DNA from: Desulfobacterales bacterium
Lineage (GTDB): Bacteria > Desulfobacterota > Desulfobulbia > Desulfobulbales > JAGXFP01
Assembly: GCA_024637225.1 (NCBI GenBank)
Contig: JAGXFP010000034.1
Span: 62,001 to 126,000 of the forward strand
DNA length: 64,000 nt
Reading direction: 5' to 3'
A program made the position numbers and the translations under genes. Positions 1 to 64,000 of the stretch are shown here, one piece after another (within the stretch, counting starts at the first letter, position 1; each line of letters begins with the position of its first letter). The notes beneath the pieces are model-generated. The model saw only the letters and a program-made list of their open reading frames with translations. It did not search any database and had not been told where the DNA came from.

Positions 1-47
1 TCGACCTACAAGTTAATCTTTACCAAACCATAAACGGGGATCCAGCG

Positions 48-521
48 GTGAAAAAGATAACCATACTCCTTTTCCTGACGAGCTTTCTGACGGTTGCAAC
101 CCTACCCACGGCCTCGGCTATGGAAGGATGGGAGGCGAGTATCAAGGTGACCTCCGGCCAGGCTGCGAGCACCCTGGCCTTCGGCCAAAGACCCGACGCC
201 ACCGATCTCGCCGACGGCCTTTACGACTTGCCGGCCATGCTGTCGGGCGACATACAGGTATATTTTTCAAACGAAGAGGGCTCTTTCTGGCGTGATATCA
301 GGGGACCGGGGTCACACCAGGAGTGGCGGCTCGTTATGGTCAGCCAGACCGGCGAACCGGTAACCGTAAGCTGGAATCCGTCCGACTTGCCCGGGAATAA
401 AAATTTAACGCTCCGAGACGTTACCGAAGGAATTGAGATAGACATGAAAGCTGCCGAATATTATATTCACGAGAATATCTTCGAATCATCCCTCCTGATC
501 GAAGTAAAGGATAACCGATAG
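48..521 (+). CDS. Secreted protein of unknown function with N-terminal signal peptide
   Basis: ORF begins MKKITILLFLTSFLTVATLPTASA (signal peptide) and lies just upstream of the lipoprotein gene at 527. Confidence 0.6.
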   Translation: MKKITILLFLTSFLTVATLPTASAMEGWEASIKVTSGQAASTLAFGQRPDATDLADGLYDLPAMLSGDIQVYFSNEEGSFWRDIRGPGSHQEWRLVMVSQTGEPVTVSWNPSDLPGNKNLTLRDVTEGIEIDMKAAEYYIHENIFESSLLIEVKDNR

Positions 522-526
522 AAGCC

Positions 527-2008
527 ATGAAATCTTTTAAGATCATTCTATTATTGCCGTTGATCTCTTTCTCTCTTTCCGCCTGCGGCGGTCCGGTTGG
601 AGGAGGAGCGGCGGTGGCGACGGAAGACACCACTCCGCCGAAGATCGAAAACATAACCCCAGTAGACTCGGTGCAACAGGCATGTTCCGTCAGCGTGGAA
701 TTTGACGATCCCATTCTGGAATCCACCGTGACTCCCGATTCTTTTCAAATCCTGAGCGACGGCTCGGAAAACCCGCTGACCGAGGCCGACGGCACCTGGG
801 GGCTGTCTCCCGACAATAATAAAATTATCATTTTTAAACCTTCGGGAAACCTGATAGGTAGTTATAAGGTGACCGTGACCACCGATATCGCCAATGTCGC
901 CGAACTTAACCTGGAGAATGGCAAATCCTGGACTTTCACGGCATCCCAGGCCTGTTCGACATCGGGCGGCGGCGACACCACCCCGCCTAAATTCCTTAAC
1001 GGCATTCCCGAGGGGCAGGTCGACCAGATATGCTCGATCACCGCGGAGTTCGATGAACCCATTCTCGAATCCACGATCAGCGACCAATCCTTCATTATCC
1101 AGAGCGCCACTTCAGATACCCCGCTCGGAAGCGGAGACGGAACCTGGAGCCTTTCGCCCAGCAACAATACAATTGCCCTCTTCCAGCCTTCGGTAGACTT
1201 GGTCGGCACCTACACGGTTAAAATAACCACCGACATTACCGATACCGCCGGCAATAATCTGGCCGGGCCCCAACAATCCTGGGCTTTCACCGCCGCCCAG
1301 GCCTGTTCAACAACCGGCGGCGACATAAAACCTCCGCAATTCCTCAACGGCGATCCCGTGGGACCGGTCGTACAGGCCTGCGCAATCACCGCCGAATTCG
1401 ATGAACCGATTCTGGAATCCTCGGTCACCGCGCAATCCTTCGTTATCCAGAGCGCCAGCTCAGCCACCCCGCTGACATCCGTGGACGGGACCTGGGGCCT
1501 TTCGCCCAGCAGCGGCACCATCGCTCTCTTCGAGCCTTCAGTGGACCTGGTCGGCACCTACACGGTTAAAATAACCACCGACATAACCGATACCGCCGGC
1601 AATAATCTGACCGGAAATCAATCCTGGGCTTTCACCACATCCCAGGCCTGTTCAACCGGCGGCGGCGACACCACCCCCCCGCAATTCATTACCGGCGAAC
1701 CGCAGGGAGCGGTTAACAATGTCTGCTTAATTACCGCGGAATTCGACGAAGCCATCCTGGAATCCTCGGTCACCAATCAATCCTTCATAATCCAGAGTAC
1801 CGCAGTGGGAGCATCCCCGATCTCGTCTGGAGACGGAACTTGGGGGCTGTCCGCCACCAACGACGCCATTGCCATCTTTGTTCCCGCAATCAGCCTTGTC
1901 GGCGAATTCAGAGTTACCATAACCACCGGCATCGCCAATACCGCCGGCCTCAACCTGGCCGCAGACGAGTCCTGGACTTTCACAGCTTCCCTGCCCTGTC
2001 CACCATAA
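527..2008 (+). CDS. Lipoprotein with four tandem Ig-like (bacterial Ig/SbsA-like) repeats
   Basis: Lipobox-like LISFSLSACGG; four repeats of about 115 aa starting DTTPPK/IKPPQ..., each with EFD(D/E)(P/A)ILES and a W.F/A.(S/A)QACS end. Confidence 0.75.
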   Translation: MKSFKIILLLPLISFSLSACGGPVGGGAAVATEDTTPPKIENITPVDSVQQACSVSVEFDDPILESTVTPDSFQILSDGSENPLTEADGTWGLSPDNNKIIIFKPSGNLIGSYKVTVTTDIANVAELNLENGKSWTFTASQACSTSGGGDTTPPKFLNGIPEGQVDQICSITAEFDEPILESTISDQSFIIQSATSDTPLGSGDGTWSLSPSNNTIALFQPSVDLVGTYTVKITTDITDTAGNNLAGPQQSWAFTAAQACSTTGGDIKPPQFLNGDPVGPVVQACAITAEFDEPILESSVTAQSFVIQSASSATPLTSVDGTWGLSPSSGTIALFEPSVDLVGTYTVKITTDITDTAGNNLTGNQSWAFTTSQACSTGGGDTTPPQFITGEPQGAVNNVCLITAEFDEAILESSVTNQSFIIQSTAVGASPISSGDGTWGLSATNDAIAIFVPAISLVGEFRVTITTGIANTAGLNLAADESWTFTASLPCPP

Positions 2009-2035
2009 CCGAAAAGCAGGACACCACAATAAGAG

Positions 2036-2067
2036 GCGGGTTCTTCCAGAAGGCCCGCTTTTTTATT
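2036..2067 (+). terminator. Probable Rho-independent terminator of the Ig-repeat lipoprotein gene
   Basis: GCGGG-ttcttccagaagg-CCCGC followed by TTTTTTATT. Confidence 0.6.
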
Positions 2068-2175
2068 GGACGCCGGCAGTGCTTAACAGGTCTGCCCATG
2101 AATAGGTTTGACCGGTAACCCTATCTGCAATAGAATATCGATAATCGAAATCCGTGGCAAAGGAGAACAGGATCA

Positions 2176-3726
2176 GTGAAGCTGGCATACGCCGAGCAGA
2201 TGCGGCGCCTTGATAACGAGACCATCGAGACCTGCGGCATTCCGGACCTTGTCCTGATGGAAAATGCCGGGATCGGCGCAGTCCAGGCCATCATGGAGAT
2301 GTATGGCGAATTGGAGGGGCGGACGGTGATGATTGCCGCGGGCCGGGGCAATAACGGTGGCGACGGGCTGGTTATCGCGCGGCATGTTCTCCAGCGGGGC
2401 GGGATGCCTTTTGTGTTCCTGCTGGCCGAACCCGAACAGATCACGGGCGCCGCCGCCGTCAATCTTAAAATCGTTGAGAATCTCAATATTCCTCTTCATC
2501 CGGTAACGGGTAAAGAAGAATTGCAAGGACTTGAAAATCAACTGGCCCAAAGCGATCTGATCATCGACGCGATCTTCGGCATCGGCCTTACCCGGCCGGT
2601 CAATGGCTATCTGGCCCAGGTGATCGAAATGATAAACCGGGCGGCGGCTCCAATGGTAAGCATCGATATCGCCTCGGGGCTGGACAGTGACCGGGGCGTC
2701 CCCCGGGGCATTTCGATCAAAGCGGACCTGACCGTAACCTGCGGCCTCGCCAAACCGGGCCACTTCACCGGACTCGGCCCGGAAATGACCGGTACCCTGG
2801 TGGTGGTAGACATCGGCATTCCACCTCGAATTGTCGAGGCTGGCGATTTACAGATCGAAGTATTGGAGAACCACTCGATAAGCGGCCTGGCTCCGGAAAG
2901 GGCACCGGCTTCCCATAAAGGCTCTTACGGCCATCTTGCCGTGCTGGCCGGATCCCGGGGCAAAACCGGCGCCGCCCTGCTTTGCGCCCGGGCAGCGCTG
3001 CGCTCCGGGAGCGGCCTGGTAACGATCTGTTCCCCCGCCGACCTTTCCGCCGTTTTTGAAACCGCCCTGCCCGAAGCGATGACCTTGCCCCTGCCATCTT
3101 CGGATAAAGGCTATGCCACCGATCGGGACTCTCAACTATTAACGGATTTTTTGGCGGACAAGCAGGCGCTGGTCATGGGGCCGGGTTTGGGCGCCGACGA
3201 GGCAACCGGCAGGCTGGTCGCGGAACTCTACCGGGAACTGCCGCTGCCGATGGTGATCGATGCCGACGGTCTCAATCTACTGGCCGATGATCCTGACCGA
3301 CTGAAAAACGGGGCCGGCCCCCGGATCCTGACTCCCCACCCCGGCGAAATGGCTCGACTTACCGGCAAATCAAGCAGGGAGATTCAGGAGAATCGTCTGG
3401 AAATCGCCCGGGAATTCGCCAGGACCCATCAGGTCTTCCTGGTTCTTAAGGGTGCCGGCACCATTATCGCCGCTCCCGATGGCCGGGGCGCCATTAACTC
3501 GACCGGCAATCCGATCCTGGCTTCCGGCGGCAGCGGTGATGTCCTGGCCGGATTCATCGGCAGCCTGCTGGCCCAGGGCATGAATCCATGGAACGCGGCC
3601 AGACTGGCCGTTTATGCGCACGGCCTGGCCGCCGATCGCTTAAGCGAAGAGCTCGGCATGCGGACCGGACTGCTGGCCTCGGAACTGGCCGACAAACTGC
3701 CGGCGATAATTTCTGAACTTGTTTAA
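2176..3726 (+). CDS. nnrD/nnrE: Bifunctional NAD(P)H-hydrate epimerase / ADP-dependent (S)-NAD(P)H-hydrate dehydratase
   Basis: N-terminal epimerase motifs (LMENAGIGAVQ, GRGNNGGDGLVIARHL-like) and C-terminal kinase-like motifs (LTPHPGEMARLTG, NSTGNPILASGGSGDVLAG). Confidence 0.93.
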   Translation: MKLAYAEQMRRLDNETIETCGIPDLVLMENAGIGAVQAIMEMYGELEGRTVMIAAGRGNNGGDGLVIARHVLQRGGMPFVFLLAEPEQITGAAAVNLKIVENLNIPLHPVTGKEELQGLENQLAQSDLIIDAIFGIGLTRPVNGYLAQVIEMINRAAAPMVSIDIASGLDSDRGVPRGISIKADLTVTCGLAKPGHFTGLGPEMTGTLVVVDIGIPPRIVEAGDLQIEVLENHSISGLAPERAPASHKGSYGHLAVLAGSRGKTGAALLCARAALRSGSGLVTICSPADLSAVFETALPEAMTLPLPSSDKGYATDRDSQLLTDFLADKQALVMGPGLGADEATGRLVAELYRELPLPMVIDADGLNLLADDPDRLKNGAGPRILTPHPGEMARLTGKSSREIQENRLEIAREFARTHQVFLVLKGAGTIIAAPDGRGAINSTGNPILASGGSGDVLAGFIGSLLAQGMNPWNAARLAVYAHGLAADRLSEELGMRTGLLASELADKLPAIISELV

Positions 3727-3780
3727 AGTTAGTTGGGCCGCTAGTCTGCTTTTATGCCCTTTAGGGTGCAAACGAAACTT
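3724..3780 (+). repeat. Dispersed repeat R, copy R1 (contains the nnrD/E stop codon)
   Basis: TAAAGTTAGTTGGGCCGCTAGTCTGCTTTTATGCCCTTTAGGGTGCAAACGAAACTT; matches copies at 34229, 53327, 54496 and 58921. Confidence 0.75.
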
Positions 3781-3888
3781 ATGTGCCGCGAAGCAAATGC
3801 CCCTCCTCAAGGGAGGATTGAACAGAACCCTTGGGGTGCCCTGTGGGTATAAAGCTGATAGCGTCGCAAGAAGTCGAGATCGCCTTAA

Positions 3889-3998
3889 TGTCATTTCGAC
3901 CAAAGGGAGAAATCTTAATAGTAACAATAAGTTAAAGAACAAGATTTCTCACATGCGTTCGAAATGACAGCTTTTCCCGACTTTTTGCGAGTTTATCA
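3889..3998. repeat. MITE-like palindromic repeat, GTCATTTCGA core, with one recognisable end
   Basis: gtcatttcgaccaaagggagaaatctt ... aagatttctcacatgcgttcgaaatgac followed by gactttttgcgagtttatc. Confidence 0.7.
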
Positions 3999-4027
3999 AT
4001 AATCAATACCAATCCTGGAGACCATCA

Positions 4028-4483
4028 ATGCTCACCGCCAAAGAGATAATGACACGGGAAGTCATCGCTGTAGGACCGGAAACGGAGGTAATTGATCTGG
4101 CCAATCTGTTCTGGCAAAAAAGAATCAGCGGGGCGCCGGTGGTGGACGATTCGGGAAAACTGCTGGGGGTGGTGACCGAAAGCGACCTTATCGACCAGAG
4201 TAAAAATGTCCACATCCCCGGCATCATTTCCATCCTGGACAGCGTGATCTTTCTGGAAAACCCCGCCAAGCTAGACCGGGAGATCAAGAAGATGACGGGA
4301 ACCAGAGTCAAGGACATCTTCTCCGAAGAGATCGTCACCGTAAGCGAAGATACACCGATGTCGGAAATCGCCACCATCATGTCCGATCGCAACCTCCATA
4401 CCCTGCCGGTGGTGAACGGCGGCAAACTGGTCGGAGTGATCGGCAAGGGCGATATTATTCGCAATCTTTACCAGAGACCCTGA
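4028..4483 (+). CDS. CBS-domain pair protein
   Basis: MLTAKEIMTREVIAVGPETEVIDLANLFWQKRISGAPVVDDSGKLLGVVTESDL, then a second CBS motif LHTLPVVNGGKLVGVIGKGDIIR. Confidence 0.88.
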   Translation: MLTAKEIMTREVIAVGPETEVIDLANLFWQKRISGAPVVDDSGKLLGVVTESDLIDQSKNVHIPGIISILDSVIFLENPAKLDREIKKMTGTRVKDIFSEEIVTVSEDTPMSEIATIMSDRNLHTLPVVNGGKLVGVIGKGDIIRNLYQRP

Positions 4484-4499
4484 CCATGCCGAACCGGGA

Positions 4500-4626
4500 T
4501 GATCAGTTCGCAAAAAAGCTGTCATTTCGAACGCATGTGAAAAATCTTGTTCTTTAATCCAACATAAGATTTCTCCCGTTGGTCGAAATGACTTGTGGCC
4601 ATCCCGAATCTTTTGCGAACTGATCA
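4500..4626. repeat. MITE-like element with 16-bp perfect terminal inverted repeats and a GTCATTTCGA hairpin core
   Basis: Left TGATCAGTTCGCAAAA (4500-4515), right TTTTGCGAACTGATCA (4611-4626). Core is GTCATTTCGAACGCATGTGAAAAATCTT / AAGATTTCTCCCGTTGGTCGAAATGAC. Confidence 0.8.
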
Positions 4627-4697
4627 AGCTTGATCAGTTCGCAAAATTTCCCGCTGATTAAAAAGAGCTCCTAGCCAAGCCCGGCACGAACGGTAAA

Positions 4698-6776
4698 TCA
4701 ATCGTTAATCCGCTCATCCTGTGCCTGTAAATTGCTTACCTCACCTGACTCTGTAAATAGCCCGCTCATCCTGAGCCCATCGGAAGAAGGGCTTGCCGGC
4801 TTATTGCCTGAACACTCCAGGCAATCATCAACCAACTCGACCCGGACCAGCCCCCTGACCGAATTACCGACATATATTCCCTCAGCATTTTTTAAATCCT
4901 CAAGGGTTATGACTTTTTCCTCCACCGGAAGACCGTCGGGAGCATCCACCTCGCCATCAAGCAGGGCCGCCCGTAACACCCCTCCCAGCAATCCGCAGTA
5001 CAGGGGCGGAGTCAGCAGCTTGCCGTTTTTGCGGACAAAGAGGTTAGTGATGCCGCCCTCGGTCATCTCCCCCCGTTCATTGCGATATAGGACTTCATGA
5101 AAACCGGCGGCAAGGGCACTCTTCCTTTCGGCATCGTAGAGGCTGCGGCAGGTGGTTTTGTGATAATAAAACGGGTCGGCCGAATCGGTGAAGGAAGAAG
5201 AGAGGACCACCTTCGGCGGATCGCCATTTTCCCGGAGGTTATCCTGCGCGGGAGCGGGATAGCTCTCAACCTCCAGGCCGCCGTCCTTATGGAGCAGCAA
5301 CCTGATCCGCAGGGATTCTTCGGCTCCCGGTGAAAAGACGGCCTGCTCCAAGGCTTTCACCACCTCAGCCCGGGAAAAGGAAAACCCCCAATAAGCCGCC
5401 GATCTTTCCAACCTGTCAAGATGGCGGGCCAGCAGCCAGAAGCCTTGCCGCGGGTGATAGAGCAGCGTTTCAATCAATTCGAACTCCGGGAAGGAAGCCT
5501 GGAGGAATCGTCCTTTCAGGCAGCACTCCTCCCACTCTTTAACCGGGTCCGAGTCATAAACGATACCGGAACCGATTCCCATCTCACCTCGGTCCTTATC
5601 TAAAACCACCGTCCTGATCGGCACATTGAACACAGCCTCCCCTGCCGGCGAAATAAAACCGATCCCGCCGGTATATACTCCCCGCTGCGTCGTTTCCAGT
5701 TCGCTGATAATCTCCATTGTCCTGATCTTGGGAGCGCCGGTCACCGAACCGCAGGGGAAGATGGCCCGGAACAACTCGACCAGACCTACATCATCTTTCA
5801 ACCTGCCCCTGATACTGGAAGTCATCTGGTGCAGGGTCTCATAGGTTTCGACATCGAACAGCGAAACCGTCTCCACCTCGCCCATCACGCAGAGCCGGCC
5901 CAGATCATTGCGAAGCAGATCGACAATCATGACGTTTTCGCTACGGTTTTTGATATCGGTGGCCAGGGTGTCGCGGATCGCCGCATCCCCGGCAAGATCG
6001 GGAGCACGGCGCATGGTGCCCTTCATGGGCCTGACTGTACACCGATTGTCCCTTTTCCTGAAAAAAAGCTCCGGCGAAAAGGAAAGAGTTCGCTGGTCGC
6101 CCTGCTTGATCCAGGCACCATAAGAGACACTCTGATTACGGCGCAGCGCCTTGTAGAAAGCGATATCCGAACCCTGAAAATCGAAGAGAAGCTTGAGAGT
6201 ATAGTTTACCTGGTAGGTGTCGCCCGCCTCGATATGGTGTTTGATCCTGGCGATCTTCTCCAGATATTCTTCCCTCGACTGGCTGAAGGTCGGCTCGGAG
6301 ATTCCGAAGCCCGGCTCGGCGGCTTGCCCCCCTCTATCTCCGGGCGGCCAGGGCCTGTCGTTGACAAAATCACTCTGGCGATGGTCATAGATATATGGCT
6401 TTCGAAAAACGCCGAAATCGGCCACGATTTGCTCAGCCGGGTCAATCAGCCCCCGGAGGACCTCTTCGAGCAGATAGCCGAACTCGTAAGCAAAGGAACC
6501 GGCCAGATAAAAACCTTCATCGCAATAGCGTTGCGCTTTTCCCAGGAAGGCGACAGGATCGTCGCTCCCCTTGCAGGTAATCCGGGCGACGGGGTTCAGA
6601 AAAAGATAGGAAAGGTAATTATCCGCGCTCAACCGGGTGGTTTCCAGGAAGACAAAAGAGTCCTCTTCGGTCAGGTGCGACAATATGGATGTTAGTTCAT
6701 GGTCGGATATGGGAAGTGGAAATTCCTTCATAATGATCACTTGCGTTGTTGATAAAGGCCCGTGGCCATCAACCAA
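4698..6776 (-). CDS. pabB: Fused aminodeoxychorismate synthase component I / aminodeoxychorismate lyase-like (PabB-PabC); likely start MKEFPLP at about 6728
   Basis: Chorismate-binding motifs (VNYTLKLLFDF, PMKGTMRRAP, FPCGSVTGAPKIRTMEII) plus C-terminal class IV aminotransferase (ERGEMTEGGITNLFVRKNGKLLTPPLYCGLLGGVLR). Confidence 0.9.
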   Translation of the reverse strand: MVDGHGPLSTTQVIIMKEFPLPISDHELTSILSHLTEEDSFVFLETTRLSADNYLSYLFLNPVARITCKGSDDPVAFLGKAQRYCDEGFYLAGSFAYEFGYLLEEVLRGLIDPAEQIVADFGVFRKPYIYDHRQSDFVNDRPWPPGDRGGQAAEPGFGISEPTFSQSREEYLEKIARIKHHIEAGDTYQVNYTLKLLFDFQGSDIAFYKALRRNQSVSYGAWIKQGDQRTLSFSPELFFRKRDNRCTVRPMKGTMRRAPDLAGDAAIRDTLATDIKNRSENVMIVDLLRNDLGRLCVMGEVETVSLFDVETYETLHQMTSSIRGRLKDDVGLVELFRAIFPCGSVTGAPKIRTMEIISELETTQRGVYTGGIGFISPAGEAVFNVPIRTVVLDKDRGEMGIGSGIVYDSDPVKEWEECCLKGRFLQASFPEFELIETLLYHPRQGFWLLARHLDRLERSAAYWGFSFSRAEVVKALEQAVFSPGAEESLRIRLLLHKDGGLEVESYPAPAQDNLRENGDPPKVVLSSSFTDSADPFYYHKTTCRSLYDAERKSALAAGFHEVLYRNERGEMTEGGITNLFVRKNGKLLTPPLYCGLLGGVLRAALLDGEVDAPDGLPVEEKVITLEDLKNAEGIYVGNSVRGLVRVELVDDCLECSGNKPASPSSDGLRMSGLFTESGEVSNLQAQDERIND

Positions 6777-7312
6777 TAGAGATAGCCTGTTCCCCTTTAA
6801 CGCCTAGCCGGTCAATTGGCAAGAAAAAGAAGTGCGGCTTATGCGCTGACACCCTAATTGAACACGGCGATCACATGGTTTGCTCTTATCAAACTGTAGT
6901 GACCAGTTTATCCGCCCGTAAATCGGGGGTGACGAAATTACACGGGCCTACTTTCGGGGCGTTCGATCACAGACCATCTTCGCCTAAGGGAACAACTCCC
7001 AAGCGGGTAATAAAAAGAAGCCTTGGGGTGCAGGGGCGGCGAATCTTTCTAGAACTCACACATGAATTCAGAAAACAATAACAGTTATAATTTTCAAACA
7101 TCTATCGAAAAACCTGCATGCCTAAGACAGAAAGAGAGGACTGTTCGGTCAAAATTTGTTAAAATAGAAAGAATAATTTATAACTGTACAGCAACGACCT
7201 CGAATGTTTCGCAAGAGCCGGTGAAGTGCTTTTGAAGAGCCCCGAAGCAGATGCGGCGCGGCTGAACAGTTTACAGGAAACCATCAATGACAACCTCTAG
7301 GAGAATTGCATA

Positions 7313-7999
7313 ATGCTAATTAAGGATTGGATGGCCGAAGATGTTATGACGGTTGACGAAAACACATCACTGATGCGGGCCACCAGGATAATGAAGGAAA
7401 AAAATATCCGACGGCTGCCCGTGGTTTCCCACGGCAAGCTGATCGGGATCATCACCGACCGGGATGTCAAGGACGCCTCGCCATCCAAGACCACTACGCT
7501 CGATATTCATGAACTTTATTACCTGCTCTCCGAAATGAAGGTCAAGGATGTCATGACCAACGAGCCGCTCACCCTCTCCGGCAAGGAAACCCTTGAAAAA
7601 GCGGCGCTGATCATGCTCAACTCCAGGATATCCGGTCTGCCGGTAGTCGACGACAAGGGTCTCCTGATTGGCCTGTTGAGTGAAACCGATGTGTTGCGCG
7701 GTTTCATCCACATGACCGGCATTAAGGATAATGCGTTGCAGTACGTTTTCGATCTACCCGACGAGCCGGGCTCGGTGACCAAGGTGGTCGGCGTCTTGAA
7801 AGAACGGGAATGCCGGATCATCAGTATTCTGACCTCATTCGAGGACGCTCCGCAAGGCAAAAAAAGAGTGGCCATCAGAATTTCGGCCCTGAACGATGAG
7901 GAGTTAAAAGCCCTGACCACAGCCCTGGAAGGCCAATTCGACATCGTTTACAGCGGCCGGGACGACTTGAGCAATCTCCCCGATAAAAAAAACAAATAA
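7313..7999 (+). CDS. CBS-domain plus ACT-domain protein (AcuB-like)
   Basis: Two CBS motifs (RRLPVVSHGKLIGIITDRDVK; SGLPVVDDKGLLIGLLSETDVLR), then an ACT-like segment FDLPDEPGSVTKVVGVLKERECRIISI. Confidence 0.85.
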   Translation: MLIKDWMAEDVMTVDENTSLMRATRIMKEKNIRRLPVVSHGKLIGIITDRDVKDASPSKTTTLDIHELYYLLSEMKVKDVMTNEPLTLSGKETLEKAALIMLNSRISGLPVVDDKGLLIGLLSETDVLRGFIHMTGIKDNALQYVFDLPDEPGSVTKVVGVLKERECRIISILTSFEDAPQGKKRVAIRISALNDEELKALTTALEGQFDIVYSGRDDLSNLPDKKNK

Positions 8000-8017
8000 G
8001 CATTATGATCATCGGTA

Positions 8018-8060
8018 CAGCTAAAAAGTTCCGCGGCAGATCGGCGGACCTTTTTAGCTG
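8018..8060. terminator. Bidirectional hairpin terminator between convergent genes
   Basis: CAGCTAAAAAG...CTTTTTAGCTG, 11-bp perfect outer stem between the gene ends at 7999 and 8119. Confidence 0.7.
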
Positions 8061-8118
8061 ACCAACCCACAAACCTTAAATCAGCAAGTTATTACCGGAA
8101 AACCACTGAGCCCGGCTC

Positions 8119-10122
8119 CTAATGCACCATCGGCAGCAAACTCTCCTTGAAGGCGACATCAACTGCTCCGGGGCTTTTTTCTGTCTTGATTTCCCCGGTT
8201 GACGGATCCATGGGCAGGAACACCACCCCTTTCGGAACCGTAAAGCTCTTCCGCTCAGCTGGATTCAGCGAAATCGCTTTCTTCATAAAATCCAGCCAGA
8301 CCGGTGTTGCCGATCTGCCCCCGGTTTCATGTTCCCCGAGAGTAATGTTGCGGTCGAAACCAAACCATACTCCGGCCGCCAATTCGGGAGTATAACCAAT
8401 AAACCAGGCGTCCAGATTGCCGTCGCTGGTCCCCGTCTTACCCGCCGCCTCAACGGATAGCCCCTGAGCCGACCGCCCGGTCCCGTACGCAATCACGCCC
8501 TTGAGCAGATCGGTTACCAGATAGGCATCCTTGGGGGACAGCGCCCGCCTGACCTCTTGGTTATCACCGTTTTCCAGAACATTTCCGTATTGATCGACAA
8601 CCTTTGTCACAAACAGCGGCGACCGATAGAGTCCCCGCCCGGCGAAGACATTGTAAGCCCCGGTCATTTCCAGAAGTGAAACCCCCGAAGTTCCAAGCGC
8701 CAGGGAGAGATTATCGTCAAGTTGGGCGGTTATACCCATCCTACCGGCGAGACTCCTGACCGATTCGATCCCGACCTTTTGCAGAAGCTTTATGCTGACG
8801 ATATTTCGGGATTTCACCAACCCGGTCCACACCGTGGTCCGTCCGTGATAATCCCCGCTGAAATTTTGCGGTTCCCAGAATTGCCCGGGAATATTACCGG
8901 GCAGTTTCACCGGCTCATCAAGGAAAAGATCAGCGGGTGTCACGACAAGTTGCAGGGCAGCTCCAAAGATTATCGGTTTAAAAGCCGAGCCTGGTTGCCG
9001 TCTGGCCTGGACGGCGCGATTGTATTGGCTGCTGGTAAAATCGGTGCCGCCAACCATTGCCGCTACCCGATTTGAATCAACTTCAATGGCAATCAGGGCC
9101 GCCTGAGGCTTCTCCCTTGCGCCGGGATTACGTTTCGCCCACTCGGCAACCCCCGTTTCCACTGAAGCCGCTGCTGCCTGCTGGAGGGCTCTATTCATTG
9201 TGGTATGCACAACCAGACCGCCGGTCAACAGTTTTTCCTGGCCGTATTTATCTTCGATATATCGCCTGACATGCTCGACGAAATATTGGCCGGCAGCTTC
9301 ATCTTGTAGGCTTTCCGTTCGCCAGCGCAGACCTCGACGATAAGCCTGTCGCGCCTCTTCAGGGGTTATATAGCCGTCGGCGGCCATCCGGTTCAACACA
9401 TAACGCTGGCGGGCCTTGGCCAGTTTAAAATTCTTCAGGGGGGAATATCGGCTCGGTGCCTGGGGCAGACCGGCCAGGAGGCTGATCTCGGCCAGATTCA
9501 ACTCGGAGGCATTCTTATCGAAATAAACCCGGGCAGCCGCTCCTACCCCATAGGTACCCTCGCCGAGATAAAGCTGGTTAAGGTAAAGGTAGAGAATCTC
9601 TTCCTTGTCGAGAAGCCGATCGATCCGATAGGCGAGAATCGCTTCCTTGACTTTTCGGGTATAAGTTTTTTCACGGGTCAGCAGCAGAGAACGGGCTACC
9701 TGTTGAGTTATGGTGCTGCCCCCTTGGGAACGCCGGCCAGAACGGAGGTTGTTGACCATCGCCCGCAGGACCGACCAACCGTCGACGCCGCCATGTTGAT
9801 AAAAACGACCGTCTTCCGCCGCCACAAAGGCCGCGGGCAGCAATTGGGGCATGGCGCTGACCGGGACGACATAACGCCTTTCCCGATAAAATTCAGCGAT
9901 AGGTTCTCCCTGATCGTCCAGGAAGACCGTGACCGTCGGCGGCCTATATGAAGCAACCGATGAAATATCCGGAATCCCGAGGGCCGCCAAAGCATAGAGG
10001 CCCATCCCGATAAAAAAAGAAAGCAGCAAGCCGGTCGCCAAGACCAAAATAGACAGATGGATGTGATTCCACAGCCATGGCCGCCCGTTTACTCTTCTTT
10101 TTTCGCCTGCCGAGATAGCCAT
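8119..10122 (-). CDS. Penicillin-binding protein 1A family (bifunctional transglycosylase/transpeptidase)
   Basis: GT51 motifs (AAEDGRFYQHGGVD, GGSTITQQVARSLLL); transpeptidase motifs (PGSAFKP, KTGTSDGNLDAWFIGYTPELAAGVWFG). Confidence 0.93.
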   Translation of the reverse strand: MAISAGEKRRVNGRPWLWNHIHLSILVLATGLLLSFFIGMGLYALAALGIPDISSVASYRPPTVTVFLDDQGEPIAEFYRERRYVVPVSAMPQLLPAAFVAAEDGRFYQHGGVDGWSVLRAMVNNLRSGRRSQGGSTITQQVARSLLLTREKTYTRKVKEAILAYRIDRLLDKEEILYLYLNQLYLGEGTYGVGAAARVYFDKNASELNLAEISLLAGLPQAPSRYSPLKNFKLAKARQRYVLNRMAADGYITPEEARQAYRRGLRWRTESLQDEAAGQYFVEHVRRYIEDKYGQEKLLTGGLVVHTTMNRALQQAAAASVETGVAEWAKRNPGAREKPQAALIAIEVDSNRVAAMVGGTDFTSSQYNRAVQARRQPGSAFKPIIFGAALQLVVTPADLFLDEPVKLPGNIPGQFWEPQNFSGDYHGRTTVWTGLVKSRNIVSIKLLQKVGIESVRSLAGRMGITAQLDDNLSLALGTSGVSLLEMTGAYNVFAGRGLYRSPLFVTKVVDQYGNVLENGDNQEVRRALSPKDAYLVTDLLKGVIAYGTGRSAQGLSVEAAGKTGTSDGNLDAWFIGYTPELAAGVWFGFDRNITLGEHETGGRSATPVWLDFMKKAISLNPAERKSFTVPKGVVFLPMDPSTGEIKTEKSPGAVDVAFKESLLPMVH

Positions 10123-10165
10123 AAATATTAGTAAAAAATTTGTTGAAGGTTGTGGTTTATCCCAT

Positions 10166-10200
10166 AAAAAAAGGCCGCCCGCAAAGAGGGCAGCCTTTTT
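10166..10200 (-). terminator. Rho-independent terminator of the cytochrome c3 gene
   Basis: Minus-strand AAAAAGGCTGCCC-tctttgc-GGGCGGCCTTTTTTT. Confidence 0.8.
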
Positions 10201-10230
10201 ATAAAAGCAGCTTTATAAGCTGTCAAACAA

Positions 10231-10581
10231 TTACTTCACGTGACAAGCGCCACAGGAAGCAAGTTTCTTGTCCTGCTCTTTGTGGCAACCGCGGCAATTA
10301 ACATGAATAGGGTCTTTCATGCTGCCCAGTTCGTGACAGCTGGCGCATTTCGCCTCTTCACCGGCGACATAGGGTCCCTGGGAACCGTCATCGGCTTTGG
10401 TATGATGGCACTCGGCACATTCGAATTTGGCCTGATGCTCATGATGCTTGAAAGTAACATCGGCTTTCTTGTTCTCAAATACTACGGTTTCAGGTCCGCT
10501 TCCGGCAGCGATGGTAATTACCGCGGAAAATCCGCATATCATTGCCACTACCGCCACACAAAGTACAATCCTTTTAGCCAT
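10231..10581 (-). CDS. Tetraheme cytochrome c3 family protein
   Basis: Signal peptide and four CXXCH motifs (CAECHH, CASCH, CRGCH, CGACH) with HHEHQ upstream. Confidence 0.9.
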   Translation of the reverse strand: MAKRIVLCVAVVAMICGFSAVITIAAGSGPETVVFENKKADVTFKHHEHQAKFECAECHHTKADDGSQGPYVAGEEAKCASCHELGSMKDPIHVNCRGCHKEQDKKLASCGACHVK

Positions 10582-10833
10582 CTTTCCTCTCCTTGAATAA
10601 TTTAAAATAAAATGAAATGAATTCTAATTCATTCACTAATACTAAGTTTATATTATTAATGAAAAAAGATGTCAAGCGGGAAAACAGCGGCTGCTTAGCC
10701 AATTCAAGCGTTCTTCATTTAAAATCGGGAATACTCCTTAATCATGAAATCGATCAGGAGTTGTTATCAAATTCACCATCCCATCCTCATGCGTTACCAC
10801 GAAATCAAACATCAGCTTATCCGTACATCACCC

Positions 10834-10863
10834 AAAAAAAAATGGCCCGAAAATTCCGGGCCA
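10834..10863 (-). terminator. Rho-independent terminator of ccsB
   Basis: Minus strand TGGCCCGgaattttCGGGCCA followed by a T-run (A-run at 10834-10842 on plus). Confidence 0.85.
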
Positions 10864-10905
10864 CTGAAATCACACTAAATTTTAAAATCCATTTCGAGTA
10901 GTTTA

Positions 10906-11754
10906 TCAGGCGCCGCCGTAACTGTGCAACCCCGAGAGGAGATAGTTAACCCCGTAGTATGTAAAGACCACGGCCAGGAAACCGATAATGGCCAGCCAGG
11001 CGATGCGTTTGCCGCCCCAGCCCTTGGTGAACCTGGCATGCAAGGCGCCCGCATAGACGAACCAGGTAATCAGCGACCAGGTTTCTTTAGGATCCCAACT
11101 CCAGTAGGTACCCCAGGCCGAATTGGCCCAGATCGCCCCGGTGATGATCCCGGCGGAGAGCCACAGGAAACCGAAGACGATGGTCTTATGGGTAATATCG
11201 TCGATCACTTTCAAGCTTGGCAGGGTTGCCAGCAGACCGTTAGGATTCTTTTCCTTGCCGCCTTCAACACTGGTAGACCCGACCAGATACATAATACCCA
11301 TACCGGCGGCCACGGCGAAAGCCGCGTAACCCACGAAACAGGTGACCACGTGGGCGATCAGCCAGTTACTCTGCAGGGCGGGGATCAGGGGTTTGATATC
11401 CGGATCGGTAAGCCCCGCCAAGGCCATGCTCAGAAAGGCAAAAGGTACGGCAAAGGCGCCGATCAGCCTGTTCTTGAACTTGAATTCCAAAAAGAGGTAG
11501 AAAATGGCAATGCACCAGGCAAAAAAGACCAGCGACTCGTACATGTTGGACATGGGCGCATGGCCAGCTCCAATCTGGTAGGACTCGACCCAGCGCAGGG
11601 CGATACCGCCGGTATTGAAAAGAAAACCCACAATAAGCAGGAGAGATGCCGCCAACCCGAGCTTTTTGGCCCGGAAAACAAAGATTCCGATGTAAAGAAT
11701 CGAGGCGGTAAGATAGGCAAAGGTGGTGAAACCTAGCAACTGAGAGCTGTTCAT
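10906..11754 (-). CDS. ccsB: Cytochrome c biogenesis protein CcsB/ResC
   Basis: Multipass protein with CcmC/CcsA signature WANSAWGTYWSWDPKETWSLITWFVYAGALHAR. Confidence 0.92.
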   Translation of the reverse strand: MNSSQLLGFTTFAYLTASILYIGIFVFRAKKLGLAASLLLIVGFLFNTGGIALRWVESYQIGAGHAPMSNMYESLVFFAWCIAIFYLFLEFKFKNRLIGAFAVPFAFLSMALAGLTDPDIKPLIPALQSNWLIAHVVTCFVGYAAFAVAAGMGIMYLVGSTSVEGGKEKNPNGLLATLPSLKVIDDITHKTIVFGFLWLSAGIITGAIWANSAWGTYWSWDPKETWSLITWFVYAGALHARFTKGWGGKRIAWLAIIGFLAVVFTYYGVNYLLSGLHSYGGA

Positions 11755-11756
11755 AG

Positions 11757-13103
11757 CTATTCCCTTATAAGTTTTAAGCTGTCGTTCTGCTCGAGTTTTT
11801 CCGAAAGAGCAGAAAAATCATTGTCGAAGCCGATTTTATTCTTGTTGCTGCTTCCGCTGAGATGGATCCGTGAATGGGAGTCCTTCTCGGAAATATAAAT
11901 CCAGACCTTTTTGTGGGAAAGGAAAAAAGCAACGTAAAGCCCGAGCAGCATTATACCGCAGCCGATATATACCCACCAGACTCCCGGGTCTTTAGCGACC
12001 TGAAGGCCAGTGTAATAAAGGGGCCTGAGCGAAAAGAGGTAGTCGGCCTCCGGTCTTTCAACAATGACCATCTTTCCTTCTTCCGTCCAGAATTCTATGG
12101 GTTTCTGGCTGGTATCATTAAACCAGATTTTATGGCGATACTCCCCCATCCCATATGGTCCCATCCGGTTGGTTATCCCGAACTTCAGCCCTTCTTCCTT
12201 CCATTCCACGGCGCTGCCGGGACCAATATAAAATTTCTTACTGGCCTCGGTCTTCTGATTCTCGATTTTAATCGCATAGGCGTCTTCCAGGGGCTGGTAA
12301 CTGGACTGGTAGAAGGTCAGCCCGCGGTATTTGAGGGGATCATTGACCTCGATGGTTTTTTCGCGAACCTCTTCACCATTCTCAATCACGACCAGATCGG
12401 AAATAAACTCCTTGGGAGCACCGGTATTGTAGCGCTGCAACTCAAAGCGGTCACAGCGTACTTCAAAACCGAGAGGAATCTTGGTGTTGTTGGCGTCGTG
12501 CAGATAAATCTCCTTGGCGGAACCGCCCTCCCGGATCATGACGCTGCCCTTGAAACCAAAGATCGAACCGATAATCGCGCCGATAAAGATGACCAGGATG
12601 CTGACATGGACAGAAATCACTCCGAGCCTGGTCCAGGCTCCTTTCTGGGCGGCAAGCAGAATCCCTTCTTCCTTTTCGGCCTTGTCGAACTTCCATGAAG
12701 TTGACATCCCTTCCACGGCCCGGGCCAGCTCCGATGCCGGCAGGTCCGATTGAAAAGTCTGGCGTTTAGGCATCTTGAGAATCCGGCCGATATCCATGGC
12801 CAGATTGTCCATGGTAACCAGCCGCCAGATGTTCGGAAACCTGTCGATGGTGCAGACAATCAGATTGAGACTGAACAGGACCAGCAGGGAGACAAACCAC
12901 CAGGAATTGTACATGTCCGGCACGTTGAATATCTGAAAAAGCTTGGCAGTTCCGGGACCGAAGGCGTCGACATAAAACTGCATCTCCTTGCCTTGGGGAA
13001 TAAGAGTACCGATAATCGAGGCAGCGGCCAGGATAAAAAAGGTAAAGAGAGCGAGTTTCACCGAAGCGAAAAAAGCCCATACTTCATTTTTATTTTTTTG
13101 CAT
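11757..13103 (-). CDS. resB: Cytochrome c biogenesis protein ResB
   Basis: ResB signatures (FFASVKLALFTFFILAAASIIGTLIPQ, WWFVSLLVLFSLNLIVCTIDR, LKYRGLTFYQSSY); 2 bp upstream of ccsB. Confidence 0.92.
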   Translation of the reverse strand: MQKNKNEVWAFFASVKLALFTFFILAAASIIGTLIPQGKEMQFYVDAFGPGTAKLFQIFNVPDMYNSWWFVSLLVLFSLNLIVCTIDRFPNIWRLVTMDNLAMDIGRILKMPKRQTFQSDLPASELARAVEGMSTSWKFDKAEKEEGILLAAQKGAWTRLGVISVHVSILVIFIGAIIGSIFGFKGSVMIREGGSAKEIYLHDANNTKIPLGFEVRCDRFELQRYNTGAPKEFISDLVVIENGEEVREKTIEVNDPLKYRGLTFYQSSYQPLEDAYAIKIENQKTEASKKFYIGPGSAVEWKEEGLKFGITNRMGPYGMGEYRHKIWFNDTSQKPIEFWTEEGKMVIVERPEADYLFSLRPLYYTGLQVAKDPGVWWVYIGCGIMLLGLYVAFFLSHKKVWIYISEKDSHSRIHLSGSSNKNKIGFDNDFSALSEKLEQNDSLKLIRE

Positions 13104-13708
13104 GCTTGAACTCTGAAGTTTGGTTTAATTACAAAAGCTACTTTAGTTTTACTTCCCCAAAAAATCCAATTGCCATCTTTACAGCGCGGTGAAGGAATTG
13201 CACATATTGTGCCATCGAAAAACGGTTACCTCGGTCGGCGGAGACCTCCATTAGACGTACACGATATTGTAATGAGCAAACAAACAAAGAAGTTAATCGC
13301 TTCCCAGAAATGAAGAATATTCGCCAACCATGCTTAATATTCTTCATGTCTTCGCCGGAGCCGCGAATCCACCTTGACAGGGCTCTCCTGAAACTGACAA
13401 AGGCCCCACAAATCCCGGAGCGCGAAAGATTACCATGAGCGGCCCAATCATGTCAATTACTTCACGAGAAGATTTCCAGGCAACCCCCAAGTCCCCTAGA
13501 TGACAGCAAGAACCATTAACTTGCCGATTTTAATCGGGCAACCGGTCGAGTTTTTATTTTTTTGCGGAGTTATGAAATTTCAGGTTATGATTTAAATTCA
13601 AAAGTACTACCTGTAAAAGCCGTCAAGGATTCAGGAAAAGACTTGCCATCTCCATAGGGACATTGTATATGTCCCTTCTTTCGAAGAAAAAACAAAGGAG
13701 TCTTGAAA

Positions 13709-13921
13709 ATGGCTAAGAAGTGTGAAATATGCGGCAAAGGTCCGGTCACCGGAAACAATGTCAGCCATGCCCATAACAAAAGCAGAAGACGCTGGCTGCC
13801 AAATTTGCAGAACGTAAAGGTTGTGGTTTCCCCCGGCAATAATAAAAAGATGCGAGTCTGCACCACCTGTATCCGTTCCGGCGCCGTTGTAAAACCGGCC
13901 GCCAGAACTACCCAGGCCTGA
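13709..13921 (+). CDS. rpmB: 50S ribosomal protein L28
   Basis: [37 protein letters not shown] at 13709 follows AGGAG; the tracked TTG start adds two residues. Confidence 0.96.
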
Positions 13922-13960
13922 GGGCGCAACATCCGGTCCTGACCGCCTCGGCCAATCGGA

Positions 13961-14005
13961 CAAACGGGGTTGCCTGCCTTATTCAGGCGCCCCGTTTGAT
14001 TCTTT
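13961..14005 (+). terminator. Rho-independent terminator of rpmB
   Basis: CAAACGGGG...CCCCGTTTG (9-bp perfect stem) followed by ATTCTTT. Confidence 0.75.
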
Positions 14006-14160
14006 CATCCGCCTGCCCCTGAAACCGCCAGCTGTGAACGACTCCCCCCCTACTTTACCTTCGTTTCTCGATTGTCACAGGCAAAGAACACCCGCTTAGA
14101 ACCCCCACCGCCTCTATTCCTGATCCGCCTCGCAATTTGCCACGGGGAATTTTCAAAGAT

Positions 14161-16338
14161 TTACTTTCGATACGCCTCGATAACCCCCGATATATGCCGC
14201 AATTTCAAGATGACTCTCTTGAGATGGGCCACATTCCCCACTTCGAGGACTAGATTCAGGATGGCCAGATTATCCGATGAGGTATGGGCCTCCATGCTGT
14301 CGATATTGGCATCCATCTCGTTAACGGTATTGCTGACTTCCGCAATCAGGCCGCGCTGGTCCTGAGCGACTACCTGAACCTGGACCAGATGGGAACCGCC
14401 TCCGGATTCACCGGACCAACTCACCTCAATCTGTCGATCCGGGTCCGTGGCCAGGAAATTGACGCAATCCGCCTTGTGAACCGAGATACCCCGGCCGGAA
14501 CTGATAAAGCCGGCGATGTCGTCACCCGGGACCGGCATGCAGCACTTGCTGATCTTGACCTGCATATCGTCCACCCCGTCGATGACCACGGCGTGTTCGC
14601 TGGGCACCGGTTTGCGGCTTTTCGGTCCGATCCTCGCTTTGACCGCCTCGACTTGCCGCTCCGCTCCGGCAGGCCGCAACTCTTCCGGTTGCATGCGATT
14701 GGCAATCGCCGCGACGGTGACCTTGCCGGAACCGACTTTCCTGAGCAGATCCTCAAGGGTATTGCAGGAAAATGATTTGAGTATCTCTTTGAGGTGGCCG
14801 CTGCGGGTGACTTTTTTGAGGCTCAGGTCCCGCTTGCGCAGTTCGCGCTCGCAAATCTCCGTGCCGACCTTAAGCGCCCTCTCCTGCTCTTCTCTTTTCA
14901 GCCAATGTCTGATCCGGCTTCTGGCCCTGCTGGTCTTGACCAGGGCCAGCCAGCCGCGATTCGGTTTCTGGGAGGGAGAGGTAATGATCTCGACCATGTC
15001 GCCGCTGTGGAGATGATGCCGCAGGGGCACGATGCGGCCGTTGACCTTGGCCCCGGCGCAATGATCGCCGACATCGGTATGAATGGCATAGGCGAAATCG
15101 ATCGGAGTACTGTCGATCGGCAACTCCTTGACCTCGCCGTTGGGAGTAAGGGCATAGACCTCCACTTCCCGAAGCTCGCCCTTGACCGCTTCAAGAAACT
15201 CCCTGGGATCCTTGAGTTCCTGCAAGTCCCTGACCGACTGAACTAGTTGAGACAACCCCTTGAAGAGTTGCGCGTCCCGGGCGGTGATCGCTTTGCCCTC
15301 TTTATAGGCCCAATGGGCGGCAATACCATCGTTGGCGATCCGGTCCATGGTCACGGTCCTGATCTGGATCTCCATGAACTCGCCGCGGGGGCCGACCACC
15401 GTTGTATGCAGGGATTGATAGCCGTTTGATTTAGGGGTGCTGATGAAGTCCTTGAACCGCCCGGAAACCGGGAGCCACAGATCGTGCAGCAGTCCCAACA
15501 CCTCGTAACACTCGCGGACCGAGTTGACGATGATTCTGAAGGCGACTTTATCGTAGACCTTTTCGAGGGGGATATCCTGGGCGATAAGTTTTTTATAGAT
15601 GCTGTAAAGATGTTTGGGACGGCCGAGGATTCTGAACTCGGTGATCCCCTGTTCCTTGAGCTTGGCGGTCAGCAGTTGCTTCACTTCCTCAACATATTGA
15701 CCGCGATCGAGGAGGGATGTATCTATCCTGCTTTGCAGATCACGGTATTCATCGGGATAGAGATAGGAAAAGGCCAGATCCTCCAGTTCCCGTTTCAACC
15801 AGTCGATCCCGAGACGGCTGGCCAGGGGAGCATACAGCTCCATGGTCTCCTGGGCGAACTCCCGCTGTTTTTCCGAAGAAAGATGGCGCAGTGACTGCAT
15901 ATCGTGGAGGCAGTCGGCCAGCTTGAGGACCAGCACCCGGATATCCTCCGACATGGCCAGAAGCATGCGCCGGATATTCTCGGCCTGGAAGGCCAGCCTC
16001 GAATCGAAGTTGACGCTGGTGATCTTGGTGACACCGCGGACGATCGTGGCCACGTCCTTGCCGAATTTCCTGGCCAGTTCCTTTTCCGGAACCGAGGCCG
16101 GTTCCTTAAGCGCTCCATGCAGGAGCCCTGCTATGATGGTATTCAGGTCCAGCTTCAGCCTGGCCAGAATATCGGCCACCGCCAGGGCATGCCCAAGATA
16201 TGGAAGGCCGGAATGGCGATGATTGCCCGTATAAATCAGGCGGGCAAACTCATGGGCCTCGTGCAGCCTGTCAAGATTTTCTCCGGGAAGATACTCCCGG
16301 ACCTTACTTATGACATCTTCGATTTCCGGCATTAACAA
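14161..16338 (-). CDS. RelA/SpoT family (p)ppGpp synthetase (HD hydrolase motif degenerate, TGS and ACT present)
   Basis: Synthetase motifs GRPKHLYSIYKK and GRFKDFISTPKSNGYQSLHTTV; TGS VYALTPNGEVKELPIDSTPIDFAYAIHT; C-terminal ACT. HD region reads LLHGALKEP. Confidence 0.93.
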   Translation of the reverse strand: MLMPEIEDVISKVREYLPGENLDRLHEAHEFARLIYTGNHRHSGLPYLGHALAVADILARLKLDLNTIIAGLLHGALKEPASVPEKELARKFGKDVATIVRGVTKITSVNFDSRLAFQAENIRRMLLAMSEDIRVLVLKLADCLHDMQSLRHLSSEKQREFAQETMELYAPLASRLGIDWLKRELEDLAFSYLYPDEYRDLQSRIDTSLLDRGQYVEEVKQLLTAKLKEQGITEFRILGRPKHLYSIYKKLIAQDIPLEKVYDKVAFRIIVNSVRECYEVLGLLHDLWLPVSGRFKDFISTPKSNGYQSLHTTVVGPRGEFMEIQIRTVTMDRIANDGIAAHWAYKEGKAITARDAQLFKGLSQLVQSVRDLQELKDPREFLEAVKGELREVEVYALTPNGEVKELPIDSTPIDFAYAIHTDVGDHCAGAKVNGRIVPLRHHLHSGDMVEIITSPSQKPNRGWLALVKTSRARSRIRHWLKREEQERALKVGTEICERELRKRDLSLKKVTRSGHLKEILKSFSCNTLEDLLRKVGSGKVTVAAIANRMQPEELRPAGAERQVEAVKARIGPKSRKPVPSEHAVVIDGVDDMQVKISKCCMPVPGDDIAGFISSGRGISVHKADCVNFLATDPDRQIEVSWSGESGGGSHLVQVQVVAQDQRGLIAEVSNTVNEMDANIDSMEAHTSSDNLAILNLVLEVGNVAHLKRVILKLRHISGVIEAYRK

Positions 16339-16438
16339 CTTTCTTTTTCAGTCCGACGATAAATCGGATTATAATCTTGATGACTAAGGGACATGGAAAT
16401 TATAAAAGTACCGTTTATCTCCACGCATCGAAAAATCC

Positions 16439-16511
16439 GTCATTCCGGCAACTTTTAAGCCGGAATCCAGATCATACGCTGGATGCCAGCTAAAAGCGTG
16501 CTGGCATGACG
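16439..16511. repeat. GTCATTCCGGC-type hairpin repeat
   Basis: gtcattccggcaacttttaagccggaatccag ... ctggatgccagctaaaagcgtgctggcatgac. Confidence 0.65.
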
Positions 16512-16586
16512 GACAACAAACGAATAAAACAAAATTCCCCGCCAAGCCGCCACGGATTCGGGTAAATTGAAAAAACGTGCCCGATC

Positions 16587-18323
16587 TTAACCGTTCGGAG
16601 TCGCCATCGCGCGATCAATACGTTCGACAAGAAAGGCGGCCGCATCAGCCAGAGGCAAGGTTTCGGTCAGGCCGTGCCTCCGCTCCCTGACCTCGACCGT
16701 GCCGTCCTTGGCAAAGCCCTTGCCCACCGTCACCCGGTAGGGGATGCCGATCAGATCAACATCCTTGAACTTGATGCCCGGCCGTTCATCCCGGTCATCC
16801 AGCAACACCTCGATCCCCTGTTCACGCAGACCGTGATAAACCTGCTCGGCCGCGCTAGTGATTTCATTATCGTCGGGCGACAGGTTGAGGACCACCACCT
16901 TGAAAGGCGCGATCGGCAACGGGAAGATGATCCCGTCCTTGTCGTGATTCTGCTCGATGGCCGCCGCCACGGTGCGGCTGACTCCGATCCCGTAGCAGCC
17001 CATGACAAAGTGCTTTTCCCGGCCCTTACCGTCCAGGCAGGTGGCATTTAGTGCCTCGCTGTAAGCAGTGCCGAGCTTGAATATATGGCCGACCTCGATA
17101 CCCTTGGTGAATTCCAGCTCGCCGCTGCAATGCGGACAGCGATCGCCGGCGGTCACCTCCCTGAGATCGCCGATCCGGTCGACTTCGAAATCGCGACCGA
17201 GATTGGCGTTTAAAAGATGGTAATTCTTCTCTCCGCCGCCGACCACGAAGTTTCGCATAACCGCAATCTCCCGATCGGCGACCACCAGGATCCTGATCCC
17301 GACCGGGCCGAGATAGCCGCTCGGCACCCCGGTGGCGTCGAAGATCTGCTTGTCGTCGGCCAGCTCCACTTCCACCGCGCCCAGCATGTTCTTGAGCTTG
17401 ACCTCCTGGACCTCGTGATCGCCCCGGACCAGAACCGCCACCGGTTTACCGTCGGCCAGATAGACCATGGTCTTGACCAGCTGTTTCGGAGAGATATCCA
17501 GAAAGGCGGTAACGGCGACAACCTTGCGCTTGCCGGGGGTTTCGACCTTTTCCAGAGGCAGCATCTCGACTTCGGGTTCGGCAGGCCGCGGGGCGGCGCC
17601 GGCCGCTTTTTCCAGGTTGGCCGCGTAACCGCATTTATCGTCATCGGACTTGCAGATCGCCAGGGTATCCTCACCGGTCTCGGCCAGGACCATGAACTCG
17701 TGGGAGAAACTGCCGCCGATCGTGCCGGTATCCGCCTCGACCGCCCGGAAGGACAGGCCGCAGCGGCTGAAGATCCGATGATAGGCGTCATACATCTTCC
17801 GGTAGGTGACATTGGCCCCATCTTCGTCGATATCGAAGCTGTAGCCATCCTTCATGATAAACTCCCGGCCCCGCATCAGCCCGAACCGGGGCCTGATCTC
17901 GTCCCGGAACTTGGTCTGGATCTGGTAGAGGTTCAGGGGCAGGCTCCGATAGGAATGGACGTTCATCCGGACCAGATCGGTGATTACCTCTTCATGGGTC
18001 GGGCCCAGACAGCTCTCCCGGTTATGGCGGTCCTTGAAGCGCAACAGTTCCGGGCCGTACTTTTCCCAACGGCCCGACTCCTTCCATAAGTCGGCGGGCT
18101 GGACCACCGGCAGCAAAAGCTCCTGGGCGCCTGCCCGGTTCATCTCCTCCCGGACGATCTGCTCGACCTTGCGGATCGCCGCCAGACCGAGCGGCAGGTA
18201 TGAGTAAACCCCGGAGGTAAGCTTGCGGATAAAACCGGCCCGCAGCAGCAAACGGTGGCTGACCACCTCGGCCTCGGCCGGATTTTCCTTCAAAGTGGGC
18301 AACAACAACTGAGAGTAACGCAT
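16587..18323 (-). CDS. proS: Prolyl-tRNA synthetase
   Basis: Starts [46 protein letters not shown]; class II motifs [11 protein letters not shown] and [16 protein letters not shown]. Confidence 0.96.
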
Positions 18324-18337
18324 GATTGATTCCCGTA

Positions 18338-18446
18338 AATTTTTATTAAACACACCATTGCGAGGAGCAAAGCGAAGAAGCAATCAAAGTATTTTCAACC
18401 AGTTACATATTCCCGGATTACTTTGCCACGCTCGAAATGACATAAT
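18338..18446. repeat. Decayed GCAATCC/GAAATGAC-type hairpin repeat
   Basis: cattgcgaggagcaaagcgaagaagcaatc ... ttactttgccacgctcgaaatgac; imperfect similarity to the 62925-63067 element. Confidence 0.4.
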
Positions 18447-18553
18447 GCCCCCAACTCGCGGCCCAAATTATCAAAGCAATAGCTTATCCCTGAAACGCCA
18501 ATCCTGACCCTTGGCTCCTGACTCCTATATTCCAACTTCCAACTTTTAAACTT

Positions 18554-19651
18554 TCAACTCCCATCCCCAGCCGCCATCTTATCAAGCTCGGCAATAAAGA
18601 CCTCCAGCAACTCCCCTTCCGGCACCTTTTTAAAAACCTCGCCCTTCTTGAAGATAATTCCGACGCCATGGCCGCCCGCTACGCCCAGGTCGGCCTCGCG
18701 GGCCTCACCCGGTCCGTTGACCACGCAGCCCATCACCGCGATCTTCAGGGGAGTTTCAATGGTCTGGACATGCTGCTCGACCTTCTCGGCCAGGCTGAAG
18801 AGATCGACCTGGCAGCGGCCGCAGGTCGGGCAGGAGATCAGCTCCGGACCGCGCTGCCTGATGTGCAGGGCGCGGAGCAACTCATAGGCCACCCGGATCT
18901 CCTCGACCGGGTCCCGGGTCAGGGAAATACGGATGGTATCGCCGATCCCTTCGGAGAGCAGGATCCCCAGAGCTACGCTGGACTTAACCGTGCCGGCGAT
19001 CAAGCCGCCGGCCTCGGTTACCCCGAGATGGAGGGGATAGTCTGCTTGGGCGGCCAGCTGCCGGTAGGCATCGATCGTCGTCAGTGCATCGGACGATTTG
19101 ATCGAAACCTTGATCTCCGCGAAACCCATCTTTTCAAGAAGAGCGATATTGCGCAGGGCGCTTTCCACCAGAGCGGCGGGGACCGGGTGGCCATGGCGGG
19201 CGAGGATATCCTTTTCGACCGAACCGGAGTTAACCCCGACCCGGATCGATACGTTGTGGACCTTGGCCGCATCGACAACCCGGGCCAACTTTTCCAGGCC
19301 ACCGATATTGCCGGGATTGATCCTGATCCCTTGGGCGCCATGCTCCATGGCGGCCACGGCCAGGCGGGAATCGAAATGGATATCGGCGATCAGCGGAATC
19401 GAAATCCGCTCGCGGATGGCCCGGATCGCCGCCGCCGCCGCCATATCGAGAACCGCTACCCGGATGATCTCGCAGCCCACATCCTCAAGGCGTTTAACCT
19501 GGGCCACGGTGGCCTCGACATCGCGGGTATCGGTATTGGTCATCGACTGCACCGCAATCGGCGCACCGCCACCAATCGCCACATTTCCAACCGCTATCTG
19601 CCGGGTATTTTTTCTGATTATCTGCATATATATCTGATCCGTTATCACCAA
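18554..19651 (-). CDS. ispG: 4-hydroxy-3-methylbut-2-en-1-yl diphosphate synthase (flavodoxin)
   Basis: GcpE motifs (IAVQSMTNTDTRDVEATVAQ, RINPGNIGG, CPTCGRCQVDL, MGCVVNGPGEAREADLGVAGG). Confidence 0.96.
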   Translation of the reverse strand: MVITDQIYMQIIRKNTRQIAVGNVAIGGGAPIAVQSMTNTDTRDVEATVAQVKRLEDVGCEIIRVAVLDMAAAAAIRAIRERISIPLIADIHFDSRLAVAAMEHGAQGIRINPGNIGGLEKLARVVDAAKVHNVSIRVGVNSGSVEKDILARHGHPVPAALVESALRNIALLEKMGFAEIKVSIKSSDALTTIDAYRQLAAQADYPLHLGVTEAGGLIAGTVKSSVALGILLSEGIGDTIRISLTRDPVEEIRVAYELLRALHIRQRGPELISCPTCGRCQVDLFSLAEKVEQHVQTIETPLKIAVMGCVVNGPGEAREADLGVAGGHGVGIIFKKGEVFKKVPEGELLEVFIAELDKMAAGDGS

Positions 19652-19925
19652 CCGGCGCGATTATAACCGTTTAGGCTAATTCTTGCACCCTAAAGCATGG
19701 CCTCCGAATAGCCCCCGAAAAACAAAAAACCACCCCGGCAGCAGGTGGATTTTGCAAATCGGCTAAGTTATCAGCTCAACTTCTGACTTGATTGACCACT
19801 GATTTACGTTGTCTATCGATGCCGGAGCAATGTGTTTTTGCGCCGCGGCCAGTGAGTAAGAAGTGAAGAGTAGTGCTATGCGAACACTCATCTGACATTT
19901 GAAATGGTATTCTGTAGCCGCTTGC

Positions 19926-21014
19926 TCAACAGATACGCGGCAGCTGCTCGCCAACCGGCATGTCGAGAATCTGACTGACACCGAGGCCGGTCTTCAGGGC
20001 GACAACTCCGGGATGGTCCTTTACTACTTTACCGATCACCACCGCCTCGCGCCCCAATGGATGATGGCGCATGGTATCGACGACATCGTCGGCAACCGAT
20101 GCCGGGACCACGGCCACCAGTTTGCCTTCGTTCGCCACGGTCAGGGGATCGATGCCGAGAATTTCACAGGCACCCTGGACTTTCCGGTTTACCGGCACCT
20201 TGTCCTGTTCCAGGACAATACCCCTGGCCGACGATCTGGCAAACTCGTTGAGGGTGGCGGCAAGGCCGCCCCGGGTCGGATCGCGCATCGCCCGGATATC
20301 CCTTGAGACCAGAAGCATATCCTCGACCAGTGAATTCAAAGCCGCCGTGTCGCTTTCGATATCCGCCTGGAAAGACAGCCCTTCCCGGCTGGTCATTACG
20401 GCCATGCCGTGGTCGGCTATGGTGCCGGACAGGATGATCCGATCATCGACCTTGAGACCGGATGCCGACAGATTAATCCCGTCGGGGACCACCCCGATCC
20501 CTGAGGTGTTTATGAAAATTTTATCGCAGCTTCCTCTGGGGACCACCTTGGTATCCCCGGTGACGATTTTGACCCCGGCCCCCCAGGCAGCTTCCTCCAT
20601 GCTGAGTAGAATCGCGTGGAGCATTTCCAGGGGCAATCCCTCCTCCAGAATGAAGCCGACGCTCAGATAAAGGGGTTTGGCGCCGCCCATGGCCAGATCG
20701 TTGACGGTGCCGTTGATCGCCAGGTCGCCGATATTGCCGCCGGGGAAAAAGATCGGATCGACCACGAAACTGTCGGTGGTGAAGGCCAGCCGCCCCTCCG
20801 GCATCTCCAGAACGGCCTGATCCTCAAGACGATTGAGGGTATCGTTGCCGAACCGGGGCAGGAACAACTTGTCGAGCAGTTCGGCCGAAAGCTTGCCGCC
20901 GCTGCCGTGGGCGAGCTGGACGGTATCGTGGTTCAGGATCGGCATCGGGCAGCTGAAGCCCGGAAAAGCCTTATCGCTGTTTTTTGAATCGCTCATCATT
21001 TGTCCTCTAAACAA
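19926..21014 (-). CDS. hypE: Hydrogenase expression/formation protein HypE
   Basis: HGSGGKLSAELL, AFTTDSFVVDPIFFPGGNIGDLAINGTVNDLAMGGAKP, DPTRGGLAATLNE, C-terminal PRIC. Confidence 0.96.
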   Translation of the reverse strand: MFRGQMMSDSKNSDKAFPGFSCPMPILNHDTVQLAHGSGGKLSAELLDKLFLPRFGNDTLNRLEDQAVLEMPEGRLAFTTDSFVVDPIFFPGGNIGDLAINGTVNDLAMGGAKPLYLSVGFILEEGLPLEMLHAILLSMEEAAWGAGVKIVTGDTKVVPRGSCDKIFINTSGIGVVPDGINLSASGLKVDDRIILSGTIADHGMAVMTSREGLSFQADIESDTAALNSLVEDMLLVSRDIRAMRDPTRGGLAATLNEFARSSARGIVLEQDKVPVNRKVQGACEILGIDPLTVANEGKLVAVVPASVADDVVDTMRHHPLGREAVVIGKVVKDHPGVVALKTGLGVSQILDMPVGEQLPRIC

Positions 21015-21054
21015 AGGGACGGAACCCTTGGGTGCGACACAGTAGAGCGTCTTT

Positions 21055-22149
21055 TTACGACGCCATCAGCGGCTTATACTTGTAGTAGGCCGCGCAGGCC
21101 CCCTCGTTGGAGACCATGGTCGCGCCCAGTGGATGCTCCGGCCGGCATTCCGTGCCGAAAGCCGGGCACTGATCCGGTTTCTTCAAACCCCTCAAGATCG
21201 TGCCGCTGATGCAGACCTCCGGCTCGTTGACATCGAAGTCGGTAACCGCGAAACGGCGGGCCGCGTCGTAATCGCCATATTCCTTCCTGATTCGCAAACC
21301 GCTGTCCGGCAGCATCCCGATCCCCCGCCATTTCTGGTCGGAGACCTCGAATACCCTGGCCACCGCCTCTTGGGCGGGGATATTTCCCTGGTAGCGGACC
21401 GAACGGACATACTGGTTTTCGACTTCCGCCCGCCCCTCTTCCAGTTGCCTGACCACCATCAGAATGCCTTCGATGATATCGTTGGGCTCGAGGCCGGTGG
21501 CAACGATCGGCACCCGGTACTTTTCGGCGATACCTTCATATTCGCCAAGTCCCGTCACCGTGCAGACGTTACCGGCGGCCAGATAGCCGTTGACCAGATT
21601 GTCGTCCGAAGACAGCAGGGCAGTGATCGCCGGCGGCACCAGAACATGACAGACCAGTTCGCTGAAGTTTTTCAGGCCCTGTTTCTCGGCCTGAATAATC
21701 GCCATGGCGTTGCCCGGTGCGGTGGTCTCGAAACCGATGGCAAAAAAGACCACCTCCCGGTCGGGATTATTCAGGGCGATCTCCAGGGCTTCCAGAGGCG
21801 AATAGACGATCCGCACCTCGGCCCCGGCCGATCTGGCGGTAAGCAGGTCCCGGTTGCTGCCCGGCACCCGCAGCATATCGCCGAAGCTGCAGAAAATAAC
21901 CTCCGGCCGCCCGGCAATCTCGATGGCCCGATCGATGGTTTCAAGGGGAGTTACGCAAACCGGGCAACCCGGCCCGTGCACCAGCCGAATCTCCCTCGGC
22001 AGGAGCTGATCGATGCCGCTTTTGACGATGGCATGGGTCTGGCCGCCGCAGACCTCCATGATCACCCAGGAGCGGGTGACGATCTTTTCGATCTCGGCCA
22101 GCATCCGGCGGGCGGTTTCAGGATCGCGGTATTCGGAGAGGAATTTCAT
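21055..22149 (-). CDS. hypD: Hydrogenase formation protein HypD
   Basis: [42 protein letters not shown], conserved cysteines. Confidence 0.96.
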
Positions 22150-22433
22150 CGCTGCCCCTCTTCCTCATCGGCAGCCTTACCGTACCGATACGGCCCTGCC
22201 CTGAGAGCGGCATCGTTATATTCGCGCCAGGCCTCGAAACTGCGGGCCGCCTCCTCCTCGTCGATAATCGAGATGGCGAAACCGGCATGGACCACTGTAT
22301 ACTGGCCGATCTCGATTTCGGGCACATACTCCAGGCAGACCCGGTTGACCGTGCCGCCGTAATCGATTCTGCCCATCTTCATACCGGCCTCTTCGTAGAT
22401 CTCGACCAGTTTACCGGGTATCGCCAGACACAT
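22146..22433 (-). CDS. hypC: HypC/HybG/HupF family chaperone
   Basis: N-terminal [12 protein letters not shown]. Confidence 0.96.
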
Positions 22434-24744
22434 GGAATGACACTCCTTTATCGATATTATTCAGCAGCCAACTCCTGCCGATCACCGCCTGACCGAGGGA
22501 AAGGCAACCGTCTCCGGCCGGCAATTGCCGATGGACAAGAACCTCGAACCCTTTTCCTTCCAGATGTCCGATCAGTCCTTCCAACAAAAGATAGTTGTTA
22601 AAAGACCCGCCGCTCAGGGCAACGGTATCCAGTTCCGTCTGCTCCCGGACCCGTTCGGCCGCACCGGCCAGCATTTCGATCAGGGTCCGATGAAAGCGCC
22701 GACTGATAGCCGGCCGGGATACTCCCCGTAAAACATCATCGGCAACCTGGCGGATCAGGCCACGAACTCCAAGCCACAGGATATCATTTTTCGGGACAAT
22801 ATCCCAGCGATACGCCGAATCCCCGCCATCCCGCCCGGCCGCCTCCATCAATTCGACGGCGGCCTGGCCTTCATAGGCGATGGTCTGCCGACCGCCGCTC
22901 ATCGCCGCCACCGCGTCGAACAGCCGCCCGCAGCTGCTGGTCAAAGGAGAGTTTATGCCTCTTTGCACCATTTCGCGAATCGGCCCGATATCGTGTTCGG
23001 CCATAAACGGCAGATCGGGAAGCGATCCCGAAAAAGCTTTCTCCAGATAGGCGACCGCCGTCCGCCAGGGCGCCTTCACCGCCGCATCGCCGCCCGGCAG
23101 CGGCATCGGTTCCAGGCAGCCATACCTGGTAAAACCGCTGAAATCGCCGACCAGGATCTCGCCGCCCCAGATCGTGCCATCGGAACCGTAGCCGCTGCCG
23201 TCGAGAATGATGCCGATCGCCGGGCCTTCCTTTCTGTTTTCGGCAAGGCAGGCGGCCAAATGGGCATGGTGGTGCTGGACTGCCAGCACCGGCAGCTCCT
23301 GCTCCTCCCGAGCCCAGCCGGTGGAATGATAGGCGGGGTGGAGATCGTGGACAACCAGTTCCGGTTCGGCCTCGAAGATCTCCCGCAAATGATCGATTGC
23401 TTCCCGGAAGAACCGGAAGGCCTCCAGATTTTTGATATCGCCGAGATGCTGACTTGGAAAGGCCTGGTCTCCTTTCAGCAGACAAACGGTATTTTTCAAC
23501 TCGCCGCCGACGGCCAACACCTGGGGACCATCGCCGCTAAGCGCAACCGGCCGGGGCACAAAGCCCCTGCTGCGCCGCAGGGGCCTGATCCGCTCCGCCA
23601 TTTTCATCACCACCGAATCGTCGCCGCGCATGTAAATATCCCGGTCGTGGACCAGGAAATAATCGGCGATATTCGCCAGGCGGTCCACGGCCTCCCGGTT
23701 GTCGATGCAGATCGGCTCCTCGCTGAGGTTGCCGCTGGTCATCACCAGCACCCCGCCGAATTCACGCAAGAGGAGATGGTGCAGAGGGGTATAGGCGACT
23801 ATTACCCCAAGTTTATCGGTGAGCGGCGCGACCGAAGGCGCCATGCCATGATCGCCACGCGCGGCGGCAATAACAATCGGTGCCGCCGGCGAAAGAAGCG
23901 CTTCCTCCTCGTCCCGGTCCAAACAACATAAACCCCGGGCCACCTCCAGATCGGCCGTCATCACCGCCAATGGCTTCTCCTCCCGGTGCTTCCGTTGCCG
24001 CAATCGACGAACCGCCGCATCGTTTTTCGCGTCACAGGCCAGATGAAAGCCGCCAAGCCCCTTAACGGCCACTATTTTACCCTCTCGCAACAATTCGGCT
24101 GCCCTGATGACGACCTCTTCGGCCGAGGCAATCATCTTGCCTGAATTATCGCGAAGACCCAACCGCGGACCGCAATCAGGACAGGCATTGGGCTGGGCGT
24201 GAAAGCGCCGGTTGGCCGGATCTTCATATTCCGCCCGGCACTGATCGCACATTTCAAATCGGCGCATCGCCGTTTTCTCGCGGTCATAGGGAATGCCGGT
24301 GACAATCGAATAACGGGGTCCGCAATTGGTGCAGTTGATGAAGGGATACAGGTAGCGGCGGTCGTTCGGATCGAAAAGCTCCCTGAGGCAGTCCGGACAA
24401 AGCGCCAGATCGGGCGCAATCTGGGTAGAAACCTTCTCAACTCCCAGGGAGAAACCGATGGAGAACTCTGTATCGTTACAAAGAGGGATTACTTCACTTG
24501 CAAAAGAGGAAAGAACTGCCTGGGGCGGCGGATCTCTTTTCAGAGAGTGCTCGAAATGATCCAGACCTGTACCCTCGATCTCGATCTCTACTCCCGACGA
24601 GGTATTGAGCACCGTCCCGGTCAATCCATACCGCCGGGCCAGATTATAAACAAAGGGCCGAAAGCCGACCCCCTGAACAATACCGTTGACCAGTATCCGG
24701 CGCCGCTCAATGCTTCCCGGCTTTTTTGTCTCTATTATTCTCAC
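22411..24744 (-). CDS. hypF: Carbamoyltransferase HypF (ORF open to 24789; GTG at 24744 is a plausible start)
   Basis: Acylphosphatase motif VNGIVQGVGFRPFVYNLA, Zn fingers CPDCLRELFDP / CTNCGPRYSI / CDQCRAEY, YrdC-like and Kae1-like domains. Confidence 0.95.
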   Translation of the reverse strand: MRIIETKKPGSIERRRILVNGIVQGVGFRPFVYNLARRYGLTGTVLNTSSGVEIEIEGTGLDHFEHSLKRDPPPQAVLSSFASEVIPLCNDTEFSIGFSLGVEKVSTQIAPDLALCPDCLRELFDPNDRRYLYPFINCTNCGPRYSIVTGIPYDREKTAMRRFEMCDQCRAEYEDPANRRFHAQPNACPDCGPRLGLRDNSGKMIASAEEVVIRAAELLREGKIVAVKGLGGFHLACDAKNDAAVRRLRQRKHREEKPLAVMTADLEVARGLCCLDRDEEEALLSPAAPIVIAAARGDHGMAPSVAPLTDKLGVIVAYTPLHHLLLREFGGVLVMTSGNLSEEPICIDNREAVDRLANIADYFLVHDRDIYMRGDDSVVMKMAERIRPLRRSRGFVPRPVALSGDGPQVLAVGGELKNTVCLLKGDQAFPSQHLGDIKNLEAFRFFREAIDHLREIFEAEPELVVHDLHPAYHSTGWAREEQELPVLAVQHHHAHLAACLAENRKEGPAIGIILDGSGYGSDGTIWGGEILVGDFSGFTRYGCLEPMPLPGGDAAVKAPWRTAVAYLEKAFSGSLPDLPFMAEHDIGPIREMVQRGINSPLTSSCGRLFDAVAAMSGGRQTIAYEGQAAVELMEAAGRDGGDSAYRWDIVPKNDILWLGVRGLIRQVADDVLRGVSRPAISRRFHRTLIEMLAGAAERVREQTELDTVALSGGSFNNYLLLEGLIGHLEGKGFEVLVHRQLPAGDGCLSLGQAVIGRSWLLNNIDKGVSFHVSGDTR

Positions 24745-24765
24745 CCCGGAACAATTTAAGATAGG

Positions 24766-24784
24766 GACAGAATTTAATTCTGTC
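24766..24784. repeat. Odd-length perfect palindrome GACAGAATTtAATTCTGTC upstream of hypF
   Basis: 9-bp arms around one central base, within the upstream extension of the hypF ORF. Confidence 0.6.
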
Positions 24785-24811
24785 ACCATTCAATTCTGCA
24801 TCACAAATCCC

Positions 24812-24914
24812 GTCGTTGACAAGCTTGGCGAAGAACAAGGAAGAGACCATTTGGCTGTAGTAAAGCTACGCCAAATGGTCGATGGCGCAGTAATTCGTCA
24901 AGATCGTCAACGAC
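24812..24914. repeat. Nested palindrome element D (hypB-hypF gap, outer arm overlaps hypB stop)
   Basis: Outer GTCGTTGAC/GTCAACGAC; inner GACCATTTGGC-TGTAGtaaaGCTACG-CCAAATGGTC. Confidence 0.75.
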
Positions 24915-25644
24915 CTGCCCTGCCCATAAGCCAGTTGTACCACCCCTCCATCCCCTCGCCGGTCTTCGCGGAAAGTTCGATAAACTCAAGCTCCGGATTG
25001 ACCTGCCCGGCAAATTCGCGGCAGGCGGCAACATCGAAATCGAGATGGGGCAGCAGATCGATCTTGTTGATCAGGCAGAGGGAGGCGGCGGCGAACATCT
25101 GGGGATACTTCTCGGGCTTGTCCTCCCCTTCGGTGACGCTGATGATCACCACCTTGGCCGCCTCGCCGAGATCGAACATCGCCGGGCAGACCAGATTGCC
25201 GACATTTTCGATAAAGAGGATCGAATCGGCCACGAGATTAAGTTGATGCATGGCCCGGTGGACCATTGCCCCGTCCAGATGGCAGCCGGCCCCGGTATTG
25301 ACCTGGACCACTTCAACGCCGGTGGCCCCGATCCGTTCGGCATCGCGGCTGGTCTGCTGGTCGCCTTCGATAACGGCCATGGTAATTCTATCCGATAAAT
25401 CCCGGATGGTCCGTTCGAGGAGAGTGGTCTTGCCCGAGCCGGGCGAGCTGACCAGATTCAGAGCCAGGATGCCGTTTTTCAGAAACCAGGCCCGGTTCCG
25501 GTCGGAGACCGCTTCGTTCTTGGCAAGGACATCGGCTTCGACCTGTATCTTCCTGGCGCTCCTTTCAGGCGGAATTACCGCTGCGCCGGGTTTGCCGACG
25601 CTATACAGGTTTCCATGACCGCCGCAATCGCATGAATCGCACAT
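24907..25644 (-). CDS. hypB: Hydrogenase nickel incorporation GTPase HypB
   Basis: MCDSCDCGGHG, P-loop LVSSPGSGKTTLLE, EGDQQTSRDAERI, NKIDLLPH. Confidence 0.96.
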   Translation of the reverse strand: MCDSCDCGGHGNLYSVGKPGAAVIPPERSARKIQVEADVLAKNEAVSDRNRAWFLKNGILALNLVSSPGSGKTTLLERTIRDLSDRITMAVIEGDQQTSRDAERIGATGVEVVQVNTGAGCHLDGAMVHRAMHQLNLVADSILFIENVGNLVCPAMFDLGEAAKVVIISVTEGEDKPEKYPQMFAAASLCLINKIDLLPHLDFDVAACREFAGQVNPELEFIELSAKTGEGMEGWYNWLMGRAGR

Positions 25645-25649
25645 CTATA

Positions 25650-25994
25650 TCAATCCTCGATGGTAAGTGCGCGGACCTTGAGTTCCCGGCCGCCGCTTAC
25701 GGCCAGACCGGGTTCGCCGCAGCCGGGGCAAACGGCAAAATAGGAGTCTACATCAAAACCGCGCCGACAGAAAGCGCAATCGCCCCGGGCCATTACCGGA
25801 ATCAACCTGAACTCGGCATCTTCAACCGGAGTGGAACGGGCCGCCGCCTCAAGACAGAATTCCAGGGAATCGGCCATCACCCCGGCCAGGCTGCCGACCT
25901 CGATTTCCACTTCACTGACCCGACTGCCGCCTTCGCGATGCAAATGCTCAACGGCAAGATCGATAATGCTCAAGGCCAACGACATCTCATGCAT
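25650..25994 (-). CDS. hypA: Hydrogenase maturation nickel metallochaperone HypA
   Basis: MHEMSLALSIID; zinc-binding CAFCRRGF...CPGCG. Confidence 0.95.
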   Translation of the reverse strand: MHEMSLALSIIDLAVEHLHREGGSRVSEVEIEVGSLAGVMADSLEFCLEAAARSTPVEDAEFRLIPVMARGDCAFCRRGFDVDSYFAVCPGCGEPGLAVSGGRELKVRALTIED

Positions 25995-26000
25995 TTTCGC

Positions 26001-27143
26001 TTATCGGCCGCTCGGTTCGATCGGTTTGGCGAAAAGGGGCAGATAGAGGGCCGCCATCTTGTAGAGAAATATTCCGAAGGCGATGATTCCAAGGGTGAGC
26101 AGAAATTCCATCAGCGAGGGGAAATAGCCGGCGCCCTGGGCCGTGCTGTAGCCCTGCATTGCGAACAGGCAGACATTCAGGCGGTTAAGCAACACCCCGG
26201 TAATCACCAGGATGTTAACCCCTAGTATGGCCCGTGGTTCGGTACGGAAACGTCGATTGGTTAGGAGCAGCAGCGGCAGGATGATCCCGAGCGCTATTTC
26301 GAGAAGATACATATTGCCCGGCAGGGAACCGTTAAAGGCCGAACCGACTCCGGAACGGATCAGAAAGAAGATCTTTGCTACCAGAAGAATGGCCAGGGTG
26401 ATCAACATCCCCCGCGCCAGACCGCGATAAATTTCGATATCGACCCGATGGCCGAAAAAGCGCTCGCTCAGCATCGCCTCGGTGCCGACCATGGCCAGAC
26501 CCATGGCAATGGCCGAGATCAGAAACATATAGGGCAGGAACTCGGAAAACCAGAGGGGCGACATCCTGGCCGGGGCGATCAGAAAGACCGCGCCCAACGA
26601 AGACTGATGGAGGGTGGAGAGCATCACCCCGAAGGCCACCACGCCGACCATGATCTTGCTCAAGGCCGTCAGGGCTCGGGTCTTATTGAATCGCTCGAAG
26701 AGCATCGGCGAGGATTCGATGGCCAGGGTGGTGGTATAGAGGACGACATGGATGGCCACCACCCACATGATCGAATGGATCTGCCACATGGCGATCGGAT
26801 GCCAGAGACGGAAGGGATGACCGATATCGAGGAACAGCGCGATAACCGCCATCAGGTAGCCGAGGAAGGCGGTAAGGATCGCCGGCCGGCCGATCGGCCG
26901 GTATTTCCGCCAGTTGAACAGATAGATGGCGGCGGCGATGATGAAGCCGCCGGCCGCCATGGCCACCCCGCCGAGGACGTCGAAGGCCAGCCACAAGCCC
27001 CAGGGATAGGTGTCGTTCAGATTGGTCGCCGCCCCCAGACCGTAGAAGAGCCGGTAAAGCGCCACTCCGCCGCCGACCAGGATGGCGAAGAGCAGCAGGA
27101 TCGTATTGGGAGTCCAGAATCTGTTTTCCTGAGCGGAGTTCAT
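26001..27143 (-). CDS. hybB: NrfD/HybB-type membrane subunit of the hydrogenase
   Basis: About ten TM segments with NrfD-like TYPWGLWLAFDVLGGVAMAAGGFI; lies inside the hydrogenase operon. Confidence 0.88.
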   Translation of the reverse strand: MNSAQENRFWTPNTILLLFAILVGGGVALYRLFYGLGAATNLNDTYPWGLWLAFDVLGGVAMAAGGFIIAAAIYLFNWRKYRPIGRPAILTAFLGYLMAVIALFLDIGHPFRLWHPIAMWQIHSIMWVVAIHVVLYTTTLAIESSPMLFERFNKTRALTALSKIMVGVVAFGVMLSTLHQSSLGAVFLIAPARMSPLWFSEFLPYMFLISAIAMGLAMVGTEAMLSERFFGHRVDIEIYRGLARGMLITLAILLVAKIFFLIRSGVGSAFNGSLPGNMYLLEIALGIILPLLLLTNRRFRTEPRAILGVNILVITGVLLNRLNVCLFAMQGYSTAQGAGYFPSLMEFLLTLGIIAFGIFLYKMAALYLPLFAKPIEPSGR

Positions 27144-27685
27144 GGCACCGCCTCCTTTCCATTTTGTCTAGTAGACCAGAAGCCCAGCCGGAACGCTTCA
27201 TCCGCCGGGATCGCTTCCGGTTGCAAACCGCAGCTCTTCAATTCCTCATAAACCGCCTGCAGCACCTTCTCCATGCCGGTCTCAACCTCTTGAGACAAAC
27301 CCAGGCCGGTGGAGATATCGCCGGGTTCGACCCCGAACAACACTATCCGGGCGGGCAGTGAATCGGTCAGGGTCAGGGTGGCCAGGAGATCCGAAATCCC
27401 CAGTTGATGAGGCGAGATCCTGGTGTGAAAATGGGCCGGGACCTCGTCGCCATCCAGCCTGTAGGCCGTGCCGGGCGGACCGCCGTTGCGCATGGCATCG
27501 ATCAGCAGCAGGAGGTCGCGTCTTCCGATGGCGTCCCGCAGTTCGAGGCCGCAGGTGCCGCCATCGACCAATTCCACTTCCGGCGGAAAAGTATAGCGGC
27601 ATTCGAGCTCCTCTATCGCCCGTACTCCGATTCCTTCGTCCCGCAGGAGAATATTGCCTATGCCTAGGATCAGGACATTCATCAT
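27140..27685 (-). CDS. Hydrogenase maturation protease (HyaD/HybD family)
   Basis: LILGIGNILLRDEGIGVRAIEEL, DGGTCGLEL. Confidence 0.92.
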   Translation of the reverse strand: MMNVLILGIGNILLRDEGIGVRAIEELECRYTFPPEVELVDGGTCGLELRDAIGRRDLLLLIDAMRNGGPPGTAYRLDGDEVPAHFHTRISPHQLGISDLLATLTLTDSLPARIVLFGVEPGDISTGLGLSQEVETGMEKVLQAVYEELKSCGLQPEAIPADEAFRLGFWSTRQNGKEAVP

Positions 27686-27690
27686 TACAC

Positions 27691-29391
27691 CTAGAGGACC
27701 TTAACCCGGACGATCTCCTCATTCTCCTTGTCGACCATGTGGATAGCGCAGGCCAGACAAGGGTCGAAGGAGTGCACCGTGCGCAGCACCTCCAGGGGTT
27801 TCTCCGGATCGGCGACCGGATTGCCGACCAGGGAGGCCTCGTATGGGCCGGGGGCGTCGTCGCCGTTTCGCGGCCCGGCATTCCAGGTGGAGGGCACCAC
27901 GCACTGGTAATTCTTGATCTTGCCGTCCTCGATCACCACCCAATGGGAGAGAACCCCCCGGGGCGCCTCGTGGTAGCCGAACCCGCGCTGTTCGCCCTTC
28001 GGAAACTCCGGCTTGTTGTAGATGGAGGTATCGCCGGAATCGATATTATTAACCAGCGCCTGCCATTGATTTAGCATGGTATCGTTCAGCACCGCGCAAC
28101 GCACCACCCGGGCGGCGATCCGGCCGATGGTCGAATGGAGGGCCGGGATGCCCACCTCGGTCTTGGCGATCGAGCTTACCGTCTTCAAGGTCTGGTCGAC
28201 ATACTTTTTGGTCGGCCCGTGGCCGGCAACGTACATGGCCAGGACATTGGCCAGAGGGCCGACCTGGGCCGGTTGATCCTGGAAAGTAGGGGATTTGACC
28301 CAGGAGTACTTGCCGTCATCCTGGAAGTCCGTATAATTCGGCACCGTTTCCTCTTCATAGGGATGCCGGGTCCAGTCGCCGTCATACCAGGAATGCTTGA
28401 TCGATTCGCGGACGTTCTTCTCGAAAAACTCGTCCTGATAGCTCTTGATCGGGGTGAACTTACCGATATCGCCGTTGGGAATATAGCCGCCGGGCAACTC
28501 GAATTCGGTCCCCTTCGAATCCATCGGCATGTCTGGCACCGACAGGTAGTTGGTGACACCTGCGCCGTAGCCGGTCCAGTCGGCATAAAAGGCCCCCACC
28601 GCCGCCACGTCGCTCAGCATGGCGGTCTTGACGAATTCGTCGACCTCCTCGATCAGGGTCTTGATGTGGTAGAGTTTTTCCATGTTCAGGGTAACGCTGG
28701 AATCCAGATTGATCGGATTGGCCACCCCGCCTACCGCCAGATTCTGGATGTGGGGGGTCTTGCTGCCGAGAATCGCCACCATCTGATTGATCTTGCGCTG
28801 ATAATAGAGGGCCTGGAGATAATGGGTAACCGCCAGCATATTGACTTCCGGGGAGAGTTTCATGGCCGAATGGCCCCAGTAGCCGCTGCCGAAAGGTCCG
28901 AGCTGGCCGCTGGCGACGAAGCTCTTCAGCCGCTCCTGGGCATCCTTGATATCTTGATGGCTGTTACCCTTCCAGGAGGAAAGACTCTGGCCCAGTTTGG
29001 CGGTTTCCCTGGGGTCCGCCTTCAGGGCCGAGACGATATCGACCCAGTCGAGGGCGCAGAGATGATAGAAGTGGACCATGTGATCGTGCACCCCGTGTCC
29101 GCCAATGATCAGGTTCCTGATAAACTGGGCGTTTACCGGCACTTCCATGCCGAGGGCGTTCTCCACCGCCCTGACCGAGGCAATGGCATGGACGGTCGTG
29201 CAGACTCCGCAGATCCGCTGGGTAAAGAGCCAGGCCTCTCGTGGATCGCGGCCCTGGAGAATGACTTCGATGCCCCGCCACATCTGGCCCGAAGACCAGG
29301 CCTTGGTGACCTTACCCCCATCGACTTCACAGTCGATCCGCAGATGTCCCTCAATCCTGGTAACCGGATCAACGACGATTCTCTTGGCCAT
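27691..29391 (-). CDS. hybC: [NiFe]-hydrogenase large subunit
   Basis: L1 motif RICGVCTTVHA and L2 motif FDPCLACAIH followed by a 15-aa C-terminal peptide; both CXXC pairs are cysteine, no Sec. Confidence 0.95.
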   Translation of the reverse strand: MAKRIVVDPVTRIEGHLRIDCEVDGGKVTKAWSSGQMWRGIEVILQGRDPREAWLFTQRICGVCTTVHAIASVRAVENALGMEVPVNAQFIRNLIIGGHGVHDHMVHFYHLCALDWVDIVSALKADPRETAKLGQSLSSWKGNSHQDIKDAQERLKSFVASGQLGPFGSGYWGHSAMKLSPEVNMLAVTHYLQALYYQRKINQMVAILGSKTPHIQNLAVGGVANPINLDSSVTLNMEKLYHIKTLIEEVDEFVKTAMLSDVAAVGAFYADWTGYGAGVTNYLSVPDMPMDSKGTEFELPGGYIPNGDIGKFTPIKSYQDEFFEKNVRESIKHSWYDGDWTRHPYEEETVPNYTDFQDDGKYSWVKSPTFQDQPAQVGPLANVLAMYVAGHGPTKKYVDQTLKTVSSIAKTEVGIPALHSTIGRIAARVVRCAVLNDTMLNQWQALVNNIDSGDTSIYNKPEFPKGEQRGFGYHEAPRGVLSHWVVIEDGKIKNYQCVVPSTWNAGPRNGDDAPGPYEASLVGNPVADPEKPLEVLRTVHSFDPCLACAIHMVDKENEEIVRVKVL

Positions 29392-29452
29392 GGATTATCT
29401 CCTTGCAAACGGTTTAATGGTTAACCCATTTTATTTTGTCACAAGCCCCGAT

Positions 29453-30451
29453 CTACTTTTCCTTATCCTCGCCGTCCCGGTTCCGGGTGGCGTAATAACT
29501 GGCCGCTCCAGCCAGCAGCAGGCCGACGATCAGGGCCGGGACTTTTTGGATATAATCCCAAGTCAACTCCGGGTATTCCTGATCGCTGATCTGTGGATTG
29601 AAACCGAGCATATCGAAAGGCACCCCGGCCAGGAGGAGATACTGGGTGCCACCGGCTTCGGTCATCCCGTAGATCCGATCGATATAGCGGCTGGCCTGTT
29701 TGGCCAGTTTCCGCTCGGAACCGACGGTCTGGACCGGGAAATCGTAGTATTTGCCGTAGGTGAGGGAGAGCCGCCGTTTCGCCTCCTCGCGCAATTCCTT
29801 CACCGGCCCGAAGATCGAGGCCCCGCTCGGACAAAATTCGCAACAGGCCGAATAGCCCCCCTCGGGGAAGCGGTGGTGGCAAAGCTGGCATTTGACGATC
29901 AGCGGATCGTTACTGCCCCATTCGAATTTGGGAATCCCGAAGGGACAGGCGATCTGGCAATAGCGGCAGCCGATGCACCTGTCGCGGTAATAGATGACCG
30001 CGCCGCTGGCGGGTTCCTTATACAGCGCCTCCACCGGACAGACCGAGGCGCAGGCCGGATCGATGCAGTGCATGCAGTGGTTTTTGACGAACGAAAAGCC
30101 GTTCTCCACTTCATTACGGTTCAGGCCGGTACCTTCCTTGTAGGCCTTGATGATGCTGAGGGCGGTGTCGGACAGTTCGGTGACCTCGTCCCAGATCGGA
30201 AAATCGCCTTTGTAGTTGTAAGGAATATCCCGGCCCGGCTTGTAGAGGGCGCCGCCCTTCTCCAGGGTATTGACCCGCTTGCAGTTCACCATGCAGGATT
30301 TACAGCCGATACAAAGGGTGGCGTCATAGAGAATGCCGACCGCGTCCGGGGACAGCTCCTTGGCCTCCGCCTCGGCCACCGTGGCCCCGGAAGCCAGCAG
30401 CAAAGCCCCTCCGGAAGAGGCTTTGAGAAAATCTCTCCTGTTGATGGCCAT
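29453..30451 (-). CDS. hybA: HybA-like periplasmic [4Fe-4S] ferredoxin subunit with Tat signal
   Basis: INRRDFLKASSGGALLLASG Tat signal; multiple 4Fe-4S motifs (CIGCKSCMVNC, CMHCIDPACASVCP, CIGCRYCQIACPFG). Confidence 0.93.
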   Translation of the reverse strand: MAINRRDFLKASSGGALLLASGATVAEAEAKELSPDAVGILYDATLCIGCKSCMVNCKRVNTLEKGGALYKPGRDIPYNYKGDFPIWDEVTELSDTALSIIKAYKEGTGLNRNEVENGFSFVKNHCMHCIDPACASVCPVEALYKEPASGAVIYYRDRCIGCRYCQIACPFGIPKFEWGSNDPLIVKCQLCHHRFPEGGYSACCEFCPSGASIFGPVKELREEAKRRLSLTYGKYYDFPVQTVGSERKLAKQASRYIDRIYGMTEAGGTQYLLLAGVPFDMLGFNPQISDQEYPELTWDYIQKVPALIVGLLLAGAASYYATRNRDGEDKEK

Positions 30452-30463
30452 GATCCTCTCCCG

Positions 30464-31564
30464 CTAGTCTTGTTTCTTCTTGGCGCCCATCGCCACCGCC
30501 GCCACTCCGGCCCCGATCGCCGCCCCGGCCACGCCGGCCGCCAGGGTGGAGGCGCCCTCCCCCTCTTCCTCCTGCGCTTTGGTGAAGAATATCGGCGGGG
30601 TCACATAAGTGGGTTTGGCGAAGGAATGAAGCGGAGCGAAGAACCCGACCCCATCCTCGGAGCAGCCGAAGCAGGGGAATCCGGTGCCGACCGGCCAGGC
30701 CTCCGGGCCGAGATCGTTGTAGCAGACGGTGGGGCAGTTGTTGAAGGTTTCCGGCCCCTTGCAGCCCATCATGTAGAGGCAATAACCCAAGCGGTGCCCC
30801 TCGTCGCCGAACTCCTTGACGAAGCGGCCCGCGTCGAAATGGGGGCGCCGCGGGCAATTTTCGTGAATCAGTCGGCCGTAACCGAAAACCGGCCGATTTT
30901 TCTCATCTAAAGCCGGCAGTTTCTTGAAGGTCAGAAAGTGCAGAATGGTGGAAAGCAGATTGTAGTGGACCGGGGGGCAGCCGGGATGATTGACCACGGT
31001 AATGCCGGTGCCGGCCAGGATCTCATGGACCGGCTTGGCCCCGGTCGGGTTGGGATTGGCCGAGGGGATGCCGCCCCAGGAGGCGCAGGAGCCGATACAT
31101 AAAACCGCGGCTGCCTTGGGGGCGGTTTCCTTGAGGATATCGAGGGCGGTGCGGCCGGCGATCTTGCAGTAGACCCCGCCGTCCTTGGTGGGAATCGAGC
31201 CGTCCACCACCAGGATGAATTTCCCCTCGTTTTCTTTAATGGACTTGGCCCGGTACTCCTCGGCCTGATGACCGGCCCCGGCCGCCAGGGTCTCATGATA
31301 ATCAAGGGAGATCAGATTGAGGATCAGGCTGTCAAGACTGGGATGACTGGTGCGGAGCAGGGTTTCGGTGCAACCCGTGCATTCCTGGGCGGAGAGCCAG
31401 ATCACCACCGGCCGTTTGGGGGAAGTGACGGCTTCGGCGATCCTGGTCCCCATCGAAACGGGCAAGCCCATAAAGGCCGCCATCGCCGAGCAGTACTTCA
31501 TGAAATCGCGGCGGGATACGCCGTTCAACCTACCTCTTACCTCTTCAAAGCTCCGGTCGTCCAT
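30464..31564 (-). CDS. hybO: [NiFe]-hydrogenase small subunit with Tat signal and C-terminal hydrophobic tail
   Basis: VSRRDFMKYCSAMAAFMG, ECTGCTETLLRTSHP, GSCASWGGIPSANPNPTGA, HPGCPP. Confidence 0.95.
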   Translation of the reverse strand: MDDRSFEEVRGRLNGVSRRDFMKYCSAMAAFMGLPVSMGTRIAEAVTSPKRPVVIWLSAQECTGCTETLLRTSHPSLDSLILNLISLDYHETLAAGAGHQAEEYRAKSIKENEGKFILVVDGSIPTKDGGVYCKIAGRTALDILKETAPKAAAVLCIGSCASWGGIPSANPNPTGAKPVHEILAGTGITVVNHPGCPPVHYNLLSTILHFLTFKKLPALDEKNRPVFGYGRLIHENCPRRPHFDAGRFVKEFGDEGHRLGYCLYMMGCKGPETFNNCPTVCYNDLGPEAWPVGTGFPCFGCSEDGVGFFAPLHSFAKPTYVTPPIFFTKAQEEEGEGASTLAAGVAGAAIGAGVAAVAMGAKKKQD

Positions 31565-31957
31565 GGAAGCCCTCTTCGGATTAGGTTATGGTCGGTCTCG
31601 CAATGAGGCCGGCTCAATTTGGAGCCGTCAGCAAACAACATGGCCATTTTCGAGCCTTCTTATACGGCTCCTTATGCCGTCTTGGCTGTACTAAATGGTC
31701 ATGTTATTCTTTGACAACGGCTTAGCGTTCCGGTATCCCATCTATGTCATTCTCAAGGGAGATGCATGATATAGCTTCAATCGACCTGTCCCCGAGAGAT
31801 TAAATCATGACAACATTTTTCAGCTGACGAAGTCAAGAAAAAAACGGATCATCATGCGATAAGAGTGCTGACGGCCCTGCCATATCGTGATAGGCGGCAA
31901 AAACGAATTCTGCCCTGAAAAATATTCACCAAACCGGCAGAGGGATTTTTGATAAAT

Positions 31958-32120
31958 TCGCAAAAAGTCGGAAAAAGCTGTCATTTCGAACGCATGTGAG
32001 AAATCTTGTTCGATATGCGCCCCGCAGGAAGTGCCCTTGGGGTGCAAGGAGTGGTGCATCCCAAGAGCACTTCCTTAGGAGCAAAATACGCCACGACGCA
32101 GTAGATCGGAGTTTTTGCGA
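31958..32120. repeat. Compound palindromic element E
   Basis: Outer TCGCAAAAA/TTTTTGCGA; half GTCATTTCGAACGCATGTGAGAAATCTT; inner hairpin AGGAAGTGCcCTTGGG...CCCAAGaGCACTTCCT. Confidence 0.65.
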
Positions 32121-32170
32121 CGCCCTCAATTTTGTTGCCGGTATGGCGATTTAGGTTATCCTCTTGAACC

Positions 32171-33331
32171 ATGAGCGATTCCAAGGCAAATTCAACTTAC
32201 CGGCCGGACCGGGGACCGATCGATCGAATCGGAAGAGTCCTGATCGAACAAGAGGTCGAGAATCACCCGCTGACCAAGCGCATCATCGCCCGGCTCGGAG
32301 ACATCCCGACCGAGAGCGTCGCCGCCGACCGGGAACCGGATCGTGACCGGCTCGGCCTGGACCGGGACTTTACCGCCAGTTTGACCAGTGGCAAACGGAT
32401 CCTGCTCCTCGGCCGCAACCGGGGCCGTTTCCTGAAGGCGTGCCCCGCTACCCGGGAGTATCGCTGCTGCGACTACCAGGTCCTGAATATCGGGATGAAC
32501 TGCCCGATGGAGTGCGTCTACTGCATCCTCCAGGCCTATCTCAACAATCCCTGGCTCTCCTTTTTCGTCAATACCGAGGATCTGTTTGCCGAACTGGCGG
32601 AGGATTTCGCCGCCGAACCGGACCGGCCCCGGCGGATCGGCACCGGCGAGTTCACTGACAGCCTGGCCCTGGACAGCCTTACCGGTCTCAGCCGGGAGCT
32701 GATCGCATTCTTCCGGGACAAAGAACGGGCCGTCTTGGAGCTGAAGACCAAGACCGCCTGTATCGAAAACCTCCGGGATATCGACCATAACGGCCGGACC
32801 ATCGTCGCCTGGAGCCTGAACAGTCCGGCCATTATGGAAAAAGAAGAACTGAAGACCGCATCCCTCGACCAGCGCCTGGCCGCCGCGGCCGAATGCGCAG
32901 CCATGGGCTACCGGCTTGCCTTCCATTTCGACCCGATCATCCATCATCCCGACTGGCGGGAGGGCTACCGCGAGACGATCGGCAAGCTTTTCGAAATGGT
33001 GCCGGCGGATAAAATCGTCTGGATCAGCATGGGCGCCCTGCGCTTCCTGCCCGCCCTGAAGAATATCGCCACCAGCCGCTTTCCGAATTCGCGCTTCTTT
33101 TACGACGAATTCGTCCTCGGGCTCGACAACAAATTCCGTTATTTCCGGACCCTGCGGGTAGAAATGTACAAATTCATCTACGAAGAATTAAAGAGGCGGA
33201 CCGCCGCAGACACATGCATCTACCTGTGCATGGAAAGCGACGAGATCTGGCGGGAGGCTTTCGGTTTTCCCCCCGAAGAGTTCGGCGGAGTGCCGACCAT
33301 GCTCGACCGGGCGGCGGGTCTTACCAAGTGA
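32171..33331 (+). CDS. SPL (spore photoproduct lyase)-family radical SAM protein
   Basis: CPMECVYCILQAYLNNP (CX3CX2C) and SplB-like layout. Confidence 0.88.
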   Translation: MSDSKANSTYRPDRGPIDRIGRVLIEQEVENHPLTKRIIARLGDIPTESVAADREPDRDRLGLDRDFTASLTSGKRILLLGRNRGRFLKACPATREYRCCDYQVLNIGMNCPMECVYCILQAYLNNPWLSFFVNTEDLFAELAEDFAAEPDRPRRIGTGEFTDSLALDSLTGLSRELIAFFRDKERAVLELKTKTACIENLRDIDHNGRTIVAWSLNSPAIMEKEELKTASLDQRLAAAAECAAMGYRLAFHFDPIIHHPDWREGYRETIGKLFEMVPADKIVWISMGALRFLPALKNIATSRFPNSRFFYDEFVLGLDNKFRYFRTLRVEMYKFIYEELKRRTAADTCIYLCMESDEIWREAFGFPPEEFGGVPTMLDRAAGLTK

Positions 33332-33399
33332 CCCTTTTTTTACTTTTTTTATAACTGTTCACCGGGGTGATCGCCCAAAGTATTCAAAACCGCCGGACT

Positions 33400-33505
33400 G
33401 TAACCGTTCAGCAGTGGTGCGGATTGGACAAGCGGACCGGCGCCGCGTACCTCGTGTACGTAAGCCGGGCCGGTCGTCCGAAGACGGTGTGTGCTGAACG
33501 GTAAC
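33400..33505. repeat. Nested palindrome element A
   Basis: Arms GTAACCGTTCAGCA (33400-33413) / TGCTGAACGGTAAC (33492-33505), 13/14 complementary; core GACCGGCgccGCGTACctcgtGTACGTaaGCCGGgccGGTC. Confidence 0.85.
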
Positions 33506-33539
33506 TTTTTTTGAAGCCGGACCGGCTTCAAGACCATCA

Positions 33540-34082
33540 TCAGCCGCAGTCGCCGAGCCGGGCGGCATTATAGGCATCTCGCTGTTGTTCAGCAAAGAGT
33601 GCCTCCTCCACAGCCGATTCCACCTGATCGGCCAGATCATTTAACTGAGCTTCACTTGCAATCTCCGGAGCCTTTGCCGCGACTCGACTTATTTGGCTTG
33701 ATTTCACTTCCGCGATCAGCGGCCTCTCCGTGACCTCCAGGCGCTGCCAGCCGGCCAGGGTCTTCCGATAATCACCCAGGCGCAGGTAAGCCAGACCGAG
33801 ATAGAGATGGGAGAAGGTATCGTGCGGACGGCTGGCTATGACCTTTTCAAATTGCCCGGCCGCTTCCCGGTACCAGCCATTTTCAAAGAGGCTGTGAGCC
33901 AATTTTCGCCGGGCCAGGGCCGCCTCGGGATGCTCGTCCAGATACAATTCCAAAAGATCGGCGGCGGCCCGATAATCCCGGGCGAGATATTTTGAGTCGG
34001 CCCGCTGGATCACTCCGGCACTGCAGGCGGTTAACAGGATCACCGCGAACAGCAATGAGCCGAGAACCCTTTTCTTATTCAT
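33540..34082 (-). CDS. TPR-repeat lipoprotein
   Basis: Lipobox LLTACSAG; TPR-like segments (AAADLLELYLDEHPEAALARRKLAHSLFENGWYREAAGQFEKVI). Confidence 0.75.
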   Translation of the reverse strand: MNKKRVLGSLLFAVILLTACSAGVIQRADSKYLARDYRAAADLLELYLDEHPEAALARRKLAHSLFENGWYREAAGQFEKVIASRPHDTFSHLYLGLAYLRLGDYRKTLAGWQRLEVTERPLIAEVKSSQISRVAAKAPEIASEAQLNDLADQVESAVEEALFAEQQRDAYNAARLGDCG

Positions 34083-34228
34083 TACATTCCTCCGAACATT
34101 GATAAGGATTACTTTTTTTAAAACTAATCATCTTCCGCGTTTTTTCATGTTTTTCAGCTCGGAAAGTTATTATGTTATTTCCATAGATGCTCGGATATAT
34201 CGTTATCCAGTTTTTCATGATCTTTATG

Positions 34229-34280
34229 CCCACAGGGCATAAGTTTCATGCGAGCAGACAAGCTGCTCAACTCAGCTTTA
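34229..34280 (-). repeat. Dispersed repeat R, copy R2 (short form)
   Basis: CCCACAGGGCATAAGTTTCATGCGAGCAGACAAGCTGCTCAACTCAGCTTTA. Confidence 0.8.
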
Positions 34281-34308
34281 ACCCAGATAACCCGGCGAGG
34301 AGTGCACT

Positions 34309-34818
34309 ATGGACAAGAAATTTTCTTTGGGAATTTTTTCGGCTTTTTCTTTATTATTTTGGCTCATTTTGTTCACACCGGCCTTTGCCGGGGATTATGT
34401 GAAAAATAAAGATGGTACCGTGAAGGATAATGGCATCGGTCTGATTTGGCAGCAGAGTGACGATAACGTGCAAAGGACCTGGGAGGATGCCCGGGATTAT
34501 TGCCGCAACCTGTCCTTTGCCGGTCATGACGATTGGCGCTTGCCCAACCACTACGAACTTGGCACGATTCGCGTCGAGGGAGATAAATATCCCGCTATTG
34601 ACCAAGATTATTTTCCTGGAACCAAGGCCGCAAGATATTGGAGCGGTACCGACTTACCTTATTCTGACCAAAAGTCCTTCTATGTAGATTTCGGTAAAGA
34701 ATCATTTGCTGAAGACCGTAAGGGAAAACCAGAAACCAAATTAGAAGCAATGCAATGGGACAATAAATATTATTCTCGTTGCGTTAGAGGAAAGCGCAAG
34801 AAAGTAGAAAAAAAATGA
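34309..34818 (+). CDS. Secreted Lcl/DUF1566-domain protein
   Basis: Signal peptide; DGTVKDNGIGLIWQQ...WEDARDYCRNLSFAGHDDWRLPNHYEL...YWSGTDLP. Confidence 0.85.
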   Translation: MDKKFSLGIFSAFSLLFWLILFTPAFAGDYVKNKDGTVKDNGIGLIWQQSDDNVQRTWEDARDYCRNLSFAGHDDWRLPNHYELGTIRVEGDKYPAIDQDYFPGTKAARYWSGTDLPYSDQKSFYVDFGKESFAEDRKGKPETKLEAMQWDNKYYSRCVRGKRKKVEKK

Positions 34819-34901
34819 TCTTTGCGGAGTAATCGATCAGGGCGGAGGGTGCCACTCACCTCCACTCCTCCCTGACCTGCTCTTTTCAGCAACTCCTGCC
34901 C

Positions 34902-36211
34902 TTACCCGGTAGCAACGCCCAAGGCGAGTAAGGAAAGCAAAATTACCAGCAAAGAAATCCGGGGGAACGGTTTAAGCATTAAACTGCTAAAAAGATAACT
35001 GCCGAGAACCGAAAAAATAACAACCCCGCAAAACTTGATTATAGAATCAAGTTCGGTGAATTGTCTGAAAAACAATTGGCCCACGACCACCAGTAAAAGA
35101 TGATTCAGATAGAGATAATATGAATGGTCGGCCAAAAAACCATGGATCTTCGATGGTTTCGCCAGATAACGGCAACCCAGTAACAACAGAGCAAACAACA
35201 GACTCAGACACAGGGAATAACGGACAAAACAGTACAACAGGGTAATGTCCGGCCGGCTTGTGCCGCTGAAAATCTGTTGATGGAGCGGGAAATAAACGGC
35301 GATAAGGGCAAGAGACGTGCTCCCCCAGAAAAGGAGTTTGCCCGGTGGGGGCTTTTCGATGAACCATTGCCGGGTGAAGGCATAAACCCCCAGGCCGAAA
35401 TAGCAAATATACACCATGAGCCGAGGGGATTGAAACTGGATAACATTGTAGATGATGATCCAGCGTTCAAAAGACATGTAGGAATTGATCACATAATAAC
35501 TCAGGGAGCAAAGCGCACCGACAGCAAGAAGAATTATCCAGGAGTACCCCTCCCCCTGTAACCAGTCACGGGACGAGCCGCCCTGGTTTGGCTTATCTCC
35601 CATCCTGTAAGGGCTTACCTCCCCTCTCTCGAAAGGCCCGGAGCCGTGGCCTCTTGGGTCATTTATTTTTCCGGCGCTCCATTTCCCCTTGATCGCGTCG
35701 CCAAGCCCGAAAAACAGGAAAAAGAAGAAAAGCAGGGAAATAAACCAGGCGTAATCCAGACTGAACTGATCCATTGAATGGATAAAACCGAGATGAAATC
35801 GCCTTGCATCACCCAAAAACAGAGCCCAGTAAGAAAAAATCCATTCTGGTAAATAGTGTCGGCCCGGGCGATATGATAAATATAATGGATCACCGGCACG
35901 ACAAGGGTGACACAGACGAGCCAGGGGCCGAGGAGGCGGACCGCCTTATTCCCAAGGAACCGGCCCAAGCCCTTTTTCCGCAAGGATGGCAGGGCGAAGA
36001 ATCCCGCCAGAAAAAAAAGGGTCGGCATCATGATAATATCGGGCAGCTGGCGAAACAGATCGAAAAACGACATCGAGGCGGGGTCGGGATCGCGGACAAA
36101 CCACCAGGAGACCGCTTCCCCATAGCTATCCGCGGCATGCTGTAAAACCACCAGCATAATGACCAGATAACGGAGACGGTCGAAGGGCGGAAAACGAGGC
36201 GGATCAGACAC
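34902..36211 (-). pseudogene. Acyltransferase family 3-like gene split by a frameshift near 35870-35890
   Basis: ORF 35663..36211 carries the N-terminal part and ORF 34902..35816 the C-terminal TM part. Reading through in the second frame gives PLYLSYRPGRHYLPEWIFSYWALFLGDARRFHLGF, a plausible continuation. Confidence 0.75.
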
Positions 36212-36215
36212 TGCC

Positions 36216-37454
36216 TTACTCCCCCTTGAGCAGCGCCTTGTCCGGGTCCATCAAACTGCAGCGGATTGCCGGCAGCAGGGCGGCGCAAACCCCGGTAAGA
36301 ACTCCGAGCCCCAGGCAGACTGCGACCAGCAGGGAAAACTGGGAGACCCCCGGCCACTGAAAGGGAATGGCGAAGGAGGTCTCAATATGGTTGCGCAGAG
36401 CGAAAAACATTGCTCCGCCGATAATTATCCCTAGACTGCCGCCGGCAAAAGAGAGCAGGGAGGCCTCGGTCACGGTCAGGCGAAAAATTGTTGATCTTCT
36501 CGCCCCCATGGCTCGCAAAAGCCCCATCTCGCGAATTCTCTCATTGACGATCATTGAAAAAATTATCGCGATCAGCAGAAACGAGATAACCCACAGTACA
36601 CAACCAGCCAGGAATACGGCCCTCAACAACATAAAAATCTGTTTACCGATTGAGGTCTGGACCTGCTTGGTTACTATTCCCTTTACGTTGATGCTTTTGA
36701 CATCATGGCCAATCTGGTTGGCAATCACCTGAGTACTAAATAACGGGCTGGTTCGGACCATGATGGCTGAGACTATTTCCTGGTCCCAGCTAAGATTATC
36801 CGGCAGAGGAGCAGATGATTTAATCATTAAATCTTTCAGGTCGTCATAGACCATAAATATTGAGTTGTCGAAGAACGCGTTCCCGGAAGCCTCAAGTTTA
36901 TCGGCGACGATAAATGTCCTGTTATATAGTTGAACCCTAAAGCCCTGTTGATGGGGGAGATTACTGCCGACTAATACCTCGCCGTTTTTGATGGATGTAT
37001 TATTGCTGTTTTTCAGCCAGGGGAGGACACTGAAGTCGTTAGCCGGTTTAAATCCGACCAGCAATTTGTTGCCTATGTCGCAGCAACCGGCTTCGGAGGA
37101 AATATGAAATAGTTGAGGCGAAGCGCTTTCAACCACTTTTGCTTTTCTTTTAAGTTTCGGATGAAATTTCTCGACATTATTAATCTCACCCAGCACCGAC
37201 CCTGCCATATAAAATGTAATAGGCGTGCCGTCGGCCATGGCTGCTTCCGCCTTTTTTTTATACTCCCATGGGACAACGATCAGATCTGAGCCGAGGCGAT
37301 CGGCGTTACGGGTCAGACTTGTCCTTACCGACTGCATGACCGCCGAAACGGAGAAGATGGTTCCCGTCGCCGCCGCGACTCCCAGGACGATCGCGATGCT
37401 CCTGAACAGATTATGCCTGATATTTTTCCTGGCCAGGCCGGCTAAGGATATCAT
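36216..37454 (-). CDS. ABC transporter permease (FtsX/MacB type)
   Basis: N-terminal TM with periplasmic MacB-like domain; C-terminal NERIREMGLLRAMGARRSTIFRLTVTEASLLSFAGGSLGI. Confidence 0.88.
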   Translation of the reverse strand: MISLAGLARKNIRHNLFRSIAIVLGVAAATGTIFSVSAVMQSVRTSLTRNADRLGSDLIVVPWEYKKKAEAAMADGTPITFYMAGSVLGEINNVEKFHPKLKRKAKVVESASPQLFHISSEAGCCDIGNKLLVGFKPANDFSVLPWLKNSNNTSIKNGEVLVGSNLPHQQGFRVQLYNRTFIVADKLEASGNAFFDNSIFMVYDDLKDLMIKSSAPLPDNLSWDQEIVSAIMVRTSPLFSTQVIANQIGHDVKSINVKGIVTKQVQTSIGKQIFMLLRAVFLAGCVLWVISFLLIAIIFSMIVNERIREMGLLRAMGARRSTIFRLTVTEASLLSFAGGSLGIIIGGAMFFALRNHIETSFAIPFQWPGVSQFSLLVAVCLGLGVLTGVCAALLPAIRCSLMDPDKALLKGE

Positions 37455-37500
37455 TACTCTTTACTCCTTGTTGTTAATCTCTTGAGCCGAAAAACCATCT

Positions 37501-38706
37501 TTATCCCTGTCGAATAGCCTCGTAGGGTTCCATATTTGCACAGCGGGTTGCCGGGCCGGCGGCAGTGGCGGTACAGGAAATTATTATCGCCAATACGCAA
37601 AAGAGACCAGCCACTACTACATATGGAACACTTGGCCAAACGAAGGGAATCTCGGTACCGTAGAGCATAATAAAAAGGCTTTTCAGACGATCCAAAGCAA
37701 GTGTCCCGCCAACAGCCCCCGCCGTGCTGCCGATAGCGGATAGAATTGCGGCCTCATACAGTATTAATCTAATCATTTTTCCCCTGGTGGCACCGATGGC
37801 TCTCAACAAGCCGAGTTCTCTTTGCCTCTCATTGACGATCATGGCAAAGACCAGGCCCATCAGGAAAAGAGTCATCACCCAACCGATGACCCCCACGGCA
37901 ATTATACCCCAGAGCGAAGCCTCGACATCGTTGCGCATGGAAGTGACCAGTTTGCGACTGACGATCGCCTTTACCCCGTTTACCGAATTTTCAATCCCGG
38001 AGGCAACCTTATCGACATCGGTATCCGGGTCAATCTTAACCATGACCGATGAAATCTGCCGATTATCGATCTCCAAGGGTAATCCTGCCATGGTCTTGGA
38101 AACCTTGATCATGCTTCTGGCCACATCCATGGTCATAAATGCTGAAAAATCAATGAATTTGAAACCGGTTTTGGCTGCGGCGCTCTTTACCTTAAATCTT
38201 TTACCGAAGAAGGTTATAAACATTCCTTCCGTCGCGTAGAGGGTGTTGGCCCCCACCAGAATAGGGTCATATCCCTCCCCTTCATGATCGAGGTTAAATC
38301 TAAGCCAAGGGCTCAAGATGAAATCGGTGGCGGGATCAAAGCCAACCAGCCTGACGGTCGGCAAGGTGCAACACTCGACCTGTAACGATGTAATGTAGAG
38401 TTGCGGCGATGTCGCCATAACCCCCGAAACCGCCGAGACCTCTTCCTCTATCCGTTGATCCATATAAAACGAAGTTATCTCGTTGCCCAAGAGGATATTG
38501 CTGCCCTTGGCCTCATAATCGGCCGGGACAACCATTATATCAGCGCCAAGTCGGGCCATCCCAAGTTCCAGACCCGCTTTAACGGACTTCATTAGTACGG
38601 CGCCCGTAAATACCAAACTGCATGCCAGAAGGGTAGCCAGAATAATGGAAATACTGCGGAACGGTTTACGTCCGAGATTTTTTAGAGCTATTCTAAATAG
38701 TGACAT
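37501..38706 (-). CDS. ABC transporter permease (FtsX/MacB type)
   Basis: MSLFRIALKNLGRKPFRSISI; NERQRELGLLRAIGATRGKMIRLILYEAAILSAIGSTAG. Confidence 0.88.
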   Translation of the reverse strand: MSLFRIALKNLGRKPFRSISIILATLLACSLVFTGAVLMKSVKAGLELGMARLGADIMVVPADYEAKGSNILLGNEITSFYMDQRIEEEVSAVSGVMATSPQLYITSLQVECCTLPTVRLVGFDPATDFILSPWLRFNLDHEGEGYDPILVGANTLYATEGMFITFFGKRFKVKSAAAKTGFKFIDFSAFMTMDVARSMIKVSKTMAGLPLEIDNRQISSVMVKIDPDTDVDKVASGIENSVNGVKAIVSRKLVTSMRNDVEASLWGIIAVGVIGWVMTLFLMGLVFAMIVNERQRELGLLRAIGATRGKMIRLILYEAAILSAIGSTAGAVGGTLALDRLKSLFIMLYGTEIPFVWPSVPYVVVAGLFCVLAIIISCTATAAGPATRCANMEPYEAIRQG

Positions 38707-39197
38707 TAACTTTCCTCGTTAAAGTGAGGCTTTGCAGAATGGCGGCGCCATCGGGGCAAAGACCTGGCGATTATAGCGAGAGGCATATAAACCGTGGCGG
38801 CTATCAAGTTCATGCAAGAGAAGAGAAAGGATTGATGATTATAATTACATAATGGTATTTAGGACGAGGCATGATCCAAAAGATCCATGAAAAAGCATGG
38901 TCGGAAGTCGAAGCAATCCATGGCCTGGTAGAATTCTTGCTTCTCATCTTCACGGTTCTCTTAACTGTAATTCAGACATCGCATAATAATCGGTTCGAGG
39001 GCAAGATGTCATCCCTTCATTTCATATTCACCAGCGTTTGGGGGAAATGTCTGTTGCCGGTAATGACAAGGTAGAGAGCGGAAATATCGGCTGTTGATAA
39101 TAACGGGGTTGTCGATAGATCTTCATAATCAATTGTAAAGTGGTCGGTGACGCCTGCTCCTTCAGCCGGCCGGGTTTGCCCGCTACGCTGGGCAAAC

Positions 39198-39230
39198 AAA
39201 AAAGGAGGGACGACAAAATGTCGTCCCTCC
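39198..39230 (-). terminator. Rho-independent terminator of the duplicated CXXCH lipoprotein gene
   Basis: 12-bp perfect stem GGAGGGACGACA-TTT-TGTCGTCCCTCC then TTTTTT on the minus strand. Confidence 0.9.
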
Positions 39231-39277
39231 TCATTATTGCTGAACTAGAAGTAAATATTCAGCCTTTATACCGCCGG

Positions 39278-41647
39278 TTACTGTACGCTGCTCTTCGGAA
39301 TCGAAGTGATGTAACCCGGGGTGGTCATGGTGATCGGCATGTGATGCGTATCGGTTTGACCGGATGCACAGTAGACAGAATCACCTGCACACAACTGGAC
39401 AGTAGGATCTGTAGTATCAAGCATCCCATAAGGAATGGTTTGGTCTACAACCGTATTACCGTTGGCAAGATCGATCGAACCGTAATGCAGATCGCCGTTT
39501 ACATCCTTGTTGTAAGTAGACCAGTACAGGTAATCGCCGTCAAGACGGGCATCATGCAGATAGTAGCCGTTGGCCGCGTTGCTAGGTGCAGTAACATTGA
39601 TTCTACCAGTAGACACGACAATCGGAGCCGCGGTATTACTCGGATCAACCGTCAGATCGACCTTGGCAAAATGACCGCCATGGCCGGCTACGTAAACGGT
39701 ACCGCTGTATGTGCCGTCGCCATCGTCTGCGACTACACCATCCAGACCACAGAGAACAGCATTTTTCTTGTAACCATGACACTCGTTACAGACCGAGACC
39801 GGTTCGCCGATCGGGGCGCCGTTTTCAACGTCGTAAAGCTGCAACGCACCATCCTTATAACCCTGAACAGCAGTGTCCGCGTCATCCGCATAGGGCAGGG
39901 TTCGCAGAGTCAGGAGGGCATACTTTCCATCGGAGGTTGAAAGAGCATCATGGTTCTGGCCACCAATTGTGGTATCGCCATCCGTACCATTTTCAACCGC
40001 CAGGGTGTCGGCATTGATTACATAGAAACGGTCGGCGCCGGACAGCAGGATTTTGCTGTCATCAGGCGTCCAGGCGGAACGGAAAGTAATAGTTGCACCC
40101 AGAGGTCCCGAACCGTCACCGCTGACCGTGCCGCTGGTGGTCGTATCGCAATTGGCAATTGTCGGAGCGGCTGCGGCGACGCTGTCGGCATCGAGGATAT
40201 AGAGGCTTGAGTCGCCCGTGGTTGCATTCTCGTTAACCGTGACCAGGAACTTGGTTCTGGTGGTGTTGGTCGAGCCATGCATGAAGAAGTAGTCGGTTCC
40301 AACAATCGAGTCCACGTTAACATTGGTGGTCTCGGTTACGCCTGCCGCACCCGAACCGCAGTACTCAATGGTGGGCTCATCGGTAGCGATAGTAGCCTTG
40401 GGAATGGAAGTTACATAACCAGGGGTGGTCATGGTGATCGGCATATAATGGGTACTGGTCTGACCCGATGCGCAGTAGACTGAGTTGCCGGTTACATCGC
40501 AGTCATAACCATAGGTTTTGTCAACCGTCACCGCCTTGGTAGTCAGGTCCAATGCTCCGTAATGCATATTGCCATACTCGTCCTTGTTGTAGGTAGACCA
40601 GTACAAGGTGTTGCCATCGACCCGGGCATCATGCAGATAGTAGCCGTTGGCCGCGTTGCTAGGCGTGGTAACATCGATTCTACTAGTGGACACGGCAATC
40701 GGAGTCGTGGTATTGCTCGGATCGATCGTCACATCGACCTTGGCGAAATGACCGCCGTGGCCGGCGACATAGACGGTGCCTTCATAGGTATCGGGGGTGC
40801 CTCCGCCGCCGCCGTAACCGGGAGCGGTCCCGGGGACCAAGGTGAGTTCGCCGTCCAGACCGCAGAGAATCGCGGCTCTCTTGTCGCCATGACAGCTGTT
40901 ACAGACCGAGACAGGTTCGCCGATCGGGGCGCCATTGTCAACATCGTAGAGCTGAATCGCACCATCCTTGTTGCCCTGAACGGTAGTATCAGCGTCATCC
41001 GCGTAAGGCAGGGTCCGCAGAGTCAGGAGGGCATATTTGCCGTCGTCGGTGGGCAAGGCATCATGGTTCTGGCCACCGATTGTGGTGTCGCCGTCAATAC
41101 CATTGGTTACGGTCAGAGTGGCGGCATCAATCACATAGAAGCGGTCGGCGCCGGACAGCATGATCTTGCTGTCATCATCGGTCCAGGCGGAACGGAAGGT
41201 AATGGTCGAACCCAGAGGTCCCGAGCCGTCACCGCTGACTACACCGGTATTCGTGACGTCAGGATCGAGGACCGGTGTATTGGCGGCTATACTGTCGGCA
41301 TCGAAGATATATAGCTTGGAATCTCCGGAGGGTGAATTCTGATTAACTGTGATCAGGAATTTTGAATTGTCAGAATTGGTGGAGCCATGCATAAAGTAGT
41401 AGTCGCTTCCAACAAAGGCATCCAGGTTAACATTGGTAGGAACGGCTACTCCGCCTCCGCCCCCGGTGCCGCCGGTATCGCCGCCGCCGGTATCGCCGCC
41501 GCCGGTATCGGTATTTGCGACCACCGGCGCGTCATCGTCGCTGCCGCAACCCTGTAAAGTTACCATGGCAGTGGTCATCATCAATAATGATGCTCCCACT
41601 GCCAGCAATTTGTAGCTAAAGCTTTTTTTCATGCTCATCATTATCAC
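39278..41647 (-). CDS. Lipoprotein with two tandem ~370-aa units, each with one CXXCH haem-binding motif (beta-propeller-like)
   Basis: Lipobox TLQGCGSDDD. Units start VNLDAFVGSDYYFMHGSTN and VNVDSIVGTDYFFMHGSTN; CNSCHG and CNECHG motifs. Confidence 0.8.
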   Translation of the reverse strand: MIMMSMKKSFSYKLLAVGASLLMMTTAMVTLQGCGSDDDAPVVANTDTGGGDTGGGDTGGTGGGGGVAVPTNVNLDAFVGSDYYFMHGSTNSDNSKFLITVNQNSPSGDSKLYIFDADSIAANTPVLDPDVTNTGVVSGDGSGPLGSTITFRSAWTDDDSKIMLSGADRFYVIDAATLTVTNGIDGDTTIGGQNHDALPTDDGKYALLTLRTLPYADDADTTVQGNKDGAIQLYDVDNGAPIGEPVSVCNSCHGDKRAAILCGLDGELTLVPGTAPGYGGGGGTPDTYEGTVYVAGHGGHFAKVDVTIDPSNTTTPIAVSTSRIDVTTPSNAANGYYLHDARVDGNTLYWSTYNKDEYGNMHYGALDLTTKAVTVDKTYGYDCDVTGNSVYCASGQTSTHYMPITMTTPGYVTSIPKATIATDEPTIEYCGSGAAGVTETTNVNVDSIVGTDYFFMHGSTNTTRTKFLVTVNENATTGDSSLYILDADSVAAAAPTIANCDTTTSGTVSGDGSGPLGATITFRSAWTPDDSKILLSGADRFYVINADTLAVENGTDGDTTIGGQNHDALSTSDGKYALLTLRTLPYADDADTAVQGYKDGALQLYDVENGAPIGEPVSVCNECHGYKKNAVLCGLDGVVADDGDGTYSGTVYVAGHGGHFAKVDLTVDPSNTAAPIVVSTGRINVTAPSNAANGYYLHDARLDGDYLYWSTYNKDVNGDLHYGSIDLANGNTVVDQTIPYGMLDTTDPTVQLCAGDSVYCASGQTDTHHMPITMTTPGYITSIPKSSVQ

Positions 41648-41896
41648 TCCTTGACGATTTGCATCTTTAATAACTGGCGAGGCGAATAAAAATCGTGCTC
41701 CTTTCCCCTGCCAATGGCGGCCGCAACGGCCAGAGATACCTCCTGCTGTTTTGGTCTCTACTCGATGTCACCTCCCGTTGTAATTAATCGACATTGCCTA
41801 GCGCGGAACATTTGTCATTGAAAAATGTCTGGGGACTGGTTGCCATCTTGAGAACAAACGGTTGTTCTTCCCAGTCACCACCCGCGGTTTTGAATT

Positions 41897-41940
41897 TTAT
41901 ACCACAAGGTTACACCTGTTACTGTCACAATGTGGTATAA
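41897..41940. promoter_or_regulatory. Inverted repeat TTATACCACA-N24-TGTGGTATAA upstream of the CXXCH lipoprotein gene
   Basis: Perfect 10-bp arms in a divergent intergenic region; an 11-mer is shared with the upstream region of the 43454 porin. Confidence 0.4.
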
Positions 41941-42342
41941 ATACAGTTAACACATGTGACACATTGTCGCACTAAAATATATTTTTTTTTTAACAATTAG
42001 AGTTGACCGCTGCTTTCGCGGATAATCTGGATTAAAAAGAAGGAAATGGAATATTTTCAGCCGGGTTTATGCAGGGAGTGAAATCTCGTTTCTGCTTGGA
42101 GAGGACAACGATAGGAGCTTTCTGCCGGCAGGACTTTTGTATAGGGAAGCTTGACGGGATTGCGGCTACAATGATGCGCCATGATAAAAAGAAAATCTCG
42201 CCCACGGCGCCACGGATAGATTAACAAACAATTTACAGATCGATAAGGAAACCCCACTCAAACAGCCATTACGGATTCAGATATATTTTCCTCTATCCGT
42301 CCGGCCCATTGCATTGCTGTGGTTAAGTAAAGGAGACGGTCA

Positions 42343-43323
42343 TTGCGGGTATCTACAAGAACAAGGTATGGCGGAGTTTTAAGGGCGGCAGTGAGCTTCG
42401 GTCTGCTTGGCCTGGTCGCCTTTTTTTTCAGGGAAAGACTGCCGGCGGTGGCCGCCTGCCTGAGGGGCATTTCCCTCCCCCTCTTCCTGGCCTCCCTGGG
42501 TGTTTTCGGTGGAGTAATCGCCTGCAACGCCCTGCGCCTCACTCTCTTTCTGCACTTTCATTCCATCAATCTCCCTTTTGTCCGCGTGCTTTATTTCAAC
42601 ATGATTGCCCTGTTCGTTAATCTCTTTCTGCCCTCAACCCTGGCCGGGGATGCAGCAAAGGCTTATTATATTCACCAATGCAGCGGTGGGCGCCGGGAGG
42701 TCTTCGGACTCGTTATTCTGGACCGGTTCTTTGGCCTGACCAGCCTGGTTGCCTTAAGCTGTACTGCCCTGATTTTCTCGGGCCCGGGAAATTTGCCGGT
42801 AAACATACGGCTGACCATATATATAATGATAGCAATGACTGCCCTGGCCGTTCTTTTTCTGGTTCATCCGGGAATCGCCGGGCTGGTTGACCGCTTTCTC
42901 TCTTCACTGCCGCCGAACCGACTGACCGGACTGCCGAGAACCATCTATTCGCCAATGCAGCTTTCCCGGTACAACAGCAGGATTGTTCTGAAGGCGCTTT
43001 GCCTGTCCCTTGGCGCTCAATTCTTCTATATTCTGAACTACTATCTTATTTCCAAAAGTCTCGGGATCGAGCTTCCTCTTACTTTTTTTATCTTCTTTGT
43101 GCCGATCAACATCGTCCTTGGTCTGGTCCCCTCGATTAACGGTCTCGGCCTGCGCGAAGTTGCCTACCTTTTTTACGCCACCGAATATATTGGTTCCGAA
43201 GAGGCCTTGGCATTATCGCTGTTAAGCACCTTCACCTTGCTGCTTGCAGGTTGCCTGGGCGGGGTGGTTTACTTCATATCGGGCACCGGAAAGCCGGGAA
43301 CCAATATTGGCCGGTGCAGATAA
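42343..43323 (+). CDS. Lysylphosphatidylglycerol synthase TM region/UPF0104-like (flippase-like) membrane protein
   Basis: Multipass; LFVNLFLPSTLAGDAAKAYYI, LVILDRFFGLTSL, NGLGLREVAYLF. Confidence 0.82.
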   Translation: MRVSTRTRYGGVLRAAVSFGLLGLVAFFFRERLPAVAACLRGISLPLFLASLGVFGGVIACNALRLTLFLHFHSINLPFVRVLYFNMIALFVNLFLPSTLAGDAAKAYYIHQCSGGRREVFGLVILDRFFGLTSLVALSCTALIFSGPGNLPVNIRLTIYIMIAMTALAVLFLVHPGIAGLVDRFLSSLPPNRLTGLPRTIYSPMQLSRYNSRIVLKALCLSLGAQFFYILNYYLISKSLGIELPLTFFIFFVPINIVLGLVPSINGLGLREVAYLFYATEYIGSEEALALSLLSTFTLLLAGCLGGVVYFISGTGKPGTNIGRCR

Positions 43324-43453
43324 AATAACTTTCAATTTCTACCACATTGTAGTATGGATTTTAGCTAAACAAGGTATTCTTGGCATTGAAATCGTTTTTG
43401 CAGAAAAGTGATTGAGGTGTTGAGCAACAAAAAAAACCGGAGGACACAAGGGT

Positions 43454-44713
43454 ATGAATCTCAAAAAAAATGGGGGAACAAACATGAAGATTCCGAAAAT
43501 CACTAAATACTGCGTGCCGATGCTGGCGTTTGCCATGCTGGCCGGGCCGTTGCAGAATGGGGCCCAGGCCGGACCGACGATCGAGTTCGGCGATGCGGAC
43601 CAGGGGCTCTTGAAAATAGATTACAAGACCCAGTTCCAACTTTCATCCCGTGACAAAGGCTCGGGGCCTGACAACGAAGATACCACCAATACCATGGGTT
43701 TTCGCCGCAATCGCCTGGCCTTCATCGGCGCCTGGGGAGACATGTACGGCATCTACGTCCAGACCGATTATTTTGAACAATCCGCGCTGGGTACCTTGGG
43801 GGAAAACTCCCCTTCTTTTGGCCCAGGCGACGATAATTTCAGCCTGATCGACGCCCAGGTCCGGATCAAATTCAACGAGATGGCCAGGATTCGGCTCGGC
43901 AAGTTCAAGGCAAACCATACCAGGGAAAACCTGGAAGACTGTTATGCGCCTTTGAGCCTGGACCGTTCGCGCTTTCTGCAGGAACCCTATGTCATATCCA
44001 GGGATACCGGCATCAGCTTATGGGGCAACCTGATCAGCGACAAAGTGCAGTACAAGCTTGATATTCTGGAAGGCAAACCGGCCAATACGGACGACCTCGA
44101 GTCAAACTTCCGTTACTCCGGCCGCATCCATGTTGCCCTGCTCGATCCGGAAAGCGGCTACGGCTATAAAGGCACCTACCTCGGCAAGAAAAAAGTGCTG
44201 ACCATCGGCGCGGGCTTCCAGCATGAGCCAGAAGTGGTTTATCTTGATGCTGTTAATAATTCTCAAGGTGTGACCACTGGTGGTACTGGCGCCGAGGATT
44301 ACAATGCCTACACCGTGGATCTCTTTACCGAGCTCCCCGTGGTTGGCATCGGTACGTTTACCCTGTCGGGCGCCTATATGGACTTCGACTTCGGTGATCG
44401 TCCTTCCGATTTAGATCATGATTCCAACGCCTCCGGCCAGACCGGCGAAAGGGACGGCTATTATGTCAAGGCCGGCTACATGCTGCCCGGTCTGCCTTTG
44501 CAGTTCTTCGGCCGTATGGAGAACTGGACCTTTGCCGAGCTTAACGGTGTACAAGACCACGAACTCGATTGGCTGGGAGTTGGCTTCAATTATTTCATCG
44601 ACGGCCAGGCTAATAAATTAACCCTGGAATACTCGGACGTGGAATTTGACGAACGTGATACAACAGGCAAGGATTTCAGCACCATCGTGGCCCAGTACCA
44701 GTTCCTCTTCTAA
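43454..44713 (+). CDS. Outer-membrane porin (phosphate-selective porin-like)
   Basis: Signal peptide ending NGAQA; alternating beta-strand composition; FRRNRLAFIGAWGDMYGIYVQTDY; terminal aromatic residue (QYQFLF). Confidence 0.78.
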   Translation: MNLKKNGGTNMKIPKITKYCVPMLAFAMLAGPLQNGAQAGPTIEFGDADQGLLKIDYKTQFQLSSRDKGSGPDNEDTTNTMGFRRNRLAFIGAWGDMYGIYVQTDYFEQSALGTLGENSPSFGPGDDNFSLIDAQVRIKFNEMARIRLGKFKANHTRENLEDCYAPLSLDRSRFLQEPYVISRDTGISLWGNLISDKVQYKLDILEGKPANTDDLESNFRYSGRIHVALLDPESGYGYKGTYLGKKKVLTIGAGFQHEPEVVYLDAVNNSQGVTTGGTGAEDYNAYTVDLFTELPVVGIGTFTLSGAYMDFDFGDRPSDLDHDSNASGQTGERDGYYVKAGYMLPGLPLQFFGRMENWTFAELNGVQDHELDWLGVGFNYFIDGQANKLTLEYSDVEFDERDTTGKDFSTIVAQYQFLF

Positions 44714-44758
44714 GGAAACGGTCTGAACAAAAGCTCCTCGGTCCAGGGGAGTGGCAAG

Positions 44759-44795
44759 AGGCGAAGGATTCTTTTGATTCCTTCGCCTTTTTTAT
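44759..44795 (+). terminator. Rho-independent terminator of the porin gene
   Basis: AGGCGAAGGA...TCCTTCGCCT followed by TTTTTATT. Confidence 0.85.
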
Positions 44796-45050
44796 TTACC
44801 CGCCCTCCCCTTAGCAACCCGTTGCAAAACTTCATTTTCCGTTGATGGGGGCAGTCGCGCCAATCTCTCCACCCTGACGCGGAAGGTGCTCCCGGATTCC
44901 CAAGTACAATGTAGAAATTCAAGACACCCCTTTTCGCGGTGGCCGACATTCGCGGCTGAAGCCGCTCCTACAGGGAGGCTTGCGCCGGTTTTTCACGGGC
45001 TGAAAAAGAAGGGGGTTGGTCCTGCCTTCTGCCTTCTGCCTTCTGCCTTC

Positions 45051-45380
45051 TCATCGCCTGAGCAGGGCGATCTTGTTGTAAAGCCAGCCTAAAAAGCCGC
45101 CGCAGATGCTGCCCACCGCGAAGCCGTAGACAAAGCCGATCAGGCTGCCGACAAAACTGACCCGGTAGCCGATGAAATACTGGCCGAGCAGTTGCAGATT
45201 CTGGCCGACATGCTCTCCCCCCTTGATCACCAGCCAGTTGGTCGCGATAAACAGCCCCAGACCACAGACCAGACCGAGGACGATGCCCAGCACCTTGGCG
45301 TTCAACAGCAAAAGACCGCTGAACAGCTTTTCCTCGGTAAATTCATTAAATTCATCTTTTTCATTTTCCATTATCCACAT
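45051..45380 (-). CDS. Small two-TM membrane protein homologous to the C-terminal domain of the 45736..47646 product
   Basis: FIATNWLVIKGGEHVGQNLQLLGQYFIGYRVSFVGSLIGFVYGFAVG. Confidence 0.75.
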   Translation of the reverse strand: MWIMENEKDEFNEFTEEKLFSGLLLLNAKVLGIVLGLVCGLGLFIATNWLVIKGGEHVGQNLQLLGQYFIGYRVSFVGSLIGFVYGFAVGSICGGFLGWLYNKIALLRR

Positions 45381-45419
45381 CCTATTATTTATAGTAGCTC
45401 TTGAAACAGCTTACACCCC

Positions 45420-45500
45420 TGGATTCCCGCTTGAAACGTGCGGGAATGACGGCTCCGGCGTTATCAAGTGTCATTCCGGCAGGTTGTAAGCCGGTATCCA
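45420..45500. repeat. GTCATTCCGGC-type hairpin repeat
   Basis: tggattcccgcttgaaacgtgcgggaatgac ... gtcattccggcaggttgtaagccggtatcca. Confidence 0.65.
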
Positions 45501-45628
45501 TTACCCAGTAACGAAGCCCGGGAAATCGAGTTCTAGCAGAGTTTGATACATAGCCATAATATTTATAGTGGCTGCCGATCCCCCGACCGATCCATGCCTA
45601 GCCCTCCGATCAAATTGCCCCCCTCCCC

Positions 45629-45734
45629 CCGCGGTCACAGGGCGGTGCAGATTGCGGCAAGCGGCCCGGCGATGCGTAGCCCCGCTACGTGAGCCGGGCC
45701 GATCGCCGCAAGATGCGCCGTCATGTGGCCGCGG
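45629..45734. repeat. Nested palindrome element B
   Basis: Arms CCGCGGTCACA (45629-45639) / TGTGGCCGCGG (45724-45734); inner GGCCCGGC...GCGTAGccccgCTACGTgaGCCGGGCC. Confidence 0.85.
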
Positions 45735-45735
45735 G

Positions 45736-47646
45736 CTATAGATGGTCGATCAGGTCGCGCAAGCTCATCATCTCGTTTTTCTTCTTCAGTACATACAGGT
45801 AAAGGGTCAGGAACAGATTTCTCAGATAGGCGCCGGTCCAGGCAAAGAGAAAGGCGGAAAAGAAGGCGTAGGTAAAGGCGATAAAGGCCCCTTCCACCGT
45901 AACGGTGTAGCCGATGAAGTACTGCCCGATCAGCTGAAGGTGCTGACCCAGGTTATCGCCCCCCTTGACGACTAGCCAGCCGGTCGCCAGAAAGATGAGC
46001 AGCCCGGCCAGGGTGCCGGAGGCGGCGGCAAAGGCGAATTCATCCACCCGGGCAAAGGACTGGCGGAGGAGCTTTTCGATCAGGGGCGATTTAGGAATCG
46101 GCAGCTGCTCCTCTTCCAGGTAGGAATCCTCTTCGTTGATTTGCCACAGGTCGTATTCACCGCCGCGGATGTTTTCTGCGGCCAGGATGCCGCTCTGCAT
46201 GGAATGATCCATATTGTTGTAACGGTGCATGCCGTTGCGGCCGACGCTCTGCAAGTTGACGAACCCTTCGAGATAGGCGCGGATCACGGCGAGGTTGGCG
46301 CTGTAACCCCGGTCGTAAACGGGATAGGCCATGGGTTGCCGGATCACGGTGCCGTCGACGACTTCCTCTTTTTCCGCCAAACCGAGTTCGGCCAGCTCCC
46401 CGGCGGCCATCTCGATGAGATCTCGGTCCGCCATCCGCCAGGTGGCATCACCGATATCGCAGAAATACTCCATGCCGATGCTGCCGGTCTCCCCCGCCGG
46501 CACCATGGCCGCACTCCAGTTCTCGAAATTCTGGATGCGGCCGACCCGGACCTCGGGGCTGTGAATGTAGATCCACTGGTCGGGAAAGAGGTCTTTCCGG
46601 TTGACGATCAGGACCACAATCAGAAAGGAGCGGTAGGAAAGATTATCGGCGGCGGCCAGCACCGGCGCGGGCGGGGCGGGATCGAGAATCTTGACCAGCC
46701 GGCTGATCGGAATACTGGAAATCAGCTGCTCGACCGGCATGGTTTCCTCTCCCTCCCCCTCGGACCGGGTCAGGGAGGTGATGCGTACCTGGTCATGGCC
46801 GAGCCGCGTCACCCGGCTATTCAGCCGGACTTCGCCGCCGTGCGCCTCGATATGGTCCCGGAACCGCTCCCACATCATCCCCGGCCCCTTGAGCGGATAT
46901 TGAAAGCTGTCGATGAGACTCTTGACCTTGCCGCCGCCGAACATGGCATTGATCACCGCGCTCTTTAAAGAGAGCCCCTTGATGCGTTGGGCAGCCCAGT
47001 CCGCCTGGATTTGATCGCAGTCCATCCCCCAGACCTTTTCCGTATAGGTCTTGAAAAAAGTCCGGTAAAGCCGCCAGCCGAAACGGTTCGCCACCCACTG
47101 CTCGAAATTTTCCTCCGGCAGCTGGGGCGAGATCTGGGCCCGCAGATAGCTGAGGAGAATCCGGGCGCTCTCGACGATACCGAGATTGAAGAAGGCATTG
47201 GTCAGCTTGAGCGGATAATCGTAAAAGCGCCCCCGGTAGTAGATCCGCGACTGGCGGGCGACGGTGATGAAATCCTCCCCCATCATCTCCCACCAGAGCT
47301 GGTCGATATGGGCCATCCGGGTGAAGAAGCGGTGGCCGCCGATATCGAAAAGATAATCCTTGTAGGACTCGGTCCGGGAGATGCCGCCGACCTTGTCCCC
47401 CATCTCGAAGACCACCGGGCGCATCTTGAGAGCGAGGCATTGATGGGCGGCCGAGAGGCCGGCGGGACCGCCGCCGATGATGATCACCGTGGGTTCGGAG
47501 TGCAAAATCATCTCCCCTTCCCGAGTCTGAAGAGGATCGAGCCGTAAAGAAAGGCGAGGCCGCTGTAAAAAAAATAAAGCCAATGCCAGGGGATGACCAT
47601 AAGGGTAAAGCCAAGCCCTCTTTTCCGGTAGAAAAACCGGTAGCAT
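45736..47646 (-). CDS. FAD-dependent oxidoreductase (amine oxidase/UDP-galactopyranose-mutase-like) with C-terminal membrane domain; start may be METLHSEP-proximal (leader residues uncertain)
   Basis: VIIIGGGPAGLSAAHQCLALKMRPVVFEMGDKVGGISRTESYKDYLFDIGGHRFF; C-terminal FLATGWLVVKGGDNLGQHLQLIGQYFIGYTV. Confidence 0.85.
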   Translation of the reverse strand: MLPVFLPEKRAWLYPYGHPLALALFFLQRPRLSLRLDPLQTREGEMILHSEPTVIIIGGGPAGLSAAHQCLALKMRPVVFEMGDKVGGISRTESYKDYLFDIGGHRFFTRMAHIDQLWWEMMGEDFITVARQSRIYYRGRFYDYPLKLTNAFFNLGIVESARILLSYLRAQISPQLPEENFEQWVANRFGWRLYRTFFKTYTEKVWGMDCDQIQADWAAQRIKGLSLKSAVINAMFGGGKVKSLIDSFQYPLKGPGMMWERFRDHIEAHGGEVRLNSRVTRLGHDQVRITSLTRSEGEGEETMPVEQLISSIPISRLVKILDPAPPAPVLAAADNLSYRSFLIVVLIVNRKDLFPDQWIYIHSPEVRVGRIQNFENWSAAMVPAGETGSIGMEYFCDIGDATWRMADRDLIEMAAGELAELGLAEKEEVVDGTVIRQPMAYPVYDRGYSANLAVIRAYLEGFVNLQSVGRNGMHRYNNMDHSMQSGILAAENIRGGEYDLWQINEEDSYLEEEQLPIPKSPLIEKLLRQSFARVDEFAFAAASGTLAGLLIFLATGWLVVKGGDNLGQHLQLIGQYFIGYTVTVEGAFIAFTYAFFSAFLFAWTGAYLRNLFLTLYLYVLKKKNEMMSLRDLIDHL

Positions 47647-48515
47647 CCCCAGTTCGACACAATTAGCCCGATCATTAAAATACCGGCGGGGCCGGCGGTG
47701 GGCAAGCCGAAGGGCAAGGCAAGAGCGCAGAAAAGCAGCGCGAAGACGAGGAGCACGCTGAAGCGGCTCCGCCGATCTATATTCAGATCATTGACCATTC
47801 TTCCCCTGGCCAGGAGCAATTCCGTCCAGGGCAGGGCCCGGTAGAAAAAATCGGTCTTCAGCAGCGAGCGCCAATCCCAATGCTTGAGATGCTTGACCTG
47901 TAATTCCCGGAGCAGATGGATTTCATGGCCGGCCTCCTTGAGGCGGTAGCCCAGCTCGACATCCTCGATCGTGCCGGGGCAGGCGCCCCCCGACGGCCGA
48001 CAGCGCTCTTCGGCAAAACCGTGCATCTCCCGGAAGACCCCGGCCCGGATTGCCCCGCAACCGGTCCAGAAAGTTGAGGCGTTGCGTTTGCCGGTCTGGT
48101 GGGTGTAGTGGTGGAAAAGATTTTTGTACTGCGAGAGAAAATTGGTCTCGGCCGGGGCATCGTCATAGGAGCCCATCACGGCGCTGACCGCCGGGTGGTT
48201 TGTAAAATAATCCCGGACCCGGGCGACGATATCCGGCGGGACGGTGACATCGGCATCGATAAACAGGAGAATATCCCCCCTGGCCTTTGCACACCCGAGA
48301 TTCCTGGCCCGGCCCGGTCCGGACGGCTCCGGAAGCTCGATAATCACGGCCGGAAAATCCCGGGCCAGCCGCCAGCTCCCGTCGCTCTCGCCGTCAGCCA
48401 CCACGATGATTTCATCGGCCGGCGGCCGGGCGGCGGCAAGCGAGCGCAAACATTTGCCGAAACTTTCGCCGCCGTTATGAACCGGGATGACGACCGAAAC
48501 CGTCCGGGCCATCAC
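47508..48515 (-). CDS. Glycosyltransferase family 2
   Basis: VSVVIPVHNGGESFGKCLRSLAA...ILLFIDADVTVPPDIV; CPGTIEDVELGYRLKEAGHEI. Confidence 0.9.
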   Translation of the reverse strand: MMARTVSVVIPVHNGGESFGKCLRSLAAARPPADEIIVVADGESDGSWRLARDFPAVIIELPEPSGPGRARNLGCAKARGDILLFIDADVTVPPDIVARVRDYFTNHPAVSAVMGSYDDAPAETNFLSQYKNLFHHYTHQTGKRNASTFWTGCGAIRAGVFREMHGFAEERCRPSGGACPGTIEDVELGYRLKEAGHEIHLLRELQVKHLKHWDWRSLLKTDFFYRALPWTELLLARGRMVNDLNIDRRSRFSVLLVFALLFCALALPFGLPTAGPAGILMIGLIVSNWGCYRFFYRKRGLGFTLMVIPWHWLYFFYSGLAFLYGSILFRLGKGR

Positions 48516-49960
48516 CCCTCCCCGCCTCCCTTATAGCGGTGGAAAACGCCGCGTTTCAGCCAGAGCCAGAGCAGGCTTTTCAGCCCCTGGGCGGCCGCCT
48601 TGACATCCCGGCTGTTCCTGATTTTCAAAAGCCTTTTGAACATATACGACGGGCGGCCGTAGAACCTCTTAAAGGCCAGCTGCCTCAGGGTCTGGATCTC
48701 CTCCCTGGTCATGGTGTAGGGCACAAAGGCCGCGCCCTGATAGGTGAAATCGCTGAGGTCTTCGGAGATGGTGCCGTGTTTTTCCAGATTGTCGTAGAGC
48801 TCCGTGCCGGGAAAGGGGGTGATGGCATGGAAGTTGGCGATATCCGGGTTGAGCCGGCAGGCGAAATCGATGGTCGCAAGGCCATCCTCAAAGGTCTGGC
48901 CCGGGATCCCGAAGAGAAAGGGGGTATAGACGGTCAAACCCACCTCCTTGGCGGCCTTGACCGCTTTTTCGATCTGGCCGACGGTGATGCCCTTGTGGAT
49001 AGCGTTGAGGTTTTTCTGCACCCCGCTTTCCGCCCCGAAAAGGATGGCCCAGCAGCCCGCCTCCCGGAAGGCCTTTAAGAGTTTTTTATCTACCTGGTTG
49101 ACGCAGGCCGAGACGAACCAGGTGAAATCCAGGCCGCGGCGCTTGATTTCCCCGGCGAATTCCATGGCCCGCTCGTAGTCGGCCGCCAGGGTATCGTCGA
49201 GGAATTTGATCTCGCGATAGCCCTGGCCGAGAACCAGTTCGATCTCCTCCATTACATTGGCGATACTGCGATAGCGGATGCCGCTCTTCCTGTATTTGTC
49301 GATCTGGAAACAGTAGAGGCAGCGGCGGTCGCAGCCCCGCGAAGTCATGAGCACCGCCACCGGCTTGCGCCGGTAGGTGGCGGGCGGCGGAATGTAGCGC
49401 TCGGCGTCGCCCAGCAGCTCCCGGGCCGGAAAGGGCAGGCTGTCGAGATCGGTGATCAGGGGCCGGGGCGGATTTTTCACGATTTCGCCGCGGTCCCGGA
49501 AGACGATTCCTTCAACCCCGTGCAGAGAGCGCTCTTCGCCGAGGCGCTCCAGAAGCTCCCCCATGGTCAGCTCCCCTTCGCCGGTGACCACCGCATCGAT
49601 ATCCGGGCAATCCGCCAGACATTTTTCCTGCACGGCCACGGCATAGGGCCCGCCGACCACCACGAAAATCCGGGGATCGAGCCCCTTAATCGCCGCCGCC
49701 GTTTTCATGGCCTTATCCCAGCCGAAGGTGGTTGAGTAAAGGCCGACCACCTCCGGGCGGATCTCGGCCAGCCTGGCCATGATGGTTTCGTGGGAAATAA
49801 AGGCGCCGTTCAAAAATTCGACCCGGTGCCCGGCCTTTAGCAACGCGGAGGCGACGTACAGGGTGCCGAGCGGCTGCCAGTAGTTGATCTGGGAGCCCGC
49901 GGTTTTCTGGGAAAAGATATCCTCCGGCAGCCAGGCCGGCAGGACGATGGCGCAATTCAT
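48512..49960 (-). CDS. B12-binding domain radical SAM protein (likely start MNCAIVLP; tracked ORF extends upstream through a repeat)
   Basis: Cobalamin-binding-like N-terminus (PLGTLYVASALLKAGHRVEFLNG); radical SAM MTSRGCDRRCLYCFQ. Confidence 0.9.
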   Translation of the reverse strand: MNCAIVLPAWLPEDIFSQKTAGSQINYWQPLGTLYVASALLKAGHRVEFLNGAFISHETIMARLAEIRPEVVGLYSTTFGWDKAMKTAAAIKGLDPRIFVVVGGPYAVAVQEKCLADCPDIDAVVTGEGELTMGELLERLGEERSLHGVEGIVFRDRGEIVKNPPRPLITDLDSLPFPARELLGDAERYIPPPATYRRKPVAVLMTSRGCDRRCLYCFQIDKYRKSGIRYRSIANVMEEIELVLGQGYREIKFLDDTLAADYERAMEFAGEIKRRGLDFTWFVSACVNQVDKKLLKAFREAGCWAILFGAESGVQKNLNAIHKGITVGQIEKAVKAAKEVGLTVYTPFLFGIPGQTFEDGLATIDFACRLNPDIANFHAITPFPGTELYDNLEKHGTISEDLSDFTYQGAAFVPYTMTREEIQTLRQLAFKRFYGRPSYMFKRLLKIRNSRDVKAAAQGLKSLLWLWLKRGVFHRYKGGGEG

Positions 49961-49965
49961 TTTTT

Positions 49966-50073
49966 GTAAGCGATCACAGGGCGCCGAATCTGCTGTGTTA
50001 TCACCCTGCTCGTGTACACCAGTACACTTAGCAGGGTGATGCCTTGCATCTCCACCACCCTGTAATCGCTTAC
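49966..50073. repeat. Nested palindrome element C
   Basis: Arms GTAAGCGATCACAGGG / CCCTGTAATCGCTTAC (15/16); inner ATCACCCTGCT/AGCAGGGTGAT and GTGTAC-acca-GTACAC. Confidence 0.88.
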
Positions 50074-50129
50074 CGGATGGGAGATTGGCCAATTCCGGGT
50101 GGCTTATCCCGTGATCGGTAATCATTTTT

Positions 50130-51944
50130 TTATTCATCAAAATATACCTTAACCAGGGTTTTATAACCGAACAAGTCGCTGCTCTGTTCAAAAGCCCGTA
50201 CTTGGCGGTATCGGGAAACCCTCTCCCGAATCGCCGCCGGCAGGCGCGGAGTTCTGGAATAAATCACCACCAGGGGGGCCGCTTTGTTCAAGGCCCCTTC
50301 CGGCGGCCGGTAGAAGTCGGGCAGCTGCTGCTCCCAGGTGAAACGGAAGGAAGACTTCATCTCGAGGGCTGGCGGCTCGGCATCCACCAAACCGTTCAGG
50401 GAGTATATCCTCTTGTTCGTGAAGAGGTCAAGGAGGGGGATGTTAATCAGCAGATTGGGGTTCCGGGCGCTCTGCGGCGCGGTATAAACGGCGATCTCTT
50501 CGGCGGCGAGGCTGTTCAGGAAGCGGCCGCTTTGCTGGATATTCGTCGTGCTGAGCTCGCCGGTAAAGGGCAGGAAACCGCCGAAGACCAGGGTTAATGA
50601 ACCGCCGAGGGCGGAGAGGACCAGGAATTTCCGCAGCCGTTGACCGGGCAAGCGCCTGAGTCCGCAGGCCGCGGCAACGGCCAGCAGCGGGAAGATCGGC
50701 ACGAGATAGCGGATTCTTTTGACCTCTAAAATAATGAGCAGAAGAAAAAGCAGATAGGCGGGGCCGATGAGTCGTTTGTCTTTTTTGTAGAGGCCGATCC
50801 CCAGGCCGGACAGGGCGGCGAGACTGACCAGGGGATGGATCTGGAAAAAGAAGGTGGAGAAAAAACTTTCCGACCATCTCGACAGCCCCGGCCGCTGGTA
50901 TTCGACGAGGAGCTTGAGTTGCGCCCAAACGACCTCCCATAGCCCAATCAAAAGGGGCAGGCTGAAAAGCAGTACGAGAGCCAGGGTCTTCGCGGCCGCC
51001 CAGCCGGCTTTCTTGTAATCGGCAGGGCTCCGGGCCAGCACGATGACCGGCAGGACGGTGAGCAGCAGCCAGGCGGAGTATTTCGCCCAGAAGAGCAGAA
51101 AGATCGCGCAGGCGGCAAGCGCAATCGAGCGGTGGCCGCCGTCGCGGAGGGCTCTGGAAAAGGTGTACAGGGTCAGGATCAAAAAAAACAAGGTGGGAAG
51201 ATCGACCATCATCAGGGGAATCTGGAGGAGGAGATAGGGGTGGCAAAGGAGTAGCAGCCCCGCCAGGAAGCCGGTTTCTTCATCCCGGAGATCTTTTCCG
51301 TAAAGATAGGTGAGCAGAACCGCGCCGACAAAGAAGCAGGTGGTAAGAATCTGGATGAATATCCTCGCCTCGCCCAGGCCGGCGAAAACCAGGCCATAGA
51401 GGAATGGAATTAACGGCAGATCCGTCCAGGCGGAGATCTCTCCGCCCCACCCCTGCCAGAAAGCCTTTATGCCGTGGACCTCAAGATATTTGGCCTGGCT
51501 GAAATAGCGCGAGGCATCCATGATAAGCTCCGGCTCGCCCCATAAGGAGATCCCGACCAGAAAGGCGATTACCCCCAGAAAAAGCGGCTTGCGCCCCGGC
51601 CAGGCAAGCCTGGAAAGAAACAGGGCGGCTCCGGCCGTCACCACCGTCACGCCGTACAGGAGCAGCGGCGGCCCGTCGCGAAAGACCCACTCCCAGCGGC
51701 AGAGCGAATTGTTGTCCAGGGCTCGAAAATGATAAAGAAGAACCGGGAGGACAATCGAAAAGAGAATACCGAGAAGAACCGATGGCCAGGAGTAGTTTTT
51801 CAAGAATTGCGCCGAAGATGTCGGGGCTGAGATCGAGGCTTGAGGGAGGGGCTGACTTACTCCTCCGAGTTCTGCCTGAAAAAGTCCCTGATTAAAGCCG
51901 ATGATGCCTGATCTGTTCCATAAGTACGAATCATTGGCAATCAA
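50130..51944 (-). CDS. ArnT/GT39-like membrane glycosyltransferase
   Basis: Multipass; EPELIMDASRYFSQAKYLEVHG, YLYGKDLRDEETGFLAGLLLLCHPYLL. Confidence 0.8.
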   Translation of the reverse strand: MIANDSYLWNRSGIIGFNQGLFQAELGGVSQPLPQASISAPTSSAQFLKNYSWPSVLLGILFSIVLPVLLYHFRALDNNSLCRWEWVFRDGPPLLLYGVTVVTAGAALFLSRLAWPGRKPLFLGVIAFLVGISLWGEPELIMDASRYFSQAKYLEVHGIKAFWQGWGGEISAWTDLPLIPFLYGLVFAGLGEARIFIQILTTCFFVGAVLLTYLYGKDLRDEETGFLAGLLLLCHPYLLLQIPLMMVDLPTLFFLILTLYTFSRALRDGGHRSIALAACAIFLLFWAKYSAWLLLTVLPVIVLARSPADYKKAGWAAAKTLALVLLFSLPLLIGLWEVVWAQLKLLVEYQRPGLSRWSESFFSTFFFQIHPLVSLAALSGLGIGLYKKDKRLIGPAYLLFLLLIILEVKRIRYLVPIFPLLAVAAACGLRRLPGQRLRKFLVLSALGGSLTLVFGGFLPFTGELSTTNIQQSGRFLNSLAAEEIAVYTAPQSARNPNLLINIPLLDLFTNKRIYSLNGLVDAEPPALEMKSSFRFTWEQQLPDFYRPPEGALNKAAPLVVIYSRTPRLPAAIRERVSRYRQVRAFEQSSDLFGYKTLVKVYFDE

Positions 51945-52448
51945 ACTTTTAATTGAATAGTTTCAAATAGTTGTGGCTGGAATTCTGTTTCATTCATGTA
52001 ACTATATATTTGCCATTTCTGCCTTAAAAAAGTGATTACATCTCCAGAATGAGCAGCTCACCATGGCCGCTCCGTCAGAACCAATCCTGGATGCAGGTCA
52101 GGACATCACTCTCCTGAAGACCGTCTTTTCCCCCGAAAGGAAATTCACCTCCCATAAGGCAAGGATACGCCATCCTCTTGATTGACGATCCACTACTTTG
52201 GCGGAGTAAACTGATCAATGAGTGCTACGCCGGCACTAACCAATCAAGGATGAGGGGGAAATCATAAAGAATTGTATTGTAAACAGGAGAGACGAACTTA
52301 ATCATGCGGTAGTGGCTAATACCAGCAGCATTTTGGCATTGTCGCTGATCCGGTCGCCTGGAAGGGCAATGTGCGGGCCGCACCGGAAACAGCACTCGGG
52401 ACTTTTCGCGGCGCCATCAAATCTTTATTGCCAAACAATTTCAGCTAA

Positions 52449-53201
52449 TTACAACCGCGCGGCAGCTTTCTTGATATTGTCGATCCGCTTTTCGTTGGCC
52501 GGATGGGAGCTGAGAAAGCCCCCGCCGCTGCCGAACCTGGCTTGCAGAGTCTCGATGGCCCGCAGCATTGCGTAAGGGTCATGCCCGAGATCGTTCAAGG
52601 TCCTGACCGCGAAATTGTCAGCCTCCAACTCGTCGTCCCTGGAAAAATGGGCGTTGACCGCCGCCTGCCCCAACTTGCCGAGCTGCGAGGAAGTCAGGGC
52701 GCCGATCGTGCCACCCACCGAGACCGCCGCCTTAAAAGCCGTGTCGGTGAGGATCATTTCTTTCATCTGGTCATAGGTGTGCTTGAGCTGGACATGCCCG
52801 ATTTCATGGCAGATTACCGCCAATACCTGATCGTCGGGCATGGCATCCATCAGACCGGAGTAAACCCGGACCGTGCCGTCGGCCATGGCGAAGGCGTTAA
52901 CCTCTTCCTCGAGATAGACCTTGAAGTCGAAATTCTGTCCGCCATAGTTCCGCAGGCCTTGAGTCAGGTTCCGCAATCTCGTAGCATAGGGACTGCCATC
53001 CGGCGCCACCTTGTGCTTCCTGTCCATCTTCTCGGACGCCAGCGAAGCGGTTTGCTTGACGCTCTTTTCATCCAGGGTGGTGGCCTGCAGCACTCCGACC
53101 CCAAGACTAATAGCTGTCTCCTTGTTAAAACCGTCATCGGCCGCACAACCGGAAAACGTCAGAACGGCAAGCAGGCAGAGGAGCAGTTTGCGCGGGACCA
53201 T
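52449..53201 (-). CDS. M48-family metallopeptidase lipoprotein
   Basis: Lipobox FSGCAADD; HEIGHVQLKHT (HEXXH); ELEADNFAVRTL. Confidence 0.92.
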   Translation of the reverse strand: MVPRKLLLCLLAVLTFSGCAADDGFNKETAISLGVGVLQATTLDEKSVKQTASLASEKMDRKHKVAPDGSPYATRLRNLTQGLRNYGGQNFDFKVYLEEEVNAFAMADGTVRVYSGLMDAMPDDQVLAVICHEIGHVQLKHTYDQMKEMILTDTAFKAAVSVGGTIGALTSSQLGKLGQAAVNAHFSRDDELEADNFAVRTLNDLGHDPYAMLRAIETLQARFGSGGGFLSSHPANEKRIDNIKKAAARL

Positions 53202-53326
53202 ATTCTTCTCCAGTATTATCCTTCAATGTAATCAGAGCGAAGCTTAACTTTTCCAGTACTCCCGATCAACAATAGTTGATTAAGTATATCCCCCTATGCG
53301 AATTATTGGCAAGAAGAGTCGGTAGT

Positions 53327-53380
53327 ATAAAGCTGAGTAGAGCAGCTTGCCTGTTTTTATTTAGGGTGCAAACGAAAACA
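53327..53380 (+). repeat. Dispersed repeat R, copy R3
   Basis: ATAAAGCTGAGTAGAGCAGCTTGCCTGTTTTTATTTAGGGTGCAAACGAAAACA. Confidence 0.75.
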
Positions 53381-53915
53381 TTATGGTCTTGTGGTAAAAG
53401 GACGGCTTTGACGCTCCACTACCATTGTCAAATCAAGACTTACCTGCTGCAAAAGGAGCCGTTTCGACCCAAGAGAAGACAACCATCTATGGATCAAGCA
53501 ACCCAGAACCCTAAAAATCTATGAAAACAAATAAAGTTATTGCAAAAGTGTCCGATTCTAGTACAACCGATAATCAAGGTGCTCTTTTCTCCTTGGAAAA
53601 TTCTCGTCCAGTAAATCTTGTCCCGCGTATTGCACCTTGCCTGAAGCCGGTTCTCGTATCCCTTGCGAGAACCGGCTTTCTTTTTTCAACCCGCCTCCTT
53701 GACGCTATTGGACAGTTCCTCCTGATATCTGCCAATAATTATTTGTTTCTGCGGCCGTTCGCGGTGGAGAAATCAAACCCCTCCCCTTTGTCTGCCTCTG
53801 GGCGATGGTCACAAGACTCGGCCTGATTATCGTTTTTGCACGCCGGTCCCCATTCTAAAATCGTGGTCCTGGCTGCATTTTGACAATTGCCATTGGCGAC
53901 GCCCTCAACGTTGAT

Positions 53916-54443
53916 TCAGTAATTCAAACTTATGAGCAGATTCAAGACCTCCCCGTCGTACGAAAATTCGGCTTCGGAAAAGGACGGCGCACTGAGCATC
54001 GAGACCTCCGCGCCCCCTGAAAAGCCATAGCCTTCTTTCGGCACGCCAAAAAAATTTGTGTCAAGTTCACCATTTAGATTTTCATCGTGAATCACGGCTA
54101 TAGCGTAAGTCCCCGGCTCGACGCCTACAAAGTCGCAGTGGGCCTCCCGCCCCTTCACCTTTGCAATCACAATTTTGTCCGCGTAGCGCATAAACTTCTT
54201 CGGGTATCCTTCCGGGCCTGAGAAAAGCGCGCACGCGACACCGCCGGCGTTGTTTCTGAGATTCGGAATCTCCAGATGAATTCCTTCACAGGTTGATTGC
54301 GCAAAAGCGAGGCAGGGAAAATTGCTAATGATCGATCCCACCCACCATGCAAGACATAAAACCCTGAGGGGAAGCGGGCTTCCCGGGTTCATCCTCCGGC
54401 AAGCCGCCGGGGATTTGCCAATCGTTAAATGATTCATGCTCAC
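53916..54443 (-). CDS. DUF2141-domain secreted protein
   Basis: LRNNAGGVACALFSGPEGYPKK...YAIAVIHDENLNGELDTNFFGVPKEGYGFS. Confidence 0.85.
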   Translation of the reverse strand: MSMNHLTIGKSPAACRRMNPGSPLPLRVLCLAWWVGSIISNFPCLAFAQSTCEGIHLEIPNLRNNAGGVACALFSGPEGYPKKFMRYADKIVIAKVKGREAHCDFVGVEPGTYAIAVIHDENLNGELDTNFFGVPKEGYGFSGGAEVSMLSAPSFSEAEFSYDGEVLNLLISLNY

Positions 54444-54495
54444 TTTTCCTCTCCGGATAATTAATTCCCGGGCTACTCATAAATTTCAGCTTGCA

Positions 54496-54546
54496 CCCAC
54501 AGGGCATAAGTTTCGTACGAGCAGACAAGCTGCTCAACTCAGCTAT
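54496..54546 (-). repeat. Dispersed repeat R, copy R4 (overlaps VTT gene stop codon)
   Basis: CCCACAGGGCATAAGTTTCGTACGAGCAGACAAGCTGCTCAACTCAGCTAT; 'cta' at 54543-54545 is the TAG stop. Confidence 0.8.
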
Positions 54547-55193
54547 AAATTCCCATATTTTTTCCGCAAAAAATGCTGGAGGAGATAGCCGGCCAGCAGG
54601 AGGGCCAGGGCTGTGATCAGGATTTTCAGATCCATTTCCATTAAGGCGCCGCCCAGAACGATAAAGGGAATGCTCAGTCCGAACTGAGCGGTCCAGTTGA
54701 TCACCATATAGGGAATAAATCCCAATTCCGCCATGGCCAGCAGGTTGTTTTTGGCCGCGTATGGCAAACCGGGGATCAGCATGAAGATAACGGCGGGCCA
54801 CCTTTTTTTGTCGTCATCGAATTTGGGGATCGATAGATTAAATGGTTTAAGCAGAACCTCAACCCACCTTCGCAGGAACGAATGGACCAGATAATAGGTG
54901 ACGGCCATATGAAAAGCCATGATCAGCGACGACAGGAGCAGGCCCTGGACTATACCGAATTTGATCCCCACCAGGACCAGAAAAATGGTGATCGGCACCC
55001 CGACAAGCGGCAGGAGCAGCATCAGAAAGAGGAAGAGGGTAGGATGGATGTGGCTGGACAGATATTCGCTCAGGATGATCGTCGGCTCATAACGGTAGAT
55101 CAGGTAAATGGCCGTGGTCAAAACAACGACGGCCGCGGTACCGATTATCACCAGTTTGCCTGTGTCGATTTTCCCAGGTTTTTTTTCCTGCAT
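54543..55193 (-). CDS. VTT/SNARE-associated (TVP38/DedA-like) membrane protein
   Basis: LVGVPITIFLVLVGIKFGIVQGLLLSSLIMAFHMAVTYYLV...MLIPGLPYAAKNNLLAMAEL; start MQEKKPGKID. Confidence 0.75.
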   Translation of the reverse strand: MQEKKPGKIDTGKLVIIGTAAVVVLTTAIYLIYRYEPTIILSEYLSSHIHPTLFLFLMLLLPLVGVPITIFLVLVGIKFGIVQGLLLSSLIMAFHMAVTYYLVHSFLRRWVEVLLKPFNLSIPKFDDDKKRWPAVIFMLIPGLPYAAKNNLLAMAELGFIPYMVINWTAQFGLSIPFIVLGGALMEMDLKILITALALLLAGYLLQHFLRKKYGNL

Positions 55194-55207
55194 GGCTTGG
55201 GTCCCGT

Positions 55208-57628
55208 TTAACTGGCCGGCTTGATTTCGGGGTCGTAAATGAAAACGCTGAGTACCGGCAGATGATCGGAGGCAAGCCGGCATTCCCAGTCATTGATGAC
55301 GCTCTCGCTTATCGGGGCCAAGTGCCGCGAATGAAAGACATGGTCCAGCCTGAAGATTGGATACGAGGAGAAAAAGGTCGGGTCCGGCTGGGAGGCAGGG
55401 TAGATTTTCCGGGCGTCCCGCAGTTTTTCGGTCAGCAGGTTGTATACGGCCGAGTTGACGCCCGCATTCAGATCCGCGCAGAAAATTACCGGTTCCGAGA
55501 CCGGGATCTTGGCGAGCATCCGTTTTTCGATGTGTTGCATCTGGATCAACCTCTCTCTTTTAAGCAGGCCCAGATGAGTATTGAACAGATGAACCGGGCC
55601 ATGGCGGGTCTCGAACCTGACCCACACAAGACCCCTTTGCTCGAGGGGATTGGCTATGGTGAGTTGGGGCAGAAAGATGCATCTCATTACCCTGAAGGGA
55701 AAGCGGCCCAAAACCGCCAGCCCGTATTCACCTCCCCGGTCCTTGAGGATAGGGAAAAAAACACTTTGCATGTCAAGCTGTTCGGCAATCATCGCGATCT
55801 GATCCTGACGGCCGGTGCGCTCCATGTACCGGTCGACTTCCTGGAGAGCCACGATATCCGGAGTGTTGCGGTTGATGATCCTGGCAATCCGGGCCGGAAG
55901 AAGTTTCCCGTCCATCCCGATGCAACTATGGATGTTATAGGTCATTACCCTGATGATTTCCGGGCCATAATCGGTTTTCCCCACAGCGGGGACGGGAGCC
56001 GGCCACCGGTTTGCGAGAATGCGCCTGACCTTGTCCCGGAGATCAAGGGGGCGCAGATGGGCCTGATAGCTGACCTCCGGAATCTGCGGAATATCCGGGA
56101 GAATGACGAATCCCTTGGTCTCATGGGTGCCCGGTCCGCCGTGGGAACCGTTTTCGATGGGGAAACTCAGGGATTCGCCTTCAGGCCGCCAGCCGGATAT
56201 AACAAAATCACCGGCATGTCGATGGCGGCAGAGGATCAGCATATCTTCGGTGACTTCACCGAGAAAGGGGTGATCGGCTCCGAAAGCCTCCAAGGCCTTT
56301 TCAGACAGCTCGCCGCTGCCGGATGGGGTGGTGCAGATCACCGTATCGTCGCGCACATGAAAGACCAGGGGAATTTCCGCCTCCCGGACCAGCCGTTCGG
56401 CATAGTCCATCATCTCCCCGGATGTGGGCCGGAGCGGCAGATAGATGTGGCCCAGGGGGCCCATGGCGGTGATGTGGATTCTGCTGTCGCCGCCCTTGTT
56501 CCGGACTCCGGGCGATTCATCCTTTGTACCGCGCCGCAGAAAAGCCATGCTCCGCTGTTGGAGCTTGGCATGGGGAATCATGCTCTCCGGCTCGGCATAG
56601 CCGCAATCCTTGAGCACCCCCCGGCTGAATACCTCCTGGACCGCTTCCCGCAGGGTTCTGCCGCTCCGAATCAGATAGGGTACGGCGTTTTCCTGGCCGT
56701 GGTCTGAATAGATGAAGACGTGATAGTCCCGTTTATTCGAGCGCATGGCCTTATTGACCAGATCCTTAATGGTGGCGTCGATGCCTTTCAGGGTCCAGAG
56801 GGCGAAGGCGGAAGAGGGATTGCGGCGGTGGGAATGTTCGTCGTAACCGATAAAATTCGCATGAATAATCGGCAGGCCCCGGGCAAGGTCCATTTTGACA
56901 TGCAAACGGACCAGCTCCCGCATGACGATGGCGGCCCCGATCCGCGAAAAGATGAATTTGAATTCCTTGTAGGGGTTTTTGCGGACGAAAACCCCTTTGA
57001 AAAAATCATAAATCGCCAGTCCCGCTTCCAGCAGAGAAAGCCCGATGATCCGGCCGATTTTATCCAAATTACCGAGAAAGAACCAGGCCAGTTTCCTGAG
57101 CTTGATATCGCGAAAAATGGAATCGAGGGTCATGGACTGGATGCAGAAACGGGCCTCCCCGGCGCCGCCGGCAAAAATATTGGTATAGGAACTACCGCCG
57201 GCAAGGAGACCCTCATGCTTTTTTTCGAGTTCCCCGGCAAGCTGGTCCACCGCCGCCGCGTCAAACATAACTTTTTCCCGGCGCTCTTCACGATTAAAGT
57301 ATTTGAAAGCGGGGACCGCGGTCCTGACCCCGAAAAAAAGCTCGGCCTGGACGGCCGGCGTGGCCGAAGGTAGCCCGGAATAGAATTTTCTTAAGACGAA
57401 ATGTTCCTGTTGGATCAGGCGCTGCATAAAGGGCAGCCGATTTTTGTCAATAGCCGCCAGCAACCGGTCATAACCGAGGCCGTCGATCTGGATAAGCAAC
57501 ACTCCGGGAGAATGAACCGCATGTTCGTCGCCGCCATATTTCCTCTTCCGCAGATGTCGGGCCGCCCATTCGCTGCGGCTAAAAAAGTGGCGAAAACGGT
57601 GTATTTTTCTGCCCAGGCGGCTAAGCAA
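55208..57628 (-). CDS. Fusion: alkaline-phosphatase/phosphodiesterase-superfamily domain plus endonuclease/exonuclease/phosphatase (EEP) domain
   Basis: N-terminal LLIQIDGLGYDRL, GLPSATPAVQAELFFG, YDEHSHR, YSDHGQEN. C-terminal MTYNIHSCIGMDG, PDIVALQEVD, CADLNAG, SDHLPV. Confidence 0.85.
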   Translation of the reverse strand: MLSRLGRKIHRFRHFFSRSEWAARHLRKRKYGGDEHAVHSPGVLLIQIDGLGYDRLLAAIDKNRLPFMQRLIQQEHFVLRKFYSGLPSATPAVQAELFFGVRTAVPAFKYFNREERREKVMFDAAAVDQLAGELEKKHEGLLAGGSSYTNIFAGGAGEARFCIQSMTLDSIFRDIKLRKLAWFFLGNLDKIGRIIGLSLLEAGLAIYDFFKGVFVRKNPYKEFKFIFSRIGAAIVMRELVRLHVKMDLARGLPIIHANFIGYDEHSHRRNPSSAFALWTLKGIDATIKDLVNKAMRSNKRDYHVFIYSDHGQENAVPYLIRSGRTLREAVQEVFSRGVLKDCGYAEPESMIPHAKLQQRSMAFLRRGTKDESPGVRNKGGDSRIHITAMGPLGHIYLPLRPTSGEMMDYAERLVREAEIPLVFHVRDDTVICTTPSGSGELSEKALEAFGADHPFLGEVTEDMLILCRHRHAGDFVISGWRPEGESLSFPIENGSHGGPGTHETKGFVILPDIPQIPEVSYQAHLRPLDLRDKVRRILANRWPAPVPAVGKTDYGPEIIRVMTYNIHSCIGMDGKLLPARIARIINRNTPDIVALQEVDRYMERTGRQDQIAMIAEQLDMQSVFFPILKDRGGEYGLAVLGRFPFRVMRCIFLPQLTIANPLEQRGLVWVRFETRHGPVHLFNTHLGLLKRERLIQMQHIEKRMLAKIPVSEPVIFCADLNAGVNSAVYNLLTEKLRDARKIYPASQPDPTFFSSYPIFRLDHVFHSRHLAPISESVINDWECRLASDHLPVLSVFIYDPEIKPAS

Positions 57629-57631
57629 ATC

Positions 57632-58912
57632 TCACCTCTCCGGCTGATCCTCCGAGAAAGAGCCGACCGCGGCGGCCGCCTTTTCCTGGAGGAGTTCCCA
57701 TTCGGTTCTGATTGCCAGGCGGGCCGAATCAAAGATGTCGGTTTCGGTGAGATGGGGATAATGGCTGCCGGAGATGGTTTTTTCATAAAGATCGGCCAGT
57801 CTGGCGGCGCTTTTCTCTCGGGAAAATCCCCGGGCGGTTGCAAGGGCGTTACGGCTCCACTCTTCAAGCCGTGACCGGTCAGCCAGGGCCTCGGCCAGAA
57901 CCCGGGCAAATTCCTCCTCGAAAGCGTCTGCATCGAGCCTGATGCCGTTGACCTCGTCCCGCATGACATCATCGACCCCGGAGGCACTCAGGGCAATGAC
58001 CGGTGTCGAGGCGGCCATCGCCTCGGCCAGCACCAGCCCCTGGGTTTCGGAACGGGAGGCGAAGACGAAAATATCGGCGGCGACATAACAGTCGGCAAGC
58101 TCATTGCCGGTAAAGTTGCCGGGCATGATCAGACGCTCTGCAATATTATTTTCCCGGAAGATCTCCCTGATATCCGGTTCCGCGTCTCCCCTGCCGGCCA
58201 CCACGAAACAGGCCGCGGGGTTTTCCTTTATATAGCGGGCCACGGCGCGGGCCAGAAACGGCAGGTTTTTCTCCCTGGCCAGCCTCCCCACATGCCCTAT
58301 AACCACCGTATCCCTGTCGATCCGGTGCTTCTGCCGGAAACGGCCGCCATCGCCATTTTGAAAAAACTCGAGATCGATGCCGGTGGGAAGCACCTCCACA
58401 GCAGATTTCACCCCCCGTTCGATCAGGAGATTCTTGACGCTGGTGCTGGGGGCGATCACCTGATTGCAGAGATTGGCGTACTGGGTGGCCAGGTTGATCA
58501 CAAAGCGTTTCAGGACCTTGGAGTCGAGGGGAACGTAATGGGTATAATTCTCGTAGAGGGTGTGATGGGTAAAGACCAGGGGCAGGTCAAAGGTGCGGGC
58601 GGCGCGCAGGGCCGCGTCCCCGAGCAGAAAGGGGTGATGGCTGTGGATGATATCGGCTTTGAATTCCCTGATCGTATCATCGATGATGCCCGGGACCGGG
58701 ATCCGGACCGAAAAATCACTGCCGTTAAAATTCTGGAACGCCGGAACCCGGACCACATCCTCGGCAGGCCCTCGGTCCTTCTCCGCAAAGGTCGGAGCGA
58801 TTATCCGCACGGCATGGCCGGCCTCGCGCAGATCCTCGGCAAAGGTCGATACCGAGCGGGCGACCCCGCCGACATGGGGCAGATAGGTATTGGTGAACAT
58901 GCAGATTTTCAT
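57632..58912 (-). CDS. Glycosyltransferase family 4 (likely start MKICMFTNTYLP)
   Basis: MKICMFTNTYLPHVGGVARSVSTFAEDL; VIGHVGRLAREKNLPFL; SETQGLVLAEAMAASTPVIAL. Confidence 0.92.
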   Translation of the reverse strand: MKICMFTNTYLPHVGGVARSVSTFAEDLREAGHAVRIIAPTFAEKDRGPAEDVVRVPAFQNFNGSDFSVRIPVPGIIDDTIREFKADIIHSHHPFLLGDAALRAARTFDLPLVFTHHTLYENYTHYVPLDSKVLKRFVINLATQYANLCNQVIAPSTSVKNLLIERGVKSAVEVLPTGIDLEFFQNGDGGRFRQKHRIDRDTVVIGHVGRLAREKNLPFLARAVARYIKENPAACFVVAGRGDAEPDIREIFRENNIAERLIMPGNFTGNELADCYVAADIFVFASRSETQGLVLAEAMAASTPVIALSASGVDDVMRDEVNGIRLDADAFEEEFARVLAEALADRSRLEEWSRNALATARGFSREKSAARLADLYEKTISGSHYPHLTETDIFDSARLAIRTEWELLQEKAAAAVGSFSEDQPER

Positions 58913-58920
58913 AATCCATA

Positions 58921-58992
58921 CCCACAGGGGAAGTTTCGTTTGCACCCTAAAAGGGCATATAAAAGCAGACACGCTGCTCAACTCAGCTTTAT
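58921..58992 (-). repeat. Dispersed repeat R, copy R5 (overlaps glycosidase-like gene stop codon)
   Basis: CCCACAGGGGAAGTTTCGTTTGCACCCTAAAAGGGCATATAAAAGCAGACACGCTGCTCAACTCAGCTTTAT; 'tta' at 58989-58991 is the TAA stop. Confidence 0.85.
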
Positions 58993-61262
58993 TCTTCGCT
59001 TTCCAGGGTGCAGCGATAATCGGGACTGCGGATAATCATGGTTTTGTATCCCGGCAGGGAGGCGATTATCTCCCCGGGCAATTTTTCATACCAGTCGGCG
59101 GTAAGGGTCATGACCGGCCGGCTTTCCCGGCAATCGATTTCGACGCTGATTTTACCGAAGGGAGTCAGGGTCGGCCCATAGGCAAGTTTCTTTTTGCGCT
59201 GGACCCATTCGGGCAGAACCCCGCGGCCGATGAAGAGGCGGTCCCCGTCATCCATGACGAACATATTGCGGATCAGCATCAGCCATTCCGCCGCCGCCCA
59301 GCCGTGCTGGCCATCCCCCATGCAGCCGCCGTCGGTGAGGGGATGAATGGCCTCGGGCCACTGGCCGGTCGGCGAGGCCAGATCGGCCGCCGAATTCATT
59401 AACTCCCGGAAGCGGAGATCGCCGGCCCGGAGATAGACCTGGGCCAGTTCCAGGGTCATGTAGATATTGATCCCTGAATGGATCATGTCCTGGAAGAAAC
59501 TGCCTTTCTGCATGCAGTTGTGGAGGAGATAACCGGCGGTGGCCATCATTTTCCTGTCCCCCGGGGCGAGAAGCTGCAGGGGGTAATCGGCGACAATGGC
59601 GCCGATGGCACCGGAGTCCAGGCGGCGGTTCGGGGAAGTGGGGATCGCCTCGCTCTTGATTTCAGCGGCGACCAGGGCGATGCTGTGGAAAAGGTCTTTC
59701 TCCATTTCCGCGGCGATCTTCCTGATCTTTTCCTCCTCTTCCTTCAGGCCCCGGGATGCCATGGTGTCGGCGGCGCCATTCAGGCCGGCCAAGGCCCAGA
59801 AGTCATCCCAGTAATAGTTGTCGTTGGGGCCGAAATGCTCGGCGCTGAAGCCCGGCGGCAGCAGGCCTTTCAACTTTGGAATTTTTGGGGAGGAAACCCG
59901 CTTTTTGTCGAGCCAGCCGGCCCCTTTGATCATCGGCTCCAGCCAGTCGGAATTGAAGGCGCCGCCGGATAACAGGCGGTAGCGGTTCCAGATCCACAGG
60001 ACCTGGCCGTTCGAATCCCATTCGCCGTCCTGGGAGTGGAAAAAACCATTCCTGGTCTGATGGCCGGCAAAGGTGTCGAGATGCCGGCGGCATCTCTCCT
60101 TAAGACCGATCGCCAGGAGGGCGTTCAGCATAACGCAGGCGTCCCGGAACCAGAAACGGTTGTAGGTGTAAGGGCCGGGAATGATGCTGCCGGCCGAGAG
60201 ATGGATCATGGTGCGGGTGGCGGTGTCGTAGAGGAACTTGATCCGAAGATCGGGGATCTGCAGGTCCGCGGCTTCACTTTCCGCTTCCGACCAGCTTCTT
60301 GAACCGGTCATTTCGGGAAAATCTTCGGCAGGGGGCAGCGGCACCGAAACCGCGAAATTCTTCCGGCCCTCATAGGCCTCGATCCGGTGGAACGCCGCCG
60401 AGGTGACCATGCCGATCCGGCAGGTTTTTTCCGTGATTGAAGGCGCTTCGCCCATCCGGAAAAAGACGTCGCCTTCCCGGTAATCCGAAAAGAGAGTTTT
60501 TTCCGGCTTTTCCGCAAACCGGACCCTGGTCTCGTTGTTTACCAGCCAGCCGTTTTCATTTTTCAGCAGAGCGGCTTTTTCGATAAACTGCACCCCTTCC
60601 GGATTATAGGGCCGCAGGGTGAAGATCAGCCAGCCGCCGATCGAGGAGTTTACCCGGGCCGTCATCTTAAGGAGTGCCCCGGTTGAATCAATCTCCATAA
60701 AGGCCTCGGTGGTCAAGCTCGCCGTTTCCGTCTCGCTGCGGGTAACGACCCGGCGGTTCGCGTCATCCCGGAGCTCCTGGTCGACGTTTTTGAGCCTGGA
60801 AGGAAGTATGGCGCCGCCTTGATCGTCCAGAAACCAGCAGTCGATAGACCAGCCGTCATGCAAGGGGGTCACCAGACCGTGGGGATCGACAATGGGATAG
60901 ATGGGCAGGTCGGGCTGGCCCAGCGCGGTCCAGTTCCGATGGGTGAGATTGACATGGGAGAATGAAAAGGCCCGCGGAATGAATGAGGGATCCCGGGGAT
61001 TGAACTGCCGTTCCACCCAGTAGGGCCAGACCCAGTCGAGATTGTGCTGGATCGCCTTGGTATTCAGAAGACCCCGGGCATGAAAGATAATCCCGGCCCG
61101 GAGGAGCTCGATCGGCTCCTGAACCTCGGAGGGCTGGGCGAAACTCCGGATCCGCGCCGCCACCGACAGGGGATCGATTACATCGTAACGCCTGGCAGCC
61201 ATCCGCAACAGGAATTTCCAGGGAAATAAGCGATTAAGCATAAAGTCTGACTCCCCTTTCAA
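58989..61262 (-). CDS. Six-hairpin (alpha/alpha)6 glycosidase-like protein
   Basis: GPYTYNRFWFRDACVMLNALLAIGLKERCRRHLDTFAGHQTRNGFFHSQDGEWDSNGQVLWIWNRYRLLSG resembles glucoamylase/amylo-glucosidase-type barrels. Confidence 0.6.
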   Translation of the reverse strand: MKGESDFMLNRLFPWKFLLRMAARRYDVIDPLSVAARIRSFAQPSEVQEPIELLRAGIIFHARGLLNTKAIQHNLDWVWPYWVERQFNPRDPSFIPRAFSFSHVNLTHRNWTALGQPDLPIYPIVDPHGLVTPLHDGWSIDCWFLDDQGGAILPSRLKNVDQELRDDANRRVVTRSETETASLTTEAFMEIDSTGALLKMTARVNSSIGGWLIFTLRPYNPEGVQFIEKAALLKNENGWLVNNETRVRFAEKPEKTLFSDYREGDVFFRMGEAPSITEKTCRIGMVTSAAFHRIEAYEGRKNFAVSVPLPPAEDFPEMTGSRSWSEAESEAADLQIPDLRIKFLYDTATRTMIHLSAGSIIPGPYTYNRFWFRDACVMLNALLAIGLKERCRRHLDTFAGHQTRNGFFHSQDGEWDSNGQVLWIWNRYRLLSGGAFNSDWLEPMIKGAGWLDKKRVSSPKIPKLKGLLPPGFSAEHFGPNDNYYWDDFWALAGLNGAADTMASRGLKEEEEKIRKIAAEMEKDLFHSIALVAAEIKSEAIPTSPNRRLDSGAIGAIVADYPLQLLAPGDRKMMATAGYLLHNCMQKGSFFQDMIHSGINIYMTLELAQVYLRAGDLRFRELMNSAADLASPTGQWPEAIHPLTDGGCMGDGQHGWAAAEWLMLIRNMFVMDDGDRLFIGRGVLPEWVQRKKKLAYGPTLTPFGKISVEIDCRESRPVMTLTADWYEKLPGEIIASLPGYKTMIIRSPDYRCTLESEE

Positions 61263-61324
61263 TATTTAGGCATCCCGATACGAGTAAACAGGGGTTGCCA
61301 AGTTCGCAAACACCCTCTCACTCC

Positions 61325-62374
61325 TCACTCCTCACCCTTGCTCCCTAACCCCTCCAGACGGACCGGCCAGACATGAAAGCCCCGATCCTTTTTGAACCCC
61401 ACCCCAAGGGCGCCCTTTTCCAGATAAAGGGCCCAGGCCCAGTCGGTTTCAAAAAAGCTGGTGGTCGAGGACCAGTAAGTCTCCCCCAGATTAATAAAGG
61501 GGTAATCCTCCGGCAGGGCCGGGCTGTGCCGCGAACAATCGATCAGCGCTTCGAGAACCCTGATATTCGGGAGCCGCCACCCTTTTCTGCCGCCAACCCC
61601 GACCTTGTTAAGTTCCTCGACAGCCGCCAGGGCCTCCTGCCAGCTGACCGGTCCCTCGGTCAAATCAGCATCCTTTAGCCAGACCAGCCCGGTCAGCCGG
61701 TCGGTAACCGTCTCGTTTTCGGCGACGAAACGTGGCGCCGGCATCAATACCCCGAGCCGGTATTCGCCGTCCTGCCCCGTGCCGGTGCAATCGATTGCCC
61801 CGCCCTTCTCGCCATAACAGCCGACCTGGCCGCTTCGGGCCAGGACCGGGGACCCTTCGCCCCGCACCGGCCAGACCAGGTAGTATTGATCTTTCCTGCC
61901 ATAAAACATCCGCGCCCCTTCGAGATGGAGATACCAGGCGTAGGCGGGATTGATCGCCGCGCTGGTCGAAGTCCAGTACCAGCCGAGGAAGTAATTCTCG
62001 AAGGGATGACCGGCGGGCAGGGCCGGCTGCCTGGTCCCGTATGCCATCAGGCTGTGAAGTTCCCGGCGGTTGGGCAGGCGCCAGTCGGTGTGGCCGAAAA
62101 GGTTTTGCTCATTCAACCCTTTGACGTAGTCCAGCGATTCCTGCCAGGTCAGGGGGAATTCATTGAGGTTGGCGTTTTTGGACCAGCACAGCCCGGTGAG
62201 CCGGTCCCGGACGATATCGCCTTCCACCTCGAAACGCGAATCCGGCCAGGCCAGGCCGAAGCGGTCGGTGCCGTCCTGGCCGGCCCCCTCGCAGGGGATC
62301 TCCTTGCCATCCTGGTCGTAGCATCTGTCCTGCCCGGTTTGCAGGGGTTTTAATCGGGACATATCGATCCGCAA
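61325..62374 (-). CDS. Protein with two tandem Lcl/DUF1566 domains
   Basis: Two copies of TGL(C/V)W.K(N/D)A(N/D)L...SWQE(S/A)L...WRLPN.R.L...YW(T/S)ST(S/T)...VWPVR. Confidence 0.85.
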   Translation of the reverse strand: MRIDMSRLKPLQTGQDRCYDQDGKEIPCEGAGQDGTDRFGLAWPDSRFEVEGDIVRDRLTGLCWSKNANLNEFPLTWQESLDYVKGLNEQNLFGHTDWRLPNRRELHSLMAYGTRQPALPAGHPFENYFLGWYWTSTSAAINPAYAWYLHLEGARMFYGRKDQYYLVWPVRGEGSPVLARSGQVGCYGEKGGAIDCTGTGQDGEYRLGVLMPAPRFVAENETVTDRLTGLVWLKDADLTEGPVSWQEALAAVEELNKVGVGGRKGWRLPNIRVLEALIDCSRHSPALPEDYPFINLGETYWSSTTSFFETDWAWALYLEKGALGVGFKKDRGFHVWPVRLEGLGSKGEE

Positions 62375-62375
62375 A

Positions 62376-62843
62376 TCACCTCCGCCGCCAGCCCCGCCAG
62401 ACCGGATATCCGTTCTCGTCCCGAAGCTTCAGGACATCTTCACCCATGCCGACCTCCTGCGCGATAATAGCCGGCTGGCCGTCAAAAATTATCCGGGAGC
62501 CCCTGACATCGACCATGTCACCCGGCTCAATGATAATTTCCTGGTTCTCAATAAACCAGGCCGGACCGAGGTGTACGGAAATCATTTTGCCGTCCACTCC
62601 CCGGAGGCCGAGATGGAAACCCCGGGACATTCCCTTTCTCGGGATGACTTGCCCGACATCAACCACCTCGCCGCTGATCGTTTCCACGGTGGCCGGATCG
62701 TACATCCTGCCATAGGAGCCTTCCATGCCCCAGCCGCCCCCCCGGCCGCCGATCACCTGCCCGGAAGCTTCAGCGGCGAAAAACACCAGCAAAAAGAGCA
62801 TCGTTGCAATTACAAACCCCGTTTCAGCTTTCATCCCAAGCAC
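62376..62843 (-). CDS. Exported protein of unknown function
   Basis: Signal peptide (FLLVFFAAEASG) and complete ORF 1 bp from the DUF1566 gene. Confidence 0.55.
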   Translation of the reverse strand: MLGMKAETGFVIATMLFLLVFFAAEASGQVIGGRGGGWGMEGSYGRMYDPATVETISGEVVDVGQVIPRKGMSRGFHLGLRGVDGKMISVHLGPAWFIENQEIIIEPGDMVDVRGSRIIFDGQPAIIAQEVGMGEDVLKLRDENGYPVWRGWRRR

Positions 62844-62924
62844 CTTTCACAGCAATGGTTTATCCCAAATCCTTATTAATCATACAATTAGACGTAGAGT
62901 TTTTGAAAACGATTTATCAGCTTT

Positions 62925-63067
62925 GATGATCTCGCAAAAAGTTGCAAATCAAGTCATTGCGAGCGTAGCGAAGCAATCCAGAAAGATGTAACTATCTGAA
63001 ATACTGGATTGCTTCGTCGCTTTGCTCCTCGCAATGACGTAGCAAAATCATTTTTTGCGAACTCATC
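62925..63067. repeat. MITE-like element with GTCATTGCGAGC/GAAGCAATCC core and GAT.A.TCGCAAAA-type ends
   Basis: Left GATGATCTCGCAAAAA, right TTTTTTGCGAACTCATC; core gtcattgcgagcgtagcgaagcaatccag / ctggattgcttcgtcgctttgctcctcgcaatgac. Confidence 0.8.
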
Positions 63068-63084
63068 AGCTTTAGAAGAAGAAC

Positions 63085-63119
63085 AAAAAAGGGGCGGCCG
63101 AAGTCAATCCGGCCGCCCC
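63085..63119 (-). terminator. Rho-independent terminator downstream of the feo region
   Basis: 10-bp perfect stem GGGGCGGCCG/CGGCCGCCCC followed by TTTTTT on the minus strand. Confidence 0.8.
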
Positions 63120-63221
63120 CTCTGGAAACATTCCAGGTGGTTATGATTTAGTCCTTAATCCTCTACCGGGCGCCCTAAAAGGCGGCGGGATCAATTTTTT
63201 CCGGTGCTCCGTTGATGGGTA

Positions 63222-63303
63222 CTGGATTCCGGCTTACAACATGCCGGAATGACATTTAATATGCCGGGGCCGTCATTCCCGCACGTTGTTAGCGGGAATC
63301 CAG
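63222..63303. repeat. GTCATTCCGGC-type hairpin repeat
   Basis: ctggattccggcttacaacatgccggaatgac ... gtcattcccgcacgttgttagcgggaatccag. Confidence 0.7.
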
Positions 63304-63413
63304 AAGTTGAAGCTGAGTTTCATATAGAGCCACTAGATGATTTGAATCTCCATGACGGCGGCAAGCAATTGGAGTCTGATTCATAGCCATAAATCATTGA
63401 TCCGAAGCGGCGC

Positions 63414-63611
63414 TCAACTCCGCCGCTGGCACTTTCCGCAGCCGCTGCACCCCGAGGCCCAGGGGATCTCGGCCATGCAGCGCGAACAGATCAGGGCGTG
63501 GGGCCGGTCGAGGACGCAGCCGCATTCCGGACAATTGCGCCGTTCGGCCTCACCGTGCCGGGATACCTTCCGCCCATTCCCACCCTTTATTTTTATGCCA
63601 AGAAAGGTCAT
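63414..63611 (-). CDS. Small zinc-ribbon/cysteine-rich protein downstream of feoB
   Basis: CPECGCVLDRPHALICSRCMAEIPWASGCSGCGKCQ (paired CXXC motifs). Confidence 0.6.
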   Translation of the reverse strand: MTFLGIKIKGGNGRKVSRHGEAERRNCPECGCVLDRPHALICSRCMAEIPWASGCSGCGKCQRRS

Positions 63612-63755
63612 AAGTCATATCTCCTCATGCACAAATGCTTCGGATTATTCGGTCAGTTTCAGTTACGAGTCCAGGTTGCCGAGAATGCAAGGGAGAGGAC
63701 ACCCGGTCATACTTGGGGTATGCCGGTTGCCCTCCGGCTCGCAAATATTCCTGCT

Positions 63756-64000
63756 TTAGATCATTATCTGCGAAAAGATACCGCCGACCAGGAAGGCGAC
63801 CGCCCAGGAACCGCCCCAGACCAGCAAGGCCTCCTTGGTGCCCCGTTCCTTGAAGAGGATCATCAGGGAAGCGATGCAGGGCACGAACAGGGTGATCACC
63901 ACCAGCGAGGTCACCACCTGCAAGGGTTCCATGGCCAGATCGGTCAGCCCGGCCGCGCCGAAATCACGTCTTACCAGACCCATGACGAAAGCGGTGGCCG
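63756..64000 (-). CDS. feoB: Ferrous iron transporter B, C-terminal fragment (continues beyond window)
   Basis: ATAFVMGLVRRDFGAAGLTDLA...VVITLFVPCIASLMILFKERGTKEAL, typical FeoB C-terminus; frame is open to the window edge. Confidence 0.9.
   Translation of the reverse strand, partial: ATAFVMGLVRRDFGAAGLTDLAMEPLQVVTSLVVITLFVPCIASLMILFKERGTKEALLVWGGSWAVAFLVGGIFSQIMI

Follow-up and report, generated by a model that had tools for sequence, protein, structure and literature searches.

The window, that is, the whole stretch of 64,000 nt that was analysed, comes from a draft genome of the order Desulfobulbales (G000, 3.28 Mb in 74 contigs) and contains four palindromes, A to D, which an earlier note on the sequence had grouped as a family of four with a common ~105-bp design. 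All four were found at the positions it gave, with folding z-scores of –4.8 (A), –8.4 (B), –6.9 (C) and –6.8 (D), and none of 200 dinucleotide-preserving shuffles made for each folded equally well. The grouping holds for A, B and C, which were recovered when the window was scanned with a covariance model, but not for D, which the model missed. The features are as follows:

24812..24914: element D, a non-member palindrome between a hypB-like gene and hypF; single copy, same place in congeners
33351..33505, plus strand: element A, A-type, full length, 155 bp (82.9 bits in the covariance-model scan)
33351–33399, plus strand: left module of A
33400–33505, plus strand: palindrome of A
35566..35618, plus strand: relic of a C-type left module, without hairpin (79% identity over 53 bp)
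45628..45735, plus strand: element B, a hairpin-only copy with its core as in A (105.6 bits)
49958..49965: target-site duplication of C, copy one, CATTTTTT (8/8 match)
49966..50122, minus strand: element C, C-type, full length, 157 bp (75.5 bits)
49966–50073, minus strand: palindrome of C
50074–50122, minus strand: left module of C
50123..50130: target-site duplication of C, copy two, CATTTTTT (8/8 match)

D is an object separate from the family formed by the other three. There is one copy in the host genome, and two congeners (G001 and G002; loci L223 and L224) carry it at the same place between the two genes; in the G002 version the outer arms and the inner stem are altered and still pair. 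The minus strand of D also contains a conserved reading frame (DDLxELLRH...GLFLVLRQAC).

Anatomy and variants of the element

The ~105-bp palindrome is real, but in A and C it is just the right part of a mobile unit of ~155 bp, which consists of a left end of 42–48 bp followed by an imperfect palindrome of 107–109 bp. The A-type unit reads GTAACCGTTCACCGG...(48 bp)...GGACT, then GTAACCGTTCAGCAG – core – CTGCTGAACGGTTAC, and the C-type unit, on the minus strand, has the identical layout (GTAACCGATCACGGG..., GTAAGCGATTACAGGG – core – CCCTGTGATCGCTTAC), so that there are three copies of the terminal repeat, one at each outer end and one as the internal 5' strand of the palindrome. The outer arms had been described as unrelated; those of A and C are in fact variants of a GTAA.CG.TCA terminus, the outer left arm being the internal copy of the terminal repeat, and only B has lost its GTAA ends, its arms being rewritten yet still complementary. 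Part of the variation of the outer arms reflects differences in the terminal repeats from one lineage of the element to another. One copy of the duplication flanking C (49958..49965) includes the start codon (ATG) of the minus-strand gene downstream. The target duplication of A is not clear, as T-runs (CTTTTTTT and TTTTTTTG) border the element, and inspection of the sequence around B revealed neither a left module nor a visible target duplication.

Hairpin-only copies also occur elsewhere, at L093 (7/8 duplication) and at L158 in the congener G001 (GATTTTTT, 8/8). G001 additionally contains versions of ~209 bp, with an insert of ~50 bp at the hairpin tip, one of which shares the target site CATTCCGC with a copy in G000. 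The tip insert (GAAGCTGAGTTGAGCAGCTCGTCTGCTCGTACGAAACTTATGCCCTGTGGGTG) is found in several G001 copies with differing target duplications (L145–L149), and related sequence lies beside the G000 copies L091 and L094. Tandem or internally duplicated palindromes at L150 (G001:C161), L002 (G000:C18) and L249 suggest local amplification besides transposition. At L113 (158–474, RIFOXYD12_FULL_56_24), a hairpin with C-type arms is inserted in the palindrome of an A-type element.

Mobility and IS66-type ends

Among 73 full-length copies, chosen by their ends alone and mostly from the host genome and a congener, exact 8-bp target duplications were present in 27 and 9-bp duplications in none, and the borders matched at 7 or more of 8 positions in 43, compared to 1.1% of shuffled pairings. 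One A-type copy is nested in a C-type copy and flanked by a duplication of its own, AATCTCCC, which amounts to a natural empty site, and in G004, which belongs to another genus, the same gene pair (L225) has a single uninterrupted CATTTTTT target from which element C is absent. The mobility suggested in the earlier note is thereby supported. With its ~155-bp length, lack of coding sequence, matching inverted termini, target duplications and empty sites, the element has the features of a miniature inverted-repeat transposable element (MITE).

The termini point to the transposon family. ISDge4, a member of the ISBst12 group for which transposition has been seen, has the ends GTGACTACTCAGCA and GTAACTGCTCAGCA and an 8-bp repeat (PMC12898284), and the GTAA-type termini and 8-bp duplication that characterize IS66/ISBst12 ends are also found in the MITE. 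Full-size IS66 elements of the order start with GTAAGCG and have exact 8-bp duplications, and smaller, single-ORF IS66 elements match the MITE ends better than the full-size ones do. These smaller elements, all with exact 8-bp duplications, include L282 (1733 bp, a 530-aa transposase, GTAACCGTTCA at both ends), L290 (ends GTAACCGATCAGGGG), L288 (ends GTAACTGTTCAGG), and L284 and L286 (ends GTAACTATTCAGC); the two ORFs checked, from L282 and L290, match PF03050. In the L290 element (711–1586 and 1582–2991, G144), a DruA-domain (PF14236) gene precedes the transposase. Since the IS66 elements of the order share these termini and exact 8-bp duplications, A, B and C are with high probability copies of a non-autonomous MITE that belongs to the ISBst12-like group of the IS66 family and resides in Desulfobulbales. 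The DDE transposase of a single-ORF IS66 element would work in trans on the outer GTAA..TCA repeats, and integration of the unit would duplicate 8 bp of the target; of this scheme, the ends, duplications and empty sites are directly observed.

Compared to the ISBst12 group, with which it has in common the GTAAC..TCAGCA-type termini and 8-bp duplications, and of which matching autonomous elements are present in the same order, the MITE lacks a transposase gene and has a conserved 108-nt palindrome. No IS66 transposase ORF is contained in its 155 bp, so it is not an autonomous IS66 member. The palindrome was also considered as a part of autonomous IS66 elements and is absent from the IS66 loci examined; the MITE is therefore not simply an internally deleted form of these. 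The host draft, which is 87.9% complete, yielded neither an IS66 transposase gene nor a PF03050 match, and no autonomous element was found alongside the MITE in one genome with ends identical to its own; multicopy IS elements may be missing from draft assemblies. In G001, IS66 is present only as a remnant, an internally deleted element of 987 bp with the ends GTAACAGTTTAGTCC and GGACTAAACTGTTAC (L110, 895–1881).

The earlier note had instead pointed to a REP-associated Y1 tyrosine transposase (RAYT) recognizing the hairpin, as for REP/BIME repeats. The copies are indeed palindromic, intergenic and multicopy, and the host genome has 11 Y1_Tnp matches. However, a comparison of positions placed none of these beside any copy, and a DDE transposase is indicated both by the IS66-type ends and by the exact 8-bp duplications, where a REP/RAYT system would leave no target duplication. 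REP and BIME sequences are likewise palindromic and extragenic, but differ from the MITE, which has 8-bp duplications, DDE-type ends and a 108-nt multi-loop stem. We therefore regard mobilisation by a RAYT as extremely improbable. Integron attC sites, considered because the outer arms vary while pairing is kept, were set aside on the basis of the target duplications and IS66 ends.

Distribution, fold and strand asymmetry of the hairpin

Scanning of the host genome and its relatives supports the family of constant length proposed in the earlier note, shows it to be multicopy and traces it across the order. The host draft contains ~37 A-type, ~43 C-type and several B-type copies, roughly 90 in total, these counts being approximate as partial matches are included. 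Exact matches to the element pattern were found in relatives, namely the Desulfobulbales MAG C14-07 and a RIFOXYD12 deltaproteobacterium. With the covariance model (R1, up to 14 matches scored per genome), the hairpin was detected in at least 175 of 263 genomes and at least 55 of 69 genera of the order, and the matches usually span all 108 positions. In the complete genome G008, the first 400 kb holds 22 strong copies, 11 on each strand, corresponding to a density of tens of copies per megabase. No Rfam covariance model matched the window at the gathering score, or element A at E ≤ 5. Element A had no match in plasmids, and viral contigs yielded no match to one exact 25-mer. A search of the open literature returned nothing relevant on IS66-derived MITEs or on MITEs in Desulfobulbales. 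Judging from these negative results in Rfam, plasmids, viral contigs and open papers, the family is apparently undescribed.

The fold plan is constant: 22 bp, a 2 × 2 loop (G-A/G-A), 7 bp, a 3 × 3 region (A.C, A-U, G.A) and 9 bp, followed by a small asymmetric loop and a tip of ~6 bp. In 37 diverse palindromes, standard pairs occupy 88.7% of the pair cells, well above the shuffled (72.2%) and slid (26–37%) controls, and two-sided changes occur at 37 of the 47 pairs, in agreement with the predicted covariation of the stems. In the order-wide set 91.2% of cells are paired, with 398 two-sided cells; since this alignment was itself fitted using the model, and many of its 68 rows repeat an element as a match on the second strand, the test on 37 palindromes weighs more.

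The two strands of the hairpin are not equivalent. With sense defined as the orientation in which the left module lies upstream, the sense fold is stabler than its antisense counterpart in every one of the 38 sequences folded. Across 39 sense rows there are 183 G-U pairs and 19 A-C pairs, and pair 17–125 is G-U in 38 of the 39; the covariance model may favour the strand richer in G-U, but the orientation was fixed independently by the left module. Borders matching at 7/8 or 8/8 positions were found for 29 of 43 order-wide copies, most of the 29 giving an upstream module of 42–48 bp. As the border scan took the best of many offsets, the evidence here is the tight module length and the GTAA start, and not the match count alone.

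These observations bear on how the self-complementarity arose. It could be a by-product of inverted-repeat correction through template switching, with no selection on the fold; such correction is able to create perfect arms, and rewritten arms with perfect or nearly perfect complementarity are seen in B and in a G132 copy (L262). However, it should also erase mismatches, whereas the internal loops and G-U pairs persist from genus to genus and the two strands differ in their mismatches, which leaves this explanation improbable. The hairpin has very probably been kept by selection on single-strand structure.

Further information comes from the repeated terminus. Between the internal arm and the right end, 27 differences were counted in 23 composites, 18 of which lead to G-U (these are not independent events) and 0 to A-C. 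In the GTAACTATCC lineages the left and right ends share 12 identical bases, while all or nearly all changes in the internal arm are wobble changes. Most simply, the transposase keeps the outer ends alike, and base pairing constrains the internal strand. The right end would have a double job, as one of two matched ends for the transposase and as the 3' strand of the hairpin, and the internal 5' strand would stay paired, often through G-U, even as its sequence and that of the terminal repeat move apart.

The strand-specific G-U bias indicates selection on a single strand, and we infer that RNA rather than DNA is probably the selected form. The same mobile element could carry a fold that acts as single-stranded DNA, for example through hairpin extrusion in replication or in end recognition. 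DNA hairpins also tolerate G-T and tandem G-A mismatches, DNA parameters likewise favour the sense strand, and the right arm of the hairpin doubles as a transposon end, all of which would suit a DNA fold. Against this, DDE transposases are expected to act on duplex ends, the copies in the first 400 kb of G008 show no strand bias, and the near-invariant adjacent wobble pairs 16–126 and 17–125 are typical of RNA. A DNA fold appears rather unlikely in view of these points, and an RNA fold is preferred. Taken as a whole, the model of an ISBst12-like MITE with a hairpin selected as a single strand is well supported in our judgement, more firmly than the choice of RNA.

Level of selection and possible roles

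The earlier proposal of selection on structure applies to the single-strand structure, but not to individual copies, since most copies within one subfamily decay. Single stem changes within the A, C and G004 subfamilies comprise 49 to G-U and 31 to A-C, plus many plain mismatches. Single copies thus decay nearly neutrally within subfamilies, and the selection is seen between lineages; it would act on propagating copies and not on each insertion. According to a simple ORF caller, 71 of the 73 full-length copies lie outside genes. Their orientation relative to host transcription shows no significant bias (20 same, 31 opposite), which weakens a role of every inserted copy in host mRNA; a host regulatory RNA within each mRNA was set aside on this ground.

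The copies could alternatively be host-adapted regulatory or terminator RNAs, spread as repeats and kept for the benefit of the host. Their location outside genes would fit, as would the G132 hairpin at L262 (1501–1608), whose arms are rewritten to AAAAACGGGCGGCAG...CTGCCGCCCGTTTTT and which, with its stem followed by a T-run, resembles an intrinsic terminator that has been built out of an element. However, the near-neutral decay of copies within one subfamily and their unbiased orientation to genes make this unlikely. Together with the intergenic placement, these features suggest that the fold serves the element itself more than the host at each site.

No one function of the fold can be put forward other than tentatively. 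We hypothesize that it may be a structured RNA module that steers the element in transcripts, through processing, stability or tolerance of intergenic insertion. More speculatively, the element could be the bacterial counterpart of a SINE, a structured RNA that is mobile, in which a ~108-nt RNA inherited across the order functions in mobilisation, control or host tolerance. Bacterial MITEs are usually viewed as decaying transposon fragments, their hairpins following from the inverted repeats; here the hairpin is evidently selected, with its own loop plan, strand-specific wobble and order-wide compensatory change. The many diverged versions allow swaps, making it testable whether MITE hairpins act as RNA and aid the spread of the element.

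Correia/NEMIS, QMITE2, RUP and BOX are likewise small bacterial repeats whose transcripts fold into long stems, but they derive from other transposon families and follow other target rules, and we know of no report of order-wide covariation with wobble asymmetry for them. ERIC (IRU) sequences are 127-bp imperfect palindromes of enterobacteria with 5'TA3' termini (PMC2229807). Like the MITE, they are short palindromic repeats that are mobile, lie between genes and form a long RNA hairpin, and as described they are set apart from it in length, termini and host group; the MITE in addition consists of two modules, duplicates 8 bp of its target and has a covarying fold specific to one strand. The Chunjie MITE of Geobacter uraniireducens, at 178–235 bp (reviewed in PMC10969869), is also a MITE of a (former) deltaproteobacterium and, compared by description only, is similar in its conserved terminal and direct repeats and its many copies, which are intergenic and inside operons.
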